Positions 1 to 64,000 of a stretch of DNA of 64,000 nt are shown piece by piece. A program made the translations under genes and the position numbers. Each line of letters starts with the position of its first letter. The first letter of the stretch is position 1. The notes under the pieces are model-generated. The model was not told the origin of the DNA. It saw only the letters and a program-made list of their open reading frames with translations, and ran no database searches. The DNA comes from Pedococcus sp. 5OH_020 (GTDB lineage: Bacteria; Actinomycetota; Actinomycetes; Actinomycetales; Dermatophilaceae), in NCBI RefSeq assembly GCF_027812955.1, contig NZ_JAPYZV010000004.1:124001-188000 (forward strand), read 5' to 3'.

Positions 1-558
1 CACGCGGTCCCGGAAGGCTCCGTCCGGCCGCAGGCCCGCCTGCGTGAGGAAGGCGCGCGTCGTCTCGTCGGTCACCAGGACCCAGGCGGACAGGTACTCG
101 GCGTCCGCGCCCCGCAGGGTGTCGACCGCGGCGTTGAGCAGCCGCGAGCCGTGTCCCACCCGTCGAGCCTGGGGGTGCACCCCGAGGGCGGTCAGCTCGC
201 CCGTGGTCGGTGAGGCATCGGGGTCCTGGCTCGGGCCGATCGCCGCGAAGCCCACGACCTGGTCGCCCGCACAGGCCGCCAGGAGGCGGTAGATGCCTGC
301 CGGTGGCGCTGCCAACGAGCGGCGCCACCCCGCGGCGAACGCCTGCGGCTCGAAGGCCTCCAGCGCCTGGGCCGGCAGCACCCCCGCATACGCCTCCCGC
401 CACACGGCCGACTGCACCAGCCCCACGGCGGGAACATCGGTCTCCCGAGCGAGCCGCACGCTGGCGTCCGCCAGCGGGCGCGGGCCGTGCGTGTGGGACG
501 GGGCGTCGTGGGCCGGGGCGTCGTCGGCGGGGGAGGTGTGACTGTGGTCGTGCGGCAC
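1..558 (-). CDS. GNAT-family N-acetyltransferase, C terminus cut by window edge
   Basis: Probable acetyl-CoA-dependent N-acetyltransferase; the substrate cannot be told. 186 codons are visible and the frame runs off the left edge. The acetyl-CoA binding loop is seen as R132-x-x-G135-x-G137 inside HPQARRVGHGSRLL, preceded by the typical beta strand GELTALGV and followed by an LLNAAVDTL helix. The first 30 residues are a His/Asp/Pro-rich tail (PHDHSH) outside the domain. The GTG start was chosen because an AGGA lies 9 nt upstream; another in-frame GTG lies 18 nt further upstream. It follows folA on the same strand with a 44-nt gap and may be cotranscribed with thyA-folA, but nothing links it to folate metabolism. 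Confidence 0.75.
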   Translation of the reverse strand, partial: MPHDHSHTSPADDAPAHDAPSHTHGPRPLADASVRLARETDVPAVGLVQSAVWREAYAGVLPAQALEAFEPQAFAAGWRRSLAAPPAGIYRLLAACAGDQVVGFAAIGPSQDPDASPTTGELTALGVHPQARRVGHGSRLLNAAVDTLRGADAEYLSAWVLVTDETTRAFLTQAGLRPDGAFRDRV

Positions 559-602
559 AGCAGGCAATCCTGCCACCGGGCTGTGCGAGGCTCGAACCTC
601 GG

Positions 603-1070
603 TCAGCCGCGCTCGTAGGTCACGATCTCGAAGCCGTCCTCCGGGACGCGACCCACCTCTCGCCACTCGCGCGGGTCCCAGCTGGGGAAGAACGTGTCGC
701 CGTCGGGCGAGGCGGGTACGTGGGAGAGCACCATGCGCTGGGAGTAGGGCATGGCCTCGCGGTAGAGCTCCCCACCACCGACGACGAAGAGCTCGTCCCC
801 CGGGCCGGCCAGGGCCAGCGCCTCGGCGAGCGAGTGGGCGGCCTCGACGTCGGAGTGCTTCCAGTCCCGCTGGCGTGTCACGACGATCGTCCGCCGGCCC
901 GGAAGGGCCCGACCGATGGAGTCGAACGTCTTGCGCCCCATCACCATGGGGTGGCCCATCGTCGTGGCCTTGAAGTGCCGAAGGTCCGCCGGCAGGTGCC
1001 ACGGCATGCGGCCGTCCCGGCCGATCACGAGGTTGCGTCCGATCGCGGCCAGCAGCGTCACCCGGGTCAT
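603..1070 (-). CDS. folA: Dihydrofolate reductase
   Basis: Reduces dihydrofolate to tetrahydrofolate with NADPH in the cytosol, regenerating the cofactor that ThyA oxidises. The 155-residue length is normal for bacterial DHFR. Visible signatures are the N-terminal strand TLLAAIGRNLVIGRDGRMPW with the Trp of the substrate loop, HLPADLRHFK containing the acidic active-site residue, VMGRKTFDSIG for NADPH binding, and the VVGGGELY turn. The gene lies 18 nt downstream of thyA on the same strand, the classic thyA-folA pairing. A TACCCT hexamer ends exactly 6 nt before the ATG, so a separate leaderless promoter for folA is likely in addition to read-through from thyA. Confidence 0.97.
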   Translation of the reverse strand: MTRVTLLAAIGRNLVIGRDGRMPWHLPADLRHFKATTMGHPMVMGRKTFDSIGRALPGRRTIVVTRQRDWKHSDVEAAHSLAEALALAGPGDELFVVGGGELYREAMPYSQRMVLSHVPASPDGDTFFPSWDPREWREVGRVPEDGFEIVTYERG

Positions 1071-1076
1071 GGGACG

Positions 1077-1082
1077 AGGGTA
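1077..1082 (-). promoter_or_regulatory. -10 element of leaderless folA promoter
   Basis: TACCCT on the minus strand with 6 nt to the folA ATG. It lies past the thyA stop, in the short thyA-folA gap. No clear -35 is seen, which is common for actinobacterial housekeeping promoters. Confidence 0.5.
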
Positions 1083-1088
1083 TGCGGC

Positions 1089-1880
1089 TCAGACGGCGAT
1101 GGGTGCCTTGATCGAAGGGTGCGCCTGGTACCCCACGAGGTCGAAGTCGCCGAGGTCGAACTCGTCGATGGCCTTGCCCGAGGCGATCGTGAGGTGAGGA
1201 AGCGGGTGCGGGGTGCGGGTGAGCTGCAGGCGCGCCTGGTCGAGGTGGTTGGAGTAGAGGTGGGCGTCTCCCAGCGTGTGGACGAAGTCGCCCGGCTCCA
1301 GGTCGCAGACCTGCGCGACCATCATGGTGAGCAGCGCGTAGCTCGCGATGTTGAAGGGGACACCCAGGAAGACGTCGGCGGAGCGCTGGTAGAGCTGGCA
1401 GGAGAGCCGGCCGTTCGCGACATAGAACTGGAACAGCGCGTGGCAGGGGGGCAGCGCCATGGAGTCGACGTCCGCGACGTTCCAGGCCGAGACGATGTGG
1501 CGCCGGCTGTCCGGGTTCGTCCTGATCGACTCGATGACCTTGGCGATCTGGTCCACGTGGCCCCCGTCCGGGGTCGGCCAGGAGCGCCACTGGTAGCCGT
1601 AGACCGGCCCGAGGTCGCCGTTCGCGTCGGCCCACTCGTCCCAGATCGTGATGCCGCGCTCCTGCAGCCAGCGGACGTTGGAGTCGCCCCTCAGGAACCA
1701 CAGCAGCTCACCGATGATCGACTTGAGGTGCAGCTTCTTGGTCGTCAGCACCGGGAAGCCCTCGGACAGGTCGAACCGCATCTGGTAGCCGAACACCGAC
1801 CTCGTCCCCGTCCCGGTGCGGTCCGGCTTCTCCGTACCGGTGGTCAGGACGTGGTCGAGGAGGTCGAGGTACTGCTGCAC
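1089..1880 (-). CDS. thyA: Thymidylate synthase ThyA
   Basis: Methylates dUMP to dTMP using methylene-tetrahydrofolate. The 263 residues match the short ThyA family. The nucleophile is Cys146 in [12 protein letters not shown]. Also visible are the [12 protein letters not shown] phosphate-binding region, the [10 protein letters not shown] helix, [16 protein letters not shown], and the DAHLYSNH stretch near the C terminus. The start is GTG; a TAGGCT hexamer ends 6 nt before it, indicating a leaderless transcript. It is divergent from dapA and is the first gene of the thyA-folA unit. Confidence 0.97.
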
Positions 1881-1886
1881 GCCCGC

Positions 1887-1892
1887 AGCCTA
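1887..1892 (-). promoter_or_regulatory. -10 element of leaderless thyA promoter
   Basis: TAGGCT on the minus strand, followed by 6 nt and the thyA GTG, placing the expected transcription start at or next to the start codon. Confidence 0.55.
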
Positions 1893-1929
1893 ACCCGGTG
1901 CGCGCGAGGGACACGACGTACCGGGACGA

Positions 1930-1935
1930 TAGCCT
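1930..1935 (+). promoter_or_regulatory. -10 element of leaderless dapA promoter
   Basis: TAGCCT followed by 6 nt (GCAGGT) and the dapA ATG. With the opposing thyA -10 at 1887-1892 it makes the 61-nt thyA-dapA gap a compact divergent promoter region. Confidence 0.55.
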
Positions 1936-1941
1936 GCAGGT

Positions 1942-2832
1942 ATGAGTGCGACGTCTCCTTTCGGCCGGGTGGTCACCGCGATGGTCACCCCGATGCGCGC
2001 CGACGGCACCCTCGACCTGGACGGGGCCCAGCGGGTCGCAGCCCATCTCGTCGCCCACGGCCACGACGGCCTGGTGGTCAGCGGCACGACCGGGGAGGCG
2101 CCGACGACCAGCGACGCCGAGAAGGCGGACCTCATCCGCGCCGTCCGGGAGGCCGTGGAGGGGCGCGCGGTCGTCACGGCCGGCGCCGGGACCAACGACA
2201 CGGCACACTCGGTGGAGCTGGCGCGCCAGGCGGAGGCCGCCGGCGCCGACGCCGTGCTCGTCGTCACGCCCTACTACAGCAAGCCGCCGCAGGAGGGGAT
2301 CCTCGCCCACATCACCACGGTCGCGGACGCCACCGGGCTGCCCGTCATGGTCTACGACATCCCGGGGCGCACCGGCGTGCCCATCCACACGCAGACCCAC
2401 CTGCGGCTGGCCGAGCATCCGCGGATCGCCGCGGTCAAGGACGCCAAGGGCGACCTGTTCGCGGCCACCGAGGTGATGATGCAGACCGACCTGCTGTGGT
2501 TCTCCGGCGACGACGCCCTCAACCTCGCGCACCTGACCAACGGGGCGACCGGTGTGGTGAGCGTCGTCGGTCACGTGGCGGGCGACGTCTACGCCGAGAT
2601 GGTCGCCTGCGTGGACAAGGGCGACCTCGGCCGCGCCCTGGAGCTGCACCGGCAGGCCGTGCCCGCCGTCCGCGCCGTCATGAACCTCACCCAGGGGGCG
2701 ATCATGGCCAAGGCGGCGCTCAAGGAGCTCGGAGTCCTGGAGTCCGCGGCCGTCCGCCTTCCCCTCGTCGAAGCCACCCCCGACCAGGTCGCGCGACTGC
2801 GTGACGGTCTCACCGAGTCAGGACTGATGTGA
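1942..2832 (+). CDS. dapA: 4-hydroxy-tetrahydrodipicolinate synthase
   Basis: Condenses pyruvate with aspartate semialdehyde, the first committed step to diaminopimelate and lysine. The 296-residue TIM barrel has the Schiff-base lysine Lys166 in AAVKDAKGD, the catalytic tyrosine Tyr138 in VMVYDIPGR, and the GTTGE pyruvate-binding loop near residue 50. Its substrate is made by the product of asd at 61.6 kb, and dapF at 31.2 kb acts later in the same route. The stop overlaps the GTG of the RNase J gene by 4 nt, so the two are translationally coupled. Confidence 0.96.
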   Translation: MSATSPFGRVVTAMVTPMRADGTLDLDGAQRVAAHLVAHGHDGLVVSGTTGEAPTTSDAEKADLIRAVREAVEGRAVVTAGAGTNDTAHSVELARQAEAAGADAVLVVTPYYSKPPQEGILAHITTVADATGLPVMVYDIPGRTGVPIHTQTHLRLAEHPRIAAVKDAKGDLFAATEVMMQTDLLWFSGDDALNLAHLTNGATGVVSVVGHVAGDVYAEMVACVDKGDLGRALELHRQAVPAVRAVMNLTQGAIMAKAALKELGVLESAAVRLPLVEATPDQVARLRDGLTESGLM

Positions 2833-4514
2833 GCCATCCTCACCCCGAGCTCAACACACCCCCCGCCCTTGCGCCGGACGGCGTCCGGATCGTCGCTCTC
2901 GGCGGCCTCGGCGAGGTCGGCCGCAACATGGCGGTCCTGGAGCACGCCGGCCAGCTGCTGGTCATCGACTGCGGCGTCCTGTTCCCGGAGGACCACCACC
3001 CCGGGGTGGACCTGATCCTGCCGGACTTCGAGTACCTCGAAGGCCGGCTCGACCGCGTGCAGGCGATCGTCCTCACGCATGGACACGAGGATCACATCGG
3101 CGCGGTGCCATACCTGCTCAGGCGCAAGCCCGACATCCCCCTCGTGGGCTCCATGCTCACGCTGGCCCTCGTCGAGGCGAAGCTCAAGGAGCACCGCATC
3201 ACTCCGTACACCCTCGGGGTCAAGGAAGGGATGCGGGAGAGGCTCGGGAAGTTCGACTGCGAGTTCGTCGCCGTCAACCACTCGATCCCGGACGCCTTGG
3301 CGGTCTTCGTCAGGACTCCTGCAGGGACCATCCTGCATACCGGCGACTTCAAGATGGACCAGCTTCCGCTGGACGGCCGGCTCACCGACCTTCGGGCGTT
3401 CGCGCGGCTCGGCGAGGAGGGCGTCGACCTCTTCATGACGGACTCGACCAACGCCGAGGTGCCGGGGTTCACCACGCCGGAGCGCGAGATCGCGCCGGCC
3501 ATCGACAAGGTGTTCCGCGACGCCCGCCGGCGCATCATCGTGGCATGCTTCTCCTCGCACGTGCACCGGGTCCAGCAGGTCCTCGACGCAGCGGAGCAGG
3601 CCGGTCGCAAGGTCGCCATGGTGGGGCGATCCATGGTGCGGAACATGGGCATCGCGGCGGACCTCGGCTACCTCCACGTGCCCGACGGCGTCCTGGTCGA
3701 CGTCAAGAGGCTCGACAGCTACCCCGACGACCAGGTGGTGCTCATCTGCACCGGGTCGCAGGGGGAGCCGATGGCGGCCCTGTCACGGATGGCGAACCGG
3801 GACCACCGGATCGAGGTGGGGGAGGGCGACACGGTCCTGATGGCCTCGTCCCTCATCCCGGGCAACGAGAACGCGGTGTACCGCGTCATCAACGGTCTGA
3901 TGCGCCTGGGCGCCGACGTCGTGCACAAGGGCAACGCGAAAGTGCACGTCTCCGGGCACGCAAGTGCCGGCGAGCTGCTCTACTGCTACAACGTCGTCAA
4001 GCCGCGCAACGTCATGCCCGTCCACGGCGAGTGGCGCCACCTGGTGGCCAACGCCGAGCTCGCGGTACAGACCGGCGTCCCACGGGAGCGGGTGGTGCTG
4101 GCGGAGGACGGGGTCGTCGTCGACCTCGTCCGCGGCGTGGCCAAGGTGGTCGGCGCCGTGGAGTGCGGATACGTCTACGTGGACGGCTCGTCCGTCGGCG
4201 AGTTCGACGAGGCTCTGCTGAAGGACCGCCGGATCCTGCGCGACGAGGGGTTCATCTCGGTGATCGTCGTGATGGACGCCGCGACGGGCAAGATCGCCGC
4301 AGGGCCGGAGATCCAGGCGCGCGGGTTCGCCGAGGACGACGAGATCTTCAAGCAGGTCCGTCCGAAGATCGAGCAGGCGCTCGCGGACGCCACCGGCAAC
4401 GGGGTGACCGACTCCTACCAGCTGGAGCAGGTCATGCGGCGGGCCATCGGCAGCTGGGTGGGCGGCAAGATCCGCCGCCGCCCGATGATCATCCCGGTCG
4501 TCATCCAGGCCTGA
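2829..4514 (+). CDS. rnj: Ribonuclease J
   Basis: Metallo-beta-lactamase/beta-CASP ribonuclease with 5'-to-3' exo- and endonuclease activity in mRNA decay and rRNA maturation. The zinc ligands are in H84-x-H86-x-D88-H89 (THGHEDH). Further motifs are HTGDFKMD, the beta-CASP segment IIVACFSSHVHRVQ, and the PVHGEWRHL loop, with a C-terminal domain ending in GGKIRRRPMIIPVV. At 561 residues it has the usual length. The start is GTG, coupled to the dapA stop by a 4-nt overlap; the dapA-rnj order is conserved in actinobacteria. Confidence 0.95.
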   Translation: MSHPHPELNTPPALAPDGVRIVALGGLGEVGRNMAVLEHAGQLLVIDCGVLFPEDHHPGVDLILPDFEYLEGRLDRVQAIVLTHGHEDHIGAVPYLLRRKPDIPLVGSMLTLALVEAKLKEHRITPYTLGVKEGMRERLGKFDCEFVAVNHSIPDALAVFVRTPAGTILHTGDFKMDQLPLDGRLTDLRAFARLGEEGVDLFMTDSTNAEVPGFTTPEREIAPAIDKVFRDARRRIIVACFSSHVHRVQQVLDAAEQAGRKVAMVGRSMVRNMGIAADLGYLHVPDGVLVDVKRLDSYPDDQVVLICTGSQGEPMAALSRMANRDHRIEVGEGDTVLMASSLIPGNENAVYRVINGLMRLGADVVHKGNAKVHVSGHASAGELLYCYNVVKPRNVMPVHGEWRHLVANAELAVQTGVPRERVVLAEDGVVVDLVRGVAKVVGAVECGYVYVDGSSVGEFDEALLKDRRILRDEGFISVIVVMDAATGKIAAGPEIQARGFAEDDEIFKQVRPKIEQALADATGNGVTDSYQLEQVMRRAIGSWVGGKIRRRPMIIPVVIQA

Positions 4515-4545
4515 GCCGAGGGGGGTCGCACCCTGGGCGCAGGCT

Positions 4546-4567
4546 GGTCGCCGCCTGGGCGGTGACC
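4546..4567. terminator. Hairpin between convergent genes
   Basis: An inverted repeat with a stem of about 9-10 bp including one G-T pair (GGTCGCCGC against GCGGTGACC) and a tight loop lies between the converging RNase J and aminotransferase ends. There is no T-tract, as is usual in high-GC genomes, so termination is inferred. Confidence 0.4.
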
Positions 4568-4569
4568 TC

Positions 4570-6036
4570 CTACCAGGGTCGGGCGGGCGTGCTGTCGCGC
4601 GGGTCGTCCGCGAGCACCCAGCCGTCCGGCGTCCGGGTGTAGTCGCCGCGCGGTCCGTGCTCCGCGAGCTCGGCGACAGCACTGAGCAGCCGGTCGACGT
4701 GCTCGGCCGTGTTCGCCAGTCCGACGCTCGCGCGGACGGCGGTGCGCGGCGCCGGCCGCGCCGCGTCATCGCTGTGGTCAGAGTCGTCGTCGTCCTCGCT
4801 GTCCAAGGTGTCCAAGGGGTCCAAGGCGTCCTCGAGGAGAGCGTCCACGCACAGGTGCGCGCAGAACTTGCCGTCGCGCACCCCGATCCCATACTCCGCG
4901 GACAGGGCCGTCGAGACGAGCGAGGAGTCGAGGCCCTCGATCGTGAAGGTGGCCACGGCGACCCGCTCGTGGTCGGGTGAGAACAGGGAGTACGTCTCGA
5001 CGCCCTCGATGGCTGCCAAGCCTCGGGCCAGGGTGCCTCCAAGCGTCGCCTCGTGCTCCTCGACAGCCTCAGCGTGCGTGCGCAGCGCGCTGCACGCCGC
5101 GGCCAGGGCGATGGCTCCGATGACGTTCGGGCTACCGGCCTCGTGCCGGGCGGCGCCGTCCTGCCAGACCACGCCCGCCTCCGTCACGGAGCGGGTCGCA
5201 CCGCCCCCGGCGAGGTAGGGCGCTGCCGCGTCGAGCCAGTCACGTCGGCCCACGAGGACGCCGGTGCCGAAGGGTGCATAGAGCTTGTGTCCGGACAGGA
5301 CGGCGTAGTCCACGCCGAGCTCGGCGAGGTCGAGCGGCCGGTGCGGTGCGTACTGCGCCGCGTCGAGCACCACCCGAGCGCCGTGCCGGCGGGCGATGGA
5401 CGCCAGCTCGCGCACCGGCCAGATCTCGCCGGTGACGTTCGACGCGCCGGCCAGTACGACGAGCTTGTGCCGTGCGTGGTCCGAGCGCAGGGCCGCCCGC
5501 AGCAGCGCCTGCGCGTCACGCACCGACCCTGGGACAGGCAGCCGGTGGGTGCGGGCGGCGGCCCACGGAAGCAGCGCGGCGTGGTGCTCGGTCTCGAACA
5601 CGAACACGCTCGTCTGCCGGGGCACTGCCCTCGCCAGCAGGTTGAAGGAGTCGGTGCTGTTGCGCGTGAAGACGACCTCATCGTCGGGGCGGGCGCCCAC
5701 GAAGGTCCTGACCTCCTCGCGCGCCTCCTCGTACCAGGCGGTTGTCACTCGGGAGGCATACCCGTTGCCGCGGTGGACCGAGGAGTAGGTGCGCAGCGCC
5801 GTGTCGACGGCCCGCTTGACCGACAGGAGCGCCGGGGTGGAGGCGGCGTGGTCGAAGTTGGCGTAGTCCACGGTGCCGGTGAGGGTGGGCACGGACAGCC
5901 CGGCTGACACGACGGCCGGTAGCGCCGACCCCGTCCCGGGGGTGCCCAGCGGGGGGACTGCTCGCAGGTGATCGCGCGCCTGGGCCAGCGGAGCGGTCCG
6001 CCGCGAAGGGGTGGGAGGTGTGCTGGCGATGGACAT
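4570..6036 (-). CDS. PLP-dependent class V aminotransferase (cysteine-desulfurase-like)
   Basis: Fold-type I PLP enzyme of the class V / cysteine desulfurase group, 488 residues. The cofactor lysine is Lys251 in LSGHKLYAPFG, with the preceding VLDAAQYAPH providing the PLP aspartate, and THHAALLPW-like residues upstream. Cys392 (KFCAHLC) sits where desulfurases carry their sulfur-accepting cysteine, but the surrounding sequence is not the SufS/IscS loop. An acidic insert rich in Asp/Ser (SEDDDDSDHSDD) follows at about residues 410-425 and is encoded by short DNA repeats. A SAM-IV riboswitch lies upstream and an AGGAG 8 nt before the ATG. The riboswitch implies a role in sulfur amino acid metabolism; the exact reaction is unknown. 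Confidence 0.85.
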   Translation of the reverse strand: MSIASTPPTPSRRTAPLAQARDHLRAVPPLGTPGTGSALPAVVSAGLSVPTLTGTVDYANFDHAASTPALLSVKRAVDTALRTYSSVHRGNGYASRVTTAWYEEAREEVRTFVGARPDDEVVFTRNSTDSFNLLARAVPRQTSVFVFETEHHAALLPWAAARTHRLPVPGSVRDAQALLRAALRSDHARHKLVVLAGASNVTGEIWPVRELASIARRHGARVVLDAAQYAPHRPLDLAELGVDYAVLSGHKLYAPFGTGVLVGRRDWLDAAAPYLAGGGATRSVTEAGVVWQDGAARHEAGSPNVIGAIALAAACSALRTHAEAVEEHEATLGGTLARGLAAIEGVETYSLFSPDHERVAVATFTIEGLDSSLVSTALSAEYGIGVRDGKFCAHLCVDALLEDALDPLDTLDSEDDDDSDHSDDAARPAPRTAVRASVGLANTAEHVDRLLSAVAELAEHGPRGDYTRTPDGWVLADDPRDSTPARPW

Positions 6037-6074
6037 CTGAGGCGCTCCTGGGTCCGGTGGGACCTACGGGGCTC

Positions 6075-6192
6075 GCAGGTCCGCGCTTGCCGGCTGCGGG
6101 TGCAGCCGACCCGGTCGTCACCCGGAGCACCCCACCGCGGAAGGAGGGTTGCTGGCCAGCAAGCCGGGGCTGTGCGCTGGCACTCATGACCT
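6075..6192 (-). ncRNA. SAM-IV riboswitch
   Basis: On the minus strand the leader of the aminotransferase gene contains the SAM-IV core: GGTCATGAGTGCCAGCG, then CCCCGGCTTGCTGGCC, AGCAACCCTCC, CGCGGTGGGGTGC and CCGGGTGACGACC, followed by a P4-like hairpin (CGGCTGC...GCAGCCGG) and the GGCAAGCGCGGACC pseudoknot strand. The order and spacing match the actinobacterial SAM-IV family as I know it. The aptamer ends 39 nt before the ATG, and the segment between contains a GGACCT/AGGTCC pairing and the Shine-Dalgarno, so SAM probably represses expression through the ribosome site or early termination. Confidence 0.88.
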
Positions 6193-6200
6193 GAGCCAGC

Positions 6201-6206
6201 ACAGTA
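6201..6206 (-). promoter_or_regulatory. Candidate -10 for the SAM-IV leader transcript
   Basis: TACTGT on the minus strand 9 nt before the riboswitch core puts a transcription start just upstream of the aptamer. No convincing -35 is visible. Confidence 0.35.
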
Positions 6207-6515
6207 GTGACCGGTCGCCCGTCGATCCAGCAGACGGTGGGTCATTTCCGGCATCTGAGACGCCGGCCGTGGCGGCTGTCTGGTCAGGACGTCTGGTTGG
6301 TCTGTCTGCGCCTGTGCCGACGACCCCGTGGGGCCGTCGGCACAGGCCCCCGCCAGACGCGTTACTACTGTGGCACTGGTCGGGCGGCGGAAGGCGGCAA
6401 CGGCGTGCGCAGGGCCGAACTCCAGGGATGGATTGCCCGTTCGGTGGAGGCCTTACCTGGCGATATCACCCGTCCTGCGACGCGTGTGACGAGTGTGTCC
6501 ACTGTGACTTTCGCG
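6207..6515. other. Noncoding divergent region upstream of ftsK
   Basis: About 300 nt separate the SAM-IV promoter from the ftsK promoter. No convincing coding frame is present. The region holds a strong perfect hairpin (6310-6347) and repeated GTCTGG/GTCTG words around 6270-6310. Confidence 0.5.
6310..6347. terminator. Perfect 13-bp inverted repeat with structured loop
   Basis: GCCTGTGCCGACG and its exact complement CGTCGGCACAGGC flank 12 nt that themselves contain CCCC/GGGG. A further GTCTG/CAGAC pair (6304-6308 and 6354-6358) can extend the stem. It sits about 180 nt before ftsK and 110 nt behind the SAM-IV promoter, with no converging genes. It could be a terminator insulating ftsK, a protein-binding site or part of a small RNA; the role is unknown. 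Confidence 0.5.
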
Positions 6516-6521
6516 TAACGT
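6516..6521 (+). promoter_or_regulatory. -10 element of leaderless ftsK promoter
   Basis: TAACGT followed by 7 nt and the ATG at 6529. This favours that ATG over the in-frame GTG at 6520, which would lie inside the -10 element. Confidence 0.5.
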
Positions 6522-6528
6522 GCCGACC

Positions 6529-9258
6529 ATGGCCACACGTCCGTCCACCTCAGCGCGCTCCTCGGGGGGCCGGGGCAGCACCACGCGTCCGGCCAACCGC
6601 AGGAGCGGCGCGCCTCGTACGTCGGCCGCCCGAGGCAAGCCCAGCGGCGGGGGACTGCCGCTGCCGCTGCGGGCCGTCAAAGGCACCTGGATGGGGATGG
6701 CGCATGTGGCCGGAGGGGCGGTTCGCCGCGTGGGCACCAGCGCGCGGGACCTCGACCCGGAGCACCGGCGCGACGGATTGGGCTTCTTCCTCATCGGGAT
6801 GGCCATCCTGGTGGCCACCCGCGAGTGGTGGGCGTTCGAGGGAGCAGCCGGGGAGGTGGTGCACGCGGTCGTGGCGGGGACGCTTGGCCGGGTGGCCTAC
6901 GCCCTCCCCCTGGCCTTGGTCTTCATCGGGTTGCGCGTGCTTCGCGCCCCCCAGGACGACGCAGCGAACTCCCGGATCGGGATCGGGCTGGGAGCTCTGG
7001 CGTTCGCCTCCTGCGGCCTTGCCCACGTGGCAGCGGGCATCCCGACCCCGCCCCAGGGCGCCGACGGGATGAGGGAGGGCGGTGGAGTGATCGGGTTCCT
7101 CGCCTCCAGCCCGCTGGAGGCGGCCGTATCGGTGTACGGGACCGTCCCGATCCTGGTCATGCTGGGGTGCTTCGGGCTGCTCGTCATGACGGCGACTCCG
7201 CTGCACCAGGTCCCGGCCAGGCTCGCCGAGCTGCGGAACCACCTGCTGCACCGGGGGCTGGACGCCGCAGTGCCGGGCGCCGACCCGGTCGGAGACCAGC
7301 CGGTCGAGGACAAGCCGAGGCGGCGCCGCGGGGCTCCGGCGGCGGGCGGGACCGTCGAGGGCCCGCTCGACGGCGACGAGGCGTTCGAGCAGGCTGCGCT
7401 GGTGATCCCCGACGGCAAGCGGCTGCGCCCGGGGGAGAAGCGCCCGACCGCACCCGGGGTTCTGGCTCCGGGAGCCGAGGCCCGGGGGAAGGCGGCTCCC
7501 GCGGTCGAGATCAAGGCGAGCCTGGAGGCCCCGCCCACCACGCCGCTGCCGCAGCGCGTGGAGCAGCTCGCCCTGGCCGGCGACATCACCTACACCCTGC
7601 CCGACAACGCGCTGCTCGAGCCGGGCTCCCCGCACAAGTCACGGAGCGCGGCCAACGACCGGGTCGTCGAGGCGCTGAGCCAGGTCCTCGACCAGTTCGA
7701 CATCGACGCGCAGGTCACCGGCTTCTCCCGCGGGCCGACGGTCACCCGGTACGAGGTGGAGCTCGGGCGCGGCACCAAGGTGGAGCGTGTCACAGCGCTG
7801 TCGAAGAACATCGCGTACGCGGTGGCGTCCGCGGACGTGCGCATCCTCAGCCCGATCCCCGGCAAGTCGGCCATCGGCATCGAGATCCCGAACACCGACC
7901 GCGAGAAGGTCAGCCTGGGCGACGTGCTGCGCAGCCAGGCCGCGCGCGGCAACGAGCACCCCATGGTCATGGGGGTCGGCAAGGACGTCGAGGGCGGCTA
8001 CGTCATCGCCAACCTCGCCAAGATGCCGCACCTGCTCGTGGCGGGCGCCACCGGCGCGGGCAAGTCGAGCTTCGTGAACTCGATGATCACCTCGATCCTC
8101 ATGCGCTCCACCCCGGACGAGGTGCGCATGGTGCTGGTCGACCCGAAGCGGGTGGAGCTCACGGCGTACGAGGGAATCCCGCACCTCATCACGCCCATCA
8201 TCACGAACCCCAAGAAGGCCGCAGAGGCGCTCCAGTGGGTGGTGCGTGAGATGGACACCCGGTATGACGACCTGGCCCAGTTCGGCTTCAAGCACGTCGA
8301 CGACTTCAACAAGGCCGTCAAGTCCGGCAAGGTGAAGCCGTTGCCCGGGTCCGAGCGGACGATCCAGCCCTACCCCTACCTGCTCGTGATCGTCGACGAG
8401 CTCGCGGACCTCATGATGGTGGCGCCCCGAGATGTGGAGGAGTCGATCGTCCGCATCACGCAGCTGGCCCGCGCCGCGGGGATCCACCTCGTGCTGGCCA
8501 CCCAGCGGCCGTCCGTGGATGTCGTCACCGGGTTGATCAAGGCCAATGTGCCGTCGAGGATGGCGTTCGCCACGTCGTCCCTGGCCGACAGCCGCGTCGT
8601 CCTCGACCAGCCGGGCGCGGAGAAGCTGATCGGCCAGGGCGACGCGCTGTTCCTGCCGATGGGCGCCAGCAAGCCGATGCGCGTCCAGGGCGCCTGGGTG
8701 ACCGAGTCGGAGATCCACAACGTCGTCAAGGCGGTCACCGACCAGCTCAAGCCCCGGTACCGCGACGACGTCACCCTGGTCGCGGCCAAGAAGCAGATCG
8801 ACGACATCGGGGACGACCTTGACCTTCTGCTGCAGGCCACGGAGCTCGTCGTCACCACGCAGTTCGGGTCGACGTCGATGCTCCAGCGCAAGCTGCGGGT
8901 CGGCTTCGCGAAGGCCGGTCGCCTCATGGACCTGCTGGAGTCGCGGGGTGTGGTGGGTCCCTCCGAGGGGTCCAAGGCCCGCGACGTCCTGGTGAAGCCG
9001 GACGACCTGCCGGTGACTCTGGCGCTCATGCGTGGGGACGACATTCCCGACGAGGACCCGGTGTTCGACGGCCAGGCGGCTGGCGCGCGCCTCGGCGCCG
9101 TCGCCGGTTCGGTAGCGGTGGACGAGCGCACCGACGAGGTCGCCAGGGGCTACGTCCCGGACGCCCGGTACGCCGGGGACCCGGTGGCCGCGCAGTTCGC
9201 CGGCCGGGACGAGGTGGAGGAGTCGCAGGACGCCTGGGAGCTCACCGGCCGCGACTGA
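6529..9258 (+). CDS. ftsK: DNA translocase FtsK
   Basis: Septum-bound motor that pumps chromosome ends and activates dimer resolution at division. 909 residues. A basic Ser/Arg-rich N terminus (1-75) is followed by four or so membrane segments (about 85-220), a Pro/Gly linker, then the alpha and beta motor domains. Walker A GATGAGKSS lies at about 506-514 and Walker B LLVIVDELADLMM at about 618-630. The winged-helix gamma domain that reads polar DNA sequences is at about 771-833 (TTQFGSTSMLQRKLRVGFAKAGRLMDLLE). The ATG was chosen because it lies 7 nt after a TAACGT -10. Transcribed alone, divergent from the SAM-IV unit. Confidence 0.96.
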   Translation: MATRPSTSARSSGGRGSTTRPANRRSGAPRTSAARGKPSGGGLPLPLRAVKGTWMGMAHVAGGAVRRVGTSARDLDPEHRRDGLGFFLIGMAILVATREWWAFEGAAGEVVHAVVAGTLGRVAYALPLALVFIGLRVLRAPQDDAANSRIGIGLGALAFASCGLAHVAAGIPTPPQGADGMREGGGVIGFLASSPLEAAVSVYGTVPILVMLGCFGLLVMTATPLHQVPARLAELRNHLLHRGLDAAVPGADPVGDQPVEDKPRRRRGAPAAGGTVEGPLDGDEAFEQAALVIPDGKRLRPGEKRPTAPGVLAPGAEARGKAAPAVEIKASLEAPPTTPLPQRVEQLALAGDITYTLPDNALLEPGSPHKSRSAANDRVVEALSQVLDQFDIDAQVTGFSRGPTVTRYEVELGRGTKVERVTALSKNIAYAVASADVRILSPIPGKSAIGIEIPNTDREKVSLGDVLRSQAARGNEHPMVMGVGKDVEGGYVIANLAKMPHLLVAGATGAGKSSFVNSMITSILMRSTPDEVRMVLVDPKRVELTAYEGIPHLITPIITNPKKAAEALQWVVREMDTRYDDLAQFGFKHVDDFNKAVKSGKVKPLPGSERTIQPYPYLLVIVDELADLMMVAPRDVEESIVRITQLARAAGIHLVLATQRPSVDVVTGLIKANVPSRMAFATSSLADSRVVLDQPGAEKLIGQGDALFLPMGASKPMRVQGAWVTESEIHNVVKAVTDQLKPRYRDDVTLVAAKKQIDDIGDDLDLLLQATELVVTTQFGSTSMLQRKLRVGFAKAGRLMDLLESRGVVGPSEGSKARDVLVKPDDLPVTLALMRGDDIPDEDPVFDGQAAGARLGAVAGSVAVDERTDEVARGYVPDARYAGDPVAAQFAGRDEVEESQDAWELTGRD

Positions 9259-9341
9259 GCCCGACGGCGTCGGCGGTCTGGTCACCGAGGAGATCTGCTG
9301 GGGGACGAAATACTGCCGCGCCGCTCGACGTTGCGGCCCAG

Positions 9342-10652
9342 GTGACTGCCTCCCCCGACAACCTGACCGACGTACGCCCGTCCGCGGCGACCCCTGCCCC
9401 AACCCGGGCGACCACAGGCTCGGCCCCGGCCACCCCAGGCTTGCCGGTGGACAAGGCTCCCAACGCCCGGTCCACGCTCCGGTTCGTGCTCGTTCTCGGC
9501 GCGCTGACGGCGATCGGGCCACTCACCATCGACACCTACCTGCCGGCGCTTCCCTCGATCACCCGGGACCTCGCCGCGTCGGAGTCCGCGGTGCAGGCCA
9601 CCTTGACGGGCATGCTGGTCGGGCTGGGGCTGGGACAGCTTCTCATCGGTCCGCTGTCCGACGCGGTGGGCCGGCGTCGGCCGCTCATCGCCGGGATCTC
9701 GCTGCACATCCTCGCGTCCATCCTGTGTGCGCTGGCGCCCTCGATCCAGCTGCTCACGGTGGGCCGGGTCCTCCAGGGCCTGGCCAACGCCGCCGTGGCG
9801 GTGGTCGCGATGGCCACCGTGCGTGACGTCTTCGTCGGCTCGGCTGCCGCGACGCTGCTGTCCCGGCTCATGCTCGTCTCGGGCGTCGCGCCCATCGTGG
9901 CGCCCACCGTCGGCGGGACGATCCTCAGGTTCACGAGCTGGCGCGGGGTCTTCGTGGTGCTCGCCGTGACCGGGGTGCTGCTCGTCATGCTGGCGACCAC
10001 TGCGCTGCGCGAGACGCTCCCTGCCGAGCGTCGCCGTCCTGCCCAGGTCTCGGAGGTCGCGCGGACGTTCCGGCGGCTCCTGAAGGACCGGACCTTCGTC
10101 GGCCTGGTCCTGGTGGCCGGGCTGGGCTTCGCGACCCTGTTCTCGTACATCGGGGGCTCGTCGTTCGTGCTGCAGAACGTCTACGGGCTCGGCGCCCAGC
10201 AGTTCGCGCTCGTGTTCGGGGCGAACTCCGTGGGTCTCATCGTCGCGTCGCAGCTCAACCCGGTGCTGGTGCGCCGGCATGGTCCCCGTGCCGTGCTGCG
10301 CGTGGCGGTCATCGTCCTGGCCACCGCCGCGCTTCTCATGCTCGGGTCGACGGTGTCAGGGGTGGGCGGTCTGGCGGGCCTGCTGGTGCCACTGGCGGTG
10401 GTCCTCGCCTCCTGTGGGTTCATCTTCCCGAACACCCCGGCCCTGGCCCTCAGCCGGCACGGGGAGGCGGCCGGCACCGCCGCGGCGATGCTCGGCGCGT
10501 CGCAGTTCGTTATCGGGGGGCTCGCCGCCCCGGTGATCGGGATGTTCGGCGGTGGCTCCGCGGTGCCGATGGCTGCGGTGATGGCGACCACCGCGACGCT
10601 GGCCGCCGCGGTTGCGGCCCGGACGCTGCGGGTCGAGGTCGTCACCGGCTGA
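9342..10652 (+). CDS. MFS multidrug exporter, Bcr/CflA type
   Basis: Proton-driven drug exporter of the major facilitator superfamily with about 12 membrane helices in 436 residues. The Bcr/CflA hallmarks are IGPLTIDTYLPALPSI in the first helix, the loop motif GPLSDAVGRRRPL between helices 2 and 3, and RVLQGLANAAVAVVAMATVRD in helix 4. A Pro/Thr-rich cytosolic tail of about 45 residues precedes the first helix. The start is GTG without a clear ribosome site, so the N terminus is uncertain. The substrate cannot be predicted. Confidence 0.88.
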   Translation: MTASPDNLTDVRPSAATPAPTRATTGSAPATPGLPVDKAPNARSTLRFVLVLGALTAIGPLTIDTYLPALPSITRDLAASESAVQATLTGMLVGLGLGQLLIGPLSDAVGRRRPLIAGISLHILASILCALAPSIQLLTVGRVLQGLANAAVAVVAMATVRDVFVGSAAATLLSRLMLVSGVAPIVAPTVGGTILRFTSWRGVFVVLAVTGVLLVMLATTALRETLPAERRRPAQVSEVARTFRRLLKDRTFVGLVLVAGLGFATLFSYIGGSSFVLQNVYGLGAQQFALVFGANSVGLIVASQLNPVLVRRHGPRAVLRVAVIVLATAALLMLGSTVSGVGGLAGLLVPLAVVLASCGFIFPNTPALALSRHGEAAGTAAAMLGASQFVIGGLAAPVIGMFGGGSAVPMAAVMATTATLAAAVAARTLRVEVVTG

Positions 10653-10676
10653 CGCGCTCGCGGGTGTGGCGCGCCC

Positions 10677-10682
10677 TAGGGT
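10677..10682 (+). promoter_or_regulatory. -10 element of leaderless promoter
   Basis: TAGGGT followed by 6 nt (GGCGCC) and the ATG at 10689; it separates the channel-like gene transcriptionally from the MFS gene 36 nt upstream. Confidence 0.5.
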
Positions 10683-10688
10683 GGCGCC

Positions 10689-11351
10689 ATGCCCGCCTGG
10701 TTCTCCGCCGTCAAGGGACACCCCAGCGCGGTGCTGCTGGCGGCCCAGCTGGTCGCGGTCCTGGTCTACCCCTTCGCCGGCGACACCGCCTGGGGCCGCA
10801 CCGTCATCGGCGTCTTCGGCGTCATCGTCCTGTCGTTGGCCGTGTACGCGGTGCGGGCCACCCCTGCCCTCACCTGGGTCGCGGTCGTGCTCGGCATCCC
10901 GCTGACGCTGCTGACGGTCGTTGAAGGGGTGGTCCGTGGCAACGACCAGGTCACGCTGTGGTCCGCGGGCCTGCACGTCGTGTTCTACGGGTACACGGCC
11001 TACGGGCTCATCCGGTACCTGTTCGAGGACTCCTGGGTCACGCGCGACGAGATCTTCGCCGTGGGGGCGAACTTCACGGTGGTGTCGTGGCTGTTCGCCT
11101 ATGCCTTCACTGCGGTCCAGGTGCTCTGGCCGGGCTCCTTCATCGCCTACCAGGGCGGCGGCCACCGGACGTTCCTCGAGCTGCTGTACCTGTCCTTCGC
11201 CAACCTCACGAGCGTCGGCCTCTCCGACGTCACGGCGGTCCTGCCGCACGCCCGCGCCGTGGTCATCGTCGAGCAGGTGACCGGCGTGATGTACGTGGCG
11301 CTCATCATCGCCCGGGTGGTCGGCCTGACCATCACCCGCTGGCGCGGCTAG
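10689..11351 (+). CDS. Small ion-channel-like membrane protein
   Basis: A 220-residue integral membrane protein with six predicted helices and no soluble domain. Between the last two helices is a pore-loop-like stretch ([19 protein letters not shown]) where residues 174-180 read TSVGLSD in place of the potassium filter T-V-G-Y-G-D. That places it in the broad two-helix-pore channel family, but the altered filter makes potassium selectivity doubtful. Preceded by its own leaderless promoter. The last codons overlap those of the convergent dipeptidase gene, the two stops sharing the palindrome CTAG. Confidence 0.7.
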
Positions 11352-12553
11352 CTGCCGACGGCCTGTCCGTCGAGGTCGGCGATGGTCGCCAGGCTGGGTC
11401 CACGCTGCTGCTGCAGGACCCGCGCGCCGGCCTCCGCCTCACGCAGCACCCGGAGGATGTTGCCGCTGGTGAGACTCGAAAGGTCGGCGTCGGACCACCC
11501 GCGCTCCGCCAGGGCGGCCAGCAGCCGCGGGTAGCCCGTCACGTCGTCGAGGCCCTCGGGGAGTACGTCGACCCCGTCATAGTCGCCGCCCAGGCCGACG
11601 TGGTCGACCCCGGCCACCTCCCTGACGTGCTCGCAGTGCCGGACGACGTCGGCGACCGTCGCCCGGGGCTCCGGAGACCTGCTGCGGTACCCGGCGTAGA
11701 ACGACGCGAACGCCGTCGCGTCGGCCTGGGTGACGCCCTGCGCTGCCGCCTCTGCCACCCCCTGGGCGTGCCACGCCGCCGCGTCCGGGTTCACGAACTT
11801 GGGCACGAAGGTCACCATGCAGACGCCCCCGTTGTCCCGCAGCGACTCCAGCACGTCGTCCGGGACGTTGCGCGGGCTGTCACAGACCGACCGGGCGGAG
11901 GAGTGGCTGAAGATGGCAGGGGCCTTGGCCGCACGAAGGGCGTCGCGCATCGTGTCGCCGGACACGTGTGAGAGATCCACCAGCATGCCGATGCGGTTCA
12001 TCTCACGCACGACCTCGACCCCGAAGCGGGTGAGCCCGCCGTGAACCGGCTCGTCGGTGCCGGAGTCGGCCCAGGGCACGTTGCTGTTGTGCGTCAGCGT
12101 CAGGTACCGCACTCCCAGGACGTACAGCATCCGCAGGGTCGCCAGCGAGCTGTTGATGCTGTGGCCACCCTCGGCCCCCAGCAGCGAGGCGATCCGGCCG
12201 GACTCCCACGCGGCCGCCACGTCGTCGGCGGTGCGGGCGAACGCCAGCTGGTCGCCATACCGAGCCACGAGCTGGTGCCCGGCATCGACCTGCTCCAGGG
12301 TGGCGCTCACCGCATCGTCACCGGACAGCGAGGCCGGGACGAAGACGGACCAGAACTGACCGCCCACGCCGCCCTTGCGCAGGCGTGGCAGGTCGGTATG
12401 GGTGGGGGTGCCGCCGGCCCCGACGTCCAGACCGTCGAAGTCATAACCGACCCGTTGGCGCGCCTCCCAGAGCAGGTCGTTGTGCCCGTCGACGACCGGG
12501 TGCGTCTGAAGGAGAGTGGCAATGCGGGCGGCGGCGGCGGTCATGAGCCACAC
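11348..12553 (-). CDS. Membrane dipeptidase (renal dipeptidase family, M19)
   Basis: Zinc-dependent dipeptidase of the peptidase M19 amidohydrolase fold, 401 residues. The metal-binding [12 protein letters not shown] near the N terminus, [11 protein letters not shown] with the metal glutamate, [26 protein letters not shown] and [11 protein letters not shown] are all present in the family order. No signal peptide is seen, so it is probably cytosolic. Start: GTG at 12553, 7 nt after a TAGGCT -10; an in-frame ATG three codons later is the alternative. The promoter overlaps that of divergent rimO. Confidence 0.9.
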
Positions 12554-12560
12554 CGTACTC

Positions 12561-12570
12561 AGCCTAGAGT
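12561..12570. promoter_or_regulatory. Bidirectional promoter: overlapping -10 elements of dipeptidase and rimO
   Basis: On the plus strand TAGAGT (12565-12570) lies 7 nt before the rimO ATG. On the minus strand TAGGCT (12561-12566) lies 7 nt before the dipeptidase GTG. The two hexamers share the central TA, so a single melted region could serve both directions. Confidence 0.5.
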
Positions 12571-12577
12571 GGAGCTC

Positions 12578-14098
12578 ATGAGCTCGACCGTGCAGCGCAG
12601 CGTGGCCCTGGTGACCTTGGGGTGCACCCGCAACGAGGTCGACTCGGAGGAGCTGGCCGGGCGGCTGGCCGCCGAGGGCTGGCTGCTCGTCGACGACGCC
12701 GACGACGCGGACGTGGCGGTCGTCAACACCTGCGGGTTCGTGGAGCAGGCGAAGAAGGACTCGATCGACGTCCTCCTCGAGGCCTCCGCCCGCAAGGGAT
12801 CGGGCCGAACCCAGAAGGTCGTCGCCGTGGGCTGCCTGGCCGAACGGTACGGCGAACAGCTCGCAGCCGAGCTGCCCGAGGCGGACGCGGTCCTCGGGTT
12901 CGACTCGTACGCAGACATGTCGTCACACCTGCGTGCGGTGCTGGACGGGCACGCTCCGGCGTCCCACACGCCGGCCGACCGCCGCCGTCTGCTGCCGGTG
13001 TCGCCGGTGGAACGCCAGCACGGCGCACAGGCCGTGGCGCTGCCTGGCCACGGCTCGCTCGAGAGGTGGGCCTCGCAGGGCGGACCGGCTCCGCAGGGCG
13101 GACCGGTTCCGCAGGGACCAGCGTCCGGGCCTCGGGTGGTGCGGGCGAGGCTGGACGACCGGCCTTGGGCGCCCCTGAAGCTGGCCAGCGGCTGTGACCG
13201 TCGCTGCGCCTTCTGCGCCATCCCGAGGTTTCGAGGGTCCTTCGTCTCGCGCCGTCCGCACGACATCCTCGCCGAGGCCCGCTGGCTCGGCGAGCGCGGC
13301 GTACGCGAGCTCTTCCTGGTCAGCGAGAACTCCACCTCGTACGGCAAGGACCTCGGGGATCTCGCCCTCTTGGAGAAGCTGCTGCCCGAGCTGACCGAGG
13401 TCCCGGGGGTCGAACGGGTGCGGGTGTCATACCTCCAGCCCGCCGAGATCCGGCCAGGGCTGCTGGACGCGATGGCGTCCGTGCCGGGGGTGGCGCCCTA
13501 CTTCGACATCTCGTTCCAGCACGCTTCCGCGCCGCTGCTGCGTTCCATGCGCCGTTTCGGCGGCCGGCAGGCGTTCCTCGGACTGCTCGACGAGGTCCGG
13601 TCCAGAGCTCCGCTGGCCGGCATCCGCAGCAACGTCATCGTCGGCTTCCCGGGAGAGACGCAGGAGGACCTGGCCGAGCTCGAGGACTTCCTGGTCGCCG
13701 CGCGGCTCGACGTCGTGGGCGTCTTCGGCTACTCGGACGAGGACGGCACGGAGGCACAGGGGTATGGCGGCAAGCTGCCTGCCGACGTCGTCGCAGAACG
13801 CACCTCCAGGATCACCGACCTGGTGGAGGAGCTGAACCTGCAGCGCGCCGAGGAGCGCGTCGGCGAGATCGTGGAGGTCCTGGTCGAGGAGCTACCCGCG
13901 GAAGGTCTCGCGAGTGCCCTGGGTGAGGACGGCTCCGACGAGGCGCGGGTCGTCGGTAGAGCAGCCCACCAGGGGCCGGACGTGGACGGCGTGACGTTCC
14001 TCGACCCCGCGGACTGGCCGGACCTCGCGGTGGGCGGCCTCGTACGTGCGACGGTGGTGGCGACGGAGGGCATCGACCTCGTGGCTGCTCCGTGCTGA
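12578..14098 (+). CDS. rimO: Ribosomal protein S12 methylthiotransferase RimO
   Basis: Radical-SAM enzyme that methylthiolates an aspartate of ribosomal protein S12. 506 residues: N-terminal UPF0004 domain with its own cluster cysteines ([33 protein letters not shown]), radical-SAM domain with Cys206, Cys210 and Cys213 in [14 protein letters not shown], and a C-terminal TRAM domain. The linker at about 145-190 is longer than usual and includes a [15 protein letters not shown] repeat. The ATG was chosen because it lies 7 nt after a -10 hexamer and starts the conserved strand VALVTLGC. It overlaps pgsA by 7 nt. Confidence 0.95.
13074..13120 (+). repeat. Short tandem repeat inside rimO
   Basis: About three copies of a CCGCAGGGCGGACCGG-like unit encode the [15 protein letters not shown] linker of RimO. 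The third copy is degenerate. The reading frame is kept. Confidence 0.55.
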
Positions 14099-14775
14099 GC
14101 GAGTCCGCACCGGCTCCCGACCCCGCCGCGACCCCCGTCGCTGAGCCGGCCCCGAGCCCCTGGAACGTCGCCAACGCCCTCACCGTCGCGCGCATCCTCC
14201 TGGTGCCCGTCTACGGCTGGCTGCTGCTGGCCCAGCAGGGGGAGCAGGCGCAGCTGCGATGGTGGGCCGCCGGCGTGTTCGCCGTGGCCACGGCCACCGA
14301 CCGCGTCGACGGTGAGCTGGCCCGTCGCCGCGGTCTCATCACGAACTTCGGCAAGATCGCGGACCCCATCGCCGACAAGGCGCTCATGGGTATGGCGTTC
14401 GTCGGCCTGGCTGTCCTCGGCGAGATCCCGTGGTGGGTCACGCTGGTGGTGCTCGTCCGGGAGTGGGGGGTCACGGTGCTGCGGTTCTTCGTCATCCGTC
14501 ATGGGGTCATGCCGGCAGGTCGCGGTGGCAAGGTGAAGACGACGCTGCAGTTCTTCGGTCTCCTGCTCTTCACCCTCCCGCTGTGGACGTTCCCGAGCCA
14601 CGGCGCGTGGATGACCGGGGCATGGGTCGTGCTGCTGCTCGCGGTTCTCGTGACCGTCGTGACGGGCCTCGACATCGCCGTCAAGGGACTGCGCCTGCGC
14701 CAGACGAGCGAGCGGGCCGCAATGAAGCGCGCCGCCCGCGCGTCCCGCGCGGCGCGGGCGGGTCGCCCGGGGTGA
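14092..14775 (+). CDS. pgsA: CDP-diacylglycerol--glycerol-3-phosphate 3-phosphatidyltransferase
   Basis: Makes phosphatidylglycerol phosphate from CDP-diacylglycerol, in the membrane. 227 residues with several helices. The CDP-alcohol phosphotransferase signature D-G-x2-A-R-x8-G-x3-D-x3-D is intact, from DGELARR through GKIADPIAD. An Ala/Pro-rich tail precedes the conserved [15 protein letters not shown], and a basic Arg/Ala tail ends the protein. The GTG start overlaps the rimO stop and the stop overlaps the cinA GTG, so rimO-pgsA-cinA form a tightly coupled operon. Confidence 0.93.
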
Positions 14776-15266
14776 CGTCCGCCCAGGAGGTCGTGACCGC
14801 CCTGCAGGGGGCCTCGCTGACGGTAGCCACTGCCGAGTCCCTGACGGGTGGCCTGCTGTGCGCGGCGCTCACCGACGTCCCCGGCGCGTCGACGGTGGTC
14901 CGTGGTGCGGTCGTCGCCTACGCGACCGAGGTCAAGAGCTCGGTGCTGGGGGTCGACGCGCAGGTCCTGCGGTCAGGCGGCGCGGTGCAGGGCGTGGTGG
15001 CCACCCAGATGGCAACGGGCGCAGCACGTGCGTTGGGCTCGGACCTCGGTGTCGCCACCACGGGGGTTGCCGGCCCTGACCCGCAGGACGGCCAGCCGGT
15101 CGGGACCGTGTTCGTCGCCGTGTCTCTGGCCGGGCGGCGGGAGGTACGTCGCCTCCGGCTCGCCGGATCGCGGGCGCAGATCCGCTCAGCCACCGTGCAG
15201 GCGGCCCTAGGGCTCGTGGCAGAGGTGCTCGGTGTGCAGGAAGATCCCGAGCTGCCGGGTCGTTGA
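14772..15266 (+). CDS. CinA C-terminal domain protein (nicotinamide-nucleotide amidohydrolase)
   Basis: Stand-alone CinA C-terminal domain of 164 residues, the PncC-type deamidase that converts NMN to nicotinate mononucleotide. Visible motifs are TVATAESLTGGLLCAALTDVPG, GAVVAYATEVKSSVLGV and the glycine-rich TTGVAGPDPQDGQPVGTV. The start is a GTG whose last two bases begin the pgsA stop (4-nt overlap). The pgsA-cinA-clgR order is typical of actinobacteria. Confidence 0.92.
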   Translation: MTSAQEVVTALQGASLTVATAESLTGGLLCAALTDVPGASTVVRGAVVAYATEVKSSVLGVDAQVLRSGGAVQGVVATQMATGAARALGSDLGVATTGVAGPDPQDGQPVGTVFVAVSLAGRREVRRLRLAGSRAQIRSATVQAALGLVAEVLGVQEDPELPGR

Positions 15267-15413
15267 CGTGTTCGTGCCGCGGGTTCTGGCAATCCTCCAA
15301 GCGCAGCGTCATGGGCTCGGGGTAACGTTGGCTTGGCTGCTGATGTCATCGGTTGCCGAAAGCCAGCGGTGGGCCCCGTACCGAGCATCAACGTGGAAGG
15401 TGAAGGAGGCGTC
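15267..15413 (+). promoter_or_regulatory. cinA-clgR intergenic region
   Basis: 147 nt with no coding frame worth reporting. A TAACGT hexamer near 15322 could be a -10 for clgR with an untranslated leader of about 85 nt. A GAAGGAGG ribosome site sits just before the clgR start. I found no convincing palindromic ClgR box. Confidence 0.35.
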
Positions 15414-15713
15414 ATGATCCTGCTCCGTCGTGAACTGGGTGACGTCCTCCGCGAGCAGCGTCAGGCCCAGGGCAGAACGCTGCGCGAGGTCTCTGCTGCC
15501 GCTGCGGTGTCCTTGGGCTACCTCAGCGAGGTCGAGCGTGGCGAGAAGGAGGCCTCCTCCGAGCTGCTCGCCTCCATCTGTGGTGCCCTACGGCTACCCC
15601 TGTCCGAGGTGCTGGGCCAGGTGTCGGAGCGGGTCGCGGAGACCGAGGCGCTGACGGCTCCCGTTGCGCTGCCGCTTCCCAAGTCCTCGATGGTGTCGGC
15701 CTCCGCTGCGTGA
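15414..15713 (+). CDS. clgR: ClgR-type transcriptional regulator (XRE family)
   Basis: Small DNA-binding activator, 99 residues, matching ClgR, which turns on clp protease and other stress genes in actinobacteria. The helix-turn-helix spans about 13-68, with the near-invariant segments [20 protein letters not shown] and [17 protein letters not shown]. The C-terminal tail is Ala/Val-rich and ends in SASAA, which resembles the small-residue ClpP degradation tails known for ClgR. A strong GAAGGAGG fixes the ATG. It lies downstream of cinA with a 147-nt gap that may hold its own promoter. Confidence 0.93.
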
Positions 15714-15723
15714 GGCCACCAGA

Positions 15724-15754
15724 GCGTCTCTGACGGCGACGGTCGTTCAGACGC
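15724..15754. terminator. Inverted repeat between convergent clgR and nei2
   Basis: GCGTCT (15724-15729) and AGACGC (15749-15754) flank a GAC/GTC-containing loop in the short gap between converging genes; it reaches the last codons of the glycosylase gene. Terminator role inferred. Confidence 0.3.
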
Positions 15755-16613
15755 GCCGGTAGGGGGTGCGGCGGCCCGTGCTCGACCCCAGTGGAGCCTG
15801 AGGGCGACCGTCGTCGCCGGGACCCAGCCCACCCTGGCAGCCGGGGCAGTAGAACATGGTCCGCTCCTGGCCCTCGGGGCCGATCATCGCCACGCGCACT
15901 GGCTGACCGCACCGTCGACATGGCCTGCCGGACCTGGCGTGGACGTATGTCTCCTCCCCGTGTCGGCGCAGCCCTGTGCTGGCCTGGACCGGGTGGTGTC
16001 GAGCGGCGTCGAGGAGCCGGTGGGCTCGGTCGACCACGCGCTCGAGCGTCCCGGGGTCGAGCTCGAAGGTAAAGGTCCAGGGGTTGAGGCGCTCCAGGAA
16101 CAGGCACTCCGCACACCACAGCGTGCCCAGGCCGGCGAGGTTGCGCTGGTCGAGGAGAGCGGCGCCGATAGGGGTCTGCGTGCGCTGGAGGTTGGCCACC
16201 GCGCGGGGCGCGTCCCAGTCCGGCCCGAGCAGGTCTGGCCCCAGATGCCCCACGACATCCGCCTCGTGCGACGTCCGGAGCAGGTCCAACATCCCGAGCC
16301 GCAGTCCCAGGGCCAGCCAGGCGTCCGTGCCGAGCGCCGCCCGCAGGTCCCCCCGACGCAGCCACCGCGCCGCGGTGTCTGCGGGCTCCAGGCGCCACTG
16401 ACCTTCCATCCGCAGGTGCGAGTGCAGAGTCGCGCCCGTGTCCAGCCGGTGCAGGATGTGCTTGCCGCGGCTGAGCACGTCCGTCGTAGTGGCCCCGCGC
16501 AGGTCTACCGTGGCGATCCCTGGGAAGCGGAGGTCGGACACCGTGAGCACCTGGCCCGCGAGGGCTTGGTGGAGCCGGCGAGCGGTCCGCCAGACGGTGT
16601 CGCCCTCAGGCAC
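15747..16613 (-). CDS. Fpg/Nei-family DNA glycosylase (Nei2 type)
   Basis: Base-excision repair glycosylase/AP lyase of the Fpg/Nei family, 288 residues. The catalytic N terminus is P-E-G-D-T-V after the initiator, typical of Nei2 proteins rather than MutM (which begin PELPE). Lys in SRGKHILHRL, the helix-two-turns-helix region, and a zinc finger made of CRRCGQ and FYCPGCQ near the C terminus are all visible. The start is GTG, 3 nt after the lhr stop, so it is the second gene of an lhr-nei2 operon. Substrates are likely oxidised pyrimidines, by family. Confidence 0.92.
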   Translation of the reverse strand: MPEGDTVWRTARRLHQALAGQVLTVSDLRFPGIATVDLRGATTTDVLSRGKHILHRLDTGATLHSHLRMEGQWRLEPADTAARWLRRGDLRAALGTDAWLALGLRLGMLDLLRTSHEADVVGHLGPDLLGPDWDAPRAVANLQRTQTPIGAALLDQRNLAGLGTLWCAECLFLERLNPWTFTFELDPGTLERVVDRAHRLLDAARHHPVQASTGLRRHGEETYVHARSGRPCRRCGQPVRVAMIGPEGQERTMFYCPGCQGGLGPGDDGRPQAPLGSSTGRRTPYRRV

Positions 16614-16616
16614 CGG

Positions 16617-19600
16617 TCACCGCCGCAGCCGAAGGCCGCGCGGCGTGGCGTGGAACCCTGCCTGCGCCAGGGCCGCCGCGAGGGGGTGACCAGAACCGAG
16701 CACGGCGTCGCCGTCCGCCTTCTCCACCGTCAGCCGCCCCAGAGCGCCCTCACGGACGGCCAGGGCCAAAGCGTCGGCGGCGCTCTGCAGAGCATCGGGC
16801 TCGTCGGTCCACGACAGGAGCGTCTTCCCTCCGCGCTCCACGTAGAGGACGAGCTCCCCGTCGACCAGGACCACCAGGGCGCCCGCCTTGCGACCCGGTT
16901 GGTGACCTCGCCGGGAGCCGCTGGAGGGGGCGTCGTCGCCGAGCTCGTCACCGGTGCGCACGGACGTGCGGTCGGGCCATGGCAACGCCGCGCCGTATGC
17001 GTTGGCCGGGTCCGTCGCGGCCAGCACCGTCGCCGGCACCGCCGCCGTGCGCCCGGTCGGGGCCCCCAGGAGCGGACGTACGCCCGCGCGCAGCCGGTCG
17101 ACGGCCCCCGTGGTCGAGAACTGGGCTGCGCCCAGAGACTCCACGAAGTACCCCCGCCGAACCCGTCCTGACTCCTCGGCGGCGGCCAGGACGCGGTAGA
17201 CGGCGGCGAAGCCCCCCGGAACGTCCTCTGCGACGACCGAGCCTCGGGTCACGACGCCGTATCGGTCGAGCAGGACCTCCGCAGTGGCGTATGCGCGGAC
17301 CGTGGGGTCCGGGTCGGGTGGGGGAAGCAGCGACCACCGGCCGGCGCCTGTCGGTGGCCCCGAGCGCGCGGGCAGGGGGGAGCGGCTCCGCGGCCTGCGT
17401 CCGGACAACAGACCGAGCGACCCCGGCCCAGCACCGTACCGAGCGGACCGCGGTGCCGACCCACTGCGGCGGGGGGCTGTCCGCCCCCCCGCGAGCAGAG
17501 CGCGTAGCGGGGCGATGGTGTCGTTCGTGAGGCGGCCGCCCCACACCAAGGACCACAGGTCCGCCACGAGGCCCGGGTCGTCGGTAGCGCGGACGGCGTC
17601 GGACAGGGTGCGGAAGAAGTAGGCCCCACCACCCGACAGCGCCTCGACGATCGTGAGCTGCCGATCGGTGAGCTCGAGCTCGGGGGGGTGCGCCAGCGTG
17701 AGGGGCGCCGTGTCGGCGAGGTGGAGGGAGACCCACCCGTCGTCGCCGGGGAGGCCACCGTGTCCCTGCCAGAGCACCTCACCACTGCTCATGAGGTCGT
17801 CGAGCAGGGACGGGGTGTAGCCAGCTACCCGGGAGGGCAGGACCAGGGTCTCCAGTGCGCTGGCCGGCAGCACGGCGCCGCAGAGCTGCTCCACGGCACG
17901 AGTGAGCCCCTCCCGGCCCCGTAGGCCAGCACCGACGGACTGCCACTGGGGAAGGAACCTCGCCAGCTCCACCGCGGGCACGGGTTCGACCTCGGCCCGC
18001 AGAGCTGCCAGGGAGCGACGGCGCAGCAGGCGGAGGACCTCGGCGTCGCAGTAGTCGAGGCCGTGCGTGCCGCCGCCGTTCTCCGCCGGCAGGAGCTCGC
18101 CCTCCACGATGCGGCCGGATCCCACAAGTCGACGCAGAGCGTCGAGTGCTACGGCTGGTCCGACACCCCACCACGCGGCCACTGCCACCGCCGGGAAGGG
18201 GCCATGGGAGCGGGCATACCGTCGCACCAGGTCGCCCAGCGGGTCGGACACGGACTCCAGGAAGGCCTGTGGCACCCCGACCGGCAGGGAGACACCAAGC
18301 GCGTCCCTGAGTCGCCCGGCGTCCTCGATGGCCGACCACCGCTCCTGGCCGGCGAGACGGACGCGGATCAGCCGGCGGGCGCCCTCGAGATCGACCAGCC
18401 AGGACCCGACCTCCTGAAGGGACAGGCCTGCCTGGCAGCGCCGCTGGATCTCGGAGAGGGGCAGCGGGCCCAGCACGCGAAGCAGGTCGGCGACGTCCTC
18501 GGCGTCCCGGCAGGCACGCTCAGGCACCAGGCGCTGCAGCTCCGCCTCCGTCCGGCTCACCTGGGCCGGGTCGAGCAGGTCGCGCAACGACAGACCCTCT
18601 CCTCGGCCGAGCAGCTCGGCAAGCAGCGTCGGGTCCAGTGCCAGAGCGGCGGCCCGCTTCTCGGCCAAGGGAGAGTCACCCTCGTAGAGGAACTGAGCGA
18701 CGTAGCCGAACATCAGGGAGCGCGCGAAGGGCGACGGCTGGCTCGACTCGACGTCGACCAGCGTGACGTCCCGCGACTCCACTGCGCGCATCAGCTCCGT
18801 GAGCCCCGGAACGTCGAAGACGTCCTGGACGCACTCGCGCACCGTCTCGAGCACGATCGGGAACGAGGCGTACTGGCTCGCCACCTCCAGCAGCTGTGCC
18901 GCCCGTTGCCGCTGCTGCCACAACGGCTGCCGGCGGTCCGGTCGGCGGCGGGGCAGCAGCAGGGCGCGGGAGGCGCACTCGCGGAACCGTGCGGCGAACA
19001 GCGCCGAGCCGCCGATCTCTGCCGTGACGAGGTCATGGACCTCGTTCGGGTCGAGGCGTACCAGCTCGAGGAGCTCGGCGCCCACCTGGCCGCCGTCGTC
19101 GAACTCCAGGTCGGGGAGCCGGAAGACGATGCCGTCGTCACCGTGCATAGCCTGTACGTCGACTCCGAACCGCTCGCGCATCCGTGCCGACACGCAGAGC
19201 GCCCAGGGGGCGTGCACCTGACCGCCGAAGGGTGAGTGCACCGCCACCCGCCAGTCACCGATCTCGTCGCGGAACCGTTCGACCACGATCGTCCGGTCGT
19301 CCGGAACGTGACGCGTGGCCTCCTGCTGCTCCGCCAGGTAGGCCAGGAGGTTGTCGGCGGCCCAGTCGTCGAGCCCGGCGTCGATGACCCGACGACGCGC
19401 CTTGGCCGGCGCAAGACCGACGATCTCCCGTACGAAGGCGCCGACAGCTCGCCCCAGCTCCGCCGGGCGTCCGAGCTGGTCCCCCTTCCAGAACGGCAGC
19501 TTGCCGGGCAGGCCGGGCGCGGGAGTCACGAGCACGCGGTCATGGGTGATGTCCTCGATGCGCCACGTGGAGGTCCCCAGCGTGAACAGGTCACCGACCC

Positions 19601-21359
19601 GCGACTCGTAGACCATCTCCTCGTCGAGCTCTCCGACGCGTCGACCGGTCCCCTCCGAGGACGCCAGGAACACCCCGTACAGCCCGCGGTCCGGGATGGT
19701 GCCTCCCGACGTCACCGCCAGCCGCTGGGCGCCCGGGCGTCCGCTCAGAACGCCGGCGACCCGGTCCCACACGATGCGTGGACGGAGCTCGGCGAACTCG
19801 TCGCTGGGGTAGCGGCCGGACAGCATGTCGAGCACAGCCTCGAGGATCGAACGCGGCAGTGAGGCGAAGGGGGTCGCCCGGCGTACGACCTTCTCCAGGT
19901 CGTCGACCGTCCAGTCGTCGAGGGCGCACATCGCGACCACCTGCTGCGCCAGCACGTCGACCGGGTTGGCGGGCACGCGCAGGGACTCGATCGCCCCTGA
20001 TCTCATCCGCTCGACGACGACCGCCGTCTGGACCAGGTCACCACGGAACTTCGGGAAGAGCACGCCGCGGCTGACCGCACCGACCTGGTGCCCGGCGCGA
20101 CCGACGCGCTGGAGCCCCGAGGCGACGGACGGCGGCGACTCCACCTGGACGACGAGGTCCACCGCTCCCATGTCGATGCCGAGCTCGAGGGAGCTCGTGG
20201 CCACCACCGCGGGCAACCGCCCGGCCTTCAGCTCCTCTTCGATGACCTGCCGCTGCTCCTTGCTCACCGAGCCATGGTGGGCTCGGGCCAGCACGGCAGG
20301 TGCGCCCTTGGATGCCCCCGCCTGGGCCATCATCTCCGCTGGCGTCCGTGACGTGTGGCCTGCCGTGACGGCGCTGCGGGCGCTGAGCGTGTCAGGCGCC
20401 TCCTGCTCTGCCGCCGCCTCGTCCAGCCGCTCCTGCCAGATCTCGTTGAGGCGCGTCGTCAGCCGCTCCGCCAGCCGGCGGGAGTTGGCGAAGACGAGGG
20501 TCGAGCGGTGCTCGGAGATGAGATCGACGATGCGTTCCTCGACGTGGGGCCAGATCGACGCGCGCCGCTCGGCGCCGGCAGCAGGCCCGGACAGATCCGT
20601 CTCCTGCACCTCGCCGAGGGCCGACATGTCCGGGATGGGTACGACGACGTCCAGGTCCCACTCCTTGGTGGACTGCGGCTGCACCACCTCGACCGGTCGG
20701 CCACCCGCGAGGAACCGGGCCACCTCCTTCACCGGCTGGACCGTGGCAGACAGTCCGATGCGCTGGGCGGGCGTGTCCAACATCGCGTCGAGCCGCTCGA
20801 GGGAGAGCGCGAGGTGCGCGCCCCGCTTCGTCCCCGCCACGGCGTGGACCTCGTCCAGGATCACTGTCTGAACGCCGGCAAGGGCCTCGCGAGCCTGCGA
20901 GGTGAGCAGCAGGAACAGCGACTCGGGGGTGGTGATGAGCACGTCGGTGGGGGTGCGCGCGAAGGCCCGCCGTTCCTGGGCCGGCGTGTCCCCAGACCGG
21001 ACCGAGACCGTGATGCTCGGCGGGGGCACCCCCAGTCGCGTGGCGGCGTGACCGATGCCGACCAAGGGAGACCGCAGGTTGCGCTCCACGTCGACGGCGA
21101 GGGCCTTCATGGGGGAGATGTAGAGCACGCGGCAACGCCGCAGACGCTCCGCCGGCACCGGTTCGGTCGCGAGCCGGTCCAGGGCCCAGAGGAACGCCGA
21201 CAGCGTCTTGCCGGATCCGGTGGGGGCGACCACGAGCGCATGGTGGCCGGAGCTGATGGCGTCCCACGCCCCGGCCTGCGCGGCGGTGGGCGAGCTGAAG
21301 GAGCCCCGGAACCACTCCGAGGTGGCGGGGGAGAAGCGGCTCAGCACGTCTACCGTCAT
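16617..21359 (-). CDS. lhr: Lhr-family ATP-dependent helicase
   Basis: Large superfamily 2 helicase of DNA repair, 1580 residues, the long actinobacterial Lhr form. Walker A APTGSGKT has its lysine at residue 51; the DEVH box is in ILDEVHAVAGTKRGAHL, followed by GLSATVQPV, RRLAERLT, ATSSLELGIDMG and QRVGRAGHQ. Behind the helicase core lie the winged-helix and Lhr-core domains and a long C-terminal extension ending in GFHATPRGLRLRR. The ATG was chosen because the helicase fold starts at once and a damage-type promoter ends 9 nt before it. It is cotranscribed with the Nei2 glycosylase. Confidence 0.95.
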   Translation of the reverse strand: MTVDVLSRFSPATSEWFRGSFSSPTAAQAGAWDAISSGHHALVVAPTGSGKTLSAFLWALDRLATEPVPAERLRRCRVLYISPMKALAVDVERNLRSPLVGIGHAATRLGVPPPSITVSVRSGDTPAQERRAFARTPTDVLITTPESLFLLLTSQAREALAGVQTVILDEVHAVAGTKRGAHLALSLERLDAMLDTPAQRIGLSATVQPVKEVARFLAGGRPVEVVQPQSTKEWDLDVVVPIPDMSALGEVQETDLSGPAAGAERRASIWPHVEERIVDLISEHRSTLVFANSRRLAERLTTRLNEIWQERLDEAAAEQEAPDTLSARSAVTAGHTSRTPAEMMAQAGASKGAPAVLARAHHGSVSKEQRQVIEEELKAGRLPAVVATSSLELGIDMGAVDLVVQVESPPSVASGLQRVGRAGHQVGAVSRGVLFPKFRGDLVQTAVVVERMRSGAIESLRVPANPVDVLAQQVVAMCALDDWTVDDLEKVVRRATPFASLPRSILEAVLDMLSGRYPSDEFAELRPRIVWDRVAGVLSGRPGAQRLAVTSGGTIPDRGLYGVFLASSEGTGRRVGELDEEMVYESRVGDLFTLGTSTWRIEDITHDRVLVTPAPGLPGKLPFWKGDQLGRPAELGRAVGAFVREIVGLAPAKARRRVIDAGLDDWAADNLLAYLAEQQEATRHVPDDRTIVVERFRDEIGDWRVAVHSPFGGQVHAPWALCVSARMRERFGVDVQAMHGDDGIVFRLPDLEFDDGGQVGAELLELVRLDPNEVHDLVTAEIGGSALFAARFRECASRALLLPRRRPDRRQPLWQQRQRAAQLLEVASQYASFPIVLETVRECVQDVFDVPGLTELMRAVESRDVTLVDVESSQPSPFARSLMFGYVAQFLYEGDSPLAEKRAAALALDPTLLAELLGRGEGLSLRDLLDPAQVSRTEAELQRLVPERACRDAEDVADLLRVLGPLPLSEIQRRCQAGLSLQEVGSWLVDLEGARRLIRVRLAGQERWSAIEDAGRLRDALGVSLPVGVPQAFLESVSDPLGDLVRRYARSHGPFPAVAVAAWWGVGPAVALDALRRLVGSGRIVEGELLPAENGGGTHGLDYCDAEVLRLLRRRSLAALRAEVEPVPAVELARFLPQWQSVGAGLRGREGLTRAVEQLCGAVLPASALETLVLPSRVAGYTPSLLDDLMSSGEVLWQGHGGLPGDDGWVSLHLADTAPLTLAHPPELELTDRQLTIVEALSGGGAYFFRTLSDAVRATDDPGLVADLWSLVWGGRLTNDTIAPLRALLAGGRTAPRRSGSAPRSARYGAGPGSLGLLSGRRPRSRSPLPARSGPPTGAGRWSLLPPPDPDPTVRAYATAEVLLDRYGVVTRGSVVAEDVPGGFAAVYRVLAAAEESGRVRRGYFVESLGAAQFSTTGAVDRLRAGVRPLLGAPTGRTAAVPATVLAATDPANAYGAALPWPDRTSVRTGDELGDDAPSSGSRRGHQPGRKAGALVVLVDGELVLYVERGGKTLLSWTDEPDALQSAADALALAVREGALGRLTVEKADGDAVLGSGHPLAAALAQAGFHATPRGLRLRR

Positions 21360-21368
21360 GGTCCTGAC

Positions 21369-21391
21369 AGCCTGCCACGTCGCACCGACAA
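21369..21391 (-). promoter_or_regulatory. RecA-independent DNA-damage promoter (PafBC-type motif) of lhr-nei2
   Basis: On the minus strand TTGTCGGTG is followed by 8 nt and CAGGCT, then 9 nt to the lhr ATG. The first half matches the known TTGTCRGTG-N8-TANNNT pattern perfectly and the spacer is exact; the -10 differs from TANNNT only at its first base. Confidence 0.65.
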
Positions 21392-21452
21392 CGCCGCGTG
21401 ACCGTCGTCCCGACGGTGACCACCGCCGTGCTGTGCGTCTCGCGCTGCTGCC

Positions 21453-21458
21453 TAGACT
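21453..21458 (+). promoter_or_regulatory. -10 element of leaderless DUF3046 promoter
   Basis: TAGACT followed by 6 nt (TCCAGG) and the ATG of the DUF3046 gene. Confidence 0.5.
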
Positions 21459-21464
21459 TCCAGG

Positions 21465-21686
21465 ATGCGGCTGAGCAAGTTCTGGGAGCTGATGAACGAC
21501 GAGTTCGGCGAGGCGTATGCGGGGTCGCTGGCACGACACCATGTGCTCGCCGCGCTGGGAGACCGGACGCCCGAGCAGGCGTTGGCGGCCGGGGAGAGCC
21601 CTCGCCGCGTCTGGCAGGCGCTGTGCGACGACATGGATGTGCCGGAGGCTCGGCGTCTCGGCGTGGAGCGGAAGCCCGCACGGTGA
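21465..21686 (+). CDS. DUF3046 domain protein
   Basis: Small conserved actinobacterial protein of unknown function, 73 residues. It carries the family's opening MRLSKFWELMNDEFGEAY and the RHHVLAALGDRTPEQALAAG segment with the aromatic/acidic pattern throughout. Usually found close to recA, as here (4 kb upstream). It has a leaderless-type promoter and its TGA overlaps the GTG of the next gene by 4 nt. No catalytic motif is recognisable. Confidence 0.9.
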   Translation: MRLSKFWELMNDEFGEAYAGSLARHHVLAALGDRTPEQALAAGESPRRVWQALCDDMDVPEARRLGVERKPAR

Positions 21687-22717
21687 GCACGCTGGACTGG
21701 CGCAGCCACCCGCTGGTGCTGGCACCGATGGCGGGCGGGCCCAGCACCGTCCCGCTCGCGGCGGCGGCCGCGAGCGGGGGCATGTTCGCCTTCCTGGCCG
21801 GCGCCTACCTGGCTCCGCAGCAGCTGCGGGAGGACATCGAGGAGCTGCGGGCCCTGGTCCCGGTTCCGTTCGGCGTCAACATCTTCGCGCCGTCGGACGA
21901 CCGTCCCTCGATGCGCTCGGAGGCCGAGGCGTACGGCAGTCTGCTCGCACCCTGGGCCGCGTCGGCCGGCGTCGAGCTGGGCGAGCCGCGTTACGACGAC
22001 GACGCGTTCGGGGCCAAGCTCGACGTCCTCGTGGAGCTGGCCCCTGCCGTGGTGAGCTTCTCGTTCGCGTGGCCGCCCGCGGACGCAGTCGCCCGCCTAC
22101 GGAGGGCCGGGGCCGAGGTCTGGGTGACCCTGAACGAGCCGGACGAGCTGGCGTGGGCCGTCGAGCTCGGCGTGGACGGCGTGGTACTGCAGGGCTGGGA
22201 GGCGGGCGGCCATCGCGGAGGCCCGCACGACTCCGGCCGTCAGCAGCCTTCCGTCGACGTGCTCGTGCGCGAGCTGTCGTCGGCGGCCCGGTCAGCCGAG
22301 CTCGGCGTCATGGCGGCCGGCGGGGTGATGACCGGAAGGGACGCCCGGCGCCTCCTCGACGCCGGCGCCGACGCTGTCGCGTTCGGGACGGCCTTCCTCC
22401 CCTCCTCCGAGGCGGGCACGGCCCCGGTTCACGTACACGAGCTGACCCAGGGCCGGGGCACCACCGTGACGCGGGCGTTCACCGGGCGCAGTGCGCGGGC
22501 GCTCGTGACGACCTGGACCCAGCGGTTCAGCGACGCGGCGCCGGCTGCGTACCCGCATGTCCACCACCTCACCGCACCGTTACGGGCGCATGGCAAGGCC
22601 ACCGGCGAGGCGGAGCTCGTGCACCTGTGGGCGGGAACGGGACACGCGGCGGCGCGGACCCTGCCCGCGAGGCAGCTGGCCGAGCTGCTGTACGAGGAGC
22701 TGCGCGCCGACGGGTGA
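21683..22717 (+). CDS. Nitronate monooxygenase family protein
   Basis: FMN-dependent TIM-barrel enzyme of the nitronate monooxygenase (2-nitropropane dioxygenase) family, 344 residues. Seen are the opening LVLAPMAGGPSTVPLAAAAA, PFGVNIFAPS, VLQGWEAGGHRGG (phosphate and FMN binding) and GVMTGRDARRLLDAGADAVAFGTAFL. It likely detoxifies nitronates or acts on a related substrate; the family is heterogeneous. The GTG start overlaps the DUF3046 stop, so translation is coupled. Confidence 0.9.
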   Translation: MSTLDWRSHPLVLAPMAGGPSTVPLAAAAASGGMFAFLAGAYLAPQQLREDIEELRALVPVPFGVNIFAPSDDRPSMRSEAEAYGSLLAPWAASAGVELGEPRYDDDAFGAKLDVLVELAPAVVSFSFAWPPADAVARLRRAGAEVWVTLNEPDELAWAVELGVDGVVLQGWEAGGHRGGPHDSGRQQPSVDVLVRELSSAARSAELGVMAAGGVMTGRDARRLLDAGADAVAFGTAFLPSSEAGTAPVHVHELTQGRGTTVTRAFTGRSARALVTTWTQRFSDAAPAAYPHVHHLTAPLRAHGKATGEAELVHLWAGTGHAAARTLPARQLAELLYEELRADG

Positions 22718-22756
22718 CGGCTCGACGGCCCGGGTCCCGCGAAAAACCGGGTGGCC

Positions 22757-22779
22757 TTGTCGGCGGATGTCTGTAGCGT
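22757..22779 (+). promoter_or_regulatory. Candidate DNA-damage promoter (PafBC-type motif) of the ABC exporter
   Basis: TTGTCGGCG, 8 nt, TAGCGT, then 8 nt to the GTG at 22788. It differs from TTGTCRGTG-N8-TANNNT at one base (C for T at position 8) and has the exact spacer. Confidence 0.55.
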
Positions 22780-22787
22780 GACGAAAC

Positions 22788-23717
22788 GTGTCCGAGGAGA
22801 TCCTGCTGCACGCCAGAGGCCTGACCAAGACGTTCGGGGACTTCACGGCGGTGGACGGCATCGACTTCGCCGTGCGCAAGGGGGAGTGCTTCGGGTTCCT
22901 GGGGCCGAACGGCGCCGGCAAGTCGTCCACGATGCGCATGGTGGGCTGCGTGTCGCCGGTGACGCGGGGTGAGCTGAGGCTTTTCGGGCTCGACCCGGCT
23001 ACCGACGGCCCGGCGATCCGGGCGCGGCTCGGAAGCTGCCCGCAGCGGGATACCCTCGACGAGGAGCTCACCGTCGAGGAGAACCTGTGGATCTACGGCC
23101 GGTACTTCGGCCTCTCACGCAAGGAGGCCCGCGCGCGAGCAGCCGAGCTGCTGGAGTTCGCGCAGCTCACGGAGCGCGCCCGTGACAAGGTGGAGCCGCT
23201 CTCCGGGGGCATGAAACGTCGGCTGACCATCGCGCGCTCGCTCATCAACTCCCCCGAGATCCTCCTCCTCGACGAGCCCACCACCGGCTTGGACCCCCAG
23301 GCCCGACATGTGCTGTGGGACAGGCTGTTCCGGCTGAAGCGGTCCGGGGTCACGCTCGTGCTGACGACCCACTACATGGACGAGGCCGAACAGCTGTTCG
23401 ACCGGCTCGTGGTGATGGACCACGGCAGCATCGTGGCGCAGGGCTCTCCTCGCGAGCTCATCGGTGCGCACGCGACCCGCGAGGTCCTGGAGCTGCGGTT
23501 CGACGCCGAGGACCACAGTGAGCTCGCGCCGCTCGTCGAGGGCGTGGGCAAGCGCGTGGAGGTGCTGCCGGACCGGCTGCTGGTGTACGCCGACGACGGT
23601 GACGAGGCCTCAGCGCAGGTGCATGCCCGAGGCGTGGAGCCGCTGTCGTCGCTGGTGCGCCGCTCGACCCTCGAGGACGTCTTCCTGACCCTCACCGGCC
23701 GGACGCTGGTGGACTGA
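22788..23717 (+). CDS. ABC transporter ATP-binding protein (NodI/DrrA type)
   Basis: ATPase of an ABC-2 exporter, 309 residues. Walker A GPNGAGKSS, Q-loop region with LGSCPQRDTLDEELTVEEN, signature LSGGMKRRL, Walker B ILLLDEPTTGLDPQAR and the H-loop TTHYMDEAEQLFD are all intact, followed by a C-terminal regulatory domain of about 80 residues. The closest type is the NodI/lipo-oligosaccharide exporter subfamily. The following two permease genes overlap by 1-4 nt, giving a three-gene operon. The substrate is unknown; the damage-type promoter suggests a stress or drug-related role. Confidence 0.93.
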   Translation: MSEEILLHARGLTKTFGDFTAVDGIDFAVRKGECFGFLGPNGAGKSSTMRMVGCVSPVTRGELRLFGLDPATDGPAIRARLGSCPQRDTLDEELTVEENLWIYGRYFGLSRKEARARAAELLEFAQLTERARDKVEPLSGGMKRRLTIARSLINSPEILLLDEPTTGLDPQARHVLWDRLFRLKRSGVTLVLTTHYMDEAEQLFDRLVVMDHGSIVAQGSPRELIGAHATREVLELRFDAEDHSELAPLVEGVGKRVEVLPDRLLVYADDGDEASAQVHARGVEPLSSLVRRSTLEDVFLTLTGRTLVD

Positions 23718-24562
23718 TGACCACGACGAGCTCGGCTGCCTCGGTGCGCGGCGATGCCCGGGCAGCCCCGGGGCCGCGGCCCCCGCTGACTGGCCCTGAA
23801 CGCGTACTCGCCGTGGTCGGGTACCACCTCGCGGTGTACCAGCGCACCTGGCGTGCGAGCATCACCAGCCGGGTCCTGTCGCCCGTGCTCTTCATGCTCT
23901 CGATGGGAGTGGGCCTCGGAGCCCTCGTCGACAGCCGAGCCGGGGGGATCGACGGCAGGCCGTACCTGCAGTTCGTCGTGCCCGGAATCGTGGCGGCCCA
24001 GACGATGTGGGTGGCCTGGAGCGAGTCGAGCTACCAGGTTCTCGGCTACCTCAAGTGGAACATGGCCTACCACGCGCAGCTCGCCACGCCGCTGGGTGTC
24101 CGAGACGTGCTGGCGGGACACTTCCTGACGATCGCCGGGCATCTGGGCGTGGCCACAGCGCTGTTCCTGGCGGTCTCCTCGCTCTTCGGCGGCTTCGCGT
24201 CCTGGTGGGCGGTGCTGTGCCTGCCGGTGGCGGTCCTCACTGGGCTGGCCTTCGTCACACCGATCTTCGCGTTCACTGCCACGCAGGAGGGGGACAACGG
24301 CTTCAACATCCTGTACCGCTGGATCATCACGCCCCTGATGCTGTTCTCGGGCACGTTCTTCCCCATCGCGCAGCTGCCCGGCTGGATGCAGCCGGTGGCC
24401 TGGGTGACGCCGTTGTGGCACGGGGTGCAGGCCTGCCGCGCGGTGGCCTACGGTATGCCACACGCGGGGCCTCTCGTGGCCCACCTCGCCGTTCTGGTGA
24501 CCTACATCCTGGTCGGCTGGTGGCTGGCGGAGCGGTCCTTCACCCGGCGGCTGGTCTCATGA
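23717..24562 (+). CDS. ABC-2 type transporter permease (NodJ-like), first copy
   Basis: Integral membrane subunit, 281 residues with about six helices after a Pro/Ala-rich cytosolic start. The family features LFMLSMGVGLGALVD, YLQFVVPGIVAAQTMW, WNMAYHAQLATPLGVRDVLAGH and LFSGTFFPIAQLPGWMQPV followed by TPLWHGVQACR are clear. It starts with ATG sharing one base with the upstream stop and ends overlapping the next permease by 4 nt. It likely forms a heterodimer with the second copy. Confidence 0.92.
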   Translation: MTTTSSAASVRGDARAAPGPRPPLTGPERVLAVVGYHLAVYQRTWRASITSRVLSPVLFMLSMGVGLGALVDSRAGGIDGRPYLQFVVPGIVAAQTMWVAWSESSYQVLGYLKWNMAYHAQLATPLGVRDVLAGHFLTIAGHLGVATALFLAVSSLFGGFASWWAVLCLPVAVLTGLAFVTPIFAFTATQEGDNGFNILYRWIITPLMLFSGTFFPIAQLPGWMQPVAWVTPLWHGVQACRAVAYGMPHAGPLVAHLAVLVTYILVGWWLAERSFTRRLVS

Positions 24563-25383
24563 GCAGCACGCTGCGGGCGCCGGGCGCCCGACTGTCCCGG
24601 GCCCTGCCCATGCCGGCCGGCGCGGGGCTCGCTCGAATGCTCGTCGAGCGAAACGTCACCTCGTTCAGGCACGGCTGGATCGCCCTCGCCACGGGGTTCG
24701 CCGAGCCGGTGTTCTACCTGTTCTCCCTCGGAATCGGGATCGGTGCCCTCGTCCACAGCGTGCGGACGGACTCCGGCCTGGCGGTGACATACCCCCAGTT
24801 CGTGGCACCCGCCCTTCTCGCGGCGTCGGCGATGAACGGCGCGGTCTTCGACTCCACCTTCAACGTCTTCTTCAAGCTGAAGTACGCGCGGCTGTACGAC
24901 GCCGTCCTTGCCACGCCCATGGGGCCACGCGACATCGCGGTGGGCGAGATCACCTGGTCGCTCATGCGCGGCGGCCTCTACTCAGCCGCCTTTCTCGTGG
25001 TCGCGCTCCTTGCGGGTGCGGTGCGGTCGTGGTGGGCGCTGCTGGCCCTGCCAGCCGCCGTGTTCATCGGCTTCGCCTTCGCCGCCGTGGGGATGTTCGC
25101 GACCACCTTCATGAGGTCCTGGGTGGACTTCGACTACGTCACACTCGCCATCCAGCCGATGTTCCTCTTCTCGGCGACGTTCTTCCCGCTGTCGACCTAC
25201 CCAGGTGCGCTTCAGTGGTTGGTGCAGCTGACCCCGCTGTACCACGGGGTGGCTTTGGAGCGAGCGCTGATGCTGGGCGACACCGGGTGGGGAGTCCTCG
25301 GCCACGTGGGCTACCTGGTGGTGCTGGGGTCGGTCGGAGTGGTGGGTGCTGCGCGCCGGCTCGACAGCCTGCTGTTGTCCTGA
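24559..25383 (+). CDS. ABC-2 type transporter permease (NodJ-like), second copy
   Basis: Second membrane subunit, 274 residues, six helices. It is a diverged paralogue of the preceding gene, sharing FYLFSLGIGIGALVH, KYARLYDAVLATPMGPRDIA, MFLFSATFFPLSTYP and TPLYHGVALERALML. The ATG overlaps the previous stop (ATGA). Two different permeases with one ATPase is the DrrAB-like arrangement with a split membrane dimer. The 316-nt recA control region follows directly. Confidence 0.92.
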   Translation: MSSTLRAPGARLSRALPMPAGAGLARMLVERNVTSFRHGWIALATGFAEPVFYLFSLGIGIGALVHSVRTDSGLAVTYPQFVAPALLAASAMNGAVFDSTFNVFFKLKYARLYDAVLATPMGPRDIAVGEITWSLMRGGLYSAAFLVVALLAGAVRSWWALLALPAAVFIGFAFAAVGMFATTFMRSWVDFDYVTLAIQPMFLFSATFFPLSTYPGALQWLVQLTPLYHGVALERALMLGDTGWGVLGHVGYLVVLGSVGVVGAARRLDSLLLS

Positions 25384-25421
25384 CTGTTGTTGGATGCGTG
25401 GTGTCGGTCCTGATGGAGCGG

Positions 25422-25456
25422 TGGCCGTGGCCCTGGCCCTGGCCCTGGCCCTGGAG
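25422..25456 (+). repeat. TGGCCC hexanucleotide tandem repeat
   Basis: About five to six consecutive copies of TGGCCC, the first with one substitution, just downstream of the exporter operon. Likely replication slippage; no function seen. Confidence 0.7.
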
Positions 25457-25523
25457 CCGGCGTCGCGTGCCCTCTGTTGGCGTGCCGCGCCTGTCGGCGT
25501 GTCGGCGCGCGAGATCCGGACAG

Positions 25524-25545
25524 TCGAACAGACGTTCGGTAACCT
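25524..25545 (+). promoter_or_regulatory. SOS (LexA) box and -10 of the damage-inducible recA promoter
   Basis: TCGAACAGACGTTCGG (25524-25539) matches the actinobacterial LexA box TCGAAC-N4-GTTCGA with one outer mismatch. TAACCT directly after it (25540-25545) reads as the -10, so LexA would sit over the promoter core and block RNA polymerase. Confidence 0.85.
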
Positions 25546-25604
25546 GAGCACAGGTGGATCCCCGCCGTCTCGTCGTCCACAGGTCGCCCGGTGGTCTGCG
25601 CCGA

Positions 25605-25627
25605 GTGTCGGTGGCAACTCCTAGCGT
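25605..25627 (+). promoter_or_regulatory. RecA-independent DNA-damage promoter (PafBC-type motif) of recA
   Basis: GTGTCGGTG, then 8 nt (GCAACTCC), then TAGCGT. It matches the TTGTCRGTG-N8-TANNNT promoter at all but the first base, with exact spacer. Mycobacterial recA also has one LexA-controlled and one RecA-independent promoter. Confidence 0.75.
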
Positions 25628-25699
25628 CTGACCCAACAGCAGATGATCTGCCCGTGGGTCGAAGGCAGGCGCGCCCGACTCGATGCGAAAGAAGGAAGC

Positions 25700-26770
25700 G
25701 TGGCGAAAATGGCTGGAGCCAACGCAGCAGGCGTGGACCAGAAGGCAAAATCCCTCGATACCGTCATGGGGCAGATTGAGAAGTCGTTCGGCAAGGGCGC
25801 CGTGATGCGCCTTGGCGACGACGTCCGGCCGCCTATCGACGTCATTCCCACCGGGTCGATCGCGCTGGACGTCGCGCTCGGGATCGGCGGCCTGCCCCGG
25901 GGCCGGGTGGTCGAGATCTACGGCCCCGAGTCCTCGGGCAAGACCACTGTCGCCCTGCACGCCGTCGCCAACGCGCAGCGCGCAGGAGGCATCGCGGCGT
26001 TCATCGACGCCGAGCATGCGCTGGACCCCGAGTACGCGAAGAAGCTGGGCGTGGACACCGACGCCCTGCTCGTCAGCCAGCCGGACACCGGCGAGCAGGC
26101 GCTCGAGATCGCAGACATGCTGATCCGGTCCGGGGCGCTGGACATCATCGTCATAGATTCGGTGGCGGCCCTGGTGCCGCGAGCCGAGATCGAGGGCGAG
26201 ATGGGCGACAGCCACGTCGGCCTGCAGGCCCGGCTGATGTCGCAGGCCCTGCGCAAGCTCACCGGTGCACTCAACAACACCGGCACCACGGCGATCTTCA
26301 TCAACCAGCTCCGCGAGAAGATCGGCGTGATGTTCGGTTCGCCCGAGACGACGACCGGTGGCAAGGCGCTCAAGTTCTACGCCTCGGTGCGCCTGGACGT
26401 CCGGCGCATCGAGACGCTCAAGGACGGCAGCGAGCCGGTCGGTAACCGCACCAGGGTGAAGGTCGTCAAGAACAAGGTCTCCCCGCCGTTCAAACAGGCC
26501 GAGTTCGACATCCTTTACGGGCATGGCATCTCCCGCGAGGGTGGCCTCATCGACATGGGCGTGGAGCAGGGCTTCGTCCGCAAGGCCGGCGCCTGGTACA
26601 CGTACGAGGGCGACCAGCTGGGGCAGGGCAAGGAGAACGCCCGGCAGTTCCTGAAGGACAACCCGGACCTGGGCAACGAGATCGAGAAGAAGATCAAGGA
26701 GAAGCTCGGCGTCGGGCCTCAGGTGGACAAGCCGGCCGAGCCCGGGACAGACGTCCCGGTCGAGTTCTGA
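25700..26770 (+). CDS. recA: Recombinase RecA
   Basis: DNA strand-exchange ATPase that also triggers LexA self-cleavage. 356 residues with no intein. Walker [10 protein letters not shown] begins at about residue 75; [17 protein letters not shown] is the Walker B strand, [20 protein letters not shown] covers loop L2, and the C-terminal domain ends in an acidic/Pro tail. A GTG at 25700 and an ATG at 25709 are both possible starts; an AAGGA lies 3-4 nt before the GTG and about 12 nt before the ATG, so neither is ideal. Two damage-inducible promoters lie upstream and recX follows. Confidence 0.96.
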
Positions 26771-26887
26771 GCCTCCGACTTCTGAGCCTTGACAAACTTC
26801 TGAGCCTCAACGGACGCAGAGCCGCAGCTCTCACACTCCGTCACCCAGCCCGTCATCAGTGGAGGCCGTCATGGGTCGAAGCCCGTC
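26771..26887 (+). other. recA-recX gap
   Basis: 117 nt with two direct copies of ACTTCTGAGCCT near 26778 and 26798 and a TTGACA word between them without a matching -10. No hairpin strong enough to call a terminator, so recX is probably read through from recA. Confidence 0.35.
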
Positions 26888-27544
26888 ATGAACGACCGAC
26901 ACGCAGCAGCGAGAGCAGCCCTGGAGGCTGCTCTCGCTGCTGGCGACGCACCCAGCTCCACCTCGGGCGAGCCGCAGGTCACGCCGACCAGAGGCCGGTC
27001 TTCGGCGTGGCAGCCGATCCCCGGAGATCCTGAAGCGGATCCGACGACTCGCGGCGACCAGGCTGACCCGCACGACGTTGCGAGACAGATCGTCCTACGA
27101 CAGCTCGCGTCGGCACCCAAGAGCCGCAAGCAGCTGCGCGACAAGCTGCGACAGCGTCACTGTCCGGACGACGTGGCGGAGGCTGTCCTCGACCGCATGA
27201 CCGAGGTGGGACTCATCGACGACGAGGCCTACGCGGGAATGGTCGTGCGCTCCCAGCAGGCGGGGCGCGGTCTCGCAGCTCGAGCGCTGGCCCGCGAGCT
27301 GCGAGCGAAGGGCGTCGACGAGGAGCTGGCCAAGGCCACCCTCGACGCGATGGACCCCGAGCAGGAGCGGGAGCGCGCGGAGCAGCTCGTGACGAAGCGG
27401 CTCAAGACGATGCATGGCCTGGATCCGACGGTGCAGCGGCGCAGGCTCGCCGGGATGTTGGCCCGCAAGGGGTATGCCTCCGACCTGTCCATGACCGTGA
27501 TCCGGGAGGCGCTGGCGCGGTCCCCGGAGCATCAGCGTGACTGA
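26888..27544 (+). CDS. recX: Regulatory protein RecX
   Basis: Binds RecA filaments and modulates their activity. 218 residues: a 60-residue low-complexity Ala/Ser/Pro head, then the three-helix RecX repeats with [48 protein letters not shown] and [16 protein letters not shown]. The C terminus has [20 protein letters not shown]. It follows recA on the same strand, and its end overlaps the possible early GTG start of miaB. Confidence 0.93.
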
Positions 27545-27572
27545 GATGCCACCCCGTACCCTTGTCCGTGCG

Positions 27573-29117
27573 ATGAGTGCTTCCACTGCCTACAAGACCT
27601 ACGACGTCCGGACCCACGGGTGCCAGATGAACGTCCACGACTCCGAGCGGCTCGCTGGGCTGCTGGAGAGCGTCGGGTACGTCGACGTGAACAGCCTGCC
27701 CTTGCCGGAGCGCCCCGAGGCCGCTGACGTCGTCGTCTTCAACACCTGCGCGGTGCGGGAGAACGCGGACAACAAGCTCTACGGCAACCTCGGCCAGCTG
27801 CGCCCCGCGAAGACCCGCAACCCGGACATGCAGATCGCCGTGGGCGGCTGTCTGGCCCAGAAGGACCGCGCCACGATCGTCGCCCGCGCGCCGTGGGTGG
27901 ATGTCGTCTTCGGGACCAACAACCTCGGCAGCCTGCCGGCCCTGCTCGAGCGTGCACGGCACAACCGTGCGGCGGAGGTGGAGATCCTGGAGAGCCTGGA
28001 GGTCTTTCCCTCCACCCTGCCCACCCGACGCGACTCCGCCTATGCGGCGTGGGTGTCGATCTCGGTGGGATGCAACAACACCTGCACGTTCTGCATCGTG
28101 CCGAGCCTGCGCGGCAAGGAGGCGGACCGTCGACCGGGCGACGTTCTCGCCGAGATCGACGCGCTGGTGGCCCAGGGCGTGGTCGAGGTCACTCTGCTCG
28201 GGCAGAACGTCAATACCTACGGGGTGGAGTTCGGTGACCGGTTGGCGTTCAGCAAGCTGCTGCGGGCCTGCGGCGAGATCGAAGGTCTGGAGCGGGTGCG
28301 CTTCACGAGCCCCCATCCGGCTGCATTCACCGAGGACGTCATAGCAGCCATGGCGCAGACGCCGAACGTCATGCCCAGCCTGCACATGCCGCTGCAGTCG
28401 GGCTCGGACAAGGTGCTCAGGGACATGCGCCGCTCCTACCGCAGCGCGAAGTTCCTCGGAATCCTGGACCGTGTGCGCGCCCAGATCCCGGATGCCGCCA
28501 TCACGACCGACATCATCGTCGGCTTCCCGGGGGAGACGGAGGCCGACTTCGAGGAGACGTTGCGGGTGGTGCGGGCGTCCCGGTTCTCCAGCGCCTTCAC
28601 GTTCCAGTACTCGATCCGCCCTGGGACGCCTGCCGCCACGATGCCTGACCAGCTTCCCAAGGCCGTGGTGCAGGAACGGTACGACCGGCTTCTCGCCGTG
28701 CAGGAGGAGGTGTCCTGGGCAGAGAACCGCGCTCTGGAGGGACGCACCGTAGAGGTGCTGGTCTCCACGGGCGAGGGGCGCAAGGACCGCTCCACGCAGC
28801 GTCTTTCCGGACGTGCACGCGACAACCGGCTGGTGCACTTCGCCGTTCCGGAGGGCGTCACGGCGCCGCGACCGGGGGACGTCGTGACCGTCGATGTCAC
28901 CTACGGTGCCCCGCACCACCTCGTCGCGGACTCCGCACTCCTGGGCGGCGGTTCATTCGCAGTTCGCCGCACGGCCGGCGGTGACGCCTGGCAGGCGCTT
29001 CAGGACGGTCCGGTGCCGGGCAAACCGCCGGTCGCACCGGGGAGGCCGAGCGTGTCACTGGGGATGCCGACTGTCGGCCGGCCGGCAGTGACGACTTCGG
29101 CTCCGCAATGCGGCTGA
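27573..29117 (+). CDS. miaB: tRNA-2-methylthio-N6-dimethylallyladenosine synthase MiaB
   Basis: Radical-SAM methylthiotransferase modifying A37 of tRNAs reading UNN codons, acting after MiaA (encoded 1.2 kb downstream). 514 residues from the chosen ATG: UPF0004 domain ([39 protein letters not shown]), radical-SAM cysteines Cys167, Cys171 and Cys174 in [23 protein letters not shown], and the TRAM domain. About 50 extra Pro/Gly/Val-rich residues follow the TRAM domain ([17 protein letters not shown]), which MiaB normally lacks. Alternative in-frame starts are GTG 27537 and ATG 27546. Confidence 0.95.
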
Positions 29118-29149
29118 GCCGCATGGCTCCGCGGTGCGGCTGAGCCGCA
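29109..29149 (+). terminator. Twin palindromes at the miaB stop codon
   Basis: TGCGGCTGAGCCGCA occurs twice (29109-29123 and 29135-29149). Each copy is a 6-bp perfect hairpin with a TGA loop, and in the first copy that TGA is the miaB stop. Likely a transcript end structure; there is no T-tract. Confidence 0.4.
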
Positions 29150-29218
29150 GTGGCATGGCGTCGCCGGACGCGGTCGGCGACCCTGCCTAGCCGATAACGC
29201 CGGGCCAGGCCCTGCGGC

Positions 29219-29500
29219 TTACCCGTCGGACTCGCTGGTCTCGATGTCCATGTCGGTGGTCGAGCCGCTGTCGGGGTCGAAGCCGGAAGTGTCTGAGCCG
29301 GAAGTGTCCGAACCCGACGTGTGCGAGCCGGAAGTGTCCGAGCCTGAAGTGTCTGAGCCGGACGAGTCCGAGGTGCCCGACTGTCCGTCGAAGCCGGCGT
29401 CGCCCTGGCCTGCGACTCCTGCCTGTGACCCACCGCTGCCGGCCCCGGCCGCCTCCTCGGTACCTTCGCCTTGGTCGGGCAGGTCGGCCGGCTCGCTCAT
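29219..29500 (-). CDS. Acidic Ser-Gly-Asp-Thr repeat protein, hypothetical
   Basis: I do not recognise this 93-residue protein. It has an acidic Gly/Ala head (MSEPADLPDQGEGTEEAAG), then about seven SGSDT-like pentapeptides (TSGSDTSGSDTSGSHTSG and so on), and an acidic tail. No signal peptide, cysteine or hydrophobic stretch is present, so it should be soluble and disordered. Support for it being real is a GAGGAG ribosome site 6 nt before the ATG and a compact divergent region with def. The opposite strand is also open here because of the repeat, but it lacks a ribosome site. It might be a disordered linker-type or metal-binding protein; function unknown. Confidence 0.6.
   Translation of the reverse strand: MSEPADLPDQGEGTEEAAGAGSGGSQAGVAGQGDAGFDGQSGTSDSSGSDTSGSDTSGSHTSGSDTSGSDTSGFDPDSGSTTDMDIETSESDG
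29280..29370. repeat. 15-bp tandem repeat encoding SGSDT units
   Basis: Six or so copies of a GCCGGAAGTGTCTGA-like 15-mer with point differences; being a multiple of three, copy number can change without a frameshift. Confidence 0.75.
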
Positions 29501-29667
29501 CGTGCGCTCCTCGCGTCGGTTGATGGTGGGGTCGCGGCACGAAGGCCGCCGGCTCCATGGTTCCCCAGAGCCGTGACGCCCGCCACCGCAGTCCGCCCAG
29601 CCGGCGCGGCCCGCGCGCCCCAGTGCCCCGCGTCTGCGTCTGCTGCCCGATCTGGGAGACTCGCGGC

Positions 29668-30264
29668 ATGACGATCCGCCCCATCGTGATCACGGGCGAA
29701 CCGGTGCTGCACCGCCGGGCTGAGCCGGTCGACGCCTTCGACGCGGCGCTCACCGAGCTCATCACCGACATGTACGAGACCATGGACGCGGCCCATGGGG
29801 TGGGTCTCGCCGCCCCGCAGATCGGCGTAGGGCTGCGGGTGTTCACCTGGCAGATGGACAACGAGGATGGCGTCCCTGCGCGCGGTGCCATCGTGAACCC
29901 GTACCTCAGCCCCGCCAAGGCACCCCTCGACGACCCCGACCCGCACGACGACGTGGAGGGCTGCCTCTCCGTGCCGGGGGAGAGCTTTCCGCTCAAGCGG
30001 GGCGAGCGGGCCGGCGTCACGGGCTTCGACGTATCGGGCCGCCAGCTCTCTTTCGAGGCGACCGGTTGGTTCGCCCGCTGCATGCAGCACGAGTACGACC
30101 ACCTCAACGGCTTCCTCTACGTCGACAGGCTGAACGAGCGCTGGTCCAAGAAGGCTCGCAAGGCGATCAAGCAGCACGGCTGGGGAAAGCCCGGGCACAG
30201 CTGGATGCCCGGTGTGGACCCGGACCCCTTCGGTCACGACAGCCCGGACGAGCACGACCTGTGA
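29668..30264 (+). CDS. def: Peptide deformylase
   Basis: Removes the formyl group from nascent proteins at the ribosome exit. 198 residues. All three family motifs are present: GVGLAAPQIG, EGCLSVPG with the metal cysteine, and QHEYDHLNG with the metal histidines and catalytic glutamate. A C-terminal extension (SKKARKAIKQHGWGKPGHSW onward, ending in an acidic tail) is typical of actinobacterial type 1 enzymes. GAGACT ends 6 nt before the ATG and may be a weak leaderless -10. miaA starts 5 nt after the stop. Confidence 0.95.
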   Translation: MTIRPIVITGEPVLHRRAEPVDAFDAALTELITDMYETMDAAHGVGLAAPQIGVGLRVFTWQMDNEDGVPARGAIVNPYLSPAKAPLDDPDPHDDVEGCLSVPGESFPLKRGERAGVTGFDVSGRQLSFEATGWFARCMQHEYDHLNGFLYVDRLNERWSKKARKAIKQHGWGKPGHSWMPGVDPDPFGHDSPDEHDL

Positions 30265-30268
30265 GCCG

Positions 30269-31201
30269 ATGCCGGGGCCTCTGACCATCGCCGTCGTCGG
30301 CGCCACAGCCACCGGAAAGTCCGACCTCGCGCTGGACCTGGCCGAAGCCTGCGGCGGTGAGGTCGTGAACGCAGACGCCAGCCAGCTGTACGCCGGGATG
30401 GACATCGGGACCGCCAAGCTGACCGAGAGCCGCCGACGGGGGATCCCGCATCACCAGCTCGACGTCATCTCGGTGACCGAGGAGGCGTCCGTCGCGGCGT
30501 ACCAGCGTGCCGCACGCGCCGACCTCGACGGCATCCGCGAGCGCGGTCGGCACCCTGTCCTCGTCGGTGGGTCCGGGCTCTACGTCCGAGCCGCCCTCGA
30601 TCGCCTGGAGATCCCCCCGACCGACCGGGCGGTCCGGGCGCGCCTCGAGTGGGAGGCGGCGAGGGTAGGGGCTGCCAACCTATACGCCCGCCTGCGGGAG
30701 GTGGACCCCGCCGCGGCCCGCCACATCGAGCCGAACAATGTCCGGCGGATCGTCAGGGCCCTGGAGGTCCTCGAGCTGACCGGCAGGCCCTTCTCCGCCA
30801 CCATGCCCCGACGGGAGCTGCTGGTTCCGACGGTCCTCATCGGCCTGCGCGCTTCGCGGCCTGAGCTCGACGCGCGTATCGGGCGGCGGGTCGACGCCAT
30901 GTGGCGGGACGGGCTCCTCGACGAGGTGTCCCGGCTCGAGGCGCACGGGCTTCGCCGTGGGCGGACCGCGCCCCGGGCGCTGGGCTACGCCCAGGCGCTG
31001 GCCCAGCTCGACGGACGCCTGACCGAGGACGAGGCCAAGGCGGAGACGGCCCGGCTGACCCGTCGTCTGGCCCGCAGACAGGAGTCCTGGTTCGGTGCCG
31101 ACCCGCGCATCGTATGGCTCGACGCCGACGCTGCCGGCCTGAGCCGACGGGCTCTCGCCACGGTGGAGACAGCCATCAGGGACAATGACGGCCATGGCTG
31201 A
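30269..31201 (+). CDS. miaA: tRNA dimethylallyltransferase MiaA
   Basis: Adds the dimethylallyl group to A37 of tRNA, the substrate for MiaB. 310 residues. The P-loop is VVGATATGKSDLALDL; NADASQLYAGMDIGTAK, PHHQLDVISVTEEASVAAYQ, LVGGSGLYVRA and the RTAPRALGYAQAL signature follow in family order. The ATG starts the conserved strand directly. The end overlaps dapF by 8 nt (or 17 nt with the earlier dapF start), giving a def-miaA-dapF unit. Confidence 0.95.
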   Translation: MPGPLTIAVVGATATGKSDLALDLAEACGGEVVNADASQLYAGMDIGTAKLTESRRRGIPHHQLDVISVTEEASVAAYQRAARADLDGIRERGRHPVLVGGSGLYVRAALDRLEIPPTDRAVRARLEWEAARVGAANLYARLREVDPAAARHIEPNNVRRIVRALEVLELTGRPFSATMPRRELLVPTVLIGLRASRPELDARIGRRVDAMWRDGLLDEVSRLEAHGLRRGRTAPRALGYAQALAQLDGRLTEDEAKAETARLTRRLARRQESWFGADPRIVWLDADAAGLSRRALATVETAIRDNDGHG

Positions 31202-32054
31202 CCAGACCACCTTCACCAAGGGCCACGGGACCGAGAACGACTTCGTGCTCGTGCCCGACCTCGAGGGTGGCTCGCCGCTCACCGCGGCGCAGGCGGCGCT
31301 GCTCGCCGACCGGCATGCCGGTATCGGCGCCGACGGGGTGATCCGGGTGGTGCCCACGGCACTGGCGGGTGAGCCGGACGTGCTGTCTCAGGCGGGCGCC
31401 GCACGGTGGTTCATGGACTACCGGAACAACGACGGCGGCCTGGCCGAGATGTGTGGGAACGGGGCGCGCGTCTTCGCGGCGTACCTGCGGCGGGAGGGCC
31501 TGGAGACCGCGGACGAGTTCGCCATCGCGACGCGTGCCGGTACGAAGGTCGTGCGGTTCGAGGCCGCAGACCTGATCGCCGTGAATCTCGGTCCCTGGCG
31601 GCTGGCCCAGCCGCAGATCGCCGACGCCGAGGGTTTCGACGCCCTGGTGCATCTCGACGGGCACGAGCCGTTGTCCGCGCTGAGCCTCGATCTGGGCAAC
31701 CCCCACACCGTGGTCGCGCTGCCCGAGTCGCTGGACGTCGACACCCTCGATCTCCACCGGGCCCCCATGGTCAACCCGAGGCCGGAGCGCGGGACCAATG
31801 TCGAGCTGGTCCGTCCCATCGGCCCGGGCCACCTGCGGATGCGGGTCCACGAGCGCGGGGTCGGAGAGACGCGGTCGTGCGGGACGGGTGCGGCCGCTGC
31901 GGCCCTGGCCACCCGGTTCTGGGCCGGAGGAGGGGACACGTGGACTGTCGACGTGCCCGGCGGCAGGCTCCGAGTGCGGGCGCTACCGGACCAGCAGGTG
32001 GAGCTTGCCGGTCCGGCGGTGCTTGTCGCCGACGGCGTCACGCCCCTCGTCTGA
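31194..32054 (+). CDS. dapF: Diaminopimelate epimerase
   Basis: Converts LL- to meso-diaminopimelate for lysine and cell-wall crosslinks. 286 residues. One catalytic cysteine is in MCGNGARVFAAYL and the other in ETRSCGTGAAAAA; the opening FTKGHGTENDFVLV is characteristic. Two in-frame ATGs compete: 31185 (AGGGA 2 nt upstream) and 31194 (overlaps miaA by 8 nt, 7 nt behind a GACAAT hexamer). The 3' end overlaps the convergent methyltransferase gene by 17 nt. Confidence 0.94.
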   Translation: MADQTTFTKGHGTENDFVLVPDLEGGSPLTAAQAALLADRHAGIGADGVIRVVPTALAGEPDVLSQAGAARWFMDYRNNDGGLAEMCGNGARVFAAYLRREGLETADEFAIATRAGTKVVRFEAADLIAVNLGPWRLAQPQIADAEGFDALVHLDGHEPLSALSLDLGNPHTVVALPESLDVDTLDLHRAPMVNPRPERGTNVELVRPIGPGHLRMRVHERGVGETRSCGTGAAAAALATRFWAGGGDTWTVDVPGGRLRVRALPDQQVELAGPAVLVADGVTPLV

Positions 32055-32646
32055 CCTCGAGCACCCGAAAGCCCTTGTCCGAGGCGTAGCGGCGCACGGC
32101 ATACCGCTGCGGGAGGTTCGAAGTGAGCCAGCGCTGGAGCGAGTCCGAGCCCAGGTTCTTCTGCACCACGAGGTAGGCGGCTCCTCCCACGGCCAAGCGC
32201 GGCAGCCAGCTCAGCATCAGGTCGTGCAGGACGGCCTTGCCCACGCGGATGGGCGGGTTGGACCAGATCGCGTCGAACTCGAGATCGGTGGGCACCTGGT
32301 GAGGCAGGACGGCGCGGACACCGTCGAGCCGGAGAGTGGCGGCGTTCCGGCGGACCAGGTCCACCGACCGCTCGTTGACGTCGACGGCGTAGACCAGGGC
32401 CTCCGGAGCCAGCAGCCCCAGGGTCAGCGCGATCGGCCCCCATCCGCAGCCGAGGTCCAGAAGACGACCCGAGGTAGAAGGCGGGGGAGCCGTACGCAGC
32501 AGCACGGCCGTGCCCTTGTCGAGGGCGTCCGGGCTGAAGACCCCCGCCGCGGTCTCGACGGTGACGTCGCGGTCGGCCAGCCTGACGCGCAGTGGGCGCA
32601 CCTGACCGGGGGTGGCCGGCTGCGCGGTGAAGTAGTGCTCGCTCAT
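32038..32646 (-). CDS. Class I SAM methyltransferase (RsmC/RlmG-like)
   Basis: SAM-dependent methyltransferase of the small-subunit rRNA guanine-N2 type, 202 residues. The fold markers are GVFSPDALDKGTAVLL, motif I LLDLGCGWGPIALTLGL, VYAVDVNERSVDLVRRN, and the catalytic-type tetrapeptide NPPI in IWSNPPIRVGKAV, which is typical of N-methylation of bases. Single-domain, like other actinobacterial members. The ATG (MSEHYFTAQP) is followed upstream by a 15-bp duplication of GTGCTCGCTCATCGG, which creates a second out-of-frame ATG. The substrate is not certain. Confidence 0.85.
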   Translation of the reverse strand: MSEHYFTAQPATPGQVRPLRVRLADRDVTVETAAGVFSPDALDKGTAVLLRTAPPPSTSGRLLDLGCGWGPIALTLGLLAPEALVYAVDVNERSVDLVRRNAATLRLDGVRAVLPHQVPTDLEFDAIWSNPPIRVGKAVLHDLMLSWLPRLAVGGAAYLVVQKNLGSDSLQRWLTSNLPQRYAVRRYASDKGFRVLEVRRGA

Positions 32647-32791
32647 CGGACGGGGTGCTCGCTCATCGGTGCCAACGCTACTGGCAGGGCCGGCACTGAC
32701 CGACGCGGACGCGTGCTGGAGCCGACGTGTGAACCACCGGGGCATAAACCAGTCGGCAGACCGGTTGAAAGGATGAGATTCTTGAGGGGAT

Positions 32792-34243
32792 ATGACACAG
32801 AGATCACACATTTTCGACTCCAAGGCATCGGCGCTGGCGGACGAGGAACGGTTCCTCGAGGCCGTCGACCCGCAGAGCTACGACGGCGACCAGTACGACC
32901 GTGAGGACCGTGCCGCCCTGCGGCGGGTCGCGGGGCTGTCCACCGAGCTCGAGGACATCACCGAGGTCGAGTACCGCCAGCTGCGGCTGGAGCGCGTCGT
33001 GCTCGCCGCCGTGTGGACCGAGGGCACCAGCGAGGACGCCGACAACTCCCTGCGGGAGCTCGCCGCGCTCGCAGAGACGGCGGGCTCCACCGTGCTCGCC
33101 GGCCTCGTGCAGCGGCGGGCCAGACCCGACACGGGCACCTACCTCGGCTCCGGCAAGGCCCGGGAGCTGCGCGACATCGTCATCGCCGAGGGCGCGGACA
33201 CCGTCATCTGCGACACCGAGCTGACGCCCAGCCAGCGGCGTGCCCTCGAGGACGTCGTCAAGGTGAAGGTCATCGACCGCACCGCCCTGATCCTCGACAT
33301 CTTCGCCCAGCACGCGAAGTCGAAGGAGGGCAAGGCTCAGGTCGAGCTGGCTCAGCTCCAGTACCTCCTCCCACGCCTGCGCGGATGGGGTGAGTCGATG
33401 TCCCGACAGGCCGGTGGCCAGGCGGCCGGCGGCCAGGGCATGGGCTCGCGCGGTCCTGGTGAGACCAAGATCGAGCTCGACCGGCGCCGGATCAACCAGC
33501 GCATGGCCAAGCTGCGCCGGGAGATCAAGGAGATGAAGACGAGCCGCGACACGAAGCGGTCGGGACGCAAGGCGAACGACGTGCCGAGCGTCGCGATCGC
33601 GGGGTATACCAACGCCGGCAAGTCCTCGCTGCTCAACCGGCTGACCGGCGCGGGCGTCCTGGTCGAGAACCAGCTCTTCGCCACACTCGACCCGACGGTA
33701 CGGCGGGCGGAGACCGAGGACGGCCGCCTCTATACGCTCGCGGACACGGTCGGGTTCGTGCGTCAGCTGCCCACCCAGCTCGTCGAGGCCTTCCGCTCGA
33801 CCCTGGAGGAGGTCGCGGACGCAGACCTGCTGCTCCACGTCGTCGATGGGTCGCATCCCGACCCCGAGGGGCAGATCAGTGCCGTCCGGTCTGTGCTCGC
33901 CGACGTGGACGCCGCCGACGTCAAGGAGGTCATCGTCGTCAACAAGGCCGACGCGGCAGACCCCGAGGTGCTCGACAGGCTCCGTCGGCACGAGAAGCAC
34001 TCGATCGTGGTCTCGGCGCGCACCGGTGTGGGGCTTCCCGAGCTGAGGGCGTTGATCGCCGAGGAGCTCCCGCGGCCCACGATCGACGTCGAGGTGCTGG
34101 TGCCCTACGACCGGGGTGACCTGGTCAGCCGCCTCCATGAGGAGGCCGAGGTGCTCGCGAGCCAGCACACCGAGAACGGCACGATGGTCAAGGCGCGGGT
34201 CCATGCGGACCTCGCCAGCGAGCTGGCCGCGTTCGCGGCATGA
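32792..34243 (+). CDS. hflX: GTPase HflX
   Basis: Ribosome-associated GTPase that splits stalled 70S ribosomes. 483 residues: an N-terminal HflX domain with TVLAGLVQRRARPDTGTYLG, the glycine-rich GGQGMGSRGPGETKIELD segment, then the G domain with G1 GYTNAGKSS, G3 DTVGF and G4 NKAD. The first 90 residues are a longer actinobacterial extension. The GAGGGG before the ATG is only 2 nt away, so the start is slightly uncertain. The stop overlaps the next ATG by 4 nt. Confidence 0.94.
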   Translation: MTQRSHIFDSKASALADEERFLEAVDPQSYDGDQYDREDRAALRRVAGLSTELEDITEVEYRQLRLERVVLAAVWTEGTSEDADNSLRELAALAETAGSTVLAGLVQRRARPDTGTYLGSGKARELRDIVIAEGADTVICDTELTPSQRRALEDVVKVKVIDRTALILDIFAQHAKSKEGKAQVELAQLQYLLPRLRGWGESMSRQAGGQAAGGQGMGSRGPGETKIELDRRRINQRMAKLRREIKEMKTSRDTKRSGRKANDVPSVAIAGYTNAGKSSLLNRLTGAGVLVENQLFATLDPTVRRAETEDGRLYTLADTVGFVRQLPTQLVEAFRSTLEEVADADLLLHVVDGSHPDPEGQISAVRSVLADVDAADVKEVIVVNKADAADPEVLDRLRRHEKHSIVVSARTGVGLPELRALIAEELPRPTIDVEVLVPYDRGDLVSRLHEEAEVLASQHTENGTMVKARVHADLASELAAFAA

Positions 34244-35124
34244 CAACGGACGGCGCGGCCGCTGACGGCGTCACGACCAGCGCACGCGACGGCCGAGCGC
34301 TGGTCGGCGTGACCGGGGTGACCGGGCACGTGGGCGGGCTGGTCGCCGCGGAGCTCGCCGGGCGAGGGCTGCCACTGGTCCTGCTCGCCAGGCGCCCGGA
34401 CGCAGCGCCGGTCATCGCCGGCGCGCCCGTGCGCCAGGTGGACTATGCCGACACCGCCGAGACCCGTGCCGCGCTGGCGGGGGTCGACACGCTCTTCATG
34501 GTGTCCGGCGCGGAAGCCGTCGACCGGGTGGACCACCACAAGGCGTTCGTCGATGCTGCAGTGTCGGCGGGCGTCGGACATGTCGTGTACACGTCGTTCC
34601 AGGGCGCCGCACCGGACTGCACGTTCACGCTCGGTCGTGACCACTGGGCGACCGAGGAGTACCTGCGCGCCTCGGGTCTCGACCACACCTTCCTGCGGGA
34701 CAGCCTGTATGCCGACTTCCTACCGCTCATGGTGCAGGACGGAGAGCTACGTGGGCCCGCCGGCGAGGGCAGGGTCGCCGCAGTGGCTCGTGCCGACGTG
34801 GCGGCGGTGGCCGCAGCCGTGCTGAGCGACCCGGCCCGTCACGTCGGGGCCTCGTACGAGGTCACCGGCCCCGAGGCGCTGAGCCTTGCCGAGGTCGCCA
34901 GCCTGGTCAGCGAGGTGACCGGCATGCCTACGAGGTATGTGGACGAGAGCGTCCCCGAGGCGTACGCCTCGCGGGCGAGGTATGGCGCGCCGGACTGGCA
35001 GGTGGACGCCTGGGTCTCGACGTACACGGCTATCGCCGCAGGCGAGGTGGAAAGGGTCAGCGATGCCGTCCCGAGGCTGACCGGTCGCCCCGCCACCAGC
35101 CTGCGACAGCTGCTGACGGCCTGA
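34240..35124 (+). CDS. NmrA-like / atypical SDR NAD(P)-binding protein
   Basis: Rossmann-fold protein of the NmrA/atypical short-chain dehydrogenase family, 294 residues. The nucleotide loop is GVTGVTGHVGGLVAAEL, followed by LLARRPDAAP, a VDYAD strand, DTLFMVSG and HVVYTSFQGA. There is no clear Tyr-x3-Lys catalytic pair, as in NmrA-like sensors and QorB-like reductases. Translationally coupled to hflX (ATGA), although no functional tie between the two is known to me. Confidence 0.85.
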   Translation: MTTDGAAADGVTTSARDGRALVGVTGVTGHVGGLVAAELAGRGLPLVLLARRPDAAPVIAGAPVRQVDYADTAETRAALAGVDTLFMVSGAEAVDRVDHHKAFVDAAVSAGVGHVVYTSFQGAAPDCTFTLGRDHWATEEYLRASGLDHTFLRDSLYADFLPLMVQDGELRGPAGEGRVAAVARADVAAVAAAVLSDPARHVGASYEVTGPEALSLAEVASLVSEVTGMPTRYVDESVPEAYASRARYGAPDWQVDAWVSTYTAIAAGEVERVSDAVPRLTGRPATSLRQLLTA

Positions 35125-35195
35125 GCCGCCAGGACCCGTCCGGCACTGAGCCATTGAGCAGGTCTCCGGCTAGGGCCCCTGAGGATGCAGCCGGC

Positions 35196-37808
35196 TCAAA
35201 GGCGCCGGAAGGAAGTCGTGAGAAGGACCGGCTCACCCGCCTCGTCCGAGGCGTCGAGGTCGAGGTTCGCCTCGACGACCCAGTCGAGGTCCCGCGCCGG
35301 GTCCAGGACCGTCTGGCGGACCAGCCGAGACCGCCGTCCGGGCACGGGTTCAGGCTGGGGCTCTATGTGGAACAGGTGCGGCCCACGAGCCGCGCCGTCG
35401 GTGCCGATCGAGTCGTGGTCGGCGTAGTAGGCACCCAGCGCCTCGTCCCAGGCGGTGACGTCCATCGGTGGCTGTCGGCGTGGCTCCGTGAGTGCGGCGT
35501 TCGACTCGTCCAGGGCCGCCAGGTCCTGGAACCGGTCGCGGCTTGCCAGCTCCACTCGGCGGAACATCGCGTTGCGCACCATGACTCGCAAGGCGCGCTC
35601 GTTGGCCGTGACGGGCCTCGACGGCCGGGTCCCGCCGTGGGCTGCGAGGTCCTCCAGCTCCTCCAGCCGTGCCGAGGAGTCGGGATCCGTCAGGGCCTCC
35701 CACTCGTCGAGCAGTGAGGAGTCGGTCTGCCGCACTGTCTCGCCGAGCCATTCGAGGAGGTCGTCGAGCTGGTCGGTGCGGTGCGTGGTGGGCACCGTCT
35801 GCCGCAGCGTGCGGTAGGCGTCGGTGAGGTAGCGGAGCACGAGCCCCTCGGACCTGGCCAGTCCGTAGCTCGAGACGTACTCGGTGAAGGTCATGGCCCG
35901 CTCGTACATGTCTCGGACGACGGACTTGGGAGAGAGCGCGGACTCCGAGACCCACGGATGGCTCTGGCGGTAGATCTCGAACGTCGCCTCCAGGAGGTCT
36001 GCCAGCGGCCGGGGCCATGTGACGTCCTCCAGCAGCGTCATTCGCTCCTCGTACTCGACACCGTCTGCCTTGAGCTCGGCAACGGCCTCGCCCCGGGCCT
36101 TGAACTGCTGGGCCATCAGGACGGGACGCGGGTCGTCGAGGATCGCCTCGATGACGGATACGACGTCCAGTGCGTGGCTCGCGGCATCCGGGTCCAGCAC
36201 GTCGAGCGCCGCGAGGGCCAACGGTGCCAACGGTTGGTTGAGGGCGAAGTCGAGCTGCAGGTCAGCCTGCACCGTGACTGTCCGTCCGTCCGGCCCCGGT
36301 GGCCTCACACGGAGCAGCACGCCTGTGTCCAGGAGACTCCGGCCGAGGGTGATCGCCCGGCGCGCCAGGCGGACCTGGCTCCGAGCAGGCTCGTGGTTGT
36401 CACGCAGCAGGTGGCTCAGTGAGCGCACCGGGTCACCGGGCCGCTGGACGACGTTCAGGATCATGGCGTGGTCGACCCGCATCCTGGACACCAGTGGCTC
36501 CGGCTCGGCAGCCACGAGCTTGTCGAAGGTCTGCTCCGTCCACGACACCTCCCCGTCGGCGGGCCTGCGACGCTGGAGCTTGCGGAGCTTCTTCGGGTCG
36601 TCACCGGCTCTGGCGAGGGCCCGGGCGTTCTCGATGACGTGCTCCGGCGCCTGGACGACGACCGATCCGCTCGTGTCGTAGCCGGCGCGTCCGGCTCGAC
36701 CGGCGATCTGGTGGAACTCGCGCGCCTTGAGCACCCGTTGTCGGGAGCCGTCGAACTTCACCAGACCGGTGAACAGCACGGTCCGGATAGGGACGTTGAT
36801 GCCCACGCCGAGCGTGTCCGTCCCGCAGATGACCTTGAGGACCCCCGCCTGGGCCAGCTGCTCGACCAGGCGCCGGTAGCGCGGCAGCATCCCGGCGTGG
36901 TGGACCCCGATCCCGGCACGGACCAGCCTGGACAGGGTGCGACCGAAGCCCGCAGTGAACCTGAACCCGCCGATCCGCTCGGCGATGGCGGCCTTGTCGA
37001 CGTGGAGCGCGCCCTTGAGCCCGAGCAGTGCCTGCGCCTGCTCCAGCGCCGCGGCCTGGGTGAAGTGGACGACGTAGACGGGCGCCTGGTGGGTCGTCAA
37101 GAGCTCCTCGATGGTCTCGGGAAGCGGCGTCAGCGCCCACGAGAAGCTCAGTGGGACAGGGCGTTCCGTCCCCGTGACCAGCGTGGTCTCCCTACCCGTC
37201 CGACGGGTGAGGTCCCGCGAGATGGGCGTGATATCACCCAGCGTCGCCGACATCAGCAGGAACTGTGCCTGCGGGAGCTCGAGCAGTGGGACCTGCCAGG
37301 CCCACCCGCGGTCGGGCTCGGCGTAGAAGTGGAACTCGTCCATGACGACGAGCCCGACGTCCGCCTGGGCACCTTCCCGCAGGGCGATGTTCGCGAGGAT
37401 CTCGGCCGTGCAGCAGATGATCGGCGCGTCCGGGTTCACCGAGGCGTCGCCGGTCAGCATCCCCACCTCCGAGGCGCCGAACACCTCGCAGAGCGCGAAG
37501 AACTTCTCGCTCACCAGAGCCTTGATGGGGGCCGTGTAGAAGCTGACGCGGTCGCTGGCCAGGGCGGCGAAGTGCGCCCCCGTCGCCACCAGCGACTTGC
37601 CGGAGCCCGTAGGGGTGGACAGGACGACGTGCTCACCGGCCAGGAGAGCGAGGAGGGCCTCGTCCTGGTGGGGGTACAGCGACAGTCCTCGATCCTGCGC
37701 CCACCCGGTGAAGGCCCCGTATACGTCGTCGACGTCCGCGTCGTCCCCCGGCAGCCGGTCCCCCAGAGACGTGGCCAGACGGATTGGGGCCGAGGTCGTG
37801 TCAGTCAT
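35196..37808 (-). CDS. DEAD/DEAH-box RNA helicase with DUF3516
   Basis: Superfamily 2 helicase of the Ski2-like group, 870 residues. Walker A STPTGSGKS, APIKALVSEKF, the DEFH box VVMDEFHFY, LLMSATLGD, GVHHAGMLPRYRRLVE, GTDTLGVGINVPIRTV and QIAGRAGRAGYD are intact. The C-terminal 400 residues (LLDTGVLLRVR... to VLLTTSFRRL) match DUF3516, an actinobacterial extension. Probably acts in RNA processing or turnover; the partner is unknown. The ATG at 37808 was preferred over 37817 because GCGAGG lies 9 nt before it. Confidence 0.92.
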   Translation of the reverse strand: MTDTTSAPIRLATSLGDRLPGDDADVDDVYGAFTGWAQDRGLSLYPHQDEALLALLAGEHVVLSTPTGSGKSLVATGAHFAALASDRVSFYTAPIKALVSEKFFALCEVFGASEVGMLTGDASVNPDAPIICCTAEILANIALREGAQADVGLVVMDEFHFYAEPDRGWAWQVPLLELPQAQFLLMSATLGDITPISRDLTRRTGRETTLVTGTERPVPLSFSWALTPLPETIEELLTTHQAPVYVVHFTQAAALEQAQALLGLKGALHVDKAAIAERIGGFRFTAGFGRTLSRLVRAGIGVHHAGMLPRYRRLVEQLAQAGVLKVICGTDTLGVGINVPIRTVLFTGLVKFDGSRQRVLKAREFHQIAGRAGRAGYDTSGSVVVQAPEHVIENARALARAGDDPKKLRKLQRRRPADGEVSWTEQTFDKLVAAEPEPLVSRMRVDHAMILNVVQRPGDPVRSLSHLLRDNHEPARSQVRLARRAITLGRSLLDTGVLLRVRPPGPDGRTVTVQADLQLDFALNQPLAPLALAALDVLDPDAASHALDVVSVIEAILDDPRPVLMAQQFKARGEAVAELKADGVEYEERMTLLEDVTWPRPLADLLEATFEIYRQSHPWVSESALSPKSVVRDMYERAMTFTEYVSSYGLARSEGLVLRYLTDAYRTLRQTVPTTHRTDQLDDLLEWLGETVRQTDSSLLDEWEALTDPDSSARLEELEDLAAHGGTRPSRPVTANERALRVMVRNAMFRRVELASRDRFQDLAALDESNAALTEPRRQPPMDVTAWDEALGAYYADHDSIGTDGAARGPHLFHIEPQPEPVPGRRSRLVRQTVLDPARDLDWVVEANLDLDASDEAGEPVLLTTSFRRL

Positions 37809-37824
37809 CGCGGCCATCCTCGCA

Positions 37825-37860
37825 CCGGATCCCCCGAGCGGGGATGCTCGGGGGATCCGG
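37825..37860. terminator. Perfect 15-bp hairpin terminator
   Basis: CCGGATCCCCCGAGC and its exact complement GCTCGGGGGATCCGG enclose a 6-nt loop. It lies between the end of the three-gene minus-strand cluster and the start of the DUF3516 helicase, so it most likely ends the cluster's transcript. Confidence 0.7.
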
Positions 37861-37896
37861 TCACACGGAGCTGCGTGGGCTGCGTGGGCTCTCGCC

Positions 37897-38565
37897 TCAG
37901 CTGCTGCGGTTCTCCTGCACCGTGTCCTTCGCGTCCTGCGCGCTCCCCGCGACGTCCTGGGCCGCCTGCTGGCCCTGCGACTTCACGGTCTCGGCGGCCG
38001 ACTGCGCCGTCTCCTTCACCGACTGAGCGGACTTCATGGCCGGTTCCTTCAGGTTCTGGCCCATGTCCTTGGCAACGGACTGCGCCTCCTGCAGGACGGG
38101 CTGGGCCTTGTCCTTCAGCGCGGCGGCGCTCTGCCGCTCGCGCTCGCTCGCCGGAAGCAGCGACCCGAGCAGCCAGCCGGCGCCCAGGGCGATGACACCC
38201 GCGGCCAGGGGGTTGCCCTGCGTCTTGCGGCGCGCCGCCTGGGGTGCGTCGGACGCGTGCTCGGCCACACTCGACGCGGCACTCGAGGCCGCGCCCGTTA
38301 CGGAGCTCGCGGCATCGCTCACCGAGCCGGTGACCGAGCCACCGGCGTCGCTCGCGGTGCCCATCACGCGGTCCTTGACGCCGCTCACGGCATCGCCGAC
38401 CTTGTGGACCTGGCGACGCGCCACGTTGCCCGGCGACACTGCGTCCCCCAGGGCGTTCACGTCACGGCTGAGGTTGCCGCGGGTCCGCTCGATCTCCGCG
38501 CGCAGCGCGTCGGGGTCGCTGCTCTGCGTCGACACGGTGTCAGGGGTGGTCTGCTCGTAGCTCAT
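37897..38565 (-). CDS. DUF3618 protein
   Basis: Membrane-anchored coiled-coil protein, 222 residues. The N-terminal DUF3618 motif is seen in DPDALRAEIERTRGNLSRDVNALGDAVSP. A Ser/Ala/Val-rich helical stretch, one membrane segment at about 120-138 (AAGVIALGAGWLLGSLLP), and a C-terminal amphipathic Ala/Lys/Gln/Glu region with a repeating pattern follow. It resembles stress-induced, ribosome- or envelope-associated proteins such as YqjD in general build; function is not established. The ATG overlaps the upstream holin-like stop by 4 nt. Confidence 0.85.
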   Translation of the reverse strand: MSYEQTTPDTVSTQSSDPDALRAEIERTRGNLSRDVNALGDAVSPGNVARRQVHKVGDAVSGVKDRVMGTASDAGGSVTGSVSDAASSVTGAASSAASSVAEHASDAPQAARRKTQGNPLAAGVIALGAGWLLGSLLPASERERQSAAALKDKAQPVLQEAQSVAKDMGQNLKEPAMKSAQSVKETAQSAAETVKSQGQQAAQDVAGSAQDAKDTVQENRSS

Positions 38566-39044
38566 GCTCGGTCCTCGTTTCCTTTCAGTGCCGTAGGCAC
38601 CTGCTTGGCGCTGTCCACGGTGCGCGACATGCCGTTCACGTCTTTCAGCTGTTTGCGCCCGACGGTGGCGAGCACCGCGGCGATGATGCCCCACAGGACC
38701 GCCACGATGACCGCGGACCAGCCCAGGCTGTCGATGGCGTCGCCGATGGCCCACCACAGGGCGATGGAGAGGAACAGCAGGGCATAGCTGGCTGCTGCAC
38801 CCGCGCCCCCGAGAAGGCCGGCACCCTTGCCCGCCCTCGTCGCGGACTCCTTGGCCTCGGCCTTCGCGAGGGCGACCTCCTGACGCATGAGCGTCGAGAG
38901 GTCCCCGGCGATATCCCCGATCAGCGCGCCGATCGAGGAGACCTCGCCTTTGACATAGGTGTCCTGGGAGCCGTGGATCACGTCCTCCCGGGCATTGGCC
39001 CGATGCGCTCCACCGGTACCGCTCAGGTTGTCGTACTGGCTCAT
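38562..39044 (-). CDS. Actinobacterial holin-X / phage holin superfamily membrane protein
   Basis: 160-residue protein with a soluble N terminus, the conserved helix GALIGDIAGDLSTLMRQEVALAKAEAKE, and two membrane segments (ALLFLSIALWWAIGDAI and AVIVAVLWGIIAAVLATV). It belongs to the family often labelled phage holin superfamily III, but no phage gene is nearby, so it is a chromosomal envelope protein. Both ends overlap neighbours by 4 nt, binding the three genes into one operon. Confidence 0.87.
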   Translation of the reverse strand: MSQYDNLSGTGGAHRANAREDVIHGSQDTYVKGEVSSIGALIGDIAGDLSTLMRQEVALAKAEAKESATRAGKGAGLLGGAGAAASYALLFLSIALWWAIGDAIDSLGWSAVIVAVLWGIIAAVLATVGRKQLKDVNGMSRTVDSAKQVPTALKGNEDRA

Positions 39045-39895
39045 CGCCAGGTGTCCTGCTCGGTCGTGGCCGTCTCCGTGACGTCAGGGACGCCGGTGGG
39101 GTATGCCGCGCCTTCGGCCGGGGCCACCGGGGTGGCGACCACCGGGGTGGTCAGGGGCTCGTCGTACGCCGTGCCGACACCAGAGGTGGCGTACGTGCCA
39201 GACGTCGCGCTGGTGGCCGGCGTGGTGAACGCGCTCGAGGTGGCTGCGCCGGCGGACTGGCTGTCGTTGCTCCCGGATGCGTCCGCCGTGAGGCCCCGAG
39301 TCAGGCGGCCACCGAGGAAGCCGATGGCCGCCGCCGCGGCCAGGAAGGTGCCAGGGCGCCGTCGCGCGAACGACGTCACCTCGCTGAGCACATCGCCGGG
39401 CTCGCGGGACTCCAGCCAGTCGGCCACGGTCCGTACGCGGTCGGAGGCCTGACCCGCGAGATCGCTGGCCATGCCGGACTGGCCGGTGCTCGCCATGGAG
39501 CCCAGCTCCTCGCTGAGGGAGCGCAGGCCCTGGGCCGCGCGCTGCTGCTGGCCGGAGGCCTGTCCGCTCATCTCTCCCTTGACAGAGTGGAAGAGCTGCT
39601 TGGCCTGGGTTCCGGCCTCGGAGGCGACCTGCTGGGCCTGGTCCTTGGCCGTGCTGGCGACCTCCGCAGTGCTTTGCTTGGCGTCGTCGGCGACGCTGCG
39701 CGCCTGCTCCTTGGCGACGTCCGTGGTGGACGACCCACCGGACGACCCAATGGACGTCTCAGTGGAAAAGTCGGTGGACGCTCCCGTGGTCACAGCGCCC
39801 GTCTCGGGGGCAGCCAGCCCCGAGGAGCCGTCGCCGGCTCCGCTGGTGGGAACGGCCCACGGGTCGCCGGTGTTCTCGTACGGTCGATCGGTCAT
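39041..39895 (-). CDS. Ala/Thr/Ser-rich membrane-associated protein, hypothetical
   Basis: 284 residues, first gene of the cluster. After a Gly/Ser/Thr-rich head come Ala/Gln/Lys-rich amphipathic repeats (DVAKEQARSVADDAKQS, TAKDQAQQVASEAGTQ) of the late-embryogenesis-like type. A membrane segment (FLAAAAAIGFLGGRL) follows SREPGDVLSEVTSFARRRPG, then a long Thr/Pro/Ala tail. The ATG has GAAAGGA 8 nt upstream. Similar proteins accompany DUF3618 and holin-X in actinobacteria. No enzymatic motif is seen; a stress or membrane-stabilising role is inference. Confidence 0.75.
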   Translation of the reverse strand: MTDRPYENTGDPWAVPTSGAGDGSSGLAAPETGAVTTGASTDFSTETSIGSSGGSSTTDVAKEQARSVADDAKQSTAEVASTAKDQAQQVASEAGTQAKQLFHSVKGEMSGQASGQQQRAAQGLRSLSEELGSMASTGQSGMASDLAGQASDRVRTVADWLESREPGDVLSEVTSFARRRPGTFLAAAAAIGFLGGRLTRGLTADASGSNDSQSAGAATSSAFTTPATSATSGTYATSGVGTAYDEPLTTPVVATPVAPAEGAAYPTGVPDVTETATTEQDTWR

Positions 39896-40077
39896 CGCTC
39901 GTTCCTTTCGTAATGGTGACTCCCGCGCAGGATGGAGCCCGGTGCACAACGCCCGGCTGCTTGAGCGCAGGGGCCGACCCGAAAAGCGCGGATGCCCTGT
40001 CCTCCTACCCAAACACACGGGTTCGCATGCGGCCACCGGAGGCGGGGGACGGACGGTTCGGCCGGCGTGCGACGGCA

Positions 40078-40083
40078 TACGCT
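40078..40083 (+). promoter_or_regulatory. -10 element of leaderless helicase promoter
   Basis: TACGCT followed by 6 nt and the GTG at 40090. It supports that GTG over the upstream in-frame ATG at 40027. Confidence 0.45.
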
Positions 40084-40089
40084 GTCGGG

Positions 40090-42348
40090 GTGGCCACCCT
40101 GGACGAGCTCCTGCATGCGGCGGTGCGCGCCATCGGAGGGGTCGAGAGACCGGGCCAGGTCGAGATGGCCCACGCCGTGGCCGACGCGATCGCCAAGGAC
40201 GAGCACCTCCTCGTCCAGGCCGGCACGGGGACCGGCAAGTCGCTTGCCTACCTGCTGCCCGCGGTCCTGCACGCCTTCGACACGGGCAAACCCTCTGTGG
40301 TGGCCACCGCCACCCTGGCCCTCCAGGCGCAGATCGTCGACCGGGACATGCCGCGGCTCGCGGAGGCTGTCGCCCCCCTGCTCGGGCGGCATCCCACGTA
40401 CGGGCTCGTCAAGGGCCGGCGCAACTACCTCTGCGCGCACAAGCTGCAAGGCGGCTTCCCTGATGACGAGGACGGCCTCTTCGAGGTCGCGGACGTCGAC
40501 CAGCAGGCGAGCAGGCTCGGCAAGGAGATCGTGCGGCTGCGCGACTGGGCCGAGGTGACCGAGTCCGGTGACCGAGACGAGCTGGTCCCAGGGGTGAGCG
40601 AGCGGGCTTGGCGTCAGGTGTCCGTGAGCGCCCACGAGTGCCTCGGCGGCACCTGTCCGATGCTGGCGGAGTGCTTCGTCGAACGGTCACGGGAGGCGGC
40701 CAAGGACTGCGACGTCATCGTCACCAACCACTCCTTCATGGCGATCGACTCCTTCGAGGGCCGGCAGATGCTGCCTGAGCACGACCTGCTCGTGGTGGAC
40801 GAGGGACACGAGCTGGTCGACCGGGTGACCTCGACGATCACCGACGAGCTGACCTCCTCGATGGTGAGCGCCGCTGCGAAGCGGGCGGGCCGCCTGGCCG
40901 AGTCCACGGAGCCAGTGGACGACGCGGCCGTCTTCCTGCAGGGGGTCCTCGACGAGCTGCCCGAAGGCAGGCTCAACGGCATCCCTGACGCCCTGGGGCT
41001 GGCCCTGGCCCGCGTGCGTGACACCACACGACAGCTCCAGAGCGAGCTGAAGCCGGACAAGGGGGTCGAGCCCGACGGCGCGCGGAAGGTGGCCCAGGCC
41101 GCCGTGGAGGAGGTGTTCGAGAACTCCGCGCGCATCCTGGAGCAGCGCGAGCTCGACGTCGTGTGGGTGAACCGCGACCCCCGGCGCGGCTCGGTGCTCC
41201 GTGTTGCGCCCATGAGCGTCGCCATGCTGTTGCGGGACAAGGTCTTCGGCGACCGCACCGTCGTCATGACCTCTGCCACGCTGGAGCTCGGGGGCACGTT
41301 CGACGCCGTGGCCGGGACGATGGGACTGCGCGGCGAGGGTGCGCCCACCTGGCGAGGGCTCGACGTCGGGAGCCCCTTCGAGTACCCACAGCAGGCCATC
41401 GCCTACGTGGCCCAGCATCTGCCCCCGCCGGGGCGTGACGGGCTGAGTGCCCAGACCCTCGACGAGATCGAGGCGCTCGTCCGGGCTGCGGGCGGACGAA
41501 CGCTGGGCCTGTTCTCGTCGATGCGCGCGGCTCGCGAGGCGACGGAGGAGATGCGGCGGCGCTTCGACGGAGACCTCGGCTTCCTGTGCCAGGGGGAGGA
41601 CCAGATCACCACGCTGGTGCGCCAGTTCGCGCGTGACCCGAGGACCTGTCTCTTCGGGACCCTGACGCTCTGGCAGGGGGTCGACGTCCCCGGCTCGGCC
41701 TGCCAGCTGGTCCTGATCGACCGCATCCCCTTCCCGAGGCCCGACGACCCGCTGTCGTCCGCGCGGTCGCAGGCCATCGCTCGGATGGGCGGCAACGGCT
41801 TCATGGCGGTCTCGGCGACGCACGCCGCCCTACGGCTGGCGCAGGGCGCCGGGCGGCTCATCCGTCGCTCGGACGACCGAGGGGTCGTGGCCTTCCTCGA
41901 CTCCCGCATGATGACGGCTCGGTATGCCGGGTTCCTCCAACGCTCGCTCCCTCCGTTCTGGCCCACCACGGACCGTGAGCGGGTGCTGGGAGCGCTGCGC
42001 CGCCTTGACGAGACCGCGCCACCGGTGCTCGCCGTCCACGAACCGGCCCTGCGAGGGGTCGCTGGGGCCGTGGCAGCCACCACCATGGGCAGGACGGGGG
42101 AGGACTCCGCAGAGCACCCGCGGCCGGTGGCAGCCGACCCGCCACCGGCGGAGTCGGCCCGCACCGCCGTCACCCAGGGCCACGCCTGGACCCCGGAGTC
42201 CGATGAGGAGCTGCGGGACGGCGTCGAGCTGGGCCTGTCTCTGGAAGAGCTCGCCGAGAGTCTGGAGGTCCCGGCGCAGGTGGTCGCGGCAAGGGTCAGC
42301 GGTCTCGGCCTTCAGGTGTCGGCGGAGACGACCCTCGCGTTCGAGTAG
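40090..42348 (+). CDS. ATP-dependent DNA helicase, DinG/XPD type
   Basis: Iron-sulfur superfamily 2 helicase, 752 residues from the chosen start. Walker A AGTGTGKSLAY, the four cluster cysteines Cys115, Cys184, Cys189 and Cys195 (YLCAHK, HECLGGTCPMLAECF), the DEGH box LLVVDEGHELVD, MTSATLELGG, and the C-terminal QGAGRLIRR are present. The last 120 residues carry a helix-turn-helix-like region (SLEELAESLEVPAQVVAARV). It unwinds DNA in repair by family; actinobacterial forms are often annotated as DinG. The GTG was preferred because of the -10 hexamer 6 nt before; the ATG at 40027 would add 21 residues. Confidence 0.9.
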   Translation: MATLDELLHAAVRAIGGVERPGQVEMAHAVADAIAKDEHLLVQAGTGTGKSLAYLLPAVLHAFDTGKPSVVATATLALQAQIVDRDMPRLAEAVAPLLGRHPTYGLVKGRRNYLCAHKLQGGFPDDEDGLFEVADVDQQASRLGKEIVRLRDWAEVTESGDRDELVPGVSERAWRQVSVSAHECLGGTCPMLAECFVERSREAAKDCDVIVTNHSFMAIDSFEGRQMLPEHDLLVVDEGHELVDRVTSTITDELTSSMVSAAAKRAGRLAESTEPVDDAAVFLQGVLDELPEGRLNGIPDALGLALARVRDTTRQLQSELKPDKGVEPDGARKVAQAAVEEVFENSARILEQRELDVVWVNRDPRRGSVLRVAPMSVAMLLRDKVFGDRTVVMTSATLELGGTFDAVAGTMGLRGEGAPTWRGLDVGSPFEYPQQAIAYVAQHLPPPGRDGLSAQTLDEIEALVRAAGGRTLGLFSSMRAAREATEEMRRRFDGDLGFLCQGEDQITTLVRQFARDPRTCLFGTLTLWQGVDVPGSACQLVLIDRIPFPRPDDPLSSARSQAIARMGGNGFMAVSATHAALRLAQGAGRLIRRSDDRGVVAFLDSRMMTARYAGFLQRSLPPFWPTTDRERVLGALRRLDETAPPVLAVHEPALRGVAGAVAATTMGRTGEDSAEHPRPVAADPPPAESARTAVTQGHAWTPESDEELRDGVELGLSLEELAESLEVPAQVVAARVSGLGLQVSAETTLAFE

Positions 42349-42426
42349 CGCCCGGCAGGCGAAGGAGGACGCTCGGCGACGCGGGCAAGGGATGGGGCTG
42401 TCCGGCCGGCATGACAGGCTTGACGG

Positions 42427-43401
42427 GTGACCACCACCCCCTCGACCACCGTGCCACCGCTGGTCCTGATCAGCGGCCCGGAGCAGGTCATCGCCGACCG
42501 CGCGCTCGCAGGGACCTTGGACGAGCTGAGGCAGGGTGACCCCGACGTCGAGGTGGTGCGACTGGACGCGGCAACGTACGACGCCGGGTCGCTGTCGCTC
42601 CACGCCAGCCCCTCCCTGTTCGGGGGCACGAAGGTGATCATCGTGCGCGACCTCGACGAGGCGTCGGACCACCTGCAGGAGGACCTGCTGGCGTTCCTGG
42701 CGGCGCCGGAGCCGGACGTCACCCTGGTGGTCGCGCACAAGAGCGGCCAGCGCGGCAAGAAGGTGCTCGACCTCCTGAAGAAGTCCGGTGCCCGCGTCGT
42801 CGACGCCCCCGCCATCAAGAGCGACCGGGACAAGACCGACTTCGCGACGCATGAGTTCCGGCGTGCGGGTCGCAAGGTCACGCCGGAGGCGGTGCGGGCC
42901 CTCGTCGAAGCAGTGGGGCGTGACGTCAGTGAGCTGGCCTCGGCCTGTCAGCAGCTCGTCGCGGACACCACCGGGGTGGTCGACGAGCAGCTGGTGGGCA
43001 AGTACCACGGCGGCAAGGTGGAGGCCACCGGCTTCCGCGTAGCCGACGCAGCCGTCGGCGGCGACGCCGGTGAGGCGCTGCGCCTGCTACGCCACGCCAT
43101 CGCCAGCGGGGTCGACCCCGTGCCGATCGTCGCCGTGCTGGCCCAGCAGCTGCGCCAGCTGGTCAAGGTCGGCTCCGCGGGGCGGGGTCGCTCGGCGGAC
43201 CTGGCCAGGGACCTGGGGATGGCTCCCTGGCAGGTGGACAAGGCGCGCCGCGCGCTTTCGGGGTGGGGCCCGGAGGGCCTCGCAACGTCCATCCAGGCGG
43301 TGGCCCTGGCGGACTTCGAGGTCAAAGGGGGTGGCCGCGACCCGGTGTATGCGGTCGAACGAGCTGTCCTGGCCATCACGTCCGCGCGGACCGGGCAGTA
43401 G
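42427..43401 (+). CDS. holA: DNA polymerase III subunit delta
   Basis: Clamp-loader subunit that opens the sliding clamp. 324 residues with the normal three-domain layout: PLVLISGPEQVIADRAL opening, SLFGGTKVIIVRDLDEA, GRDVSELASACQQLVADTTG, and the C-terminal helical domain with PIVAVLAQQLRQLVKVG and LGMAPWQVDKARR. The GTG lies 6 nt after CAGGCT. It is followed by rpsT, a pairing conserved in actinobacteria. Confidence 0.93.
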   Translation: MTTTPSTTVPPLVLISGPEQVIADRALAGTLDELRQGDPDVEVVRLDAATYDAGSLSLHASPSLFGGTKVIIVRDLDEASDHLQEDLLAFLAAPEPDVTLVVAHKSGQRGKKVLDLLKKSGARVVDAPAIKSDRDKTDFATHEFRRAGRKVTPEAVRALVEAVGRDVSELASACQQLVADTTGVVDEQLVGKYHGGKVEATGFRVADAAVGGDAGEALRLLRHAIASGVDPVPIVAVLAQQLRQLVKVGSAGRGRSADLARDLGMAPWQVDKARRALSGWGPEGLATSIQAVALADFEVKGGGRDPVYAVERAVLAITSARTGQ

Positions 43402-43452
43402 CGGAGCGGCCGCTCAGTAGGGGCCGGGGCAGCCGCTCGACCGCTGCCCGTT

Positions 43453-43482
43453 TTGGGTGCGGGGGCCAGTCGCTGGTAGATT
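43453..43482 (+). promoter_or_regulatory. Candidate rpsT promoter
   Basis: TTGGGT and TAGATT with an 18-nt spacer, 144 nt before the rpsT start. The leader between contains two GCGCGCATG direct repeats. Ribosomal protein S20 is often controlled through its leader, but I cannot identify a known structure here. Confidence 0.45.
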
Positions 43483-43626
43483 TGCCCCTCGCGTGCGCGC
43501 ATGGTCCTGCGCGCATGCTGCATCACCAGAGCGGCTCAACCACGGGCGTCCCCACGGCCCGGTCCCGAGACGCTTCTGCCGCCCTCTAACGGCAACCTCC
43601 CGACCAACCAAGAAAGACACACACCT

Positions 43627-43887
43627 GTGGCAAACATCAAGTCCCAGCTCAAGCGGATCAAGACGAACCGCACGGCGACCGAGCGCAACAAGGCGGTCAA
43701 GAGCGAGCTCAAGACCTGGATCCGCAAGTTCCAGGCCGCCGCGGAGACCGGCGACGCAGCCGCGACCCAGCGGGCGCTGAAGGCGGCGTCGACGAAGCTC
43801 GACAAGGCTGTGAGCAAGGGTGTCATCCACGCCAACCAGGCCGCCAACAAGAAGTCGGCCATGGCGAAGAAGGCTTCCTCCCTCTGA
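43627..43887 (+). CDS. rpsT: 30S ribosomal protein S20
   Basis: Binds 16S rRNA during early small-subunit assembly. 86 residues, the usual size, with the basic helical pattern [33 protein letters not shown] and the conserved [19 protein letters not shown]. It starts with GTG. The next sequence after the stop is a strong hairpin. Genes for holA and rpsT are neighbours, with the rpsT promoter in between. Confidence 0.97.
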
Positions 43888-43909
43888 GAAGGTCCTCGAT
43901 CTGACGGTC

Positions 43910-43947
43910 CACGAGGGCCGGCCACCTGCTGGTGGCCGGCCCTCGTG
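43910..43947. terminator. Strong bidirectional hairpin after rpsT
   Basis: A 17-bp perfect stem (CACGAGGGCCGGCCACC with its complement) and a 4-nt TGCT loop lie between the convergent rpsT and PemK-like genes. The stem is very GC-rich and the flanks are short; it should terminate both transcripts. Confidence 0.8.
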
Positions 43948-43971
43948 CTGTCGAGGCGACGACGGCGCCGG

Positions 43972-44535
43972 TCAGGAGCCCGGTCTGGCCCCGGACACGA
44001 CCGTTATCAGCCGGTGGAAGCGCTCTCGGTCCAGCACGGCTCCCTCGCGGCGCACCGCTGACGGGTCCACACGCACGACCCGGTCCAGCCGTACCTCGCT
44101 CGGACGTCCCTGCGAGTCCCAGGTCCCCGAACCGATGTCCTGCCAGCGCCGTCCGTGTCGGGCCTCCTGGCCGGCGTCGCGGTCATGGTCCTTGCTGGTC
44201 AGCATCAGCGCCAGCAGCCAACCCCGGTCCCGTCCGACCACGAGCACCGGCCGATCCTTGCCGCGGGAGGGGTCTTCCTCGTAGGGCACCCAGGTCCAGA
44301 CGATCTCGCCCGGGTCGGGCAGTCCGTCGGGCCGGGGGCCATAGGTCATCTCGAACGTGCCCGTGAAGTCTCCGGGGTATGCCGTCGACGCGCGGTCCAG
44401 AAGCTCCGCCGGCTGGGCAACGACGTCCGTGCGGCTGGCGACGGGCCGGGCCGTACCGCTCGATAGAAGTCCTGTCGTACGACCCCAAAGCCCTGTGAGT
44501 CGCGCCTGCAGGGTCGCTATCCGGGGCTTCGGCAT
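43972..44535 (-). CDS. PemK/MazF-like protein, orphan
   Basis: 187 residues. The C-terminal 115 residues carry a PemK/MazF-type fold: GEIVWTWVPYEEDPSRGKDRPVLVVGR is the conserved opening with the proline-arginine loop, followed by LLALMLTSKDHD and SEVRLDRVVRVDPSAV. An N-terminal extension of about 70 residues lacks any known domain. No antitoxin gene adjoins it, and it is transcribed alone from a leaderless-type promoter, so it is probably a housekeeping relative of the mRNA interferases rather than half of a toxin-antitoxin pair. Confidence 0.8.
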   Translation of the reverse strand: MPKPRIATLQARLTGLWGRTTGLLSSGTARPVASRTDVVAQPAELLDRASTAYPGDFTGTFEMTYGPRPDGLPDPGEIVWTWVPYEEDPSRGKDRPVLVVGRDRGWLLALMLTSKDHDRDAGQEARHGRRWQDIGSGTWDSQGRPSEVRLDRVVRVDPSAVRREGAVLDRERFHRLITVVSGARPGS

Positions 44536-44541
44536 GACGGC

Positions 44542-44547
44542 ACGCTA
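44542..44547 (-). promoter_or_regulatory. -10 element of leaderless promoter for the PemK-like gene
   Basis: TAGCGT on the minus strand with 6 nt to the ATG at 44535, in the 22-nt gap behind the M48 protease gene. Confidence 0.5.
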
Positions 44548-44557
44548 GCGGGGCTGG

Positions 44558-45436
44558 TCACGGGCGGTCCTTCGGCCGCCACAGCAGACGACCCGGACGT
44601 CTGCGGTCGCGCAGCGCATGCGAGCGCCAGACCAGCACCGGGTGGCTGGCCAGAGCGTTGACCACCCAGACGAAGAACCCCCGCTCGGTGGTGGCGCGGT
44701 CGGCGAGGGCGTTCACGTCCACGGTGCGGTTGAGGTACTTGCCGGCCGCGAGGGTCGCCATGGCGCTCGCACTCCCGTGCGGCACGAACGCGTACCCGAA
44801 GTTGTCGGCCGTGTACTCCTGGCTGCGACTCAGGGTCGAGCCCACGAAGGGGATCCACTGCGCGCCGCTGATCGCAAGTATTCGCCAGTAGCTCGTGTGG
44901 CCGGCGGCGATGTGGCCGACCTCGTGGCCGATGATGAAGCGGAGCGCATCGGGATCGCGAGCCTTTCCGCCGATCTCGAAGAGGTCGCTGTACACGAACA
45001 CGAACCGGCGGAAGCCGTGTCCTGACGCGGCAGCGTTGATCATCCCGTTGCCCAGCACGACATACGCGTCGGGGACCCGCGACAGGCCGTGGTGCGCGCA
45101 CGCGTCGAGGATCATCCGGTGCGCCTCCGGATACTGCGTCGGCGAGATCTTCACGCCACTGAGTCGCAGCTGGGCATACAGCTGTCCGCGCAGGAAGTAG
45201 ACGATGAGCGGAGCCGCGAGGAAGATCACGGCGTACGGATCCGGCTGGCGTCGTTCCACGACGGCCGAGACCACCTCGTACCAGGACAGCGCCCAGACCG
45301 CGACAGAGGCCAGGATCACGACCACGAGGCAGAGGTTCTCCAACGGGTGGCGCAGGTGGGAGCGCACCGCGCGCCGGTATCCCGGGGAGGGCAGGGCACC
45401 CGCCGGGGCGGGTGCGTAGTAGATCTGGTCGGCCAT
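44558..45436 (-). CDS. M48 family membrane metalloprotease (HtpX-like)
   Basis: Zinc endoprotease of the membrane, 292 residues. Two helices (about 35-55 and 70-88) precede the catalytic domain, whose HEVGH motif lies in [14 protein letters not shown]; the third zinc ligand is the glutamate in [12 protein letters not shown]. By family it acts in membrane-protein quality control. A CGAGGGG ribosome site is 3 nt before the ATG. It is divergent from an MFS gene. Confidence 0.9.
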
Positions 45437-45486
45437 GAGCCCCTCGCTGTCGGTCGTTGCGTGGCCTCGATGCTATGTCGCCGGGA

Positions 45487-45522
45487 ATGCCCGGCGACCC
45501 GGCCCTCGTTGCACTGCCGTGA
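45487..45522 (+). CDS. Possible 11-residue leader peptide coupled to the MFS gene
   Basis: A short frame, [11 protein letters not shown], starts with ATG behind a CCGGGA and ends in a TGA that overlaps the MFS GTG start by 4 nt (GTGA). The overlap would allow translational coupling or attenuation. Nothing but position and start/stop supports it. Confidence 0.25.
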
Positions 45523-46787
45523 CCGACGCGACCCTCTCCGGCTCCTCTCTCGACCTCGAGCCGGAGCCCGAGGTCCGGTCGGCGCACACGACCTTGGCCC
45601 TGCTCGCCCTAGCGGTGGGCGGCTTCGCGATCGGCACGACAGAGTTCGTCACCATGGGGCTGCTTCCCGAGATCGCCCGGGGTGTTCGGATCTCCATCCC
45701 CACCGCGGGTCACCTGGTGTCCTCGTATGCCGCCGGCGTCGTCGTGGGCGCGCCTGTCCTGGCGACCCTCGGCTCCCGGATGCCGCGCAAGCGCCTGCTC
45801 CTGTGGCTCATGGCCGCGTTCGCCGTCGCCAACGTCCTGTCCGCGCTGGCAGGTGGCTATGGCGTGCTGATGGTGGCCAGGTTCCTGTCCGGCCTTCCGC
45901 ACGGCGCGTACTTCGGCGTCGGTGCCCTCGTCGCGGCCTCCCTGGTCCCGGCACACCGGCGCACCTGGGCGGTCTCCATGATGATCGCCGGGCTCACCGT
46001 GGCGAACATCGTCGGCGTGCCGGTCACGACCCGTCTCGGCCAGGCCTACGGCTGGCAGTGGCCGTATGCCGCTGTGGGTGCGCTCGCGCTCGTCACCGTG
46101 GTCGCGGTGTGGCGCTGGGTGCCCTACTGCCCCCCGGACGGCGGGGCCACCCTCCGCTCCGAGCTGTCCGCGCTGCGGCGGCCCCAGGTCTGGTTCGCGC
46201 TGGCGATCGGCACCGTCGGCTTCGGAGGCATGTTCGCCACGTTCTCCTACATCTCGCCCACGATGACGCAGCTCGGCGGCTTCGGGGTGTCGACGGTGCC
46301 GTTGCTGCTGGCGCTGTACGGGGTCGGCATGACTGCCGGGGCGATGCTGTCCGGCCCGGTGTCGCGGCTCGGGGTGCTGCGCGGGATCACGGCGTCCCTG
46401 GGGACGATCGCGGTCATGCTGGCCCTGTTCGGTGTGGCGGTTCGGGCTTCGCACGCGCTGGCCCTGCTGGCCGTGTTCATGCTCGGCCTGCTGCCGAGCG
46501 TCCTCGTGCCGATGCTGCAGACCCGGCTCATGGACGTGGCCCACGAAGGCCAGTCGCTGGCGGCGGCGCTCAACCACTCGACGCTCAACATCGCGAACGC
46601 GCTGGGCGCCTGGCTGGGGTCCATCGTGCTGTCGGCAGGGCTCGGGTACGAGTGGCCGTCCCGGGTGGGCGCGGTGCTCGCGGTGCTGGGCGTGGGCATT
46701 GCACTGACGTCAGCGGTGACCGAGCGCCGTCACGGGCATGCCGGCTCGCATGGGAGGATGGGCCGTTCCCAGCCACCACTCCCGTGA
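45519..46787 (+). CDS. MFS transporter, AraJ/arabinose-efflux type
   Basis: Twelve-helix exporter of the DHA1 family, 422 residues. AraJ-like features are [24 protein letters not shown] in helix 1, [18 protein letters not shown] between helices 2 and 3, [19 protein letters not shown], and [21 protein letters not shown] in the second half. The GTG at 45519 places the Thr/Glu-rich head ([17 protein letters not shown]) right before helix 1; a longer frame from 45435 would overlap the M48 start region. The substrate is unknown. Ends 14 nt before lepA. Confidence 0.88.
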
Positions 46788-46801
46788 GGTCGAAGCAACC
46801 C

Positions 46802-48670
46802 GTGTCCCCCCTGGCCCGCACCGCGCTGCAGCCTGCCGCGACGCCGCCGGAGAAGATCCGGAACTTCTGCATCATCGCGCACATCGACCACGGCAAGTCC
46901 ACCCTGGCCGACCGGATGCTGCAGATCACCGGAGTCGTGGACGACCGCGCCATGCGTGCGCAGTACCTCGACCGCATGGACATCGAGCGCGAGCGCGGGA
47001 TCACGATCAAGAGCCAGGCCGTCCGGATGCCGTGGGAGGTCCGGGACGATGCGGGCAATCCTGATGTCTTCTGCCTCAACATGATCGACACGCCTGGCCA
47101 CGTGGACTTCACCTATGAGGTCTCCCGTTCGCTGGCTGCGTGCGAGGGCGCTGTGCTGCTGGTCGACGCCGCGCAGGGGATCGAGGCCCAGACCCTGGCG
47201 AACCTCTACCTCGCCATGGAGAACGACCTCACGATCATCCCCGTCCTCAACAAGATCGACCTGCCGGCGGCGCAGCCGGAGAAGTACGCCGAGGAGCTGG
47301 CGGGGCTGATCGGCTGCGACCCCGAGGACTGCCTCAAGGTCTCGGGCAAGACCGGGGTCGGCGTCGAGCCGCTCCTCGACGAGATCGTGCGCCAGCTGCC
47401 GGCCCCTGTGGGTGACGCGGACGCTCCTTCGCGCGCCATGATCTTCGACTCGGTGTACGACACGTACCGGGGGGTCGTGACGTACGTGCGCGTCGTGGAC
47501 GGCTCCCTCAACCCCCGCGAGCGCATCCAGATGATGTCGACGCGGGCGACGCACGAGCTGCTGGAGATCGGCGTCATCTCGCCTGAGCCGGTGCCGTCCA
47601 AAGGCCTCGGCGTAGGGGAGGTCGGCTACCTCATCACGGGGGTGAAGGACGTCCGCCAGTCCCGGGTCGGCGACACGGTGACCAACCAGAGCAAGCCCGC
47701 CAAGGACGCGCTCGGCGGCTACCGGGACCCCAAGCCGATGGTGTTCTCCGGGCTGTACCCCATCGACGGTTCCGACTACCCCGCCCTTCGCGACGCCCTC
47801 GACAAGCTGAAGCTCAACGACGCGGCGCTCGTCTACGAGCCGGAGACCTCTGCGGCTCTCGGCTTCGGGTTCCGCATCGGCTTCCTGGGGATGCTGCACC
47901 TGGAGATCGTGCGCGAGCGGCTGGAGCGAGAGTTCGACCTCGACCTGATCTCCACCCTGCCGAACGTCGTCTACGACGTGACCCTCGAGGACGGCAAGAA
48001 GCTCGTGGTCACGAACCCCAGCGAGTTTCCCTACGGCAAGATCAGCTCCGTTCGCGAGCCCGTGGTGCGCGCGACGATCCTGGCGCCGAGCGAGTTCATC
48101 GGCGCCATCATGGAGCTGTGCCAGCAGAAGCGTGGCTCGCTTCGCGGCATGGACTACCTGTCCGAAGAACGGGTGGAGATGCGCTACACGCTGCCGCTCG
48201 CGGAGATCGTGTTCGACTTCTTCGACCAGCTCAAGTCACGGACCCGTGGATACGCGTCGCTGGACTACGAGCCCGACGGCGACCAGGAGGCCGACCTGGT
48301 CAAGGTCGACATCCTGCTCCAGGGCGAGACCGTCGACGCGTTCTCCTCGATCGTGCACAAGGACAAGGCGTACGCCTACGGCGTGATGATGGCCGGCAAG
48401 CTGAAGGACCTCATCCCGCGCCAGCAGTTCGAGGTGCCGATCCAGGCCGCGATCGGGGCGCGCATCATCGCCCGCGAGAACATCCGCGCCATCCGCAAGG
48501 ACGTGCTGGCGAAGTGCTACGGCGGTGACATCAGCCGTAAGCGCAAGCTGCTGGAGAAGCAGAAGGAAGGCAAGAAGCGAATGAAGATGGTAGGCCGCGT
48601 CGAGGTCCCCCAGGAGGCCTTCATCGCCGCGCTCTCCTCCGACGCCGGCTCCGAGAAGCCCAAGAAGTAG
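46802..48670 (+). CDS. lepA: Elongation factor 4 (LepA)
   Basis: Ribosomal back-translocase GTPase, 622 residues. G1 is in [17 protein letters not shown]2 in [11 protein letters not shown]3 [12 protein letters not shown]4 NKIDLP. Domains II-III and the LepA-specific C terminus ([20 protein letters not shown]) are complete. A GTG start begins an [18 protein letters not shown] tail typical of actinobacterial LepA; an A/G-rich stretch (GAGGTCGAAG) provides a weak ribosome site. A long hairpin follows the stop. Confidence 0.96.
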
Positions 48671-48673
48671 CTC

Positions 48674-48744
48674 GACCGGACTCACGTTTTGTGCGGGTCG
48701 CGCAGCGCGGGACGCGCGACACTCACAAAAAGGTGAGTCCGGTC
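48674..48744 (+). terminator. Long composite hairpin after lepA
   Basis: Nested perfect stems: GACCGGACTCAC with GTGAGTCCGGTC (12 bp), TTTTGTG with CACAAAA (7 bp), and GTCGCGC with GCGCGAC (7 bp). The distal arm is the first unit of the tandem repeat that follows. Confidence 0.65.
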
Positions 48745-48838
48745 GGATGGGGTGAGTCCGGTCGGATGGGGTGAGTCCGGTCGGATGGGTGAGGGCGGGT
48801 CGGATGGGGTGAGGGCGGGTCGGATGGGGCGGGTCTGG
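48733..48838 (+). repeat. 19-bp tandem repeat array
   Basis: Three near-identical units of GTGAGTCCGGTCGGATGGG (period 19) are followed by two or three diverged units with GTGAGGGCGGGTCGGATGG (period 18-20). The array fills the gap up to the stop of the phosphatase gene. Confidence 0.85.
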
Positions 48839-49636
48839 TCAGCGCGGCTCGCGAAGGCGGCGGCATAACGTCTCCACCTGGTCCTCGCTCCAGCCCTGCT
48901 CGCGCAGCCAGCCGGCGGCGCCGCCGTGGCGCTCGGCGAGCACGGTCAGCAGCCGCTGCATCGTCTCCGGCCGCGGGACGTGCTGGGACATCGGCTGGTC
49001 GCGGAGCGTCTCCTCGTACGCCGGCCGGGTCATCAGCCGGGCGACGATCCGCTCCACCCTCTCACCGGTCGCCACATAGTCCTTCACGACGTCCTCGTCG
49101 CTGACCCCTGCCACGGACAGCGCCATGGCGACCACCGTGCCGGTGCGGTCCTTGCCCGCGGCGCAGTGCACCACCGTCGCACCGCTGCTCGTGGCGACGA
49201 CCTCGAGGGCCGCGCTGACCGAGTCCGGGCGGTCGGCGAGGTAGCCGAGGTAGTGGCTGGCCCAGTGGTCGTCGTCGCGCTTCGGCGGTTCCGGCCGGCC
49301 GCTCTCCTTGGCCCACGGCAGGACGAGCGCGGCCGCCGCGGGGTCGTCGTGCTCGTCGTCGGTCAGGAGCGAATGGTGGTGATGCGGCACGAGATCTCGC
49401 GCGCGCAGCGGTCCCGCGCCTTCGAGATGAACCTCCACGTTGCTGCGCAGGTCCACGATGTCGGTCACCCCGAGCCCGTCCACCAGGTGCGCGACGTCGC
49501 CGTCCGACAGGTCCTGGAGGTTGTCGGAGCGCAGCAGCCGGCCGGAGGCGACCCGGGAGCCGTCCGTCGTAGGCAGGCCGCCGACATCACGCATGTTGAC
49601 GACGCCGTCAAGCTCGATCCACTTCGGTGCGCTCAC
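48839..49636 (-). CDS. Tyrosine/serine phosphatase family protein
   Basis: Dual-specificity-like phosphatase of the bacterial MptpB/PtpB-like family, 265 residues. The P-loop C-x5-R is in VVHCAAGKDRTGTV; the N-terminal NMRDVGGLPTTDGSRV and GRLLRSDNLQDLS motifs and the VVDLRS-like strand IVDLRSNVEVHLEGAG are typical. Substrate may be a phosphoprotein or phosphoinositide. A TAGGGT ends 6 nt before the GTG, indicating a leaderless transcript; divergent from hemW. Confidence 0.9.
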   Translation of the reverse strand: MSAPKWIELDGVVNMRDVGGLPTTDGSRVASGRLLRSDNLQDLSDGDVAHLVDGLGVTDIVDLRSNVEVHLEGAGPLRARDLVPHHHHSLLTDDEHDDPAAAALVLPWAKESGRPEPPKRDDDHWASHYLGYLADRPDSVSAALEVVATSSGATVVHCAAGKDRTGTVVAMALSVAGVSDEDVVKDYVATGERVERIVARLMTRPAYEETLRDQPMSQHVPRPETMQRLLTVLAERHGGAAGWLREQGWSEDQVETLCRRLREPR

Positions 49637-49642
49637 CCTGTG

Positions 49643-49648
49643 ACCCTA
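49643..49648 (-). promoter_or_regulatory. -10 element of leaderless phosphatase promoter
   Basis: TAGGGT on the minus strand, 6 nt before the phosphatase GTG. Confidence 0.5.
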
Positions 49649-49690
49649 GCCGTGCGAGGCGCTTTCAGGCCTACTGGGACAATGGTGCCC

Positions 49691-50914
49691 ATGCCAAGCG
49701 CCCTGCCCGACGGCGATCCCGCGCCCGCCGACGGCCACCTCGGTCCGCAGGCACTCGCTGCGCTCGAGGGCCGTCCGTTCGGTGTATACCTGCACGTCCC
49801 GTTCTGTGCCGTGCGGTGCGGCTACTGCGACTTCAACACCTACACGCTGCGGGAGCTGGGGACCGATGGTGCCAGCGTGGCGACGTTCGCCGATGCCGCG
49901 CTGCGCGAGGTGCAGCTCGCCGCGGGTGTTCTGGGAGCTGCGCCCTGCGTCGACACCGTGTTCGTGGGCGGCGGGACTCCGACGCTGCTGGCGGCGGCGG
50001 ACCTCGGACGGATGCTCGGCGGCATCCGCGAGACCTTCGGCCTGGCCCCCCATGCCGAGGTCACCACGGAGGCCAACCCCGACTCGGTGGCTCCGGACGA
50101 CCTGGAGCTCCTGGCGGTGGCCGGCTTCACGCGCGTGTCGCTGGGGATGCAGTCCGCCGTGCCACACGTCCTGGCGACGCTCGACCGCACGCACGACCCA
50201 GCCAACGTGGCGCGGGCGGTGCAGGCGGCTCGCGCGGCCGGCCTGCAGGTGAGTCTGGACCTCATCTACGGAACGCCGGGGGAGAGCCTCGCGGACTGGC
50301 GACGCAGCCTCGAGGCCGCTGTCGCCCTGGAGCCCGACCACATCTCGGCCTACGCACTGGTCGTCGAGGAGGGCACCAGGCTGGCGACCCAGGTACGACG
50401 GGGCGAGGTCACCGCCCCGGAGGAGGACGACGAGGCTGCCAAGTACGAGATCGCCGACGAGCTGCTCGCCGGGGCGGGGTACGGGTGGTACGAGGTGAGC
50501 AACTGGGCCCGTCGGGAGGACGCCCGCTGCAGGCACAACGAGGGCTACTGGGCGGACGGCAACTGGTGGGGGGTCGGACCAGGCGCGCACAGTCATGTCG
50601 GTGGTGTGCGCTGGTGGAACGTCAAGCATCCCAACGCGTACGCCGCGCGGGTCAACGCAGGGCAGAGCCCTGCGCACGCGCGTGAGACGCTCACCGAGGA
50701 GCAGCGCTACGACGAACGCGTGCTGCTCGGTATCCGGCTCGTGGACGGTCTGGCGGTCGGTGACCTTCGCAGCGAAGGCCGGACCGCCCTGGCGGGTCTC
50801 ATCGCGGACGGTCTGGTGGACGCGCCCTCAGTCCTGCGCCGTCGTCGGGTGGTGCTGACGAGGCGGGGCCGACTGTTGGCCGACACGGTGGTTCGCCGGC
50901 TGCTGGCTGTCTGA
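49691..50914 (+). CDS. hemW: Radical SAM heme chaperone HemW
   Basis: Radical-SAM protein that delivers heme, long misannotated as oxygen-independent coproporphyrinogen oxidase. 407 residues. The cluster cysteines are Cys39, Cys43 and Cys46 in CAVRCGYCDF; TVFVGGGTPTLL, EVTTEANPDSV and LDLIYGTPGESLADW follow, and the C-terminal HemW domain is present. The residue pattern CxxxCxxC followed by D-F, not a fourth cysteine, is that of HemW. An in-frame ATG at 49682 is an alternative start. Confidence 0.93.
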   Translation: MPSALPDGDPAPADGHLGPQALAALEGRPFGVYLHVPFCAVRCGYCDFNTYTLRELGTDGASVATFADAALREVQLAAGVLGAAPCVDTVFVGGGTPTLLAAADLGRMLGGIRETFGLAPHAEVTTEANPDSVAPDDLELLAVAGFTRVSLGMQSAVPHVLATLDRTHDPANVARAVQAARAAGLQVSLDLIYGTPGESLADWRRSLEAAVALEPDHISAYALVVEEGTRLATQVRRGEVTAPEEDDEAAKYEIADELLAGAGYGWYEVSNWARREDARCRHNEGYWADGNWWGVGPGAHSHVGGVRWWNVKHPNAYAARVNAGQSPAHARETLTEEQRYDERVLLGIRLVDGLAVGDLRSEGRTALAGLIADGLVDAPSVLRRRRVVLTRRGRLLADTVVRRLLAV

Positions 50915-50951
50915 CCCCCGGGCGGCACGCCGGTCAGAGGTCACACGCCGG

Positions 50952-51347
50952 TCAGGAGAGGACGCGGATCTCGAACGGGTACCGGTAGGGCTCGTTCCTG
51001 TTCGCCTTGACCGCTCCCTGGATGTGGCACACGAGCGCCGTCAGGCCCGCGACGATCCACAGCACGACGGCGACCGGGATCAGGATGATGGTGAACAGGC
51101 AGATCCAGCCCACGATGAAGGCTGCCCAGATCGCCAGGTTGAAGTTGAAGGCCCCCGCGGCGGCCTGCCGAGCCAGCGGGCTGCGGTCCTTGTAGAGCGC
51201 CCACACGATCAGCGGCCCCACGATGCTCAGCCAACCGGCGGAGACGACCGCGGCGATGATGGCGGACAGGTGCGCGAGGATGGAGGCGGTTCGCTCCTCG
51301 GCCGAGGGAAGGGGTTGCGACGAGGGGTGGCTGGGCTGCTGCGTCAT
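50952..51347 (-). CDS. DUF4870 membrane protein
   Basis: 131-residue membrane protein of the DUF4870/Tic20-like family. After a Gln/Ser/Pro-rich head come three helices: ILAHLSAIIAAVVSAGWLSIVG, AIWAAFIVGWICLFTIIL and VAVVLWIVAGLTALVCHI, with the signature GPLIVWALYKDRSPLARQAA between the first two. GGAGGA lies 5-6 nt before the ATG. Function unknown. The short gaps on both sides hold only small direct repeats. Confidence 0.88.
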   Translation of the reverse strand: MTQQPSHPSSQPLPSAEERTASILAHLSAIIAAVVSAGWLSIVGPLIVWALYKDRSPLARQAAAGAFNFNLAIWAAFIVGWICLFTIILIPVAVVLWIVAGLTALVCHIQGAVKANRNEPYRYPFEIRVLS

Positions 51348-51440
51348 GGTTCCTCCGAGGTGGTGTTGCCACCAGTGAAGCGCACGAAGGGCACAGCGGG
51401 TTGGCGTTTCGGGGTGAGACGGGGTGAGACCAGGGCTCGT

Positions 51441-52325
51441 TCAGGGGCGACCCTGACCCGGCTCGGTGACGAAGTCGATGAGCTCCTCCACACTCGCCAG
51501 CAGGGTCGGCTCGAGGTCGGCATAGCTGCGGACCGTCCCCAGGATCCATTTCCAGGCGCGGGCGATGTCGGCCTGCGACTCGTGCGGCAAGCCGAGGTGG
51601 GCACAGATGCCGTGCTTCCATGACTGGCCGCGCGGGATGACCGGCCAGGCGCCGAGGCCGAGCCGCTCCGGGCGCACCGACTGCCACACGTCGACGTAGG
51701 GGTGGCCCAGGATGCGCACGTGCTCGGCATGCGGCCCCCTGGCGCACGACCGGACGACCCGGTGCTCCTTCGTGCCGGGCACCAGGTGGTCCACCAGCAC
51801 GCCCATCCGGCGACCGGCGCCGGGCTGGAACTCCGCGATCGCGGCGGCCAGGTCGTCGACGCCGTCCAGCAGCTCCACCACCACGCCCTCGACGCGCAGG
51901 TCGTCACCCCACACCTTCTCGACGAGCTCGGCGTCGTGCCCGCCCTCGACGAAGATCCTCGAGCCGCTGGCCACCCGCGCCCGCACGCCGTCGACGGCGC
52001 GCGAGCCCGACGCCGTCCGGGACGCGACCCGGCGGGCCTCCTCGAGCTCCGCTCGCGCCCGGGACGTCGCCGGTACGAGGACGACCGGTGACCCGTCGAG
52101 CAGGAACCCTGGACCGAGGGGGAAGCCCCGGGTGCGGCCGCGCCGGTCCTCCAGGTGCACGACGCGCATCCCCCCGGCCTTCTCCACCCGGGTGACCGCA
52201 CCACACCAGCCCGTCTCCACGTCCTCGACGACGAGGCCCGGCTCCGCCTCAACCTCGCGCGAGCGGCCCCGGGGCGGCACCTTCCAGTCGCCGGAGAGGA
52301 CGTCGGAGCCATAGCGATCGGACAC
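51441..52325 (-). CDS. DUF3097 protein
   Basis: Conserved actinobacterial protein of unknown function, 294 residues. A basic N-terminal part with a WCGAVTRVEKAGGMRVVHLEDRRG beta segment is followed by a TOPRIM-like region: RIFVEGGHDAELVEKVWGDD and GVLVDHLVPGTKEHRV carry the Glu and Asp-x-x motifs expected of such a fold. That hints at nucleic-acid metabolism, which is inference. GTG start 6 nt after a TACCCT hexamer. Confidence 0.88.
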   Translation of the reverse strand: MSDRYGSDVLSGDWKVPPRGRSREVEAEPGLVVEDVETGWCGAVTRVEKAGGMRVVHLEDRRGRTRGFPLGPGFLLDGSPVVLVPATSRARAELEEARRVASRTASGSRAVDGVRARVASGSRIFVEGGHDAELVEKVWGDDLRVEGVVVELLDGVDDLAAAIAEFQPGAGRRMGVLVDHLVPGTKEHRVVRSCARGPHAEHVRILGHPYVDVWQSVRPERLGLGAWPVIPRGQSWKHGICAHLGLPHESQADIARAWKWILGTVRSYADLEPTLLASVEELIDFVTEPGQGRP

Positions 52326-52331
52326 CGGGGA

Positions 52332-52337
52332 AGGGTA
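52332..52337 (-). promoter_or_regulatory. -10 element of leaderless DUF3097 promoter
   Basis: TACCCT on the minus strand with 6 nt to the GTG at 52325. Confidence 0.5.
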
Positions 52338-52400
52338 TGCCGCGCCGAGGCACGGGCTGCGGGGACGCGCCGCCTGAGTCGCCCTACTCCGGGAACAACG

Positions 52401-52432
52401 TAGACTTGGCACTCGCTGACCATGAGTGCCAG
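52401..52432 (+). promoter_or_regulatory. hrcA promoter with CIRCE operator
   Basis: TTGGCACTC (52406-52414), 9 nt, GAGTGCCAG (52424-52432) is a CIRCE element with the canonical spacing; the outer bases vary from TTAGCACTC. A TAGACT -10 (52401-52406) touches its left edge, so HrcA binding would cover the transcription start. This predicts autorepression of hrcA-dnaJ and relief by heat. Confidence 0.88.
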
Positions 52433-52460
52433 CGCCAGCCGACAGCGGGAGGGAGGTGCC

Positions 52461-53492
52461 ATGAGCGACGAACGTCGGCTCGCCGTACTACGGGCCATCG
52501 TGCAGGACTACGTCCAGACCTCGGAGCCCGTCGGCTCCAAGGCCCTGCTCGACCGTCACCACCTCGGCGTCTCCGCAGCGACCGTGCGCAACGACATGGC
52601 GGTTCTGGAGGAGGAGGGCCTGATCGCCGCGCCCCACACGAGCGCCGGCCGCGTGCCCACCGACGCGGGCTACCGGCTGTTCGTGGACCGGCTCAGCTCT
52701 GTCAAGCCGATGTCGAGCGCCGAACGGGCCGCGATCGCCCGCTTCCTCGAGGGGGCGGTCGACCTCGACGACGTGGTGGACCGGACCGTGCGGCTGCTGG
52801 CGACGCTGACGCGGCAGGTGGCGGTCGTGCAGTACCCGTCGCTGACCCGCTCGTCCGTCCGGCACATCGAACTGGTGCCGATGGGTGCCACCCGGCTCAT
52901 GGTGGTCCTCATCGTCAACACCGGCCGCGTCGAGCAGCGCGTCATCGAGACCCCGCGCGACCTGTCGACCACCGATGGTGAGGCCACGCTGGGCCTTGTG
53001 CGCGCCAAGGTGAACGCCCGGGCGGTGGGGGAGCGGCTCATCGACGCGGCGGCCTCGCTCACCTCCTTGGCCGACGAGTTCGACCCGAGCGAGCGCGACC
53101 TCGTCCGGGCCGTCGTGGGCTCCCTGGACGACGCCCTGGTGGAGGAGCGCGAGGAGCGGGTCGTGCTGGCCGGCACGTCGAACCTGGCTCGTGCCGGCGC
53201 CGACTTCCCGCTGAGCATCGGACCGGTGCTCGAGGCCCTCGAGCAGCACGTGGTGCTGCTCAAGCTGCTGGGCACCGCCCGCGAGAACGCGGACGCCGTG
53301 TCTGTGCGGATCGGCCACGAGAACCCCTACGCGGGGCTGCAGTCGACCTCCGTCGTCTCGACCGAGTACGGCACGGGCGCCGACCTGGTCGCCGGTCTCG
53401 GGGTCCTGGGCCCCACCCGGATGGACTACCCCACCACCATGGCGTCTGTGCGCGCCGTGGCGACCTACGTCTCCCGCATCCTCGCGCAGTGA
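52461..53492 (+). CDS. hrcA: Heat-inducible transcription repressor HrcA
   Basis: Repressor of chaperone genes that binds CIRCE. 343 residues: winged-helix N terminus with [20 protein letters not shown] and [18 protein letters not shown] plus [20 protein letters not shown], then the GAF-like and dimerisation parts ending at [22 protein letters not shown] 6 nt upstream marks the ATG, and the CIRCE lies 28 nt before it. First gene of the hrcA-dnaJ-rsmE operon. Confidence 0.96.
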
Positions 53493-53520
53493 CTCGCGAC
53501 ACCGACAAGGAAAAGAACCG

Positions 53521-54648
53521 TTGAACGACTACTACCAGGACCTGGGCGTGGCCCGTGACGCCTCTGCCGAGGACATCAAGCGGGCCTACCGCAGGATGGC
53601 CCGCAAGCTGCACCCGGACGTGAACCCGAGCCCGGAGGCCGAGGAGCAGTTCAAGAAGGTCTCCCAGGCGTACGACGTCCTGTCGGACCCGGCGAAGAAG
53701 CAGTCGTACGACCGCGGTGCGGACCCCTACGCCGGCGCCGCCGGTGGCTTCGGCCAGGGCTTCTCGTTCAGCGACATCATGGACGCCTTCTTCGGCGGGG
53801 GTGCAGCGGGGACGGCTCAGCGGGGCCCTCGCTCGCGGCAGCGCCGCGGGCAGGACGCTCTCATCCGGCTGGACCTCGAGCTCGCCGACGCCGTCTTCGG
53901 GGGTGAGAAGGAGCTCACTGTCGAGACCGCCGTGGTGTGCTCGACCTGCCACGGTGAGGGTGCGCAGCCGGGTACGTCTCGCCGGACCTGTGACGTCTGC
54001 CGCGGGCGCGGCGAGATCCAGCAGGTCCAGCGCTCCTTCCTCGGTCAGGTGATGACCAGCCGGCCCTGCATCACCTGCCAGGGCTACGGCGAGGTCCTGG
54101 TCAGCCCGTGCTTCGAGTGCTCCGGCGACGGCCGGGTCAGAACCCGCCGGACGCTGAAGATCAAGGTGCCGGCCGGTGTCGACACCGGCACCCGCATCCA
54201 GCTGGCGGGGGAGGGCGAGGTCGGTCAGGGCGGCGGTCCTGCCGGCGACCTGTACGTGGAGGTGGCGGTCCGGGCGCACCCGACGTTCCAGCGTCGGGGA
54301 GACGACCTGCACTGCACGGTGGAGGTCCCCATGACGGCCGCGGCTCTCGGCACGGTCCTCAAGCTGGACACGCTCGACGGGACCGACGAGCTGGAGATCA
54401 AGCCCGGCACCCAGGCCGGAGACGTCATGACGCTGCGTGGGCTGGGCGTCACGCATCTGCGAGGCACCGGGCGCGGCGACCTCATCGTGCACGCCAACGT
54501 GATGACGCCGACCCGTCTGGACGAGGAGCAGGAGTCGCTGCTGCGCCAGCTTGCTGTGCTCCGCGGTGAGGAGCGGCCGGAGGGCCGGCTGTCACCGGCC
54601 AACCACGGCCTGTTCGGCAAGCTCCGCGACGCCTTCAAGGCCAAGTAG
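53521..54648 (+). CDS. dnaJ: Chaperone DnaJ (DnaJ2 type)
   Basis: DnaK co-chaperone, 375 residues. J domain with HPD in ARKLHPDVN, a Gly/Phe-rich linker ([20 protein letters not shown]), four zinc-finger repeats [24 protein letters not shown] and CFECSGDG, then the two substrate-binding domains. Actinobacteria carry dnaJ1 in the dnaK operon and dnaJ2 behind hrcA; this is the latter. The start appears to be TTG with an AAGGAAAAG upstream. Confidence 0.95.
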
Positions 54649-54657
54649 CGTCTGACG

Positions 54658-55401
54658 GTGACGCTGCCCCTCTTCCTCGTCGAGCCCGCCCTGCTCGCCG
54701 GTGCGCAGGCGGGGTCGCCGATCGTCCTGGACGGGCCGGAGGGCAGGCATGCCGCGGCGGTCCGCAGGATAGGAGTCGGGGAGCAGGTCATGCTGGCCGA
54801 CGGGGTGGGAACGCGGGTGACGTGCGAGGTAGTGGGTGCCGGCGCCGCCGAGCTGGTCCTGCGCGTGGTCGGGGCCGTCCACGAGCCTGAGCCGCAGCCC
54901 CGCCTCGTGCTGGTGCAGGCCCTTGCGAAGGGCGACCGGGACGACCAGGCGATCGAGGCGGCGACCGAGCTGGGGGTGGACGAGGTCGTGCCCTGGCAGG
55001 CCGCTCGAAGCATCGTCCAATGGCGAGGCGAGCGGGGGGAGAAGGCCCGGCGCAAGTGGGAGTCGGCCGTGGTGGCCGCGACGAAGCAGTCCCGTCGGGC
55101 CCGTGCTCCCGTCGTCGCCCCGACGGTCTCCAGCAAGGCGCTCGCGGAGCGGGTCACCGCCGCCGCCGCGGCGTACGTCCTGCATGAGGACGCCACCACG
55201 ACGCTGGCCGCCCAGCCGCTGCCTGCGGCAGGCGACGTGCTCGTCGTGGTCGGGCCCGAGGGCGGGATCACTCCGGAAGAGCGTGCTTCCTTCGAGGCCG
55301 CCGGAGCCGTCATCGTCCGCCTCGGGTCGACGGTGCTGCGGTCCTCCAGCGCTGGCCCGGCCGCGCTGGCCGTGCTCAGCGCGCGGGACCGGTGGGCCTG
55401 A
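54658..55401 (+). CDS. rsmE: 16S rRNA (uracil-1498-N3)-methyltransferase
   Basis: SPOUT-class methyltransferase of small-subunit rRNA, 247 residues. An N-terminal PUA-like domain (GRHAAAVRRIGVGEQVMLADG-type start, here after VLDGPE) and the knot with LVVVGPEGGITPEERASF and VRLGSTVLRSSSAGPAALAVL. GTG start 9 nt after the dnaJ stop, so it is cotranscribed with hrcA-dnaJ, the usual arrangement. Confidence 0.93.
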   Translation: MTLPLFLVEPALLAGAQAGSPIVLDGPEGRHAAAVRRIGVGEQVMLADGVGTRVTCEVVGAGAAELVLRVVGAVHEPEPQPRLVLVQALAKGDRDDQAIEAATELGVDEVVPWQAARSIVQWRGERGEKARRKWESAVVAATKQSRRARAPVVAPTVSSKALAERVTAAAAAYVLHEDATTTLAAQPLPAAGDVLVVVGPEGGITPEERASFEAAGAVIVRLGSTVLRSSSAGPAALAVLSARDRWA

Positions 55402-55417
55402 GCCGGCCGTGCACCGA

Positions 55418-55432
55418 CCGACCCTCGGTCGG
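55418..55432. terminator. Small hairpin between convergent rsmE and GerMN gene
   Basis: CCGACC and GGTCGG with a CTC loop in the 52-nt gap of converging genes. Weak but well placed. Confidence 0.35.
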
Positions 55433-55453
55433 CTCTGAGCCCTCCGTCGGCGC

Positions 55454-56641
55454 CTACCGCACCGAGAACGCGACCGTCTTCTCGGCGGTGACCGTGGTGC
55501 CGTCCTTCATGCTCGTCTCGAAGACGCGGATCGAGTAGTCGCCGGGCGCGAGACGACCGAGCTCGAAGGAGTAGCTGCCCTGTTCGGGGGCGCCGATGCT
55601 TGCTGTCGCGTGCCCGTTCTTCACCGCCGTGGTGCCCCGGCTGAGCTGCCAGCTGACCGTCGCCTCGAACACGATCGCCTGACCTTGGACCACGACCGGC
55701 TTGCTCGCGGGAAGCACCTGGTCCCGCGACGGCGAGGTGACCCAGATCGGTGCGAGGTCCTTCCAGAGCTGGTCCTTGGCGGGGCGGTTGTAGTCGCGGT
55801 CGGTCGGCAGGGACCCGTACAGGCTGCCTTGTCCCGGCACCTCGAACCGCACGGGGATGGTGCCCTTGCCGACGGCCGCCTGGGCGGTCCACACGAGCTC
55901 CTGGACCGCCAGCCGCTGCGTCTCCCGGTCGAAGGCCGGCGGGCCGCCATTGCTGAGACCGACCGTGATGCGGTCCTGCGTGACGCGCACCGACGTGACC
56001 CGCGTGCCCGACCACGGCTGGAGGTAGCCGTCGGTGTTGCTGTACGGCTGGGCGTTCATGGCGAGCCGGAGCGCCGCGGTCGCCTTGGCCTCGTCCGTCG
56101 CCGGCAGGGTCACCGTGCCGGGCAGGAACTCGCGGAAGAGCTTGTAGGTCGGCTTCGCGTCCCCGACGGGGCCGACGAAGTACACCGGCAGCGCCATCGT
56201 CCTGGACTGGCCTGGGGTCGTGGTGCCTGTGGTCGGAGCCGTGGTGGCAGCCGAGCTGCTCGACTGCCCGGACGTCGCCGGCCCGGTCGCCGAACCGGAG
56301 ATCGACGGCGTCGTGGCGATCGTCGTCGGACCGGAGTTCACCGGAGGAGCCGGCTCGACGCGGTCGTCCTGGTTCGACCAGAGCAGCCCTCCGGCGAGCG
56401 CCGCCACCGCGGCCGCTGCCGCCACCGGGACGAGCCAGCGTCGCGAGCCGCTCCCTCCGGTAGCCGACACCGGGCCGGCTTCGTGCGCCTCGTGGAGGAT
56501 GGCCTCGAGCCGATGCGACGGGTGCACACGGCGGGTGTCCTCGGCCAGCGCGCGGCGCAGCTGACGCTCGACGCGGTCGAACTCGCCCGGCTCGAAGTCA
56601 GGGTGCAGGAAGTCGGGGTGGGAACCGTTCCGGTTGTTCAT
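55454..56641 (-). CDS. GerMN and Gmad2 domain membrane protein, sigma-factor partner
   Basis: 395 residues. A cytosolic N terminus of about 70 residues (FDRVERQLRRALAEDTRRVHPS) could act on the sigma factor; one membrane helix lies at about 71-88 (LVPVAAAAAVAALAGGLLW). A Thr/Ser-rich extracytoplasmic linker then leads to a GerMN domain (VYFVGPV to PVRFEVPGQ) and a Gmad2 immunoglobulin-like domain (ITVTSPSRDQVLPASKP-like start to TVAFSVR). Coupled to the sigma gene by a 4-nt overlap, it has the topology of an anti-sigma or envelope sensor; no ZAS-type zinc motif is visible. Confidence 0.82.
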   Translation of the reverse strand: MNNRNGSHPDFLHPDFEPGEFDRVERQLRRALAEDTRRVHPSHRLEAILHEAHEAGPVSATGGSGSRRWLVPVAAAAAVAALAGGLLWSNQDDRVEPAPPVNSGPTTIATTPSISGSATGPATSGQSSSSAATTAPTTGTTTPGQSRTMALPVYFVGPVGDAKPTYKLFREFLPGTVTLPATDEAKATAALRLAMNAQPYSNTDGYLQPWSGTRVTSVRVTQDRITVGLSNGGPPAFDRETQRLAVQELVWTAQAAVGKGTIPVRFEVPGQGSLYGSLPTDRDYNRPAKDQLWKDLAPIWVTSPSRDQVLPASKPVVVQGQAIVFEATVSWQLSRGTTAVKNGHATASIGAPEQGSYSFELGRLAPGDYSIRVFETSMKDGTTVTAEKTVAFSVR

Positions 56642-57201
56642 GACGCTGTCTCCATCCGGTCACGCAGGGTGGCGAGCCCGCGATGGGCATGGGCCTTGAC
56701 CGAACCGGCCGAGATGCCGAGGGCGTCGGCGATCTCGGCCTCGCTCAGGTCGAGGTAGTAGCGCATGGTCAGGACCTCTTTCTGGCGCTGGGACAGGTGC
56801 CCGAGCGCCACGATCATGGAGCTGGTCGTCTCGGCGTCGAGTGCCCGTTCCTCGGCGCTCTTCTCAGTACGCCGCGCATAGCTGGTGGGCTCACCCTGCT
56901 CGCGGGTGAGGTAGCGCTCCTCGACCCCGCGGTGCCGAAGGCCGGAACGGGCGCCGTTCACCACGGCCCGGCGCAGGTACGCGGTGGCGTTCTCGTGGCT
57001 GCGCAGGCTGTCCCAGCGGCGGTGCACCGCGATGAACGCATCCTGCACGACCTCCTCTGCGGCGAGGTCGTCGCGCAGCAGCAGCCAGGCCAGGCGGACG
57101 AGCCCCTTCCAGTGCGCCGCGTACAGCTCGCCGACCGCCTCGTCCGCGGTCGGCCGCAGCCGACCACCGGGCTCGCGCTCTGCCACGCTCAACGTTCTCA
57201 C
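56638..57201 (-). CDS. RNA polymerase sigma factor, SigE-family ECF type
   Basis: Extracytoplasmic-function sigma factor, 187 residues. Region 2 spans LYAAHWKGLVRLAWLLLRDDLAAEEVVQDAF with the -10 binding helix; region 4 is LSQRQKEVLTMRYYLDLSEAEIADALGISAG with a helix-turn-helix and SVKAHAHRGLATLRDRM. It belongs to the SigE-like group common in actinobacteria. The GTG at 57201 lies directly behind an AACC-N16-CGTC promoter; in-frame TTG and GTG codons follow within 15 nt. The second gene encodes a membrane protein likely to control it. Confidence 0.9.
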   Translation of the reverse strand: MRTLSVAEREPGGRLRPTADEAVGELYAAHWKGLVRLAWLLLRDDLAAEEVVQDAFIAVHRRWDSLRSHENATAYLRRAVVNGARSGLRHRGVEERYLTREQGEPTSYARRTEKSAEERALDAETTSSMIVALGHLSQRQKEVLTMRYYLDLSEAEIADALGISAGSVKAHAHRGLATLRDRMETAS

Positions 57202-57207
57202 GACCCA

Positions 57208-57233
57208 GTGACGCGCAGCGGCTTTGCCGGGTT
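57208..57233 (-). promoter_or_regulatory. ECF-type promoter of the sigma-factor operon
   Basis: On the minus strand AACC (57230-57233), 16 nt, CGTC (57210-57213) fits the AAC/CGT class of ECF promoters with usual spacing. It implies autoregulation by the downstream sigma factor. Confidence 0.5.
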
Positions 57234-57243
57234 GACGCGCGGA

Positions 57244-57249
57244 TACCCT
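57244..57249 (+). promoter_or_regulatory. -10 element of leaderless HIT-protein promoter
   Basis: TACCCT followed by 6 nt (CGGTTC) and the ATG at 57256. Confidence 0.5.
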
Positions 57250-57255
57250 CGGTTC

Positions 57256-57660
57256 ATGGCAGCAGCGACACCTGGTCCGGAGACCACAGGTCGAGGAACC
57301 CCCGAACGTGCCCGCGACGCGGCCTGCCTCTTCTGCAGGATCGCCTCCGGTGAGATCCCGGCGACTCTGGTCCACGAGGACGAGGCCACGGTGGCCTTCC
57401 GGGACGTCGACCCGCAGGCCCCCACCCATGTCCTCGTCATCCCGAGGCTGCACGTCCCCACCGTGGCCGCCCTCGCCGAGCAGGCCCCGGACGACCTCGT
57501 CGCCCTGCTCGGCGCAGCGGCGCAGGTGGCTCGTCAGGAGGGGGTGGCGGAAGGCGGCTACCGCACGGTGTTCAACACGGGGGCCGACGCGCAGCAGTCC
57601 GTGCTGCACGCGCATCTGCATGTCCTGGGGGGCCGGGCACTGACGTGGCCGCCTGGCTGA
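57256..57660 (+). CDS. HIT-family nucleotide hydrolase (HINT-like)
   Basis: Purine nucleotide phosphoramidase-type protein, 134 residues. CLFCRIASGEIPATLVHEDE is the family opening, THVLVIPRLHVP the central strand, and H-x-H-x-H in SVLHAHLHVLGGR the catalytic triad. A 25-residue Thr/Pro/Arg tail precedes the domain. Starts 6 nt after a -10 hexamer; phoH follows 24 nt downstream, with its own possible promoter. Confidence 0.94.
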   Translation: MAAATPGPETTGRGTPERARDAACLFCRIASGEIPATLVHEDEATVAFRDVDPQAPTHVLVIPRLHVPTVAALAEQAPDDLVALLGAAAQVARQEGVAEGGYRTVFNTGADAQQSVLHAHLHVLGGRALTWPPG

Positions 57661-57669
57661 GGCGCACCG

Positions 57670-57675
57670 TAGACT
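57670..57675 (+). promoter_or_regulatory. -10 element of phoH promoter
   Basis: TAGACT 9 nt before the phoH ATG, giving a leader of only a few bases. Confidence 0.45.
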
Positions 57676-57684
57676 GGGTGGACC

Positions 57685-58797
57685 ATGCCTGATGCCGACC
57701 ATCCGACCACGCCGGGCGGAGCACCCGACGCTGCCCGCCCGGTCCCCACCCACACCGTGGAGATCCCGCCACAGGTCCAGATGGTGACGCTGCTGGGTCC
57801 GCGCGACGAGCTCCTGCGCACCATGGAGCGGGCCTTTCCCCAGCTGCAGATCCACGTCCGGGGCAACGAGTTCCACCTGTCCGGCCCGAGCGCCGAGGTG
57901 GCTCTGGCCGAGCGCACGATCGACGAGCTGCTGCTCGTGATCGAGGGCGGCCAGCCGCTGAACCGGGACGCGGTGGAGCGCTCCATCAGCATGCTCCGCG
58001 CCCAGACGTCGGAGCGGCCGGCCGACGTGCTGACGATGAACATCGTGTCCTCCCGCGGCCGGACGATCCGTCCCAAGACGCTGAACCAGAAGCACTACGT
58101 CGACGCGATCGACCAGCACACCGTGGTCTTCGGCATCGGACCGGCGGGCACGGGCAAGACGTACCTCGCCATGGCCAAGGCCGTTGCAGCGCTCCAGGCC
58201 AAGCAGGTGAACCGGATCATCCTGACCCGACCGGCCGTCGAGGCGGGAGAGCGGCTGGGCTTCCTGCCCGGGACCCTCAACGACAAGATCGACCCCTACC
58301 TCCGACCGCTCTACGACGCGCTGCACGACATGGTCGACCCGGAGTCCATCCCCCGGCTGATGGCGGCGGGCACGATCGAGGTGGCCCCCCTCGCCTACAT
58401 GCGTGGCAGAACTCTCAATGACGCGTTCATCATCCTCGACGAGGCCCAGAACACCTCGCCGGAGCAGATGAAGATGTTCCTGACCCGGCTCGGCTTCGGC
58501 TCCAAGATGGTGGTGACCGGCGACGTGACCCAGATCGACCTGCCCGACGGCACCCGCTCGGGGCTCCGGGTCGTCCGCGACATCCTGGCCGACGTGGAGG
58601 ACATCCACTTCTCGCTCCTGACGCCGCAGGACGTGGTGCGCCACCGACTCGTCGGAGCGATCGTCGACGCCTACGGCAAGTGGGACGAGGGGCAGCAGAA
58701 CGGCCACTCCCGCCCTCAGCAGGGCGGTCACCAGAGCGGTCAGCCGAGCGGTCCGCAGGGAGGACGAGGACAGCGTGAGCGTCGACGTTCTCAATGA
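57685..58797 (+). CDS. phoH: PhoH-family ATPase
   Basis: P-loop ATPase of the PhoH family, linked to RNA metabolism through its constant neighbour ybeY. 370 residues: an N-terminal KH-like part ([19 protein letters not shown]), then the ATPase with Walker [17 protein letters not shown] and Walker [13 protein letters not shown] plus [12 protein letters not shown] Gln/Gly/Ser-rich tail of about 40 residues ends the protein and overlaps ybeY by 23 nt. Confidence 0.94.
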
Positions 58798-59242
58798 GAC
58801 CGACCACCGGCTCGACGAGCTGGAGCTCGTGGCGCTGAGCCGGTACGTGATGAAGGAGATGCGGGTCCACCCTGGGGCGGACCTGTGCCTGCGGCTCGTC
58901 GACGAGGCGGCCATGGAGGTACTCCACGTGCAGTGGATGGACCTGCCCGGACCGACCGACGTCATGTCGTTCCCGATGGACGAGCTGCGTCCGGGGCGGG
59001 AGGGCGAGGAGCCCGCGGAGGGCGTCCTGGGCGACATCGTCCTGTGCCCCTCGGTCGCCGCCCGGCAGGCCGCTGAGGCGGGGCACGCCACCGAGGAGGA
59101 GCTGCTCCTGCTCACGACGCACGGGATCCTGCACCTGCTGGGGTACGACCACGCCGAGCCGGAGGAGGAGCGCGAGATGTTCGAGCTGCAGCGGCAGCTC
59201 GTGCTCACCTTCCTGGCGGGCCGCGGGCGGCCCACCACCTGA
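58775..59242 (+). CDS. ybeY: Endoribonuclease YbeY
   Basis: Metal-dependent RNase for 16S rRNA maturation and ribosome quality control. 155 residues. The zinc motif H-x3-H-x5-H is in [27 protein letters not shown] and LGDIVLCP are further family marks. GTG start inside the last codons of phoH shows translational coupling. Confidence 0.95.
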
Positions 59243-59252
59243 TGAGGCACCG

Positions 59253-60571
59253 ATGACCGGGCTCGTCCTCACGGCGCTCCTCAGCATCGCGCTGGCCTTC
59301 CTCCTCTCGGCGGCCGAGGCGGCGATCTGGCGGATGTCCCGCGTGCGCGCGCACGAGCTGCTCGAGGAGCGGCGGCGCGGTTCGGCGGCGCTTGCGCGGG
59401 TGGTCGGCGACAGCGCGGCCTACCTGTCCGTCACGGCGTTCCTGCGTATCGTCGCCGAGGCGACGACCGCTGTCCTGATCACCCTGGGGGCCGTCGACCT
59501 CGTCGACGGGTTCTGGAAGCCGCTGCTCCTGGCGATCGGAGTGATGGCGCTGGTCTCCTTCGTGGTCGTCGGGGTCTCGCCGCGCACCCTGGGCCGTCAG
59601 CACTCGGACACGGTGGCGCTGCTGGCCTCGCCGGTCATCGTGGGCCTGCGGACCTTCCTCGGCCCGCTCGCCCGGGTGCTCGTCGCGCTGGGCAACGCGG
59701 TGACGCCGGGCCGCGGGTACCGCGACGGTCCGTTCCAGAACGAGTCGGAGCTGCGCGACCTCGTCGACCTCGCCGGCGAGAGCGCGGTCATCGAGGCGCA
59801 GGAGCGCGAGATGATCCACTCCGTCTTCGAGCTCGGCGACACCGTCGTCCGCGAGGTCATGGTGCCGCGCACCGACATGGTGACCATCGACGGCGAGAAG
59901 ACGCTGCGGTCCGCCATGTCGCTGTTCCTGCGTTCCGGGTTCTCCAGGATCCCCGTGGTGGGAGACGGGTCGGACGACGTGCTGGGGCTGCTGTACTTCA
60001 AGGACGTCGCCCGGCGGGTCAACGCCGACCACGACGCGGGGTCGCTGCCGGTCACGACCCAGATGCGGCCCATGCACTTCGTCCCGGAGAGCAAGCCGGT
60101 CGACGACCTGCTGCGCGAGATGCAGCGCGACCAGAGCCACTTCGCCGTGGTCGTGGACGAGTACGGCGGCACGGCGGGCCTCGTGACGATCGAGGACATC
60201 CTCGAGGAGATCGTCGGCGAGATCGCCGACGAGTACGACCGGGAGGCGCCCGGTGTCGAGGAGCTGGGCGACGGGAGGTTCCGGGTGCCCGCCACCATGG
60301 ACATCGACGACCTCGCGGACCTCTTCGACGTGGACATCGAGGAGGACGAGGTCGACACCGTGGGAGGTCTCATCGGCAAGACCATCGGCCGGGTTCCCAT
60401 CGTCGGCTCTCGCTGCGAGGTCGGCGGCCTGCGGCTGACGGCGGAGCGGATGGCTGGCCGTCGCCACCGCATCGCCTCGGTGATCGTCGAGCGGATGGCG
60501 CAGCCGGCACCTGAGGGTGAGGCCCTCCCGGTGCGGCCCAGTACCGTGGAGCCAGAGCGCGAGGGAGTGTC

Positions 60572-60575
<4 letters not shown>
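59253..60575 (+). CDS. CNNM/CBS-domain hemolysin-family membrane protein
   Basis: 440 residues: DUF21/CNNM membrane domain with four helices (about 1-150), two CBS domains (VREVMVPRTDMVTIDGEKTL and MRPMHFVPESKPVDDLLREM ... FAVVVDEYGGTAGLVTIEDILEEIVGEI), and a C-terminal CorC/HlyC transporter-associated domain. By family it is linked to magnesium homeostasis rather than hemolysis. Lies between ybeY and era, as in most actinobacteria; overlaps era by 4 nt. Confidence 0.93.
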
Positions 60576-62663
<2,088 letters not shown>

Positions 62664-62677
62664 CGGCGCTCAGGTGC

Positions 62678-63583
62678 TCACCGTGCTGGGACGTCGGTCA
62701 TCCAGTGCTGGTACCACTGGCTGATCTGCATCCCGACATGCTCGTAGAGCGGCAGGGCGCCTGTCCGCGAGTCCGTGGCCAGCTCGCTACGCGTGGCGCC
62801 GTGCTCGCGTGCTCTGGCGAAGGCGTCGACCAGCAGGGCCCGAGCCAAGCCCTTGCCTCGCTGGTCACGGCGCGTGGCGAGCTGGTCCACGTAGCCGCAG
62901 CCGTCCGTCATGATCGTGAAGGCGACGGCCGCCGCCGCTCCGTCCGGTGCCACCGCCAGCCGCAGCTGCCACGGCTCGAACCCGGGGCGGTGGATGGTGC
63001 CGGCCGCCCAGTCCTCGAAGGTGCTGGCCTGACGGTCCGGCCACTCGTTGAACGCGTCCTCGACGAGGCGGAAGGCCGCCTCGTCGTCGATGCCGGGACG
63101 CAAGTCGCGCAGCGTGTAGCCCCTGGGCAGCGGCTGGGGCTCGATCCGAGCCCCTTCCGGCACCACGAGCACCCAGGACTGCCAGCCCTTGCGGTAGCCG
63201 AGCCGCCGGAACAGCGCCTCGGCGTCCCCGCCCACCGGGACAGTCTGTCCGACGACGGTCCCTCCTCTGCGGGCGCTGCACTCCTGGGCCCACGTCGCCA
63301 GCCAGGTGCCGATGCCGCGTCCCCGGTCCGCCGGGTGAACGGTCGCCTCGGCCCGGCGCGCCTTGTACACCTCACCGGCAGCCACGAGCCGCTCCCGGTC
63401 GAAGACACCGACACTCTCGTGCTCGAGGTCGAAGCTCGGACGGGCCCAGCCCCCCTCGATGTCCTCCGGCTCGACGACCACCTGGCCGGTGTCGTGCTTC
63501 TCGGCTGCCGCGAACAGCTCGTACGTCGCGTGGGCGTCAGCCGGCGTCAGCGGCCGGGACCTGAGTCCGTCGGGAAGCTTCAT
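62678..63583 (-). CDS. Two-domain GNAT acetyltransferase
   Basis: 301 residues with two GNAT folds in tandem, the architecture of mycothiol synthase, but I cannot assign that role. The first domain has a degraded acetyl-CoA site with [17 protein letters not shown] (R-x-x-G-x-G intact: RGRGIG) and the second has [19 protein letters not shown]. Both loops look functional. Starts at MKLPDG; an in-frame ATG 9 nt further upstream is possible. Convergent with asd, 14 nt apart; divergent from the ACC deaminase gene. Confidence 0.85.
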
Positions 63584-63672
63584 GGAGACCATGGTGGCGG
63601 CGGCACGGCCATCGTCGCATCCGGTTTCCCGCAGCCGTGCGCCCCGCTCGATCCCCGAGAAGGAGAATGACG
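63584..63672. other. Divergent gap between GNAT and ACC deaminase genes
   Basis: 89 nt that must hold both promoters; no clear TANNNT lies close to either start. AAGGAG at 63661-63666 is the ribosome site of the deaminase gene, so that transcript has a leader. Confidence 0.4.
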
Positions 63673-64000
63673 TGTCGATCCACGACTTTCCGCGGTACCC
63701 CCTCACCTTCGGGCCCAGTCCCGTGCACCGGCTCGACCGGCTCACGGCGCACCTCGGCGGTGCCGACCTCTGGGCCAAGCGCGAGGACTGCAACAGCGGT
63801 CTGGCGTTCGGTGGCAACAAGACCCGGAAGCTGGAGTACATCGTTCCGGACGTTCTCGCGCAGGGGGCAGACACGCTGGTCTCGATCGGCGGGTACCAGT
63901 CCAACCACACCCGTCAGGTGGCCGCAGTGGCGGCGAAGCTGGGGCTGCGGTGCAGGCTCGTCCAGGAGCGGTGGGTGGACTGGGACGACCCGGTGAACGA
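63673..64000 (+). CDS. acdS: 1-aminocyclopropane-1-carboxylate deaminase, N-terminal part
   Basis: PLP enzyme that cleaves ACC, the plant ethylene precursor, to ammonia and 2-oxobutyrate. 109 codons are visible before the window ends. GTG start with AAGGAG 6 nt upstream. The segments [20 protein letters not shown] and [20 protein letters not shown] contain the PLP lysine (in [10 protein letters not shown]) and the serine of the QSN loop, and match ACC deaminases closely. D-cysteine desulfhydrases are related; the residues that separate the two groups lie beyond the edge. Confidence 0.82.

Follow-up and report, generated by a model that had tools for sequence, protein, structure and literature searches.

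The pairing of a SAM-IV riboswitch with a gene for a class V PLP enzyme is already published for two Streptomyces. In S. lividans, SAM-IV lies before SLIV_26975, listed as 'cysteine desulfurase (thiamine metabolism)', and an S-box before a 'threonine biosynthesis' pair (PMC8079986), whilst in S. clavuligerus a premature transcript with a predicted SAM-IV was found before a class V PLP gene, CRV15_21540 (PMC8269248). Both genes carry a desulfurase or class V annotation and a predicted SAM-IV leader with RNA-seq support; judged by annotation and riboswitch, SLIV_26975 is probably an ortholog of the gene studied here, and we infer the same for CRV15_21540. The accessible parts of both papers list the pairing only, and a literature search found no study of the function of the enzyme. 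New here are the boundary of the family, its spread, its partners and the proposal of a sulfur donor for homocysteine.

MetM and MetO reportedly make up an O-phosphohomoserine route to homocysteine. In this route (Hasebe 2024, as cited in PMC12172450), the homocysteine step is under SAM-riboswitch control in Streptomyces and the carrier needs a sulfur donor; a desulfurase as that donor is the hypothesis of the present analysis. The accessible parts of the citing literature name no enzyme lifting sulfur from cysteine for MetO, and Hasebe 2024 may name one. The gene was analysed within the window, that is, the whole stretch of 64,000 nucleotides, and we consider it probable that its product is a cysteine desulfurase, repressed by SAM, which supplies sulfane sulfur for homocysteine synthesis.

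A SAM-IV riboswitch in the leader of the gene

The only Rfam match at gathering level within the 64-kb window was SAM-IV, on the reverse strand directly ahead of the gene (Table 1). The first-pass annotation had recognised this riboswitch by its conserved segments, and the covariance search agreed, with RF00634 aligned over its full length (model positions 1-116 of 116; E 2.6e-20, cut-off 38 bits). The range proposed for gene and leader, 4570-6206, does hold both, with the aptamer match stopping at 6191. The identity of the riboswitch is well supported: the aptamer is an ordinary, well-conserved SAM-IV, like others of RF00634 in its full-length match, its place before a sulfur-metabolism gene and its actinobacterial host, and without notable difference from them.

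Table 1. Features of the gene and its leader; positions are those of the window, position 1 being its first letter.
Feature	Position	Strand	Remark
Class V PLP enzyme, 488 aa, SufS-like cysteine desulfurase family	4570..6036	-	Stop codon included
Acidic insert, about residues 405-425	4762..4824	-	Between Cys392 and Arg435; mostly low pLDDT
Cys392 codon (RDGxFCAH)	4861..4863	-	Equivalent of SufS catalytic cysteine by alignment
Lys251 codon, expected PLP lysine (SGHK)	5284..5286	-	Invariant in 40/40 rows
Shine-Dalgarno AGGAG	6045..6049	-	Read from sequence; present in relatives' leaders too
Leader hairpin GGTCC-CACC-GGACC	6051..6064	-	Directly before Shine-Dalgarno; candidate expression platform
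SAM-IV riboswitch aptamer (RF00634)	6078..6191	-	5' end at 6191; cmscan 114 bits

Between the end of the aptamer and the start of the ORF at 6036 there are 41 nt, and the hairpin that they hold falls outside the Rfam model. A stem of at least five pairs ending no more than 8 nt from the Shine-Dalgarno motif was present in 73 of the 89 usable leaders, whereas mononucleotide shuffling predicted 29.7; 21 of 110 leaders had been dropped because they had no usable start, leader or Shine-Dalgarno motif. No intrinsic (U-tract) terminator and no sigma-70 promoter was detected in 5900-6520; for S. clavuligerus, premature termination has been reported (PMC8269248, in the part available). Our guess is that the switch in the leader of the window acts on translation. 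By analogy with known SAM riboswitches on methionine genes, SAM would lower expression through this leader. In the minimum-energy fold of the ligand-free leader, calculated with a model that includes neither pseudoknot nor ligand, the Shine-Dalgarno region was paired with the aptamer, and therefore off-switching by SAM is not fitted by that fold alone.

Active site of the 488-aa protein

The class V assignment of the first-pass annotation was confirmed by Pfam, in which the 488-aa protein matched Aminotran_5 (PF00266) with 263.7 bits. Every NCBIfam model listed for it was below its cut-off, including those of EgtE, IscS, CsdA, VC1184 and EF2568, the best being SufS TIGR01979 with 251.8 of 475.1 bits. 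The enzyme had been called unassigned, which holds for these models but not for the probable ortholog of S. lividans, labelled a desulfurase in the accessible part of its source (PMC8079986). In the AlphaFold model (pLDDT 86.5, pTM 0.85), the 50 PDB matches listed were SufS-type desulfurases, the first of them SufS of M. tuberculosis.

Among 40 aligned homologs, His151, His152, Asp225, Gln228, Lys251, Arg387, Cys392 and Arg435 were invariant, and Cys392 was a cysteine in all of the 80 named homologs, a count made without pre-selection for cysteine. A cysteine near the usual desulfurase position had been noted from the sequence; the residue is indeed there, but 'near' understates the case, as Cys392 aligns with the catalytic cysteine of SufS chains. 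The accompanying claim that a SufS-type loop was missing did not stand, because the segment from Cys392 to Arg435 exists and is longer than its SufS counterpart, with an insert of low confidence (pLDDT below 50 at residues 407-413 and 415-422). An active site of the desulfurase type is well supported, and the enzyme most likely strips sulfur from cysteine.

Distribution in actinobacteria

An ortholog search of 58 genomes, own genome included, gave 33 close orthologs, set off by a gap in E-value from 1e-91 to 1e-45. SAM-IV was found just upstream of the gene in all 30 best loci of the genus and its relatives, again with the own genome included; the three close orthologs outside these loci comprise one with SAM-IV (G040), one without (G055) and one that was left out (G043). 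SAM-IV preceded the homolog at 74 of 80 named loci, which were taken from public genomes of Terrabacter, Kribbella, Amycolatopsis, Lentzea, Actinomadura, Nonomuraea, Streptomyces and others. In a phylum-wide draw of 396 genomes, a family member was present in 26 (at least 479 bits; next match 270), and SAM-IV was found at 21 of the 25 family loci that are left without the genome of the window. These sets of 30, 80 and 25 loci overlap in part. At the six named and four sampled loci lacking SAM-IV, no other Rfam match was obtained at E-values up to 0.5.

The g50 genomes of the draw are Streptomyces-like, their best matches having 82-90% DNA identity to named Streptomyces loci. All 11 of them carried SAM-IV at the family gene, and in nine it was the only SAM-IV found in the genome. 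Model R1 was made from the 30 ortholog leaders and three others with an RNAalifold structure that differs from the published one; its training members recur in three of the 80 named loci (L036, L037 and L055, equal to L017, L021 and L026) and its training genomes in two of the 25 sampled loci (L116 and L117, from the genomes of L010 and L032). As the same pairing of riboswitch and gene is widespread in actinobacteria, the enzyme is suggested to be a sulfur supplier for methionine synthesis.

Two loci showed riboswitches of other classes. A c-di-AMP riboswitch (46 bits) was located downstream of the desulfurase gene at L027:3064-3225 (+). In G106, a SAM-I match of 60.7 bits lies beside the desulfurase gene and faces away from it (L283:2438-3969, -), leading a gene for a 2OG-Fe(II) oxygenase-like protein and, below cut-off, a weak match to cyclodipeptide synthase.

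Genomic context

In the window, the ORFs flanking the enzyme gene are RNase J-like and FtsK-like, judged by eye. Elsewhere, two congeneric genomes have a gene for a small rhodanese immediately after a member under SAM-IV control, and in one of them the rhodanese matched PF00581 with 39 bits. A two-domain rhodanese (92.6 bits) is encoded close to a riboswitch-less member in S. noursei, and a homolog of this rhodanese likewise near riboswitch-less members in S. achromogenes and S. eurythermus; no ThiS-family carrier was found near the S. noursei cluster, where none of the five matches was located. In Streptomyces sp. ISL-100 (L078), the neighbours of a riboswitch-less member of 455 aa are a 379-aa protein with ThiF and rhodanese parts, a 338-aa ketosynthase III and a 291-aa LuxR-type regulator.

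In their order, the L078 genes agree with pau29-pau32 of the paulomycin cluster (349, 380, 455 and 290 aa), and their lengths are nearly identical. There, according to the accessible text, the 455-aa Pau31 is annotated as a cysteine desulfurase and adjoins a ThiF/MoeZ-like protein, and the authors propose that sulfur passes from the desulfurase to the ThiF protein and on to a carrier (PMC4425429). Pau31 belongs to secondary metabolism and the L078 copy has no SAM-IV; the likeness is one of order, lengths and annotation.

Taken together, the rhodanese and ThiF neighbours suggest a protein acceptor, which we would place among proteins of these kinds. Against this counts that rhodanese neighbours occur in few loci, mostly beside riboswitch-less members, in a phmmer search that started from three single sequences (two rhodaneses and one ThiF-rhodanese protein) and may have missed distant ones. 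Clustering of neighbours over the 80 loci gave no operon partner, the largest non-self cluster reaching only 22 of 80 and shadow frames accounting for several clusters. Some frames were wrongly picked by the codon-bias gene caller, which was applied to one set of seven loci and one of nine.

Two further loci are recorded here for their gene content. L082:1135-6927 (+) appears to be a cluster of a two-domain rhodanese, an SDR, a riboswitch-less desulfurase, a luciferase-like ORF (by eye) and a berberine-bridge oxidase, with homologs of its rhodanese in L080 and L081. In G331, the desulfurase gene is closely followed by an ORF of 144 aa (L288:4486-4917, +), which had no Pfam match at E 0.001.

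Co-regulation with homocysteine synthesis

The genome of the window holds five copies of SAM-IV, placed at the family gene, metY, metX, ssuE and a tyrosine recombinase. The metY product scored 648.6 bits (cut-off 495.1), that of metX was above cut-off in two of three MetX models, and that of ssuE, which has its SAM-IV about 260 nt before it, scored 182.4 bits (cut-off 164); an SsuA-like protein found with ssuE is truncated and below cut-off. These neighbours in regulation uphold the earlier view that SAM control ties the enzyme to the supply of sulfur amino acids, and the regulon points to methionine.

Two SAM-IV copies lead genes of other kinds. The recombinase (341 aa; Phage_integrase 89.9 bits) follows a SAM-IV of 82.9 bits by 46 nt (G000:C22:189041-189151; L005:1501-1611, +), and a SAM riboswitch on an integrase would be unusual. 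In the relative G019, SAM-IV lies upstream of an NlpA-type lipoprotein gene (PF03180), likely serving methionine uptake, and of an ABC transporter ATPase identified by eye (L272:2-1779, -).

The co-occurrence of genes was followed in a panel of 61 genomes, 34 with the gene and 27 without, which was hand-picked and whose proportions are no estimate for the phylum. MetY was missing in 11 of the 61, and 10 of these 11 had a MetM-like protein (>430 bits), which was also present in three of the 50 genomes with MetY. In all nine g50 genomes of the panel, SAM-I precedes a MetM-like gene and a MetO-like gene adjoins it, both being named by fold, riboswitch and neighbour rather than by comparison with the published sequences. 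The desulfurase thus shares SAM control with a homocysteine synthase both in the genome of the window and in the g50 genomes. However, MetY or MetM was present in 34/34 genomes with the gene and also in 26/27 without it, and this near-equal presence means that shared SAM control is no proof of a role in methionine synthesis. Outside g50, four panel genomes have a MetM-like protein, and two of these (G258 and G268) have no family gene, which also counts against the proposal. In the genome of the window, neither a MetM match at E 1e-40 nor a close MetO (best MetO-like match 25.9 bits) was found. MetY is usually taken to work with free sulfide, so that this genome has no obvious need of a sulfane donor, which again counts against the proposal.

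The alternative that survives best is a cysteine desulfhydrase that releases free sulfide from cysteine for MetY to join to O-acetylhomoserine, with no protein acceptor. Such an enzyme would agree with SAM-IV at both metY and metX in the same genome, with MetY in 25 of the 34 panel genomes that have the gene, and with the relative G030, where metY and the family gene fall within 3 kb of sequence on one strand; the loss of the SufU-exchange histidine, described below, would also suit an enzyme without partner. In contrast, eight of the nine g50 panel genomes have the gene without MetY, and the presence of rhodanese and ThiF neighbours speaks for a protein acceptor. A link with missing sulfate assimilation was sought in the panel and the reverse was found: an APS-reductase match (E 1e-40) was present in 32/34 genomes with the gene and in 17/27 without it (Fisher p 0.0033, with a hand-picked panel, phylogeny ignored and only 9/61 genomes above the curated cut-off). 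Therefore, most genomes with the gene should make sulfide from sulfate, which argues against a desulfhydrase, and we regard this alternative as unlikely.

Comparison with SufS

With SufS (group II) the family has in common the fold, the PLP lysine, the PLP-stacking histidine, the substrate arginines and the catalytic cysteine. In contrast, the motif around the cysteine is mostly RDGxFCAH in the family and RxGHHCA(W/Q/M)P in SufS rows, and GGGA and RHE of the family correspond to GGS and RFE of most SufS rows. In the tree, 24 picked family rows were split with support 99/98 from 14 outgroup rows, which were 13 SufS-like rows and one IscS-like long branch. The best SufS E-value among the 40 aligned members was 1.1e-81, and from this none of them is expected to reach the TIGR01979 cut-off.

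His342 of B. subtilis SufS is the histidine that exchanges zinc with SufU. At the corresponding column, a histidine was present in 0/24 family rows and in 12/13 SufS-like rows, the latter including two identical pairs and one row without it (L144). Four of the 24 family rows, all from Streptomyces, have a histidine shifted one column past this position, so a SufU-like partner is possible there.

These four rows, and the SufS-type desulfurases that are the nearest solved relatives, would suit a second SufS, devoted to iron-sulfur cluster assembly or tRNA thiolation and with SAM control merely incidental. This is nevertheless improbable, as the genome already has its own SufS-like (RVGHHCAWPL) and IscS-like proteins, the family is separate from the SufS rows and far below the SufS cut-off, and the co-regulated genes are those of methionine and sulfur assimilation. 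A role in the methionine cycle as a C-S lyase or aminotransferase, such as cystathionine beta-lyase or the final transaminase of methionine salvage, would be in keeping with a class V fold under SAM control to which no curated model assigns a function, but by known chemistry these reactions do not need the invariant cysteine, and it is the least probable of the three.

Replacement of a cystathionine beta-lyase was considered separately and rejected: PatB-type matches above 225 bits, only one of the 61 panel genomes having one above the curated cut-off, were found in 24/34 genomes with the gene and in 19/27 without it, and frequencies so similar give no sign of replacement.

Discussion

Three things carry most of the case for a desulfurase role, namely the active site, the regulon and the gene neighbours. 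In the scheme that we favour, where we infer which way SAM switches the gene, what reaction is catalysed, which protein accepts the sulfur and what the sulfur is used for, the PLP enzyme would convert L-cysteine to alanine and leave a persulfide on Cys392. The sulfane sulfur would then pass to a rhodanese-type acceptor, which could be a rhodanese proper or such a domain within a MoeZ-like ThiF protein, and would end in homocysteine, by way of MetM and the carrier MetO in Streptomyces and of MetY in the family of the window. Homocysteine would in turn give methionine and SAM. When plentiful, SAM would bind the SAM-IV leader and expression would fall, whereas under scarcity the desulfurase would be made together with the products of the other SAM-riboswitch genes.

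A wider reading, which we hold as possible and with less confidence than the role itself, is that of an actinobacterial family of cysteine desulfurases, separate from both SufS and IscS and dedicated to methionine, that is governed by the SAM riboswitch and charges a rhodanese/MoeZ relay and a sulfur carrier for homocysteine synthesis, copies without the riboswitch having been recruited for antibiotics such as paulomycin. In Streptomyces and other actinobacteria, both methionine and sulfur-containing antibiotics are reached through sulfur-carrier routes, and the conserved riboswitch singles out a candidate gene for the donor that would bring sulfur from cysteine to MetO. If this is true, the labels 'SufS family' and 'thiamine metabolism' on such genes would be corrected.
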